Origin: Pseudomonadales bacterium
GTDB lineage: Bacteria > Pseudomonadota > Gammaproteobacteria > Pseudomonadales > Azotimanducaceae
Length of the DNA stretch: 38,673 nucleotides
Reading direction: 5' to 3'
NCBI GenBank assembly: GCA_029249645.1
Contig: JAQWWC010000043.1
Location: forward strand, 1 to 38,673
Shown in pieces: positions 1 through 38,673 of this stretch. The notes under the pieces are model-generated. The model did no database searches and was not told the origin of the DNA. It saw only the letters and a program-made list of their open reading frames with translations. Positions within the stretch are counted from its first letter, which is position 1. Every line of letters begins with the position of its first letter. The position numbers and the translations under genes were made by a program.

Positions 1-163
1 CTAGAAGATAATCAACAAGAAACGGTAATCGTCAACGCTTGACCCATATTGAGCTAACTCATTCCATGGCGACCTCAGCTGCTCTCATTCGGAAGTAACA
101 CCTGAAACACCGCTCATGCCCTGAACAGCACAGATCCTCGTAGTACATGCCTAAAACTGCCTA

Positions 164-193
164 TTGCAGCATCCCAACTTGCAGCATCCCAAC
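164..193. repeat. Perfect 15-bp tandem duplication (TTGCAGCATCCCAAC x2)
   Basis: Read directly at 164-178 and 179-193. Confidence 0.9.
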
Positions 194-642
194 CGGAATA
201 TTTAGCGCCATAAATAATATTTATGGGTTTTATATAACTTTTCATAATTTAATTTCTTTATTTTAGGGATAATATTTCATAATTAATGCTTAATTATCTA
301 TTTTTATAAAAATAGCACTTGAAATATTATAAATTTAAATTTTTATTATTTTAATATTAATTTCCCTTATTAACTGCATTTTATTGCCATTGATATAATC
401 AATTACCCAAAAATACTGCATTTAAGAGTATATATATCTGTATTTTGTCTAATAAAAGCGAAATAGCTATCCAAGTGGTTACTCAAATATCGAAATCAGC
501 AGACTTCTCAGCGTAGCGCTATTCAGCATGACGCCATTCACGAGAACCACTCTTCACGATGACGCTATATATTGAACGGTTGCTTTCGATCTAAACACCC
601 TTTAGCTTTTATGCCCTCGCAACTCGAAAGCTGATTTTAATC

Positions 643-2022
643 ATGGCACAAACTTTCCCAGGCATCTTATCCTTCGCATTTTTAGCAGCCTTGCTCGTCT
701 TTGGTACGATTATCCGGGCGAATCTTCGGTTCTTTCAAACCAACCTGGTCCCGGCGAGCCTGATTGGTGGCACCCTTGGTTTCGGCCTTGTCGCCCTTGA
801 TTGGGCTATGGGGTTCAAAGCAGCCGACTTTACCGCGTTTGCATTTCATTTTTTTACGCTCAGCTTTATGTCACTCGTGCTTACCAGTCGAACTCAGCCC
901 ATTGGGGGCCAACAGCCTGTAGCGCTCGGCGGTTTGTGGCTGTCGCTCATCTGGGTAACCTGCCTCGTGTTACAAGCCCTTGTTGGACTCGCGGCCATTA
1001 GCGCCTACAACACCATGGCATCAGAGCCACTTTCCGGCTTTCTCGGTTTAATTGCCACGCATGGCTTTACGCAGGGACCGGGCCAAGCCTTGGCTCTGGG
1101 CGATTTATGGACCACACAATACAACATTCAACATGCCGTAGACTTTGGGCTCATTTACGCAAGCCTCGGCTTTGTCGCAGCTTTCGTCGTCGGAGTTCCA
1201 ATGGCGCGGTGGATTCTCAAAAAAAACCTGCATAGCGGAACAGGCGGGTCGCTAGATCAAGATTTCGAACGCGGACTGTATACTGGCCCCGCCGCCCCTA
1301 CTTCAGGCAAGCTGATAACGCATTCAGCTAATATTGATTCATTCGCATTTCATATCGGCTTGCTCGGGTGCGCATACCTCATCACCGATCAATACCTGCA
1401 ATTCGTTCACCCTTTCGTGGCCGGAACCCATCTTGAGAACATTTTCAGCTATAACCTTTTCTTTTTTCATGGCCTTATGATTTGCGTAGGCCTACGCGCA
1501 CTCTTGGACCGCTTCAATCTTGGCCAATTTGTGGATGACGAAACCCAAAAAAGGATCACCGGATCCTCGGTGGACCTCATGGTCACAGCAAGCCTCTTAA
1601 GCATCAACTTCGCGCTATTGACCGAGTTCTGGCAGCCCATCTTACTGGTCGCGAGCCTCGTAACCTTGGTGACCGCTGCACTGTGCTTTACGGCAGGCCT
1701 GCGCCTCAAAACATTGGGTGCCGAACGCGGCCTGACGATTTTCGGCTGCTGTTGCGGATCAACCGGCAGCGGCATTCTATTACTCCGTATTCTGGACCCC
1801 AGCCTTGCAAGCTCTGTCGCAAAAGAGTTGGCCTTTTTCAATATCGCAATTTTGTTTCTGAGCTTTCATGTCCTTGCCGTTATGGCACCAATCCTGCCCA
1901 GCATTCCGGTTTTCTGGATCATCCTAATTTACCTCGCAACCGCAGGCTTAGGTTTAATCATGGTTCGCTTACTCGGCTCAAAGATGAGCCGAGATTTTTC
2001 TCAGAGACTTGAATCTAAATAA
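643..2022 (+). CDS. Sodium:glutamate symporter (GltS-like) family membrane protein
   Basis: 459 aa polytopic hydrophobic protein; N-terminal FAFLAALLVFGTIIRANLRFFQTNLVPASLIGGTLGF resembles the GltS family; ATG start. Confidence 0.75.
   Translation: MAQTFPGILSFAFLAALLVFGTIIRANLRFFQTNLVPASLIGGTLGFGLVALDWAMGFKAADFTAFAFHFFTLSFMSLVLTSRTQPIGGQQPVALGGLWLSLIWVTCLVLQALVGLAAISAYNTMASEPLSGFLGLIATHGFTQGPGQALALGDLWTTQYNIQHAVDFGLIYASLGFVAAFVVGVPMARWILKKNLHSGTGGSLDQDFERGLYTGPAAPTSGKLITHSANIDSFAFHIGLLGCAYLITDQYLQFVHPFVAGTHLENIFSYNLFFFHGLMICVGLRALLDRFNLGQFVDDETQKRITGSSVDLMVTASLLSINFALLTEFWQPILLVASLVTLVTAALCFTAGLRLKTLGAERGLTIFGCCCGSTGSGILLLRILDPSLASSVAKELAFFNIAILFLSFHVLAVMAPILPSIPVFWIILIYLATAGLGLIMVRLLGSKMSRDFSQRLESK
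1972..2000 (+). terminator. Intrinsic terminator-like hairpin inside the 3' end of the gltS-like CDS
   Basis: CTCGGCTCA (1972-1980) AAGA TGAGCCGAG (1985-1993): perfect 9-bp stem, 4-nt loop, followed by ATTTTTC; stop codon lies downstream at 2020-2022. Confidence 0.6.
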
Positions 2023-2038
2023 CCATCGCACTACCGAG

Positions 2039-2983
2039 CTAAAGATCAAACCGGTTACCGACTCGCGCGATCCTAAACCCTAAAGCTAGGACCGACTGAG
2101 TTTCTTTCGAGCCGGGGTCCAACAATGGGTTTGTGTGGTTCATGTGCGTAAACACAACCCTTGAGCGCACAGACCGAGGCAGGCTCTTTAACAGCGCCAT
2201 CGATTCCAAAACGGTTGGGTGAGGGATCAAATTAATATCGCGGCCCGGTAATTCATCTCCACTGAAAAACGTTGCATCAAGCAATGCGATATCAACCGTT
2301 TTCAGAATGGCGACCAAGTCTTGATCCCACTTTTGCCACTTATCAATGTCTGGCAAGTACAATGCGCGTCTATTGGGCCCTTCAATCAAGTAACCGACGG
2401 TTTCGCTAAATTCGTCTCGATGGGGCACTAACCATGGTGTTACCTTCGCTGCCCCAATCAAAACTGACGTATTGGCCGTTAACTGATGCACCACAATATT
2501 TTGCGCTGATACCAATTGGCTCCAAGGTCCGTTTCGCGCAAGGAACGCGGCCATCCTCGGCATGGCGTGTACTGACACCCCGTGAGTGCTGGCGGCCTCT
2601 TTACCAAAATACAGCAACCCTGCGTAGTGACCCATATGAGCGTGCGTTAACCAGACACCCTCCAGATCACTCAAGGTTAAGCCGGTCTCTGTCCAAAACT
2701 GATACAACCGGCGCGGCAGAGTCGGCGCCGCATCAAAGAGGTGAAATCGACTGCCGTCAATCACCAGCGCCAGCATGCTTGCGCCTGAGGCCAACTCGGG
2801 CCGCGCCCAAATGGGCAAACACCGCGGCTCATAACAATTAATCTGAGGATAACCAGCGTCTTGCGCGACCCCCAAAACGTGCAACACCGCCTTGGAAGCG
2901 GTAGACGGAGGCGGCGCCACATCTTCGCTAAAAGCAACCGAACTGACAGCAAATAAAACAAGTAGTGGCAGTAAAACCTTCAT
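2039..2983 (-). CDS. Exported MBL-fold metallohydrolase, PqqB-like
   Basis: Signal peptide MKVLLPLLVLFAVSSVAFS; LGVAQDAGYPQINCYEPRC, LTHAHMGHYAGLLYFG and FTHMNHTNPLLD resemble PqqB/metallo-beta-lactamase fold motifs. Confidence 0.75.
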   Translation of the reverse strand: MKVLLPLLVLFAVSSVAFSEDVAPPPSTASKAVLHVLGVAQDAGYPQINCYEPRCLPIWARPELASGASMLALVIDGSRFHLFDAAPTLPRRLYQFWTETGLTLSDLEGVWLTHAHMGHYAGLLYFGKEAASTHGVSVHAMPRMAAFLARNGPWSQLVSAQNIVVHQLTANTSVLIGAAKVTPWLVPHRDEFSETVGYLIEGPNRRALYLPDIDKWQKWDQDLVAILKTVDIALLDATFFSGDELPGRDINLIPHPTVLESMALLKSLPRSVRSRVVFTHMNHTNPLLDPGSKETQSVLALGFRIARVGNRFDL

Positions 2984-3149
2984 AGACAGAGCCTTATTAA
3001 CACCATGACGCGCATTGCCAGCACGCTTCCACGCCGACTAAAACCAACGAAGCATTTCATTTCATTCACACTCAGACACCCGCTTTGATTGTGCAAAAGA
3101 TTCCGTTCGGATAACTTAAACAGACTTTTTAAGTAATTAGAAACCCGAC

Positions 3150-4049
3150 ATGAGCCAAATCATCAACTACGGATCCTGCTGCATCGATCACGTTTTTCAA
3201 GTTCCGCATTTCGTTCGCGCAGGGGAAACCCTTAGCAGTACGGGTTACGCAATTTTTCCCGGCGGGAAAGGTCTTAATCAATCCATCGCGGTTGCCGAGG
3301 CAGGCTGCGCGGTGAATCATGTCGGCGCCGTGGGTGAGGATGGACGATGGCTTGCAGAACTTATGACCGCTCACGGGGTGGACATTACCCACCTCAGCAT
3401 TATTGACAGCCCAACCGGGCAGGCGATTTTACAAATCGATCCCCACGCTGAAAATGCGATCTTTATCTCGGGTGGCGCCAATTTAGCGGCCCATGAGCAC
3501 CTCATTGATGCAGCACTTGACCAAGCTACCGGCGATGAGATCTTCCTCATTCAAAACGAAACCAGCGGCAACGAAGCCGCTATCCGCCAAGCCAAGGCAA
3601 AAGGCTTGCAGATTGCTTTTAACATGGCGCCGATGAATGCAAGCGCCCGGGCCCTGCCTTTGGCACTTATCGATTACTTTATTATTAACGAAACCGAAGG
3701 CGAAGCTTTAACCGGCAAGAAAAAACCAACCGAAATTTGCGACGCCCTCTTGGAACAATACCCCAATAGCTCAGTGGTGCTCACCTTAGGCCAGGCGGGC
3801 GTTCTGTTCCGAAGCGCTGAACACAACCTATCGCAATCCGCTTACTCGGTTGAGGCGATTGACACCACCGGCGCGGGCGACACCTTTACCGGATATTTTC
3901 TCGCTACCTTGATAAAGACAAAGCAGGTTGATCTGGCGCTTCAGACTGCCGCCGCTGCGGCGGCGCTTTCGGTCACCCAACCGGGTGCCGCAACCTCAAT
4001 TCCAACATTACACGACGTCCATCAATTCCTAGCGACGCACGCGTCTTAA
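3150..4049 (+). CDS. Ribokinase / PfkB-family sugar kinase
   Basis: FPGGKGLNQSIAVAEAG N-terminal signature and DTTGAGDTFTGYF C-terminal PfkB signature. Confidence 0.88.
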   Translation: MSQIINYGSCCIDHVFQVPHFVRAGETLSSTGYAIFPGGKGLNQSIAVAEAGCAVNHVGAVGEDGRWLAELMTAHGVDITHLSIIDSPTGQAILQIDPHAENAIFISGGANLAAHEHLIDAALDQATGDEIFLIQNETSGNEAAIRQAKAKGLQIAFNMAPMNASARALPLALIDYFIINETEGEALTGKKKPTEICDALLEQYPNSSVVLTLGQAGVLFRSAEHNLSQSAYSVEAIDTTGAGDTFTGYFLATLIKTKQVDLALQTAAAAAALSVTQPGAATSIPTLHDVHQFLATHAS

Positions 4050-4493
4050 AGCCCCTTTAGGCTTGGCATTCCTACCGACAAAACTTTCGATCACGGTCTG
4101 CCCTGAACGGCGCCCTGAATGACTTGCGCCAAAGCCTGTAACAGGCAATGGGCAACCCAGCCTGCGAGCTTCAATTGCCCTGAATATATCAACCAGATCA
4201 GCACGACAGGACCCTAAAGCCAGCCCTATAGCGGCCGCCTTAGGCCTACCCAGAACGCCCACAAAACCAAAACTGAACAGTAGAAAGATAACAAGACGAG
4301 CAGAAAGGAAGGTTATAAATGAGGTCATTCTGGCAAAAACCGACCCCTCACTCTGCAGGCGCCTGCTCCGATGAGATTAACATTCCGCCGCGACCGCCCC
4401 CTGTACGCGCTCTAACCACGTGTAAGGGAAAAGACCCGACTTAGACGAACAGAGCGATGCGTGCGGGCAAATCCTAGGCCAAAGCGGCTTTAA

Positions 4494-4679
4494 TTAGCCC
4501 TCAGCCCCTGACCAACCCAGTGCCGCATCCACAGCATCTGTCGGCCAATTTTTTGGCGGCAATGCTGTCGCTCGAATGGTGCTCGCGTACAGAAAGCCTG
4601 CATCAAAGGGCACACAAGAACCCTTAGTGCCAAATTGCGAGAGCTCTGCCTCATCAGGCATTGGTAAGAACACTTTCAT
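4494..4679 (-). CDS. Small hypothetical protein (61 aa)
   Basis: ORF starting MKVFLPMPDEAELSQFG; strong Shine-Dalgarno AGAAGGAAGTCAATATG just upstream on the minus strand; no family recognised. Confidence 0.4.
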   Translation of the reverse strand: MKVFLPMPDEAELSQFGTKGSCVPFDAGFLYASTIRATALPPKNWPTDAVDAALGWSGAEG

Positions 4680-4886
4680 ATTGACTTCCTTCTAGTGGAC
4701 CAAGACATTAAACCCAAAATCATCGGAGTCAGCAGGAAGGAATCATGAATATTCGGGGCAGAACCCTGTAGAACTGATGGAGCCTGCTATAACATAGACC
4801 TCTGACGCGGAAAGTAGCCCTTCCACACTACCCGCGAGCGAATGAATGCTTTAACTTAATCAACACCCAGCGCTAGGAGGACTGAT

Positions 4887-5585
4887 ATGGCAAAAAAAAT
4901 CGTCATCGTTGAAGACGACATCGACCAAAGAAATAACTATATCGATGCCATCAGTAAAAAAGGATACCAAGTTCGCGGCTTTTCAAGCCGGACTGAAGCG
5001 CTGCTCGGGTTCGATAGCGAGCTCCCCGATCTTGTCATATTAGACATCATTCTTGGCGACGAGGTTGATGCCGGATTTGAGCTCTGCCGTGACCTTTTAG
5101 CGCGGTCTCCAAACCTACCGGTCATTTTTTTAACCGAACGCATTGCGGAAATCGATAAAATCAGCGGTCTGCGCTTGGGCGCCTGGGATTATTTACCAAA
5201 ACCGATTTCGCTGGATTACCTTTCAGAAAAAATTAGCTCCCTACTTCGAATTCATGAGGCCCGAAACCTAGCGGCTCAAGGCACCGCGGAAGCCAAAATA
5301 GTCGGCGACATGTCGATCGATCAAGACGCTTTGCTAGTCTCTTGGAAGAATCACCCCATTAATTTATCTGGAACCGAGTTTAGAATGCTGGCAAAACTCG
5401 TTCGCGTACCCGGTCATGCCGTCTCTTACGACACCCTAATGAATGCGACCATGCAGTCCTTGGTGACCAACAATACGATCAACACCCACATGCGAAATAT
5501 CCGCAAGAAGTTCGAAACTATCGATCCAGACTTCAAATGCATTAAGAGTGAGTATGGTTTTGGATACCGGTGGTCGACGCAATAA
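4887..5585 (+). CDS. OmpR-type response regulator, resembling PdsR (proteobacterial dedicated sortase system response regulator)
   Basis: Receiver domain (VEDD...LVILDI...PKPISL) plus winged-helix C-terminus (GTEFRMLAKLV...TINTHMRNIRKKF...SEYGFGYRW); SD AGGAGG; directly followed by a histidine kinase. Confidence 0.85.
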   Translation: MAKKIVIVEDDIDQRNNYIDAISKKGYQVRGFSSRTEALLGFDSELPDLVILDIILGDEVDAGFELCRDLLARSPNLPVIFLTERIAEIDKISGLRLGAWDYLPKPISLDYLSEKISSLLRIHEARNLAAQGTAEAKIVGDMSIDQDALLVSWKNHPINLSGTEFRMLAKLVRVPGHAVSYDTLMNATMQSLVTNNTINTHMRNIRKKFETIDPDFKCIKSEYGFGYRWSTQ

Positions 5586-5588
5586 CGC

Positions 5589-7742
5589 ATGGGCACCCTG
5601 ACCTATAAGGGCCCAAAGCTCGGAACCAAGCTTTTTATTCTGACCAGCTTTATTTTAGTGGTCATCCCTTGGTTTAGCTATCTCTACCTAAGCGAGATGG
5701 AAGAAATCCTGATTGATAGCCAAGCCAATGCGCAACTTCTCACGGCAGAAGGGATTTCAACGCTCTTAAATGGCCGATCCGATCTCTTTGACGAACTACC
5801 GATTAGCCCTGACGGCTACGAAAAACTCTATGCGCACCCACTCGAGCAACCGATTCGAATCGATGGCAAGAATTCAGACTGGGAAGACGTCCTAGATTTC
5901 AATGTTGGCTTTGGACAGGCGCCATCGCTTAACACCAGTGACGCAGGGGCTTTTAACCAATTCTACCTCGTGTTAGGCGAACACAAGGGGCAGGTCTATG
6001 CCTTAGTGCAGGTCCTGGATGATCAGATGATTTATCGTGACAACGACATTCTGAGACTCGATTTATCCGATCATATCCGAGTGACCTACACCGACCAGGC
6101 CGGGCAAACACAACAACTGGTCATCACTGCAACCGAAGAAGGCATCACAACCGCCTACAGAGTTGACCGGAACTGGCGCTATGCCCTTGATGGAGAAGCT
6201 GATAATCGGGTGCCGGGCGTCCTGCTAAAGACCGAAAATGGCTATGCTTTAGAGTTCCGGATTCCGCTTGATCAGCTCGGGCCAACTCGAAATTTTGGCC
6301 TTGCGGTCGTCGACGTAGACAACGATTCAACCCGTGCGATCGAGTCCATCACCGGGACCTTACCCTCAGGCGAGCGTGAAGCATTCGGATTGGTCTTACT
6401 CAAAACACCGGAGGTTTTAAGAATTATTGAGGGCCTGGGATACTCAGGCGCCAACATCCAAGTGATCGATTCCCAAAGCCGCATTCGCGCCGAGGTCGGC
6501 AGCTATTATTCTGATGACGCGGCCCAGGACAAAGGATCGGTCCGCGCTGGCTTTGGGCTCACCGCGATCAGTGCCTGGCTATTGGACCCATTTTATACAT
6601 TGGTCGAACAAACCTTGAACACAACTCGCATCGGGCAAGAGGACAATATCATTACAGCGGCGCTTGCCGGCGAACCAACCGTTGCCTATTTTATTTCACC
6701 CATGGACGGTGAAATTATCGTCGCGGCACACCCCATTATTGACGAGGGGGCAATATTAGGCGTGGTTGTTTTAAAACAAACCACCGATCGAATTCTAAAC
6801 CTACGTCGAGATGCCTTAAAACGGATCGTTAATTTTTCCGTCATCTCGGTGATTATTTTTGCAGGCATCATCCTCCTTTTTTCAGCTCGCTTAGCCCGCA
6901 GAATTCGCAGGTTGGGCAACGAAGCCACCGGCGTCATTGATCGACATGGTCGACTGACCTCGAGCCGATTAACCTCGGAGACAGACTCTGGCGACGAGCT
7001 CGGTGATTTGGCGCGCGGGATCTCGAACATGCTGACAAGACTCCACCAGCACAATCAGTTTCTCGAAAACATGCCGCGGACGCTTCGCCACGAAATCAAT
7101 AACCCGCTCAACACCCTCTCAACGTCACTCGATAATTTGGCGACTGAGCAAACCTCTGAGGGTCGTCAAAAGTACCTAGACAGCGCACGCCGCGGTCTCA
7201 ATCGCATCGGGCTAATCGTTCAGAACCTTGCCGATGCCGCAAATCTCGAAGAGGCTCTCATTGGCGATGATCTTGAATGTATTGACCTCAAGCTGCTGCT
7301 GCAATCCTATGTGAGCAACTGCAAGATGCTGCAACCTGGTCGAATATTTACCTTCAACGCACCAGAGGAGCCGCTGTTTGCCTGGATATGCGACTACCGA
7401 ATCGAGCAACTCCTAGACAAACTCATCGACAACGCCCTCGACTTTTCGGAAGTGGGCAGTACCATCTGCTTCGATCTAAAGGCTGTTGGTACGGACCTGA
7501 GCCTTGACATCACAAACGTCGGCCCAGGTATTCCAGAGAATTTGCTCACCAGCATTTTTGATTCGATGGTGACCGCCAGAGCGAATAATCCTGACAACCG
7601 TTTGCATTTCGGGATTGGTCTGTATGTTGTCCGGGTTATCGCGGACCACCATGGCGGTTCTGTCCACATCAATAATTTAACCGACCCCTCTGGGGTTCGA
7701 GTTGGTGTCACCCTGCCTAGAGCCGCGCCGCACGCAACCTAA
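5589..7742 (+). CDS. Sensor histidine kinase with large N-terminal extracytoplasmic CBM9-like domain, resembling PdsS
   Basis: N-terminal TM, LYAHPLEQPIRIDGKNSDWEDV sensor region, second TM (IISVIIFAGIILLFSARLARR), HAMP-like linker, H-box LRHEINNPLNTLSTSL, ATPase N/G boxes (LIDNALDFS, FGIGLYVVRVIADHHGG). Confidence 0.85.
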   Translation: MGTLTYKGPKLGTKLFILTSFILVVIPWFSYLYLSEMEEILIDSQANAQLLTAEGISTLLNGRSDLFDELPISPDGYEKLYAHPLEQPIRIDGKNSDWEDVLDFNVGFGQAPSLNTSDAGAFNQFYLVLGEHKGQVYALVQVLDDQMIYRDNDILRLDLSDHIRVTYTDQAGQTQQLVITATEEGITTAYRVDRNWRYALDGEADNRVPGVLLKTENGYALEFRIPLDQLGPTRNFGLAVVDVDNDSTRAIESITGTLPSGEREAFGLVLLKTPEVLRIIEGLGYSGANIQVIDSQSRIRAEVGSYYSDDAAQDKGSVRAGFGLTAISAWLLDPFYTLVEQTLNTTRIGQEDNIITAALAGEPTVAYFISPMDGEIIVAAHPIIDEGAILGVVVLKQTTDRILNLRRDALKRIVNFSVISVIIFAGIILLFSARLARRIRRLGNEATGVIDRHGRLTSSRLTSETDSGDELGDLARGISNMLTRLHQHNQFLENMPRTLRHEINNPLNTLSTSLDNLATEQTSEGRQKYLDSARRGLNRIGLIVQNLADAANLEEALIGDDLECIDLKLLLQSYVSNCKMLQPGRIFTFNAPEEPLFAWICDYRIEQLLDKLIDNALDFSEVGSTICFDLKAVGTDLSLDITNVGPGIPENLLTSIFDSMVTARANNPDNRLHFGIGLYVVRVIADHHGGSVHINNLTDPSGVRVGVTLPRAAPHAT

Positions 7743-7753
7743 GCCTTGGCGAT

Positions 7754-8275
7754 TTAATTCACGATTTTAAGATTTTGTTGCGCCAAAGGGTCGACTGACG
7801 CTTGAATTCGCCAATCGGCTTTCGTCGCTGCCGAATGCAAAATTGCCGTGATCGATACTGCAATTTCATGATTAAAGATTAGGTTAAGTCCCTCACCCGT
7901 CTTGGGAAGCAACGATACGTGAAGTTGATCTGCTTTCATTCGATAGGTCAACTTGTAGGCCAGTTGGTATTCTTGCGGCGCGCTGACTTCAGCTTCGGCG
8001 TCACCGGCAGCAGCAAACGGCGTCTCAAAATTTGCCCGGTCCAGCGCTTGACGCTCTTTATAGTCTTGAACATCCTGCCGATCGGCCGCCGAAACCAGCG
8101 TTCCCACGTCAGGATCGGCGGCGGCGTACTGCGCAAGCGCTTTTAACAACAGCTGTAAATACCGCCGAGTGAGTAAGATGCCGTGGGCTTGCGCACCATC
8201 AGTTCCCACCCGAAGCAACAGCCGATCTTCTTCGGCATCGTATTTTGCTTGTATTTGCCGAATCGAGGCCATAAT
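7754..8275 (-). CDS. Conserved hypothetical protein, divergent from the ArsR-methyltransferase gene
   Basis: Starts MASIRQIQAKYDAEEDRLLLRVGTDGAQAHGILLTRRYLQLLLKAL; SD-like AAGGAAGGAGC upstream; shares the upstream intergenic with the ahcY regulator. Start refined from 8278. Confidence 0.6.
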   Translation of the reverse strand: MMASIRQIQAKYDAEEDRLLLRVGTDGAQAHGILLTRRYLQLLLKALAQYAAADPDVGTLVSAADRQDVQDYKERQALDRANFETPFAAAGDAEAEVSAPQEYQLAYKLTYRMKADQLHVSLLPKTGEGLNLIFNHEIAVSITAILHSAATKADWRIQASVDPLAQQNLKIVN

Positions 8276-8292
8276 CAATCGGCTCCTTCCTT

Positions 8293-8310
8293 TATCAATT
8301 TATTTTGATA
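8293..8310. promoter_or_regulatory. Palindromic operator copy 1 (TATCAA-N6-TTGATA)
   Basis: TATCAATTTATTTTGATA: perfect 6-bp arms with a 6-nt spacer in the divergent intergenic region. Confidence 0.6.
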
Positions 8311-8342
8311 TTTAATTGCACTCTGCGTTGTTTTGAGTACTA

Positions 8343-8360
8343 TATCGAAAAATTTTGATA
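8343..8360. promoter_or_regulatory. Palindromic operator copy 2 (TATCGA-N6-TTGATA)
   Basis: TATCGAAAAATTTTGATA: same arms (one mismatch) and same spacing as copy 1; centre 50 bp from copy 1 and immediately upstream of the start codon. Confidence 0.6.
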
Positions 8361-8367
8361 TAGCTTG

Positions 8368-9342
8368 ATGAAAGCCCAACCTTTACCAACCCAGAACGCG
8401 CCAGCGGCCATCCTCACGTTGTCGAAAGCCTTCGCCGATCCCTTGCGCCTAGACGTCCTGCGACTGCTCCAAGACAACTCTTTCGGGGTCATGGAGCTTT
8501 GTCACATTACCACGACACCCCAATCAGGCATGAGCCATCACTTGAAAATTCTCACTGGGTGCGGTCTGCTTGAAACGAAGCGTGAAGGTACGTCCATATT
8601 TTATCGTCGGGCGATGTTACCGCAGAACGGTTTCTTGAGCGATCTGACAAAAACCTTCTTAGACACGCTTGACCAAACAGCCTTGCCGCCGGCACTACTC
8701 AAAACGCGTCAGGAGATCTATGACGACCGCAGCCAACAGTCGGCTGATTTTTTTAAGCGCTGCGCAGCACAACTGAAGGAAAATCAAGATCTTGTCGCAT
8801 CCTTTGAGCACTACTCAGGGTGTGTGGGGGACCTGATCCGGAACGAAAACCTTCCAAAAGAAACCCGCGTTATTGAAATCGGCGCGGGCGAAAGCCCTTT
8901 ACTCACAACCCTTTCTGAGACCTTTAAGTCCGTCCTCGTCGTGGATAACTCGGACGAAATGCTGATGAAGACCAAAGCAAGAGCGCACCAAGAGCAGCTT
9001 AAGAACGTGCACTTCATGCTTCAAGATTACGACAGCCTCACACTTGATTTCCCGGCAGACCTGCTGGTCTGCAACATGGTGCTCCATCACTTACCCGCGC
9101 CTGCCGCCTTTTTCCAAAGAGCAGCCGGGCTCATCAAGCCAAAGGGCAAGCTACTTTTGATTGACCTTTGCCCACACCAACAAGACTGGACCCGGGATAT
9201 TTGCGGGGACCTTTGGCTTGGATTCGAACCTGACGATCTCGACCTTTGGGCCACCGCATCTGGATTTCAGCGCGGGCAAGGTGCGTTTCTTGGATTAAAA
9301 AATGGTTTTCAACTACAGCTGAGAATTTTCACAGCACATTAA
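8368..9342 (+). CDS. ArsR-family regulator fused to a SAM-dependent methyltransferase domain (SahR-like)
   Basis: N-terminal ArsR winged helix ([18 protein letters not shown]...[29 protein letters not shown]); C-terminal methyltransferase ([17 protein letters not shown]...[13 protein letters not shown]); directly upstream of ahcY. ATG at 8368; the track start at 8365 is TTG. Confidence 0.85.
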
Positions 9343-9368
9343 CTTTAACGACAACCTTAGGAGTCATA

Positions 9369-10730
9369 ATGACCGATTATAAAGTAGCAGATATTAGCCT
9401 GGCCGAATTCGGCCGAGCAGAAATCGAACTGGCTGAAGCAGAAATGCCTGCATTGATGAAGCTCCGAGCCAAATATCAAGACGAGCAACCCTTAAAAGGT
9501 GCCAAAGTACTGGGCTGTATCCACATGACGATTCAGACCGCCGTACTCATTGAAACGTTGGTTGATTTGGGCGCAGAAGTGCGGTGGTCGTCTTGCAACA
9601 TTTTTTCAACGCAAGATCATGCTGCCGCCGCAATCGCAGCCAGTGGTATTGGGGTTTTTGCGTGGAAAGGCCAGACCGAGGAAGAGTTTCTGTGGTGCAT
9701 TGAACAAACCATCTTAAAAGACGGCAAGCCTTGGGATGCCAATATGATCCTAGATGATGGCGGCGACCTGACGGAAATGGTTCATAACAAATACCCCGAC
9801 CTCTTAGCCGCCATCCACGGTATTACCGAAGAAACCACCACAGGGGTCCACAGACTTCAAGAAATGCTGAAGGCTGGCGAACTCAAGGTCCCAGCCATCA
9901 ACGTCAACGACTCTGTTACCAAATCCAAAAACGATAACAAGTACGGTTGTCGACACAGCCTGAACGACGCAGTCAAGCGCGCAACCGACATGCTCATGGC
10001 GGGTAAAAAGGCTTTGGTTATCGGATATGGTGATGTTGGCAAGGGCTCCGCTCAGAGCTTGCGCCAGGAAGGTATGATTGTCCGCGTTACGGAAATCGAC
10101 CCCATTTGCGCCATGCAAGCCTGCATGGATGGCTATGAAGTCGTGTCCCCCTATATCAACGGCATCAACACCGGCAAAAAAGAAGATATCGATCTGCGAT
10201 TGATGCAGGGCACCGATATGATTGTGACCTGCACCGGGAACGTTAATGTCTGCGATGAAAACCTGTTGGCAACCGTTGCGAGCAACGCGGTCATTTGTAA
10301 CATTGGACACTTTGATACTGAGATCGATACGCAGTTCATGCGCGACAACTGGCGCTGGCAAGAGGTTAAACCTCAAGTTCATAAAATTTTCCGAAGCGAT
10401 GATCCAAGCGACTACATTTTACTGTTGTCGGAAGGCCGCTTGGTCAACCTTGGCAATGCAACAGGTCACCCGTCACGCATTATGGACGGCTCTTTCGCGA
10501 ACCAAGTATTAGCGCAGATGTATCTGTTTGAGCGCGCATGGGCGAGTCACGACCCGATGCAGCGGCAACCCATAACGGTTGAAGTCTTGCCCAAAGCACT
10601 CGATGAAGAGGTCGCACAATATATGGTCGAGGGTTTTGGCGGGACGATTACCCGACTAACTCAAAAGCAAGCCGATTACATCAACGTGCCTGGAGAAGGG
10701 CCTTTTAAATCAGAAGAATACAAGTACTAG
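9369..10730 (+). CDS. ahcY: Adenosylhomocysteinase (S-adenosyl-L-homocysteine hydrolase)
   Basis: [47 protein letters not shown]-binding motif, C-terminal [19 protein letters not shown] before the ATG at 9369. The track ORF start at 9246 overlaps the previous gene. Confidence 0.97.
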
Positions 10731-10738
10731 GACCTTAC

Positions 10739-10760
10739 AAACCCAACAATCGTTGGGTTT
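10739..10760 (+). terminator. Hairpin after ahcY, possible weak terminator
   Basis: AAACCCAAC-AATC-GTTGGGTTT: perfect 9-bp stem ending in TTT, 9 nt after the ahcY stop. Confidence 0.45.
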
Positions 10761-10815
10761 GGACTCGGCGCCTGAAGTCGGAGACAATAGTGTTTCGGCT
10801 TCAGGCACCTTTCCT

Positions 10816-11682
10816 ATGAAACAAGCGCTCTCAGATCTACTTACGCTTTTAGACCTCGAACAAATTGAAATGAACCTCTTTCGCGGCGTCAGCCCCGATG
10901 AAGGTTGGCAGCGCGTTTATGGCGGCCAAGTTATTGGGCAAGCGCTGGTCGCGGCATCCCGAACCGTTGATGATCAAAGTCGGATCGCGCATTCCCTACA
11001 TGGTTATTTTTTAAGACCGGGCGATACTACTTGCCCTATTCTGTATCAGGTCGATCGCATCCGCGATGGCCGAAGTTTTACAACCAGACGCGTCAAAGCC
11101 ATTCAAAAAGGCCAAGCAATTTTTAGTATGTCGGTTTCGTTTCAGGTGATGGAGACAGGCCTTGAACACCAAATGTCTGCGCCGAGCACACCGCCACCTG
11201 AGGACTGCAAAAGCGAAGAAATGCTGATGAACGAATACCTTCGCGACGTACCGGACGCCGACCCAACCTTTCTAAAACGGCCCCGCCCGATCGAGATGCG
11301 CTTCGCTGACCCAATGAACGATGCCAACCCAAAACCGTTGCCTCCAGCGCAAAGTGTCTGGATCAAAACAATCGACACAATGCCCGATGATGTTCGCTTG
11401 AATCAGTGCCTGCTCGCATACGCCTCTGACATGACATTGATCGATACCAGTTACCGGCCTCATGCGATCAATTGGCGCCAGGATAATTTTCAAGTGGCAA
11501 GCCTTGACCATGCAATGTGGTTTCATCGCCCGTTCAAAACCGACGAGTGGCTTTTGTATCATCAAGACAGCCCCTACTCTGGGGGCGCTCGAGGTTTTAG
11601 TCGCGGTACCTTTTATGACAAAGATGGCCTGCTTGTGGCGTCCTGCGCACAGGAAGGTCTTATTCGATTGCACACTTCATGA
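10816..11682 (+). CDS. tesB: Acyl-CoA thioesterase II (TesB-like)
   Basis: LEQIEMNLFRGVSPDEGWQRVYGGQVIGQALVAASRTV...LHGYFLRPGD; C-terminal SGGARGFSRGTFYDKDGLLVASCAQEGLIR. Confidence 0.92.
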   Translation: MKQALSDLLTLLDLEQIEMNLFRGVSPDEGWQRVYGGQVIGQALVAASRTVDDQSRIAHSLHGYFLRPGDTTCPILYQVDRIRDGRSFTTRRVKAIQKGQAIFSMSVSFQVMETGLEHQMSAPSTPPPEDCKSEEMLMNEYLRDVPDADPTFLKRPRPIEMRFADPMNDANPKPLPPAQSVWIKTIDTMPDDVRLNQCLLAYASDMTLIDTSYRPHAINWRQDNFQVASLDHAMWFHRPFKTDEWLLYHQDSPYSGGARGFSRGTFYDKDGLLVASCAQEGLIRLHTS

Positions 11683-12530
11683 TTCGCTATATCGAGCGCA
11701 CCAAAGCCTACTATCGAGCGCAAGGGTTTGAACAGGACTACCAATGGGCCACGAATGTGGAAACGCCGTTCAGCAAGCCCGCAAGGCCACTCAAATCAGC
11801 TCGGATCACGCTTGTGACCACCGCCGTCGTTGAGCCCAGCATCCCTAAACCGATCAGGACCGCCAAAAGCTATGCTTTTTCTGACGCGCCCGCCGATTTC
11901 GACACCGCTGAGTTGTCCTGGGACAAGATTACAACCCACACCAACGACCGAGAGTCCTACTTCCCACTGCAGGCGTTGAACGCGCGGGTTGCCGCGGGGG
12001 AGATTGGCTCCCTTGCGCCGAGATTTCATTTTATCCCGACCGAGTACAGTCAGCGCCACACCCGCAACGAGGATGCCCCGTTGATCACCGAGCATTGCTT
12101 AACCGATGCCGTCGATCTGGCTATCCTGATTCCGTTGTGACCGGTTTGCCACCAAACCGTCAGTTTGACGGCCAGAGCCTTAGAAACCGCCGGAATTGCG
12201 ACGGTTGTGATCGGATCCGCGCTGGATATTTTGCAACGGGCTGGGACGCCCCGAATCGTCTTTAACGACTTGCCTTTGGGAAACCCCGTCGGTAAGCCGT
12301 TTGATTCAACAATGCAGAACGAATCACTTTCTGCAGCACTCAACCTGCTTTACCAGTCTCAAAGTCCCGGCGCCGTTCAACAACTGCCAAACCAATGGTC
12401 AGCGTCCGAGGGCTGGCGAGACAACTTTATGGCCATCACACCCCACAATCGAGAACAGCTGTTGTTGCTCGGTGAAGAAAGCAGGCGCCAGCGTCGGCTC
12501 AATCGAGAACAGGGCTTGTTTCGGCCTTAA
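11679..12530 (+). CDS. Probable selenoprotein: GrdB-like (glycine/betaine/sarcosine/D-proline reductase selenoprotein B family), Sec encoded by UGA 12138-12140
   Basis: ORFs 11679-12140 and 12165-12530 are in one frame separated only by TGA at 12138. Readthrough: ...TEHCLTDAVDLAILIPL-U-PVCHQTVSLTARALETAGIATVVIGSALDILQRAGTPRIVFNDLPLGNPVGKPF... UxxC redox motif; homology-like sequence continues on both sides; SECIS-like hairpin follows. ATGA overlap with tesB. Confidence 0.85.
12138..12171 (+). promoter_or_regulatory. Candidate bacterial SECIS element
   Basis: After UGA 12138: CCGTCA-GTT-TGACGG (12157-12171), perfect 6-bp stem with GU in the apical loop, loop G 22 nt after the UGA. Alternative hairpin TGA(c)CGGTTTG-CCAC-CAAACCG-TCA (12138-12162). 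Confidence 0.65.
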
Positions 12531-12573
12531 TCATCAACGATCTCACGATTTTGCATCAGCGATCGTAACGCAA

Positions 12574-12684
12574 TCACTGTTCCGAGTATGCCCGAAATGA
12601 CGGCGGGTCATAGGTCGACGGATAATCTGCAGCACTTGAAGCGCTCAAGGCAATACCTGCGATCAGCAGCCAAAATTTTGTCAT
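12574..12684 (-). CDS. Small putative secreted peptide (36 aa)
   Basis: Reverse strand ATG at 12684: MTKFWLLIAGIALSASSAADYPSTYDPPSFRAYSEQ*; signal-peptide-like N-terminus with an Ala-rich cleavage region; upstream GGCGGAGCTTC-ATG. Below the ORF-track length threshold. Confidence 0.45.
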   Translation of the reverse strand: MTKFWLLIAGIALSASSAADYPSTYDPPSFRAYSEQ

Positions 12685-12980
12685 GAAGCTCCGCCTAAAT
12701 TTGTCTCTTAATTAGAAAATAACAGCTTATAAGGCAAATCACGAGGGAGGGTTTACCCGATTCAGCAAGGCCCTATCGGACGCAATCCGCACGTTACACA
12801 TATCGAGCGAATCACACTTTTAGGTCAGCACGGGCCCTCGCCTTGGTAAGCCGTGATAACCGCTGCGCTGAGGGATAAGTCCGCGCTCGAGCACGTCACC
12901 TATCATTTAACATGATCCATAGGGATCGCCTTGAATGATAGTCTGACTCTGCCTGTACAAGTTATCGTGGTCTTTACATA

Positions 12981-14009
12981 ATGCTTGACGCATTATTGGC
13001 CCGCGCCGCGCAACAACTGCCTGTCGCATCACTTAATCTAATCAAAAGGGGATCACCGTTGACCTTAGACCGCGACGAGCACCTAGCGACCATTGAGGCC
13101 ATCCATACCGGACTCGCCGGTTTGAACTATATATCCAATGAACAGATCGCAACGGCTGTTTTCTTGGCCTACCACTTAGACAAGCCGGTACTCATTGAGG
13201 GTCCTCCCGGCGTTGGTAAAACTGAGCTCGCGAAATCCGTGGCCAATATGCTCGGCATCGCCTGTATTCGATTGCAATGTTACGAAGGCCTAGACGAATC
13301 AAAAGCGATCTACGAGTGGAAATACGGCAAGCAGTTGCTCTATACCCAAGTTCTAAAAGAAACCCTTGGTGAGATTTTGGACGGCGCAAAAGGCCTGACA
13401 GAGTCGGTGGCGAAACTTCATGAATTCGGCGATGTCTTCTTTTCAGAAGAGTTTTTAGAGCCTAGACCGCTGATGAAAGCTTTGAAGGAAGAAGCGGGCT
13501 GCGTTTTGTTGATCGATGAAGTCGACAAAAGTGATCACGAATTTGAATCCCTACTCCTAGAGATGCTGTCCGATTACCAACTCTCGATTCCTGAAATTGG
13601 TACGATTAAGGCGAACCCCGACCGTAAGCCGCTAGTTTTTTTAACCAGCAACAATACACGAGAGATCAGCGATGCTTTGAAGCGGCGCTGCTTGCATCTT
13701 TATATCCCATTTCCGGACGCCGATTTAGAAAGCCAGATCGTTCAAGCTCGCGTGCCGGAGGTGCCAGAGGAACTCAGGCGACAGCTGGTTACTTTTATTC
13801 AAGCTCTGCGAGAGATGGACCTTAAAAAAGTGCCCGCGATCAGTGAGACCATTGACTGGGCGAAGGCTTTGATCCTGCTCCATACCGAATCCCTCGATGC
13901 AGAACTGGTCAAGCAAACCCTTAACGTGATCTTGAAATTTCAAGAGGACATTGAGTCCGTGACCGGCGAGGTTCAGATGTTGACGAACAAGGCACTCAAG
14001 GGCAGTTAA
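12981..14009 (+). CDS. MoxR-family AAA+ ATPase
   Basis: Walker A GPPGVGKTELAKSVA, Walker B VLLIDEVDKSD, sensor FLTSNNTREISDALKRRCLHLYIPFP. Confidence 0.92.
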   Translation: MLDALLARAAQQLPVASLNLIKRGSPLTLDRDEHLATIEAIHTGLAGLNYISNEQIATAVFLAYHLDKPVLIEGPPGVGKTELAKSVANMLGIACIRLQCYEGLDESKAIYEWKYGKQLLYTQVLKETLGEILDGAKGLTESVAKLHEFGDVFFSEEFLEPRPLMKALKEEAGCVLLIDEVDKSDHEFESLLLEMLSDYQLSIPEIGTIKANPDRKPLVFLTSNNTREISDALKRRCLHLYIPFPDADLESQIVQARVPEVPEELRRQLVTFIQALREMDLKKVPAISETIDWAKALILLHTESLDAELVKQTLNVILKFQEDIESVTGEVQMLTNKALKGS

Positions 14010-15469
14010 TGGAGCAAACAATCGTCGATTTTGTGAAGGTTTTGCGGACGGCCGAAGTCAAGGTTTCGCCCGCAGAGACCCTCGATGTGATGGCCGCCAT
14101 TGAGTTTGTTGGCTATGAAGATCGCGCGCTATTTAAAAACACGTTGTCGATGCTGCTGGCCAAGAACCCCGAAGAAAAAGATACTTTTGAAACCTGTTTT
14201 GAAAAGTTCTTCACCTTTGACGATGTCATGCAGGCCCCAGTCACCGGCGGCACTTCCGATGACGCACAGGATAGTGATGCCTTTGAAGACGAAAATTCCG
14301 GCGACAATCCCCAAGGGCAGCCCGGAGGCAAAGGTTCAGGCCAGGGCTCAGGCAATGCCTCCGAGGCGGCCGATGCAGAAGCCAGTGATGAGGAGACCCC
14401 CTCGCCCACCTCAGCCTTAGGTCAACTGCTTCTGCAAGGCACCCGCAGCGACTTGATGGTCTCGATGGCCGAAGCCGGGCGGGCAGTTGAAGTCAACGAA
14501 ATTGTTGTCTTTACCCAAAAGGGGCTCTACACCCGGAAGATCATGGATCAAATGGGCCTGAAGGGGCTCCAAGAGGAGATCACCGAGCGCCAAGAGACCG
14601 CTGATCGCGGCGAGCAACGCTTGGCTGGCAAACTAAAACGCGCACGGGATCAACTTCGAGACCAGGTCCGCGATTATGTGGAAAAGCAATTCTTCCTCCA
14701 TGCCGATGAACACGGCAAACAGTTACGAGAAGAACTGCTAAAAAAAGTTAAACTCAGCAATCTTGAGAAACGCAATCATAAGGACGTGCAGGAAATTGTC
14801 TTTAAGATGGCCAAGAAACTCGTATCCATTCATTCAAAGCGTCGCAAAACCCACAAACGGGGGCAGCTCGATATTCGAAAAACGCTTCGGCATAACATGC
14901 AATATGATGGTGTGTTTTTCGATCTAAAGTGGAAATCAGTGAAAGTTGACCGACCTAAGGTCATGTGTATCTGCGATGTTAGCGGCTCGGTCAGTAATTA
15001 CTCTCGATTCTTGCTGATGTTTTTGTACAGCCTTGCGGAAATTATCCCAAAGGTGCGGAGCTTTGCCTTCTCCTCTGACCTTGGAGAAGTGACTCGACTA
15101 TTTCAAAGTAGCAACCTTGAAGACGCTATGGCAAAGACGATGCGCGATTACGGCAATGGCTCGACCGACTACGGTCAAATGCTTGAGGACTTCAAGCGCA
15201 ACTGTATGGATGATGTGGACAATAAAACCACCATTATTATTTTAGGCGACGCCCGCAACAATCACGGCGACCCAAAGGCTGAAATTCTCCGAGAAATGTA
15301 CGAAAAATCCAAACGGGTCATCTGGCTCAACCCGGAGCCTCGATCAAACTGGCTTGTGGGCGATGCTGAGATGAAAAAATATGGCCCAAACTGTCATCAA
15401 ACCGAAGTCTGCAACTCGCTCACCCACTTAGAACGCGTTGTCTCCAATCTATTAAAATACGCGGCCTGA
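14009..15469 (+). CDS. VWA-domain CoxE-like protein
   Basis: Acidic/Gly-rich linker (DDAQDSDAFEDENSGDNPQGQPGGKGSGQGSG), MIDAS-like CDVSGSVSNYSRF, STDYGQMLEDF; start codon overlaps the MoxR stop. Confidence 0.88.
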   Translation: MEQTIVDFVKVLRTAEVKVSPAETLDVMAAIEFVGYEDRALFKNTLSMLLAKNPEEKDTFETCFEKFFTFDDVMQAPVTGGTSDDAQDSDAFEDENSGDNPQGQPGGKGSGQGSGNASEAADAEASDEETPSPTSALGQLLLQGTRSDLMVSMAEAGRAVEVNEIVVFTQKGLYTRKIMDQMGLKGLQEEITERQETADRGEQRLAGKLKRARDQLRDQVRDYVEKQFFLHADEHGKQLREELLKKVKLSNLEKRNHKDVQEIVFKMAKKLVSIHSKRRKTHKRGQLDIRKTLRHNMQYDGVFFDLKWKSVKVDRPKVMCICDVSGSVSNYSRFLLMFLYSLAEIIPKVRSFAFSSDLGEVTRLFQSSNLEDAMAKTMRDYGNGSTDYGQMLEDFKRNCMDDVDNKTTIIILGDARNNHGDPKAEILREMYEKSKRVIWLNPEPRSNWLVGDAEMKKYGPNCHQTEVCNSLTHLERVVSNLLKYAA

Positions 15470-15510
15470 GCGCTTAAGCCACCTCAGCCATTCGGACAAA
15501 CTAGAACCCC

Positions 15511-17148
15511 ATGTTAGACTTCGATTTTCACGACATCGAACCAATGACCATGCCAAAAATTCTTATTCTGACGTTGCTAATCGTCGCTTTTACAAACCCC
15601 GTCATGGCACAGTCAGTCGATGCTGCCGCCCAAACTGTCAAAATTGCGCTGGCTCAAGAACCACCGCAATTGAACAACATGACCGCGACCGATCAGGTAT
15701 CCATTTTTGTACTTGGACATGTCATGGAAGGTTTAACGCGGTATGACCGACGTGGCAACTTGGCTCCCGGCGTTGCCGAGCGATGGGAATTAACAGAGAC
15801 TTCCGCCACATTTTGGCTACGAAAAGACGCTAAGTGGAGTAACGGCGACCCAGTGACTGCGCACGATTTTGTGTTTGCCTGGCGCAACGTCGTCGACCCT
15901 AAAACGGCCTCACAATACGCTTTTATCCTCTACCCAGTTGAAAATGCCGAGGCTATTAATCAAGGCAACAAGCCCCTAACCGATCTCGGTATCCAAGCCA
16001 TCGATGACTTTACCCTCAAAGTTACGCTGGAACGCCCAACCGGTTACTTCCTCAAATTAACCGCCTTCGTGACGACCTTTCCCGTCCAAGAAAAATTCTA
16101 CCGCGCAACCGGCAGCGCCTATGCGGCAGACAGTAAAGACATTCTGTATAACGGCGCCTTCAGGATTTCGGACTGGGTCCACAGCGCCTCGCTAAAAATG
16201 GAAAAGAACCCAAATTATTGGAACAGCAAGGCCATTTCTTTAGAAGTGATTGACGCCGAATACATTACCGCCGACACGCGAGCCCGCCTTAATCTCTTTA
16301 TTGACGAGAAAATCGCCTATACCCAACTCGATGGCGAGACCTACAAGGACGCCTTAAACAATCAATTTAGAATTAAGAAGTTCGTAACCGGCAGCGTCTA
16401 TTTTCTGGAATATAACTACCGTCCAGAACGCATTACCCACAACAAAAAGCTCCGCCAAGCTATCCAAGCAGTGTTCGACCCCGACGAATTCGTCAATAAG
16501 GTTCTGCAAACGCCCGGCAATTTACCCGGCGCTAGCTTATTCCCCAGTTGGATCATGGGTGTGAACAAACCTTTCCGACAAGAATATCCTGCGGTCGTCA
16601 CTCGACCGGATCTGGCTAAAGCCAAGCAATTGCTCCGTGAGGCAAAAGCGGAGCTTGGTTTAGAGGATATTCCGCCCCTGATTCTGTTGGTCAGCGACAG
16701 TCCAACCGCGACCAAACAAGCGGAATACATGCAAGGCATGCTGAAGACCAAGCTTGATCTTGATCTTAAAATAGATGTTCAAACGTTTAAGCAACGATTG
16801 GCTAAAATGACCACCGGCGACTTTGATATCGTCGGAGCAGGCTGGGGCCCGGATTTTGATGACATCATGACCTTTGGTGACTTGTTTGCATCTTGGAATT
16901 TAAATAATCGGGGGCGCTACAACAACCCGGAATATGACCGCCTGGTTCGACGAGCAATGAACAGTAATGACCCGGAAGTTAGGATGGCGGCCATGGCCGG
17001 TCTTCAAACCATTGTGCATGAGGATGCGATTATCCTTCCCATGTACGAGCAGGGCGTGATCTATCTGCAGCATCCTAAGATCAAGGGCATGCGTCGCACG
17101 GTCGTAGGCTCTGATCCTGACTTCACCTACGCCCGCATTGTGCCCTGA
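15511..17148 (+). CDS. Peptide/oligopeptide ABC transporter substrate-binding protein (OppA-like, SBP family 5)
   Basis: Signal peptide; FVLGHVMEGLTRYDRRGNLAPGVAERWELTETSATFWLRKDAKWSNGDPVTAHDFVFAWR; first gene of a five-gene opp cluster. An internal ATG (15544 or 15550) may be the true start. Confidence 0.93.
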   Translation: MLDFDFHDIEPMTMPKILILTLLIVAFTNPVMAQSVDAAAQTVKIALAQEPPQLNNMTATDQVSIFVLGHVMEGLTRYDRRGNLAPGVAERWELTETSATFWLRKDAKWSNGDPVTAHDFVFAWRNVVDPKTASQYAFILYPVENAEAINQGNKPLTDLGIQAIDDFTLKVTLERPTGYFLKLTAFVTTFPVQEKFYRATGSAYAADSKDILYNGAFRISDWVHSASLKMEKNPNYWNSKAISLEVIDAEYITADTRARLNLFIDEKIAYTQLDGETYKDALNNQFRIKKFVTGSVYFLEYNYRPERITHNKKLRQAIQAVFDPDEFVNKVLQTPGNLPGASLFPSWIMGVNKPFRQEYPAVVTRPDLAKAKQLLREAKAELGLEDIPPLILLVSDSPTATKQAEYMQGMLKTKLDLDLKIDVQTFKQRLAKMTTGDFDIVGAGWGPDFDDIMTFGDLFASWNLNNRGRYNNPEYDRLVRRAMNSNDPEVRMAAMAGLQTIVHEDAIILPMYEQGVIYLQHPKIKGMRRTVVGSDPDFTYARIVP

Positions 17149-17153
17149 CCGCG

Positions 17154-18086
17154 ATGTTGAAATACACGTTTGGGCGCATTTTATCGGGACTGGTCACCAT
17201 CTGGTTCATCGCAACCGCTACCTTTTTAGCGATGCACGCCGTGCCCGGCGACCCATTGATGAACGAAAAAGCCACGACCCCCGAAATTCGAGAGAACCTC
17301 GCGCGAAAATACGGCTTAGACAAACCGATTGCAGAGCAATACGTCATCTATTTGGGCAACATGGTGCAGGGTGATTTCGGCATCTCATTCACCCAACAAA
17401 ATAGAAAAGTAAACGACATCATCCAAGATCACTTCCCCGTCTCAGCGGCCCTTGGCATCCTGGCCATTACCTTTGCCGCGTTGGGGGGCATTCTCTGGGG
17501 CGCTTTAACTGCCCTCTACCGTAATCAGCTGCCCGATATCATCATTATGTTCTTGGTGATTCTTGGCATCTCAGTCCCGAGTTTCGTGTTTGCGGCCTTG
17601 GGCCAACTCCTCCTTGTCAACATTAACCAGTGGTTCAATATCTCCTTTTTACCGGTGGCCGGCTGGGGCACCTTTGCCCATATGATCGTGCCATCTCTCG
17701 TGCTCGGACTTGGCACGATGGCGCTACTGACGCGGCTGATGCGCTCTTCTATGCTCGAGATTGTAAACGAAGATTTCATTCGAACCGCCCGCGCCAAAGG
17801 CCTTTCCCCGAGCCGGATATTTTTTCAACACCAGCTCCGTAATGCTATTTTGCCGGTCGTCACCGTTTTAGGTCCGCAGATTGCCGCAATTACGACGGGC
17901 GGCTTTGTCGTCGAGCTCGTTTTCGCGATTCCCGGTCTGGGCCGATATTTTGTCCAAGCCGTTCAACAACTCGATTACACTGTCATTATGGGAACCACCG
18001 TGTTTTATGGCGCCTTCCTGGTTTTTATGGTCATTCTAGTCGACATCATTTACGGCTTTATTGACCCCAGAGTGAGGCTGAAATGA
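17154..18086 (+). CDS. Peptide ABC transporter permease (OppB-like)
   Basis: MLKYTFGRILSGLVTIWFIATATFLAMHAVPGDPL; EAA-loop region DFIRTARAKGLSPSRIFFQHQLRNAILPVVT. Confidence 0.95.
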   Translation: MLKYTFGRILSGLVTIWFIATATFLAMHAVPGDPLMNEKATTPEIRENLARKYGLDKPIAEQYVIYLGNMVQGDFGISFTQQNRKVNDIIQDHFPVSAALGILAITFAALGGILWGALTALYRNQLPDIIIMFLVILGISVPSFVFAALGQLLLVNINQWFNISFLPVAGWGTFAHMIVPSLVLGLGTMALLTRLMRSSMLEIVNEDFIRTARAKGLSPSRIFFQHQLRNAILPVVTVLGPQIAAITTGGFVVELVFAIPGLGRYFVQAVQQLDYTVIMGTTVFYGAFLVFMVILVDIIYGFIDPRVRLK

Positions 18087-19489
18087 TTCCTCATCCTGAG
18101 CTTCAAGCAGCCGATTTCACGCCAGAGCCCTCGACTGACAGCCTCGAACAGCTTTCAAGGCCATCGCTATCCTACTGGCAAGATGCCTGGATTCGGTTAA
18201 AGCAAAACACGCGAGCCATCATCTCCCTGTATCTAATTATTGGTCTTGCGTTCTTTACCGTCCTTGGCCCCTTCCTCTGGACCAAGGACCCGAGCGCTCA
18301 AGATCTCGATCAAATATCGCAAGCCCCGGCACTGCCCAAAACGGCGCTTTTGGTCAGCGACTATGAGCCCTGGACGCCGCCCAACGTACAGGGGCATCCC
18401 GCCGAACCAGCAGGATATCCCGATAATCTCGATGCCGTAACGAACTTCGCGACGGTGGGCACGCCGAACACCCAATCCGTTCGATTCACTTGGTCGCCGG
18501 TTCAGGATGCTGGCGGCTACAGCATCTATAGAAGCGAGTCCAAGCCAAACGGTCTGCAGGGACTTGGGTTGCCCCTTGAGACACTTACCGCAGGCAACAT
18601 CGTAGGCTTTGAAGATCGGCTCAATCTTAAGTCTCAAACTTACTTTTATTCGATCATTCCAACCGACGGACTCGATGAGTTTGAAGTTGTCACCACCCTT
18701 AAGGTGACCCCCGTTCAATCGATTACCGTGAGTCAAGCCCTAGAACGCGGCCTCATTGAGGCATCAGACGCACCAGGACGCTCTGTATCGCTCGCCTTCC
18801 ATCCTTTTGGAACCGACTACCTTGGTCGAGATATGTTGGCAAGACTGATGCAAGGCGCTCGAGTTTCTTTATTTATTGGGGTTGTCGCACCGTTCATCTA
18901 TGTACTTTTTGGTGTTTTTTATGGCGGATTTGCCGGCTACCTTGGTGGCAAGGTCGATCAATTTTTAATGCGTTTTGCTGACTTTGTCGTCGCCTTACCC
19001 TTTCTGCTGTTTATGATCCTGTTTAAGATCGGCTTCGGCATCGGACCAGGCGAAAGCGGGGTTCTGCCGATGCTGGTTGCGCTGATACTGCTGCTCTGGC
19101 CGAGCACCGCCCGCTTGGTGAGAGGTCAGGTTTTAAAGATTCGGGAGCAAGGCTATATTGAAGCGGCTCGGCTGCTTGGCGGCAAACCAAGCTATTTGAT
19201 TGCAAGGCATATCATTCCAAACACGATGGGCGTGATCCTGGTGACTTTAACCTTTGCAGTGCCCTCCGCAATATTCACTGAGGCCTTTCTATCCTTTATT
19301 GGCATGGGCGTCGCGCCACCCACGCCTTCCTGGGGATCAATGTGCAACGAAGGCGTCAAAACGATGCTCAGTCACCCCCATGAGTTATTTTTCCCCGCCC
19401 TCTTCATCAGCATCACCGTACTTGCGTTTAATCTGCTTGGCGATGGACTGACCGAGGCCTTAGATTCAAAAATGAGGTCGCGAGAATAA
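18083..19489 (+). CDS. Peptide ABC transporter permease (OppC-like) with FN3-like periplasmic insertion
   Basis: C-terminal permease core HPFGTDYLGRDMLARLMQGARVSLFIG...GYIEAARLLGGKPSYLIARHIIPN; extra ~150 aa between TM1 and the core containing VRFTWSPVQDAGGYSIYRSE...TYFYSIIPTDGLDEFEVV. Confidence 0.92.
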   Translation: MIPHPELQAADFTPEPSTDSLEQLSRPSLSYWQDAWIRLKQNTRAIISLYLIIGLAFFTVLGPFLWTKDPSAQDLDQISQAPALPKTALLVSDYEPWTPPNVQGHPAEPAGYPDNLDAVTNFATVGTPNTQSVRFTWSPVQDAGGYSIYRSESKPNGLQGLGLPLETLTAGNIVGFEDRLNLKSQTYFYSIIPTDGLDEFEVVTTLKVTPVQSITVSQALERGLIEASDAPGRSVSLAFHPFGTDYLGRDMLARLMQGARVSLFIGVVAPFIYVLFGVFYGGFAGYLGGKVDQFLMRFADFVVALPFLLFMILFKIGFGIGPGESGVLPMLVALILLLWPSTARLVRGQVLKIREQGYIEAARLLGGKPSYLIARHIIPNTMGVILVTLTFAVPSAIFTEAFLSFIGMGVAPPTPSWGSMCNEGVKTMLSHPHELFFPALFISITVLAFNLLGDGLTEALDSKMRSRE

Positions 19490-20529
19490 TGGGGATGCAT
19501 AAATTGCTTGAGGTCAGCAACCTTTCCGTTGAGTTTGAGACCTATGGCGGCGTCGTTAAAGCCGTCAGAGGCGTTGACTTTAGCGTCGACGCGGGCGAAG
19601 TCTTAGCCATCGTTGGCGAATCCGGATGCGGCAAGAGTGTTACCGTGCAATCAATCATGGGCATCATTCCAATGCCACCAGGCAAAATCACGGGCGGCTC
19701 CGCAAAACTCAAGGGTTCTGAGATTTTAGGACTCGATGCTCAGGCCGCGAACCAATTTAGGGGTAAGGAAATCGGGATGATTTTCCAGGACCCTATGACC
19801 TCCCTAAATCCGACCATGACCATTGGTGCTCAGATCGCAGAAACCTTAAAAGTTCACCGTGGCCTGAGCACTAAACAGGCAAGCGAGATTGCCAGCGAGC
19901 TCCTGATCAGAACGAGAATTCCAGAGGCTCAAAAACGCCTCCACCAATATCCCTTTGAGTTTTCAGGCGGCATGCTACAACGCGCCATGATTGCCCAAAG
20001 TCTCGCCTGCTCTCCATCATTACTGATTGCGGACGAGCCGACCACCGCGTTGGATGTGACCATACAGGCGCAAATTCTAGACTTGTTGAAAGAGCTACAA
20101 TCACGCGACGGTATGGCTATCATCCTGATCACTCACGATCTTGCGGTTGTCGCCAGAACAGCCCAGAACGTCTGCGTCATGTATGCAGGCCAAATCGTTG
20201 AGCAAGGCAGCGTCGATGAAATTTTCTATAAAAGTGCCCACCCTTACACCCTTGGATTGAAGTTAGCGATGCCAAGTAATGTAAGCCAACAAAATAAAAA
20301 ACTAGAACCCATCCCGGGCAGCCCCCCGGATTTGTTTTCGCCGCCAAGCGGCTGCGGCTATGCAGCTCGGTGCCCACATGCCATGCGCATTTGTCACAAA
20401 GAAAACCCGCCACTATTCAGCGATCCGCGCGAGCCCCATCATGCCGCTCGATGTTGGCTGCAAGCCCCGGGCGCACCTAAGACCGAAGGTCTGCATCAGC
20501 TTCATCTGATTGCGAGTCATGGCGAATGA
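19489..20529 (+). CDS. Oligopeptide ABC transporter ATPase (OppD-like)
   Basis: Walker A GESGCGKS, FSGGMLQRAMIAQSLACSPSLLIADEPTTALDVTIQAQIL, C-terminal oligopeptide-transporter Cys motif region (CGYAARCPHAMRIC). Confidence 0.95.
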   Translation: MGMHKLLEVSNLSVEFETYGGVVKAVRGVDFSVDAGEVLAIVGESGCGKSVTVQSIMGIIPMPPGKITGGSAKLKGSEILGLDAQAANQFRGKEIGMIFQDPMTSLNPTMTIGAQIAETLKVHRGLSTKQASEIASELLIRTRIPEAQKRLHQYPFEFSGGMLQRAMIAQSLACSPSLLIADEPTTALDVTIQAQILDLLKELQSRDGMAIILITHDLAVVARTAQNVCVMYAGQIVEQGSVDEIFYKSAHPYTLGLKLAMPSNVSQQNKKLEPIPGSPPDLFSPPSGCGYAARCPHAMRICHKENPPLFSDPREPHHAARCWLQAPGAPKTEGLHQLHLIASHGE

Positions 20530-21476
20530 TCGAAACCATTAACCTTAAAAAGCACTTCCAGGTTGGGCGCAACCAGACGCTTCATGCCGTCGATGGCATC
20601 TCTCTTTCAATTGCGGAAAATGAAATACTGGGCCTGGTGGGAGAAAGCGGATCCGGCAAATCTACCTTTGGAAAAACCTTGATTGGCTTGCACGAGCGAA
20701 CAGCGGGCGACGCCTTTTTTGACGGCTTACCTTTGCCGCAGAAATTTACCGCAAAAGATCACTTGCGGTATTCAGCTGATATTCAAATGATTTTCCAAGA
20801 CCCTTATGCGTCGCTAAACCCGCGTATGACGGTGCTCGATATCATTGGGGAAGGCCTCGCGCTCAAGGGCATCCCACGAGCTGACATTCAAGAAGAAGTG
20901 GGCTTTTGGCTACGGCGAGTTGGCCTTCATCCTGATCACATGTCGCGGTTTCCGCACGAATTCTCCGGCGGTCAACGGCAAAGGATCGGAATCGCACGCG
21001 CCATGATCATCAAGCCTAAATTTGTGGTGTGTGATGAGCCGATATCGGCACTTGATGTCTCCGTTCAAGCCCAAGTGGTTAACTTGCTCGAAGACCTTAA
21101 AGATTCATTGGGCTTGACGCTATTATTTATTGCCCATGACCTCTCGATGGTGCGTTATATCTCCGATCGAATGGCCGTTATGTATTTGGGAACGCTCGTT
21201 GAAAGCGGTCCATCGGACGCTGTTTTCTTCGAACCTAAGCATCCTTACACGCGGCTGCTGATTCAATCCAATCCAGAAGCGGACCCTATCCTTGAACGCA
21301 GCCGCCCCAGCGCTGAGCTGACGGGCGAAATTACCTCACCGATCAACGTGGGGCCTGGATGCCGGTTTGCCGACCGCTGTCCTGAGGTTATGCCGCAGTG
21401 CAAAGCTGTAACACCCCAGCCGCGACTGATTGTCTCGGATCATCAGGTTGCCTGTCATCTTTATGACCAAACGTGA
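20526..21476 (+). CDS. Oligopeptide ABC transporter ATPase (OppF-like)
   Basis: Walker A GESGSGKSTFGK, FSGGQRQRIGIARAMIIKPKFVVCDEPISALDVSVQAQ, C-terminal CRFADRCPEVMPQC. Confidence 0.95.
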   Translation: MIETINLKKHFQVGRNQTLHAVDGISLSIAENEILGLVGESGSGKSTFGKTLIGLHERTAGDAFFDGLPLPQKFTAKDHLRYSADIQMIFQDPYASLNPRMTVLDIIGEGLALKGIPRADIQEEVGFWLRRVGLHPDHMSRFPHEFSGGQRQRIGIARAMIIKPKFVVCDEPISALDVSVQAQVVNLLEDLKDSLGLTLLFIAHDLSMVRYISDRMAVMYLGTLVESGPSDAVFFEPKHPYTRLLIQSNPEADPILERSRPSAELTGEITSPINVGPGCRFADRCPEVMPQCKAVTPQPRLIVSDHQVACHLYDQT

Positions 21477-21489
21477 GCCGGCCCGTAAG

Positions 21490-22023
21490 TTAGCCCGTTT
21501 TTCGAACCATTCTTAAAATAGAATCCTCATTCGTGTAGGTCTCAATCGTCGACAGTGCCGCCCAAGCCAGTTCATTCGACTCCTCGCTAACCGTCAAAGC
21601 GGGATCCCCAGCACACTCAAACAGATAACGAACATCATAATGATAATGCGCCGGCTCATCGCCGCGCTCGGGAATCAAATGCACGTCCAGATCAAAAATC
21701 TCGGAACTCACGAGCTGCAACGCTTCAAGACCAGACTCTTCATACGCTTCCCGGGTCGCAACTCGCGTAATATCGTTATCACCATCCGCGTGGCCGCCTA
21801 ACTGCAACCAACGATCGAGTTTGCGGTGGTGGGTCAACAAACAATGTTTATGAGGTCGATCTACAATCCAGGCTGATCCTGTCACGTGCCCCACCGCGAG
21901 CGTTCTTTCAAAGCAATTTTCATGACTGCGAACAAAGGCTTCGAAGGGCTGAATAACATCGCCCTCTTCAGGATAACGGCGACCGTAGCGATCAATCAAC
22001 TTCAGTAAGGCAACTCGAGACAC
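21490..22023 (-). CDS. NUDIX hydrolase
   Basis: Nudix box GGHADGDNDITRVATREAYEESGL. Confidence 0.88.
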   Translation of the reverse strand: MSRVALLKLIDRYGRRYPEEGDVIQPFEAFVRSHENCFERTLAVGHVTGSAWIVDRPHKHCLLTHHRKLDRWLQLGGHADGDNDITRVATREAYEESGLEALQLVSSEIFDLDVHLIPERGDEPAHYHYDVRYLFECAGDPALTVSEESNELAWAALSTIETYTNEDSILRMVRKTG

Positions 22024-22026
22024 CGA

Positions 22027-23859
22027 CTAACGCCTTTGAACCGGTGAGCCTGGCTTTTGCTCGTCAAACAAGCCAACCAACTGTTCGGTCATGGCATCGC
22101 CAAGTTGTTCTGCATCCGTAATCGTGACCGCACGCTCATAATGGTGCGTCACATCATGACCTATTCCAATAGCCACCAGTTCAACACTATCGGTGTTTTC
22201 AATTTGATCGATGGCGAACTTCAAGTGCTGCTCTAGGAAATTACTAGGATTTACCAACAGGGTGCTGTTATCAACCGGCAAGCCATCCGAGATAACCATC
22301 AATATCTTGCGATCTTCGGGCCGACCATGAATACGGTTATAGGCCCAGAGTAACGCTTCACCATCAATATTTTCCTTCAGCAATTCCTCGCGCATCATCA
22401 AGCCCAAATTCCGTCTTGCACGACGCCAAGGCATATCCGCAGCCTTATAGATGATATGTCGTAAATCGTTCAGGCGTCCGGGCTGTTGCGGTTTCCCGCG
22501 CTGCAACCATAGCTCCCGAGATTGTCCGCCCCGCCAAGCTTTCGTAGTGAACCCTAAAATCTCGACTTTTACCGAACATCGCTCCAGCGTTCTGCCCAAA
22601 ATATCAGCACACATCGCTGCAATAGAAATTGATCGGCCGCGCATTGACCCAGAGCTATCGATCAGAATCGACACCACCGTATCCTTAAATTTCGTCTCCT
22701 TTTCTTGCTTAAACGCCAGCGAGGAAAATGGGTCCATAATGATGGTTGGCAGTCGCGAGGTATCTAGCACGCCCTCCTCAAGATCAAATTCCCAAGCCCG
22801 ACTCTGCTGCGCCATCAACTTACGCTGCAGTCGATTGGCAAGCTTGCTGATAATGACCTGAGAGTTCTGCAACTGCTGATCTAGTACCCCTCTCAGGCGA
22901 TCCAACTCTTCGCTGTCACAAAGCTGATCCGCGAAAACCACCTCATCAAACTCTGTCGTGTAGGGTTGATACTCAAAGGTCTTCGGGCGAGCCCAATTTT
23001 TTTGCGTATTAGCATCAGGCGGCGCACCACCATCGTCTTCAGACCCATCGGATTCCGCTAGATCGGATGTATCCATGTCAACGGGCACATCGCCTTCGAT
23101 GGCATCCGAGAGGTCTCCTTCGGCGCCCTGGTCTTGATCCGTCCCATCATCTCCAGCCTCCGCTTCGGCCTCTTGCTCCTGATCATCAAGATCATCCTGA
23201 TCGCCGCTTTGATCATCCTGGCCAAAGTCTTCGTCCAATCCAAAATCAGCGATCAAACTGCGCGCCAGTTCCGAAAATGCCACCTGATCAAAAACCTTCG
23301 CTTCGAAATCCTTTAATTCTGTACCGACCCGATCTTCAATATACGTTCGCCAAGGATCCAGCACGCGAGCGGCGGACTCCGGCAGCTCGGCTGCAATCAA
23401 TTTTTCACGCAGAAACAGTCCCACCGCTTGACCAAGGGGCGCGTCTTCCGTTGACGTAATGTCAAAGACGCCCTGCTGCTGCAAGGTATCATCCAGCTGA
23501 TAATGCAGATTATTCTGTACGCCGCGCATGAGATACGAACCGACCGCTGCAATCCGAGACTCCTCGACCGCATCGAAGAGGTCTTGGGCAACGCCGGCCG
23601 CAGGCCGACCCTGGTCGTGCAAATCTTCATCATGATACCGCGTGCGCAGCGCAAACCGATCCGCTGTACCCCGCAAAGCCGCGAGAGCGGTTTCCGAGCC
23701 ACCAAGCTCCGGCACCGGAATCCTCGCCTTATTGCCATGAATAAAAGGTTTACCCCGGCCAAAGGTCACCGAGAGTTCATCATTGCCAGAGATGGCCCGC
23801 ATCGTTGCGGTCACCGCTTGACGGAAAACTTCTGTTGCATCATCCAGCTGGGGTGACAT
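22027..23859 (-). CDS. cobT: Cobaltochelatase subunit CobT-like (VWA domain)
   Basis: [25 protein letters not shown], long acidic linker, [54 protein letters not shown]; adjacent to cobS. Confidence 0.92.
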
Positions 23860-23866
23860 CAGATCA

Positions 23867-24850
23867 TCAACCCGCTAAAACCACATTCGCCGTTGATTCT
23901 GGCAGATCGGTGCCCATACAACGCTGATAGTACTCCGCAACGATCGCGCGTTCGGTTTCATCGCACTTGTTCAAAAATGTCAGTCTGAATGCGAAACCCA
24001 AATCACCAAACAACTCACCATTTTCAGCCCACATGATCACGGTTCTGGGCGACATGACTATCGAGATATCGCCGTTAATGAAGCCTTGTCGCGTCAGTGC
24101 TGCCACTGAAACCATATGCCCGATGGTCTTTCGATCTAGGTTTGGCTGTTTTGCTGCCACGATTTCAACTTCTTGTTCATGGGGCAGATAATTCAGGGTT
24201 GTCACAATGTTCCATCGATCCATCTGACCCTGGTTGATTTGCTGCGTTCCGTGGTAGAGCCCGGTTGAGTCGCCTAACCCGATGGTATTGGTGGTCGAGA
24301 AAAGGCGAAAGCTCTGGTGAGGACTGATGACGCGACTTTGATCCAGCAGCGTCAGCTTGCCTTCAACTTCAAGCACGCGCTGGATCACAAACATAACGTC
24401 CGGCCGGCCGGCATCGTATTCATCGAAAACAATGGCGCAGGCACGTTGCAGCGCCCAGGGCAACAACCCTTCCTTAAACTCGGTAATTTGCTTGCCATCC
24501 TGCAGCACAATCGCATCTTTACCCACCAAGTCCATGCGAGAGACATGTGAGTCCAGGTTAATCCGAATGCAGGGCCAATTTAAGCGCGCGGCGACTTGTT
24601 CAACGTGAGTCGATTTTCCAGTGCCATGAAACCCCTGCACCATGCAGCGCCGGTTGTGCGCGAAACTCGCCAAGATCGCAAGCGTTGTCTCTTTATTAAA
24701 AATATAGGTTTCATCGATGGCCGGGACATGTTCAGCGGTCTGAGAAAATGCGGGAACTAAGAGATCGACGTCTATACCGAAGGTTTCTCTCACTGAGACC
24801 TGCGTATCTGGGATCCCGTCTCCAGCCAACGCGCCTAATTGCTTTACCAT
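23867..24850 (-). CDS. cobS: Cobaltochelatase subunit CobS-like (AAA+ ATPase)
   Basis: [37 protein letters not shown]...[70 protein letters not shown]. Start refined to ATG 24850; the track extension to 25123 lacks family-like sequence. Confidence 0.93.
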
Positions 24851-25096
24851 AATTTTAACCTTAAAAACTGAGCGGCTACTGCCTTGTAATGATCCCGCGG
24901 GGCTACAACAGACCTGCTTGGAATCGCTAAGATAAACCCCGCGCCAGATCAGGCCACAAGGTTTTGGTTCAACCACACTGGCAACGCATTTAGCAGGCCA
25001 CCGCAGGCTTCTAAGAATAGCGATTTGTCCCTTAAATTGCCACGACGGGACCTCTAACTCTGCTACCATAAGTGCCACTGATAAGAGAGCCTTAGC

Positions 25097-25645
25097 ATGC
25101 CAAAGGTCTATATGGTTCGACATGGCCGAGCCGCTGCCAACTTTACGAGCGATCGCGATCCAGGACTAGATGATCTCGGTCGCAGCCAAGCAATGCAGGC
25201 CGCGACTGTGCTTGCAGCCCAAGCACCCCTTGCGCTGTTATCAAGTCCCTTGAAGCGTGCGCAAGAAACTGCAGCGCCAATAGCCGAACGGCTCAAGCAA
25301 GCCGTAACCGTTGATTCACGAGTTGCCGAAGTACCCAGTCACGGCATCGCACTCGAAGATCGGGGCACTTGGCTTCAAACCGTTATGCAGGGCCAATGGT
25401 CCGAGCAGTCCGAGGCACTACAGCAATGGCGAGATCATATGGCGCAATGCTTGATGGCTTGCTCGCAGGATACTGCTATTTTTTCACACTTTGTTGCCAT
25501 CAATGCGATGGTGTCCTACGCGACCCAACTTGACGAGGTCTTGGTTTGTCGACCAGACAACGGCAGCATTACCCTCTTCGAAGTTCAATCTTCAGGCATC
25601 ACTTTGATTGATCGGGGTCGTGAAGCCTCAACCCACATCAACTAA
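25097..25645 (+). CDS. Histidine phosphatase (phosphoglycerate mutase) family protein
   Basis: [19 protein letters not shown] motif; [18 protein letters not shown]. Confidence 0.88.
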
Positions 25646-25683
25646 ATACCGTGCAAGATGTCTTTTGGTTCGGCTGACCGTTT

Positions 25684-26706
25684 TTATTTTGGGAAGGGCA
25701 CCCCAATTCGATGTCCTGATAACCGGACCGACACATTCGTCATGACATCCCAGGGCTCGCCTGGCTCGACGCCTTTGACGATGGCATCAACCGCTCGTAC
25801 CGCTCCATGAATGGCCTGCAACTCATCAAGGCTAAGACGTTGAACCACGCGACTGATTAAAGCCTTGCGCTTCGGCCAAATACGCGCGCCCTGTAGCGCC
25901 GCGTCTAAAGTACTGGCCTGCGATTGCGCTTTGATTCCAATCAACGTGCGAAGCTCTCGAGTCAGGACGCCAGCAACCAGTAAGACCTCGGTGCCTTCAG
26001 CCTGCAGACCATTGAGAACACGCAAACAGCGACCCGCCTTTCCCGCAAGGGCTGCATCCAGCCATTGGTACACATCATAGCGTGCATGATCGCCAACGGT
26101 TGCTTGCACCATCTCAAGACTGATTTCGGCTGCGGGCGCCGACAGAATCAATCGATCAACTTCCTGAACGGCCGCCAACAAGTTGCCTTCCACCCGCGCC
26201 GATAACGCCAAAACGGCATCCCGGGCGATCCGAAAGCCCTTACCTTTAAACCGGTTTTCAATCCACCGCGGCAAATCTTTTGACTCAATCGGCCAGACTT
26301 GAACCAGTACCCCAACAGCCTCAAGCGCCTTAAACCATTTAGACTTCTGAACGGTCGCGTCTGCCTTCGGCAGACTCAAAAGCACGATTAAATCCTCGCC
26401 AACGCTTGCGAGATCCAGAAGCGCCTTCGCCGCCTTTTCTGGCTGTTTTGCCGCGCTCAATCGAACTTCGATCAACTTCTTGTCTGCAAACAACGACAAG
26501 CTATTCGCACTATAATGAAGCTCCTGCCAATCAAACCCTGGCTCAACATGGAACAAATCTCGCTCTACGAAACCTGCTGAACGGGCGTTTAAACGAATCT
26601 GATCACACACTTCCTGACGCAGCAAAGGCTCATCCCCAGAAATTAGATAGACCCTCGCAAGCCCTTTTTTGAGTTCTGCCGCCAACTTTTCGGGATATAT
26701 TTTCAT
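25684..26706 (-). CDS. holA: DNA polymerase III subunit delta
   Basis: MKIYPEKLAAELKKGLARVYLISGDEPLLRQEVCDQIR; downstream of leuS-lptE. Start refined to ATG 26706. Confidence 0.92.
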   Translation of the reverse strand: MKIYPEKLAAELKKGLARVYLISGDEPLLRQEVCDQIRLNARSAGFVERDLFHVEPGFDWQELHYSANSLSLFADKKLIEVRLSAAKQPEKAAKALLDLASVGEDLIVLLSLPKADATVQKSKWFKALEAVGVLVQVWPIESKDLPRWIENRFKGKGFRIARDAVLALSARVEGNLLAAVQEVDRLILSAPAAEISLEMVQATVGDHARYDVYQWLDAALAGKAGRCLRVLNGLQAEGTEVLLVAGVLTRELRTLIGIKAQSQASTLDAALQGARIWPKRKALISRVVQRLSLDELQAIHGAVRAVDAIVKGVEPGEPWDVMTNVSVRLSGHRIGVPFPK

Positions 26707-26749
26707 GGTTGACGCTGCCCGCCCCGCCAGACCATACCCTGTAGCTCGA

Positions 26750-27244
26750 TCACTTTGACTCACCCGCATCAAGCCAAGGCTGCATTCGGTCGCGCAATTG
26801 ACTTGCTAATTCAGCACGCAATTGCACTAGACGAGCCCTTTCCGTTTCGCTTGCAGCAACCAAGCGTTGGTTGTGTCTTGTCAGCTGCGCGTTCGCCGTG
26901 ATGCGCTCGGCATCAACCAGCCGTTCACCCCGCTTGTTCTTCAGCGAAAATATCCATTGCAACGTGACGTCAAACTCGGTCGTCTCATCAAAGGCTGCTG
27001 CCGCAATTGGATACTTTAAGTAAATTTCTTCATGAAGGATTAACGACAACGGGTGCGCGCCCTTCGCCGCCGCCTCGCCTTTCGCCCGCGGCGCTGGCTC
27101 CAGTAAGCGCAACACGTCCGAGTCGATGCCTGCCGAAACCGAAACATCAACACCTTGCAATGACACAGGCGCGCTCAGCTGATAGCCGCAACCTGCAAGC
27201 ATGAACAAGACAATTCCTTGGCAACCCGCCCAGAATATCCGCAT
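26750..27244 (-). CDS. lptE: LPS-assembly lipoprotein LptE
   Basis: Lipobox MLAGCGYQLSAPVSLQG; between leuS and holA; ATG overlaps the leuS TGA (ATGA). Confidence 0.85.
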   Translation of the reverse strand: MRIFWAGCQGIVLFMLAGCGYQLSAPVSLQGVDVSVSAGIDSDVLRLLEPAPRAKGEAAAKGAHPLSLILHEEIYLKYPIAAAAFDETTEFDVTLQWIFSLKNKRGERLVDAERITANAQLTRHNQRLVAASETERARLVQLRAELASQLRDRMQPWLDAGESK

Positions 27245-29706
27245 CAATTCACCACAAAGTTAATCAATTTTTCAGGCACATAAATGACCTTCCGGATTTG
27301 TTTACCGTCAAAGTACTGCGTCAAGTTGGGTAGCTCTGCCACCTTTTGGCGAATGCTTGATTCATCAATATCTGCCGCAACATCGAGCTTCGCCCGTAAT
27401 TTCCCATTGATCTGAACCACAAGCTCAATGGTGGTTTTAACCAACGCACTATCATCTGTTGCCATCCACTGGGCATGACTCAAATCTTCTCCCGTCAACT
27501 TGCGCCATAAAGCAGTCGAGATATGGGGGGTAATCGGGGATAGAACCAACACAACCGCTTTTAAGGCTTCGCGCAACACAGCGCGAGATTCGCTGGAATG
27601 CCCGTCAAACTTATTAATATGATTCATTAGTGTCATGGCGGCCGCAACAACGGTATTGAACGCCAGCCGGCGGCCGTAATCGTCGAATGCCTTGCTCAGC
27701 GTTTCATGCGTCACTCGCCGAAGCCCTTTATCAAGCTCATCCAGACGCGCAGTGTCAAAGGCATCCGCGGCACCCTCGGCAACGTGGTTTTGCACCGTCG
27801 TCCAAAGCCGAGTCCGGAGCCATTTAAATGCGGACTCTACGCCATTTTCAGACCACTCAAAACTTTGCTCCGGCGGCGCCGCAAACATCATCGCCATTCG
27901 AACTGCATCGGCACCAAACTGATCGAGAAGATGCTGCGGGTCACCGGCGTCGCCAGCGGACTTCGACATCTTACTGCCGTCTTTTAAAACCATTCCGAGC
28001 GCCAAAAGATTCGTAAACGGCTCATTGGTTTGCACAAGCCCCTGGTCTCGCATGACTTTGTGAAAGAAACGCGCATAAAGCAGATGCAGAATTGCATGCT
28101 CCTCGCCCCCCACATAATGATCCACTTGCCCCCAATAGGTCGCCCGATCATCCAGCATCGCAGCGTCAGCATCGCTCGACATAAATCGCGCGTAATACCA
28201 GGAAGACTCCATGAACGTATCAAACGTATCGGTTTCGCGCTCACCAGGCCCGCCACAGTTTGGGCAGGGCACGCTTGACCAGTCAGCCAGGGTCTTAAGT
28301 GGTGAACCAACGCCTTGGAACTGGATATCGGTGGGTAAGACAACGGGTAAATCCTGCTCAGGGACCGGCACAGCGCCACATTGCTCGCAATGGATGAATG
28401 GGATTGGACAACCCCAATAGCGCTGCCGTGAAACCCCCCAGTCTCGCAATCTATAATTGACCCGCCGCGCGCCCAGACCTTTTGCTTCCAAGGCGCCCGT
28501 AATCGCTGAGAAACCCTCATCAAACCCTAAGCCATCGAATTCGCCAGAGTTGATCAATTCATTTTTATCGGTAACGGCTTGATCGAGGATCGAGATGCCG
28601 TCGGGGCCACTCGCTATGACCTGTTTAATCGGCAAGTCATACTTTTTAGCAAACTCCCAATCCCGCTGATCGTGTCCCGGCACGGACATCACGGCCCCCG
28701 AGCCGTATTCCATCAAAACGAAATTTGCGACCCAAACGGGAACGCTTTCGCCAGTGAGTGGATGGGTTGCAACGTACCCAGAATCAATGCCCAGCTTCTC
28801 CATCTTCGCCATTTCAGCTTCAGCAACCTTGACGCGTTGCGCATCTTGGATAAAGGCGTCAATCGCCGGATTCCCGGTTGCCGCGGCCAGCGCAATCGGA
28901 TGCTGCGGCGCAACGGCCAAGTAGGTGACCCCCATTAAGGTATCCGGCCGAGTCGTGTATACCGCAACACCACCAAACTCAGGCATTGGAAACGTAAGCT
29001 CAACGCCTTCTGATCGACCGATCCAGTTCCGCTGCATCGTCTTAATTTTGTCGGGCCAGCCCGGCAGATGATCGAGCTCGCCCAACAACTCTTCAGCGTA
29101 GTCTGTTATTTTGACAAACCACTGAGACAGTTGCCGGCGCTCAACCGGGGCTCCTGAGCGCCAACCTTTACCATCGACTACCTGCTCGTTTGCAAGAACG
29201 GTCTGATCCACTGGATCCCAATTCACCAACGCCGCTTTTTTATAAACGAGCCCCTGCTCATACATTTTGGTGAAAAACCACTGCTCCCAGCGATAATATT
29301 CCGGATCACAGGTTGCAAACTCCCGAGACCAATCGTACGCCAGTCCCAGCCGCTGCATTTGGGTTTTCATGTGCGCAATGTTTTTTCGAGTCCAATCGGA
29401 CGGTGGGACCTGATGCTTAATCGCCGCGTTCTCCGCCGGCAAGCCAAACGCATCCCAACCCATGGGCTGCAGAACCTGTTTGCCATTGAGCCGTTGAAAG
29501 CGAGCAATCACATCACCCAGTGTATAGGTGCGAACGTGACCCATATGGAGCTGCCCGCTGGGATAAGGGAACATCGCCAAACAGTAAAACTTTTCCTGAC
29601 CGACTTGCTCTGAGACTTTATAAGTCTCCTGCGACTGCCAATTCGCCTGTTCAGCGGCCTCCAGGACCTGCGGATCATACGCGTCCGGTACATCTTGCCA
29701 AGCCAT
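27244..29706 (-). CDS. leuS: Leucyl-tRNA synthetase
   Basis: [25 protein letters not shown] (HIGH region), KMSKSAGD (KMSKS), editing domain, zinc-ribbon cysteines. Start refined to ATG 29706. Confidence 0.97.
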
Positions 29707-29773
29707 AGTCACTCACCTATTCAATGAGTTGGTATTCTACCTTACGCGCCAGAGCCTCGGCGAGCCTTGACGC

Positions 29774-31237
29774 TTAAAGTCGGTTCCGAATCAGCGCCGC
29801 GATCATCATCCCAAAAAACAACGCAATGATCGGCGGTTGTCCAAACCGACTATAGGGGGTCTGGCCCGTATAGAGCGGGACCGATTGCACCATCACGCCA
29901 GGTTCATTTTTCGGCAACCGGGCCAGCACGTCACCCTTGTGCGAGATCAACGCGGTTACCCCATTATTGGTCACTCGAACGACCGAACGCGCAAGCTCGG
30001 ACGCGCGCATTGCTGCAATCTGCAAATGCTGCTCTGGCCCAATTGATGCGCCAAACCAGGTATCGTTGCTAACAGTGACTAAAAGCGCCGGATCCTGCGC
30101 CGTACCCCGTACGAGCTCTGCATCGGTAATTTCATAGCAAATCGATAGAGACAACTCATGCGAGCCAAGCCGAATGGGCGCCTGCACGGCAGGACCCGGC
30201 TGATTCCGAGACATCGGCAGATCAAAAAACTGGATCAACCCGCGCAAAACAGACGCCATCGGGACAAACTCACCAAACGGCACGAGATGTCGTTTTAAGT
30301 AGCGACCCTCGGCAAGACCTAGACCTTGCACCGTATTGTAGTAGCCGGTTTCATCCGCCATCGGCAAGCCAACGATCAGGCCAACCCCCGCCTCATCGGC
30401 CCAATCTTTCAGCCGCTTTAAGGATGCTTGTCCCTGGTGAGCAAACCGGGTGAAAGAGGCTTCCGACCAAACCACCAATTCAACTTCCGGCAAATCAGCC
30501 ATGAGCCGAGTATGGGCATTCAAATTACTCATGAACTGACCCGGTTGCCACTTCGTGTGCTGATCAAGGTTCGCTTGAATCCCAGCAACCTTGAGGCTGC
30601 CCGCTCGATCAACAAATTCAAGGCTGCCAACGCTGAGAGACAGAACGAATAAACTCGTCACAACAAACGGTAGCCATTGATTCGGAGCGCGCCACTGTCG
30701 AACCAGGAGCTCAGCAAGAAGCACCACGACGAAGCCAACCAGCAACACCCCGCCAATAGGTGCCCAATGCCCCGCCCAGGTCTCTGTGTGGCCATAACCG
30801 ACATAAAGCCAGGGAAAGCCCGTCAGGAACCAACCCCGAAACCACTCACCCAGAACCCAGGTCATTGCCAACCAAGGCGCATTAGGCCACCCGCCTCGCA
30901 CGCGCAAGTAAGATAGCAAATACCCTTGGGGTATAAAGGTCAAAGACCAAAGTAAGATAAACGCCCCAGTTAGACCGCCCGCCAGCAGGCTCGAGGCACC
31001 GCCATAGGTATGAATACTAACGTAGATCCAAGCAACGCCTGAGCCGAAGAGTCCCAAGGCAAAGCCGTAGTGAAGTGCAGCAAGTCGGTGCCCTCTAAAG
31101 TCTGCGCTGACCACGCAAAATGTCACCAAGCTAATCAAAGACAGCGGCCAGTATCCGAAGGGTGCAAAACTGCCAACCAGCAAACCGCCCGCGAGCACAC
31201 AAATGAGCCAAGCGGTCTTAAATCCGAGACTCGCCAA
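29774..31237 (-). CDS. lnt: Apolipoprotein N-acyltransferase
   Basis: Multi-TM N-terminus then nitrilase domain (VVWSEASFTRF, RYLKRHLVPFGEFVPM, LSICYEITDAELVR); follows corC. TTG start at 31237 is proposed because the longer track ORF overlaps corC. Confidence 0.9.
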   Translation of the reverse strand: MASLGFKTAWLICVLAGGLLVGSFAPFGYWPLSLISLVTFCVVSADFRGHRLAALHYGFALGLFGSGVAWIYVSIHTYGGASSLLAGGLTGAFILLWSLTFIPQGYLLSYLRVRGGWPNAPWLAMTWVLGEWFRGWFLTGFPWLYVGYGHTETWAGHWAPIGGVLLVGFVVVLLAELLVRQWRAPNQWLPFVVTSLFVLSLSVGSLEFVDRAGSLKVAGIQANLDQHTKWQPGQFMSNLNAHTRLMADLPEVELVVWSEASFTRFAHQGQASLKRLKDWADEAGVGLIVGLPMADETGYYNTVQGLGLAEGRYLKRHLVPFGEFVPMASVLRGLIQFFDLPMSRNQPGPAVQAPIRLGSHELSLSICYEITDAELVRGTAQDPALLVTVSNDTWFGASIGPEQHLQIAAMRASELARSVVRVTNNGVTALISHKGDVLARLPKNEPGVMVQSVPLYTGQTPYSRFGQPPIIALFFGMMIAALIRNRL

Positions 31238-31238
31238 C

Positions 31239-32084
31239 TTAATCTGTGCTGCGACGAGCAACCTGGAGCAAATGAATTCTCCGGTTGTCCGCATTGAGCA
31301 CTCTGAACTCAAAGCCTTCGATGACCACCTGATCATCACGGTTCGGAAGACGGCCGATTCGATTCATCATCAAGCCACCGATCGTATCAAACTCATCGTC
31401 ATCAAATTTACTACCGAAAGCACGATTAAAATCCTCGATGGTAGTCAACGCTTTGACGGTGTAGGTGCCATCGACATGCTGCTTGATGAAATCGTCTTCA
31501 TCATAATCAAACTCATCTTCAATATCGCCGACGATTTGCTCGAGTACATCCTCAATAGTAATAATTCCACTCATGCTGCCGTATTCATCATAAACAACCG
31601 CGAGGTGATTTCGATTGGCTTTAAATTCTTGGAGCAGCACATTCAGGCGTTTACTCTCTGGGATACCCGGAGACCGCCTCAAAAGATCGCGAAGATTAAA
31701 TCGTTCGGAGCGGTCGGGATGCGCCAAGAACAGCATGTCTTTTGCCAGCAAAACGCCCAGCACATCATCATTACCATCGCCCAGAACCGGAAATCGAGAG
31801 TGCCCACTTTCAATCACCCCAGTCAGGATTTCGCCGGCGGTTTGGTCAATCCTGAAAAAAACCACCTGAGATCTTGGCACCATAATCTCACGGGCTTTTA
31901 AATCAGAGACGGTCAGCGCGCCTTCAATAATGGACAGCGCTTCGGCATCCAGCAATTCTCGTTGCTCGGAGGCCCGCAGCACTTCAAGCAGCTCGGCTCG
32001 ACTGCTGGGCTCACCGGTCAACGCCATCGATAAGCGTTCCAACCAAGAGCGGCTTTTTTCAGATTTCGAGTCGCTTTCACTCAT
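31239..32084 (-). CDS. corC: CorC/HlyC-family transporter-associated protein (CBS domains + CorC_HlyC domain)
   Basis: VSDLKAREIMVPRSQVVFFRIDQTAGEIL, YDEYGSMSGIITIEDVLEQIVGDIEDEFD. Confidence 0.95.
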   Translation of the reverse strand: MSESDSKSEKSRSWLERLSMALTGEPSSRAELLEVLRASEQRELLDAEALSIIEGALTVSDLKAREIMVPRSQVVFFRIDQTAGEILTGVIESGHSRFPVLGDGNDDVLGVLLAKDMLFLAHPDRSERFNLRDLLRRSPGIPESKRLNVLLQEFKANRNHLAVVYDEYGSMSGIITIEDVLEQIVGDIEDEFDYDEDDFIKQHVDGTYTVKALTTIEDFNRAFGSKFDDDEFDTIGGLMMNRIGRLPNRDDQVVIEGFEFRVLNADNRRIHLLQVARRSTD

Positions 32085-32577
32085 CGACAGTCACCTCATA
32101 CGGATCTTGAACGCCTACTTCTTTTAGCACGGCCACTTCTAGCGATTCCATTGTCACTGCGTCGGCTTCGATTTCGTGATCATACCCAATCAGGTGCAGA
32201 ATGCCATGCAAGACTAAGTGTAAAAAATGATCCGATACCGTTTTACCTTGCTCTGCCGCCTCATCCACCAAACACGCCCCGCAAATCACCAAATCGCCGA
32301 GATCTAGGCAGCGCACTTCATCCAGCATATTGGTTGTAAACGACAACACATTAGTCGGGTAATCCCGACCTCGATAACTTTGGTTTAACGCACGCGATTC
32401 AGCGGGATCAACAAATCGGATACAAACACTGAGAAGTTGGGCCTGCGACGGATTCGAAGCCAAGGTTTGTTGCCAAATCGAGTCCATCATCCTTTGAATC
32501 AGAGGCATCACAGCATCACCGGAAATACCCGCCGGACAAAGGTCACTTTGCTGAAAATCGATTTGAAGGGGCATCAT
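32077..32577 (-). CDS. ybeY: Endoribonuclease YbeY
   Basis: SRALNQSYRGRDYPTNVLSF; zinc motif HLVLHGILHLIGYDHE; synteny phoH-ybeY-corC. Confidence 0.95.
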   Translation of the reverse strand: MMPLQIDFQQSDLCPAGISGDAVMPLIQRMMDSIWQQTLASNPSQAQLLSVCIRFVDPAESRALNQSYRGRDYPTNVLSFTTNMLDEVRCLDLGDLVICGACLVDEAAEQGKTVSDHFLHLVLHGILHLIGYDHEIEADAVTMESLEVAVLKEVGVQDPYEVTVDE

Positions 32578-32597
32578 GCTTTGAACCAAACTGCGAT

Positions 32598-33593
32598 TTA
32601 ATCGCGATCTTCAAAGGCTTGATACGCTTCGACAATCCTTTGCACCAACGGATGTCGCACAACGTCTCGAGACGAAAAGTGCGTAAAGGATAAGCCTTTG
32701 ACACCATCTAGCACCCGCATCACATGTTTGAGCCCAGACTGGGTTCGAGGCGGTAGATCCACCTGCGTCACATCTCCTGTGACCACCACGGTCGAGCCAA
32801 AGCCAATCCGGGTCAAGAACATTTTCATTTGTTCAACAGTTGTATTCTGGCTTTCGTCCAGAATAATAAAAGAATCATTTAGGGTTCTGCCGCGCATATA
32901 AGCCAGCGGCGCAACTTCAATGAAGCCCTTCTCAATTAACTTCTCAACCCGCTCAAAACCGAATAATTCGTAGAGCGCGTCGTACAAGGGCCTGAGGTAG
33001 GGGTCAATCTTTTGGCTCAAGTCGCCCGGCAGAAAGCCTAACTTCTCACCCGCCTCAACTGCCGGCCGGACCAGCAATATCCGTCCTACCCGTTCTTGCT
33101 CAAAAGCCTCGACAGCACATGCCACGGCCAAAAAAGTCTTTCCTGTTCCTGCCGGCCCGATCCCAAAATTAATGTCGTGCGTCCGGATAGCACTTACATA
33201 TACATTCTGATTATCCCCTCGGGGTTTGATCGATTTCTTGCGAGTCTTGATCAGTTGAACGGATGCGTCTTGGCCATCTGTAATCGCCTCAATACCCGAC
33301 TCCTGTAGAAACAAATGAAGCGTTTCGGGACTCAGTTCGCCGCCATTGACCACTTCTCGATACAACTGCCTTAGCAGCTCGAGGCAGGCGCCCACCGTTT
33401 TCTTATCTCCTTGAATCTCGAATTCGTGTCCACGATTCTTAATTTTGACATCTAAGCGAGATTCAATCTGTCTAAGATTTTTATCGAAAGGCCCGCACAG
33501 AGCGGACAAATGATCGGAATTGTTGGGCTCAAGCTTAATGACTTTCTTAACGCGAGCATCAACATTGGAACCTGGAACCGGTTGAATACTCAA
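32598..33593 (-). CDS. PhoH-family protein (YbeZ)
   Basis: [55 protein letters not shown]. Confidence 0.95.
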
Positions 33594-35005
33594 CGGATCG
33601 CACCTGTATCAACCGCACTGACCCAATCTCCTCGAAGGGAGTTAGGTAAGGCCTCAGTCACATTGATCCGGCTGAACCCACCAATAAGCGCCGCATCATC
33701 CGATCTAAAATTCACGACACGATTATTTTCAGTTCGCCCTTGCAGCTGCCCTGGGTCTTTCTTGGCCACTCCCGTGACCAGAACGACTTGTTCCGTGCCC
33801 ACCATGCGCCGGCTAATTAGCATGGCATGCTGCAGAATCCGAGTTTGCAGTGCACTCAATCGTTCCTTTTTAACACCCATCGGGGTCTCATCTGGCAGCT
33901 CTGCCGCAGGCGTTCCCGGTCGGGCACTAAAAATAAAGCTAAAGGAGTGATCAAAACCCAGCTCTTCTATGAGGCCCATGGTGGCTGCGAAATCCTCATC
34001 GGTTTCTCCCGGGAAACCAATTATAAAGTCTGAGGACAAACTGATATCAGGCCGTATCGCTCTCAGTCGTCGTATCTTGGATTTGTATTCCAAGATCGTG
34101 TGACCCCGCTTCATGCGGGCCAGGATACGATCTGAGCCACTTTGAACCGGCAAATGCAGGTGACTGACCAATTCTGGCACCTCAGCGTAGAGGTCAATTA
34201 GGCTGTCAGTAAATTCCATCGGATGTGAGGTTGTATAGCGGATCCGATCGATCCCGGGGATCTGCGCGACGGTTGCAATCAAATAAGCCAAATCCGCATA
34301 TTGATCGCCTTCCAGCTTGCCTCGATAGGCGTTGACGTTTTGACCCAGCAAATTGACTTCGCGCACCCCTTTTTCTGCAAGCTGAACGACTTCTCGAACG
34401 ACATCAACCAAAGGGCGACTGACCTCCTCACCCCGTGTGTAAGGCACAACGCAAAATGTGCAGTATTTACTACAGCCTTCCATGATCGAAACAAACGCGC
34501 TTGGTCCGTCGACAGAGGGTTCAGGTAGCCGGTCGAATTTTTCAATCTCTGGGAAGCTCACATCGACCACAGCTTGCGCGCTATCTCTCTGCGTCTTCAG
34601 CATCGCTGGCAGGCGATGGAGCGTCTGCGGTCCAAAGATTAAATCAACATAGGGTGCTCTGCCCTGGATCGCTTGTCCTTCTTGACTGGCAACACAACCG
34701 CCAACCCCAATTTTCAAAGACGGCTTAGCCTCCTTGAGTTTTTTCCATCGGCCCAATTGATGGAAGACTTTTTCCTGAGCCTTCTCTCGAATCGAGCAGG
34801 TATTCAGCAATAATAAGTCAGCTTCGGCCTCAACGTCAGTGAGCACGTACCCATCGGTTGCGCCCAACAAATCGGCCATTTTAGAGGAATCGTATTCGTT
34901 CATCTGACAGCCATGGGTCTTGATAAATAATTTGGGTTGAAGGCTCAAAGTCTGACACCGCGCTTGATTAGGAACCGCATTATATTCCGGACGGTCTCGA
35001 ACCAC
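33590..35005 (-). CDS. miaB: tRNA-2-methylthio-N6-dimethylallyladenosine synthase
   Basis: [23 protein letters not shown], radical [31 protein letters not shown] domain at the C-terminus. Exact start uncertain. Confidence 0.96.
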
Positions 35006-35122
35006 TAGCGCCTTTAAAAATCACTTGTCAGACCTGATATTTCCCCTAGGTTCGCGTTATACTGACCCCGCACAAGCCTTGCTTTACACGACCGGTCTAT
35101 TGAAATATTGAGCATTCAAACT

Positions 35123-35455
35123 ATGCCTAGCTTCCCCACGTACAAAGTCATTTTCTATAATCAGGGGCAGATTTTCGAAATCTTTGCTCGCCAAATCTAC
35201 CAATCGGACCTTTATGGTTTTATTGAGATTGAGGAACTGGTTTTTGGGGAACGCTCCGGTATGTTGGTCGATCCCAGTGAAGAAAAGTTAAAGGCCGAAT
35301 TTGATGGCGTAAAACGCAGCTACCTACCCATGCACTCAATCGTCCGAATCGACGAGGTTGCTAAAGAAGGGGTCGGTAAAATCTCCGAGGCTAAGGGCAA
35401 TATTGCGCCCTTCCCGATGCCCGCCTTCAATCCCAAAGGCAGTGGCAAAGACTAA
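35123..35455 (+). CDS. DUF1820 family protein
   Basis: YKVIFYNQGQIFEIFARQIYQSDLYGFIEIEELVFGERSGMLVDPSEEKLKAEFDGVKRSYLPMHSIVRIDEV. Confidence 0.85.
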   Translation: MPSFPTYKVIFYNQGQIFEIFARQIYQSDLYGFIEIEELVFGERSGMLVDPSEEKLKAEFDGVKRSYLPMHSIVRIDEVAKEGVGKISEAKGNIAPFPMPAFNPKGSGKD

Positions 35456-35464
35456 TTTCGATCG

Positions 35465-36997
35465 ATGCATCCCGGCCTCCACAGTCAACTGCGTCCCAAT
35501 AAGCTCGCTTTTGTTTCTGACGACGGTGAGCAACAGACCACCTATCGCCAATTGGACGAGCAGTCCAATCAAACCGCACACTTTTTATCCAGCCTAGGTT
35601 TAAAGCACCGAGATGGCATCGCCATCCTTTTAGACAACGACCTTCGATTTTTAACCATCGCCTGGGCCGCTCAACGCTCCGGTCTGTACTTCACGCCCAT
35701 CAGCACTTTTTTTCAGGCTATGGAAGTCAACTATATCCTTGAAAACTGTGAAGCCCGCGTGCTGTTCACGAAGCAATCCATTTTGGACCAAACGGACTTA
35801 ACCTTGCCCCCACATTTGACTGTGGTAACCCTTGATCGGGGTCCAAGCCTTTCTTGGGACACGGCCATTTCAGACTTTCCGGTAACCCCTCAAGCTGACG
35901 CGCGTGAGGGCGCTGAGATGATTTATTCCTCCGGCACGACGGGCCTTCCGAAAGGCGTGCGGTTTGATCTAGCCTTATCCCCAGTGGGCACAGTGTCCGA
36001 TCTGATTGCGAAACGCATCGCGATGCATTGCGTTGATGACAACACAAAATACCTCTCTACCGCGCCGCTCTATCACTCAGCGCCGTTACGGTACAACCTA
36101 ATGGTTTCGCGCCTAGGCGGCACGTCGGTCATCATGCGGAAATTTGATGCCCAACACGCCCTTAGACTCATCGAGCAGCATCGCATCACCCACAGTCAAT
36201 GGGTCCCAACCATGTTCAACCGATTGCTGTCGTTACCCCAAGCGGTCCGCGACAGCACGGATATCAGCAGCCTTCAGTATGCGATCCACGCAGCAGCCCC
36301 GTGCCCCATTGAGGTTAAACAAGCAATGATCGCCTGGTGGGGCAACATTCTGTACGAGTATTATTCAGGGACAGAGTCGAACGGCTCAACCGCTATTACC
36401 AGTGCCGAGTCGCTCACCCATCCTGGCAGTGTCGGTCGTGCCTTTCATGGCACCGTCCGAATTTTAGATGATCATTATAATGTTTTGCCCGCAGGCGCCA
36501 TCGGTGGTGTCTACTTTGAAAACGGCACCGATTTCAGCTATTTCAAGGATGAGGCCAAAACCGCCGCTGCAAAATCACCTCAAGGCTTTACAACATTAGG
36601 TGACCTGGGATACCTAGATGATGCGGGCTACTTGTATTTAAAAGATCGTAAGTCCTTCATGATTATCTCTGGCGGCGTTAACATCTACCCGCAAGAAATC
36701 GAAGACCTGCTCGTAAGCCATGAGGCAGTCCTCGATGCCGCCGTGTTTGGCGTTCCGGACGCGGATTTCGGGGAAGCGGTAAAAGCAGTTGTTGAGCTAA
36801 ACCCGCCTTATAAAAACCAAGAAACAGACGCTCTCGCCGAGAAGCTCATCGCCTTTTGTCGCGCTAACCTCTCCCATATCAAGTGCCCTAAAAGCATTGA
36901 GTTCATCGAGACTCTGCCCAGACACCCCACGGGCAAACTCTACAAAGCAAAACTCCGCGCGCCGTATTGGGAAAATCGTTCATCGCTGATCATTTAA
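35465..36997 (+). CDS. AMP-binding acyl-CoA synthetase/ligase
   Basis: MIYSSGTTGLPKGV AMP-binding motif, YYSGTESNG, TLGDLGYLDDAGYLYLKDRKSFMIISGGVNIYPQEIE, PRHPTGKLYKAKLR. Confidence 0.93.
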   Translation: MHPGLHSQLRPNKLAFVSDDGEQQTTYRQLDEQSNQTAHFLSSLGLKHRDGIAILLDNDLRFLTIAWAAQRSGLYFTPISTFFQAMEVNYILENCEARVLFTKQSILDQTDLTLPPHLTVVTLDRGPSLSWDTAISDFPVTPQADAREGAEMIYSSGTTGLPKGVRFDLALSPVGTVSDLIAKRIAMHCVDDNTKYLSTAPLYHSAPLRYNLMVSRLGGTSVIMRKFDAQHALRLIEQHRITHSQWVPTMFNRLLSLPQAVRDSTDISSLQYAIHAAAPCPIEVKQAMIAWWGNILYEYYSGTESNGSTAITSAESLTHPGSVGRAFHGTVRILDDHYNVLPAGAIGGVYFENGTDFSYFKDEAKTAAAKSPQGFTTLGDLGYLDDAGYLYLKDRKSFMIISGGVNIYPQEIEDLLVSHEAVLDAAVFGVPDADFGEAVKAVVELNPPYKNQETDALAEKLIAFCRANLSHIKCPKSIEFIETLPRHPTGKLYKAKLRAPYWENRSSLII

Positions 36998-37480
36998 CCC
37001 CAGAGCGCTATCACCAAATTAGGCGCACGCCGAATCAAGACACTCAAGCCTTCGTTGATTCCCGGAAATCGAAATTCCGGCGCGATATCCTGAAGCGGCT
37101 GGAGTACGAAGCGTCGATCCAAAGCCCTGGGATGCGGCACTGTTAGCGTAGACGTCGAAAGGGTCTCGTCTCCGACGGCAATTAGATCAAGATCCAAGGT
37201 CCGCGCCGTATTTTTTCCATGATCTTTTGGACGACCAAACTCCGCTTCAAGCGCTTGTAGGTTTAATAGCAAGGACTCAGGTGGCAGACCACTTTTAAAC
37301 GCAACCACCGCATTCGCAAAGTCCGTCGCGTCGGCTGTCATATCCACCGGTTCCGTGCGATAAATCTCGGAGGCGCGAAAGCCCTCCGGGAATTGTTGTG
37401 CCAGACACACCATGGCCTTTAAGACATTCTGATCCGGCGCACCAAGATTACTCCCCAAAGCAACAACAACCTCCCGCATA
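36994..37480 (-). CDS. folK: 2-amino-4-hydroxy-6-hydroxymethyldihydropteridine diphosphokinase
   Basis: MREVVVALGSNLGAPDQNV, DFANAVVAFKS, ARTLDLDLIAVGDETL, VPHPRALDRRFVLQPLQDIAPEF. Start refined to ATG 37480. Confidence 0.92.
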
Positions 37481-37582
37481 GACCCTCCTGACCGCTGCCC
37501 GAAACTTCTCAAGTTTCAGCTCGCACAGCCTTCGTTTTGTGTTAATTTTAAGCCTCGTATGTCATTCATGCTAGGACTCAAC

Positions 37583-38668
37583 ATGAAAGCAGCTGTATTG
37601 AGAGAACAAAATAAGCCTATGGAGATTGAAGAAGTTCAAATCTCAAAGCCTGGCCCAAGAGAAGTCCTGGTTAGACCTATTGCGGCTGGTGTCTGCCACA
37701 GTGATCTACATTTTTTAGATGGCTCATATCCTTACATGCTACCGACCATTTTAGGCCACGAGAGCGCGGGTGTCGTCGAAGAAGTCGGCAAAGATGTGAC
37801 CTATGTTAAAAAAGGCGATCATGTCATCACCTGCCTCTCGGCCTTTTGTGGGCATTGCAATAAATGCTTAACAGGCCATTTATCGCTTTGCCAAAGCCCT
37901 GAGGTCTCTCGAGCACCTGAAGTCGAATCTCGGCTGAGCATTGGCGGAGAGACCGTCCATCAATTCTTAAACCTTTCATCCTTCGCCGAGCTGATGCTCA
38001 TCCACGAACATGCACTGGTTAAAGTTCGAGAAGATATGCCAATGGATAGAGCCGCTTTGATTGGCTGCTCCACAACGACGGGCGTCGGCGCTGTTTTTCA
38101 CACAGCGGGCGTCGAACCTGGGTCGATTGTTGCCGTGATCGGCTGCGGCGGCGTTGGACTTGCTGCGATTAATGGCGCGGCAATTGCGGGCGCGTCCATG
38201 GTGATTGCAGTTGATATGGTCGACAGTAAGCTCGAATTGGCTAAAGCCGTCGGCGCAACCCACACGATCAATGCGCGCTCCGGCAATGCCGTCGGTGAAG
38301 TCCTCGAGCTCACCAAAGGCGGGTGCGATTATACTTTCGAAGCGATTGGCTTAAAGGCTACTGCCGAGCAGGCCTTCCAAATGCTCTGTAGCGGCGGTAC
38401 CGCAACCATTATCGGTATGATTCCGGTTGGCACGATGGTTGAGCTACATGGCGTTGACTTCTTGATGGAGAAAAAAATACAGGGCTCTAATATGGGTTCC
38501 AATCGATTTAGAATTGATATGCCGCGCTTCGTTGATTTCTACCTGAGTGGCAAGCTCCATCTCGATCAAATGATCTCAAAGCACATCAAATTAGCAGACG
38601 TAAATACCGCGCTAACTGCGCTCAAGAGTGGCGAAGAAGCGCGTCATGTCATCATGTTTGATCAATAA
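37583..38668 (+). CDS. Zinc-dependent alcohol dehydrogenase (MDR family)
   Basis: GVCHSDLHFLDG, GHESAGVVEEVG, structural-zinc cysteines CLSAFCGHCNKCLTGHLSLC, VIGCGGVGLAAINGAAIAGA Rossmann motif. Confidence 0.93.
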   Translation: MKAAVLREQNKPMEIEEVQISKPGPREVLVRPIAAGVCHSDLHFLDGSYPYMLPTILGHESAGVVEEVGKDVTYVKKGDHVITCLSAFCGHCNKCLTGHLSLCQSPEVSRAPEVESRLSIGGETVHQFLNLSSFAELMLIHEHALVKVREDMPMDRAALIGCSTTTGVGAVFHTAGVEPGSIVAVIGCGGVGLAAINGAAIAGASMVIAVDMVDSKLELAKAVGATHTINARSGNAVGEVLELTKGGCDYTFEAIGLKATAEQAFQMLCSGGTATIIGMIPVGTMVELHGVDFLMEKKIQGSNMGSNRFRIDMPRFVDFYLSGKLHLDQMISKHIKLADVNTALTALKSGEEARHVIMFDQ

Positions 38669-38673
38669 AAGGA

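Follow-up and report, generated by a model that had tools for sequence, protein, structure and literature searches.

What does a two-component system that resembles the regulators of a dedicated sortase system do in a genome in which no sortase is detected? The question is raised by a gene pair in the 38,673-nt stretch of Pseudomonadales DNA analyzed here, which we call the window. A PdsR-like OmpR/PhoB-family response regulator (RR; REC plus winged helix) of 232 aa is encoded at 4887..5585 on the + strand and is followed, with 3 bp between its stop and the next start, by a PdsS-like sensor histidine kinase (HK) of 717 aa at 5589..7742 on the + strand. Both ORFs are intact and lie where a sequence-only reading of the window had placed them. 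That reading likened the pair to PdsR/PdsS and proposed an orphaned sensor, a re-purposed one, or one controlling a distant locus. In our judgment the pair is quite probably a complete and selected system of the PdsRS lineage that lacks the sortase module, working as a sortase-independent, autoregulated envelope-sensing paralogue.

The likeness to PdsR/PdsS is borne out by a common tree, the full-length kinase domain plan, the RR-HK gene order, and a related operator 5′ of the RR with the same 10/11-bp repeat spacing. The best NCBIfam match of the RR is TIGR03787 (241.5 bits; runner-up CreB, 148.4) while the HK matches TIGR03785 best, with 482.2 bits across residues 14-710 (runner-up CreC, 137.2). 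Unlike named members, the RR and HK fall below the curated cut-offs of these families (335.7 and 612.2 bits). A kinase score below the TIGR03785 cut-off had been named beforehand as evidence against the assignment; this is formally the case, yet two sortase-linked sister kinases, L156 and L157, also fall short (537 and 530 bits), so the cut-off cannot split sortase-linked from sortase-free members. CreBC, the second-best family for both proteins, is similar in the transmitter and juxtamembrane region, but CreC matches only residues 377-712 of the HK, and both proteins score below the CreB (148.4 vs 273 bits) and CreC (137.2 vs 356 bits) cut-offs. Pfam domains are Response_reg and Trans_reg_C in the RR and HAMP (sub-threshold), HisKA, and HATPase_c in the HK. 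The RR retains D53 and K105, and the HK retains H501, N615 of the N-box, and its G-boxes; from these conserved residues, the HK would phosphorylate the RR at D53.

Domain searches, hydropathy, motifs, and structure prediction (AF2 with Foldseek) give the HK layout as a transmembrane segment (~14-33), a periplasmic CBM9-like domain, a membrane-proximal Cache/PAS domain, a second transmembrane segment (~412-434), HAMP, HisKA (with H501), and HATPase_c. The AF2 model of the periplasmic region, built from 34 relatives, is of modest confidence (mean pLDDT 62). Its top Foldseek matches are CBM9 modules, 1i82 (E 4.7e-4, prob 1.00) and 7nwn (6.1e-4); sensor domains of the PAS/Cache kind, those of CitA and WalK among them, match at higher E. 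The fold search thus backs the CBM9-like sensor proposed from the sequence, though the window HK stays short of Pfam CBM9_1, which is above threshold solely in the canonical kinase L163; a PDB sequence search with the sensor gave nothing beyond a weak xylanase match (E 0.4). The membrane-proximal Cache/PAS fold is shared with WalK-type kinases, as indicated by Foldseek and a weak Pfam Cache_WalK match, and the beta sandwich upstream of it is similar to that of CBM9 carbohydrate-binding modules, with sugar binding only predicted. WalK is not known to combine CBM9 and Cache in one periplasmic sensor. A cell-envelope or carbohydrate cue would be the most likely signal for such a kinase.

The absence of a sortase and an LPXTG/VIT-VWA target, noted earlier for the 38-kb window, extends to the entire host assembly (3.71 Mb in 364 contigs, 95.5% complete). 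PF04203, TIGR03784, and TIGR03788 gave no match at E<=0.001 in the assembly, and TIGR03789 (PdsO) gave only generic OmpA domains there, the best at 68 bits against a cut-off of 152.2. A misassembled window was rejected, because the gene order is identical in relatives whose contigs are long (L043, 559 kb; L057, 159 kb). The pair is flanked by a kinase of the ribokinase family, a gene for an ArsR/methyltransferase, ahcY, and tesB; the sequence-only reading had named a ribokinase and the ahcY regulon. The upstream neighbor, a PfkB/ribokinase-family sugar kinase (3150..4049, + strand; TIGR02152 217 bits, below cut-off), is kept in part of the window's branch of relatives. Downstream and convergent with the HK lies a conserved hypothetical gene of 174 aa, h174 (7754..8278, - strand), which gave no match in Pfam and NCBIfam searches and is a neighbor in 36/53 loci. 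At 8365-10730, a gene joining an ArsR-type HTH to a methyltransferase stands immediately before ahcY and recurs in much of the branch; the two ORFs listed for this interval overlap, probably because the first possible ahcY start lies too far upstream.

The statement that kinases of this type are normally encoded beside a sortase does not hold for the wider family. We surveyed 370 class-wide genomes, calling the kinase by TIGR03785 at E<=1e-80 and the sortase by TIGR03784, and found the kinase in 72 and the sortase in 50, with a strong association between them (odds ratio 27, Fisher p 1e-21). However, 34 of the 72 kinase genomes lack the sortase, and it lies within ~15 kb of the kinase in only 25. 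Even among the 38 kinases above the TIGR03785 cut-off, 21 come from genomes that lack the sortase and only 8 have it beside them, and on the tree the label "linked" requires 12 changes among 89 kinases and 9 among 52. The premise of a sortase neighborhood is too narrow for the family, and for many members the equivalog name that automatic annotation assigns, dedicated sortase system kinase/regulator, is wrong or too restrictive.

The same kinase type was found at 52 loci in named marine Gammaproteobacteria MAGs (Pseudomonadales, OM182, K189A, and others), with no sortase at any of them within the DNA stretch fetched per locus. In the window's own family, 12/12 sampled genomes carry the kinase and 1/12 a sortase. 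Most loci of this branch have the gene order RR-HK-h174-ArsR/MT-ahcY-tesB, preceded in some by the sugar kinase; a second subgroup has an AAA_28 protein upstream and a metallo-beta-lactamase downstream. On the tree, the branch together with f202 kinases (G497) is sister to the sortase-linked kinases L156, L157, and L161, and the whole group of branch, sortase-linked sisters, and f202 kinases has support of 100/100 (bootstrap/SH-aLRT). A clade of branch and sisters that excludes the f202 kinases was rejected by an AU test (p 0.0017), since these kinases nest inside it. The two f202-type kinases of G497 (L230 and L231) pair on the tree just outside the window branch, and no sortase was found with them.

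With sortase-linked kinases as the sister clade, the window pair could be a recent orphan, the remnant on its way out of a lineage that has lost its sortase and target. The branch RR-HK, however, is under strong purifying selection: dN/dS among close relatives is 0.04-0.06 for the sensor and transmitter alike and lower for the RR, so the sensor is constrained as much as the transmitter. Because of this selection a recent orphan is disfavored, and conservation across the 52 loci and family RRs 64-82% identical to that of the window argue in the same direction. We regard recent loss as unlikely, and the earlier suggestion of an orphan, taken to mean that the sortase was lost recently and locally, does not fit a branch whose loci all lack a linked sortase and are under purifying selection.

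We identified a candidate PdsR-type operator/promoter at 4743..4790 (+ strand), consisting of imperfect 11-bp direct repeats ATGAATATTCG GGGCAGAACCC TGTAGAACTGA TGGAG with a TATAAC -10-like element at its very 3′ end; a sigma-70 consensus scan of the gap between rbsK and the RR detected nothing. This gap (4050-4886) is ~840 bp without a convincing gene, and the operator lies in its last 150 bp; the window gave no Rfam match. De novo EM discovery on RR-upstream DNA from 46 branch loci yielded the motif GTGAAAGTTCn-CTGAACAATCG-TGGAGAAACGA-TGAA, with a log-likelihood of 438 vs ~80 for shuffled sequence. In relatives, 26 copies of the operator align without gaps and the TGAA/TG.A/TGA steps are invariant. 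A profile of the branch operator (R1) scanned over 18 whole genomes found a single strong site per genome, in each case 5′ of the genome's own RR. In the host genome this is 4743-4790 (E 1.2e-6), the sole site at E<=5 among the best 150 of 659 candidates; given that limit and an assembly of 364 contigs at 95% completeness, the scan could have passed over a distant target. All secondary sites in the 18 genomes had E>=0.02, 26 of the 32 examined were inside ORFs, and none was a convincing shared upstream site. Conservation, uniqueness, and covariation with the recognition helix suggest that the RR would bind the tandem 11-bp repeats at 4743-4790 and control its own operon, and the site at any further direct target would be weaker than the full operator. 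The window branch is old and marine, and its regulators seem to act mainly on their own genes.

The window operator itself is a weak copy (30 bits vs 50 in relatives), and three relatives of the window (L014, L015, and L017) have no recognizable operator 5′ of the RR with the recognition helix unchanged; in these relatives autoregulation may have disappeared or been relocated. Autoregulation may therefore be fading in the window's group, and such degenerate or missing operators are the second point in favor of a recent orphan. Three weak secondary matches from different genomes (L259, L311, and L312) lie in one conserved neighborhood with orthologues in common, apparently cytochrome-oxidase assembly genes, but at differing positions; they are probably chance.

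Canonical PdsR relatives show how a wider regulon of this type can be recognized. Their RR-upstream motif, whether or not the locus is sortase-linked, is TGAtgAATTgTGGCaAAAntaTGG, with the same 10/11 spacing as the branch operator. A matrix trained on canonical RR-upstream DNA only scored >14 bits just 5′ of a target or sortase gene at 8 of 9 kinase-remote sortase loci (L191-L199), where the background is 20 hits of this strength in 1.69 million scanned positions. The same matrix found no site at two sortase loci of kinase-less genomes. When a calibrated profile (R2) was run over 205 kb of kinase-remote sortase loci, six hits reached E<=1, and all six precede target-sortase genes. Genome-wide, the sortase-operon site ranks best or second-best in G041, G122, and G302, is the best listed for G252, and is among the better ones in G265. 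This pattern supports control of distant sortase operons by PdsR in canonical genomes, as predicted from the operators. The TGGC-type signature can therefore detect a regulon, and it predicts genes under PdsR-type regulators, including chromosomally distant sortase operons.

These unlinked target-sortase operons make it conceivable that the window pair regulates in trans a sortase/target operon elsewhere that is hidden by assembly gaps. Since canonical operators do precede such distant operons, it is informative that the host genome shows no second one: among the best 150 of 659 candidates no second operator was detected, nor was a sortase or target in the assembly, and TIGR03784 had no match whatsoever in 22/30 other branch genomes. 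We consider trans control of a hidden sortase operon very improbable. The earlier idea of control over a distant locus finds support in several canonical relatives; in the host genome no sign of it was found, the RR's own operator being the sole site among the best 150 of 659 candidates.

The window-type pair differs from canonical members in its neighbors, its operator, and the helix that is predicted to read it. The TGGAGAA-type operator is found in the branch and its sortase-linked sisters, and the TGGC-type in canonical members. The recognition helix, VTNNTINTHMRNIRKKF in the window RR (5463-5513), is VTNNTINTH in the branch, where it is invariant in most members, vs VDDSTITSH-type in canonical members; the sortase-linked sisters have NNTINTH in two cases and NNTVNTH in the third. 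A TIGR03784 sortase above cut-off is present in 7 of the 30 branch genomes searched. The sortase loci of these seven have their own RR and/or HK in 4/7, in each case together with a TGGC-type site, a TGGC-type or related site in 5/7, and a TGGAGAA-type site at E<=1 in 0/7. G646 carries both a canonical locus of sortase, target, PdsO, RR, and HK (L215) and a window-type RR-HK (L216), and G586 has a window-type pair (L217) plus a canonical PdsO, RR, and HK (L218). From this coexistence and the lack of TGGAGAA at sortase loci, the window-type system appears not to serve the sortase. Because most of these loci carry a TGGC-type or related site, and none a TGGAGAA-type one, the window system would be an insulated, sortase-independent paralogue and not a sortase regulator that has been displaced, which is a further argument against trans control of a hidden sortase operon. 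Of the terms first proposed, "re-purposed" fits, as the branch would be independent of the sortase and has an operator variant of its own. With two natural paralogous regulators whose helix and operator differ in step, insulation of duplicated two-component systems from each other becomes directly testable.

The nearest other families, CreB and CreC, point to a further explanation that overlaps with the sortase-independent envelope sensor favored above and adds named targets. Here the pair would be a CreBC-like envelope-stress system with the sortase as an optional regulon member and targets such as OmpA-like lipoproteins or alpha-2-macroglobulin. The classical CreB target is creD. In G265 the top canonical PdsR-type site genome-wide (C10:10725-10765; L275, L298) is just 5′ of creD (PF06123, 482 bits), the second-best precedes an OmpA-domain lipoprotein gene (L287), and another precedes a predicted lipoprotein gene (L297). 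In G142, a sortase-free genome with a kinase above cut-off, a strong site (C25:2248-2286; L286, L296) lies 5′ of a bacterial alpha-2-macroglobulin gene. The creD, OmpA-lipoprotein, and alpha-2-macroglobulin sites each come from one genome. Together they suggest that the canonical PdsR regulon may be one of envelope maintenance. This is in line with a review which, citing another paper, reports a link of S. algae pdsS to pdsO, membrane integrity, and beta-lactam resistance (PMC12114352). The PdsR/PdsS literature is thin, and the phrase 'proteobacterial dedicated sortase' was absent from the literature searched.

Several observations weigh against named CreBC-like targets. The host genome has no creD, and among the other genomes tested only the creD of G265 has an operator, so creD was rejected as a common target. 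CreB boxes (TTCAC-N6-TTCAC, <=2 mismatches) show no excess in the window (22 vs 36 expected), and no second operator was found in the host genome among the best 150 of 659 candidates. We hold the CreBC-like explanation with named targets as a tentative one, somewhat short of even. An equally tentative extension is that the ancestral job of TIGR03785/TIGR03787 systems was CreBC-like envelope sensing, with the sortase gained or lost repeatedly as a regulon member and the window branch arising as an insulated paralogue in which helix and operator changed together. If true, the co-changed helix and operator would let both systems run in one cell without crosstalk.

Further upstream in the window, at 2039-2983, we also observed a protein of the metallo-beta-lactamase superfamily that resembles PqqB (108 bits, short of that family's cut-off) and adjoins a GltS-like symporter.
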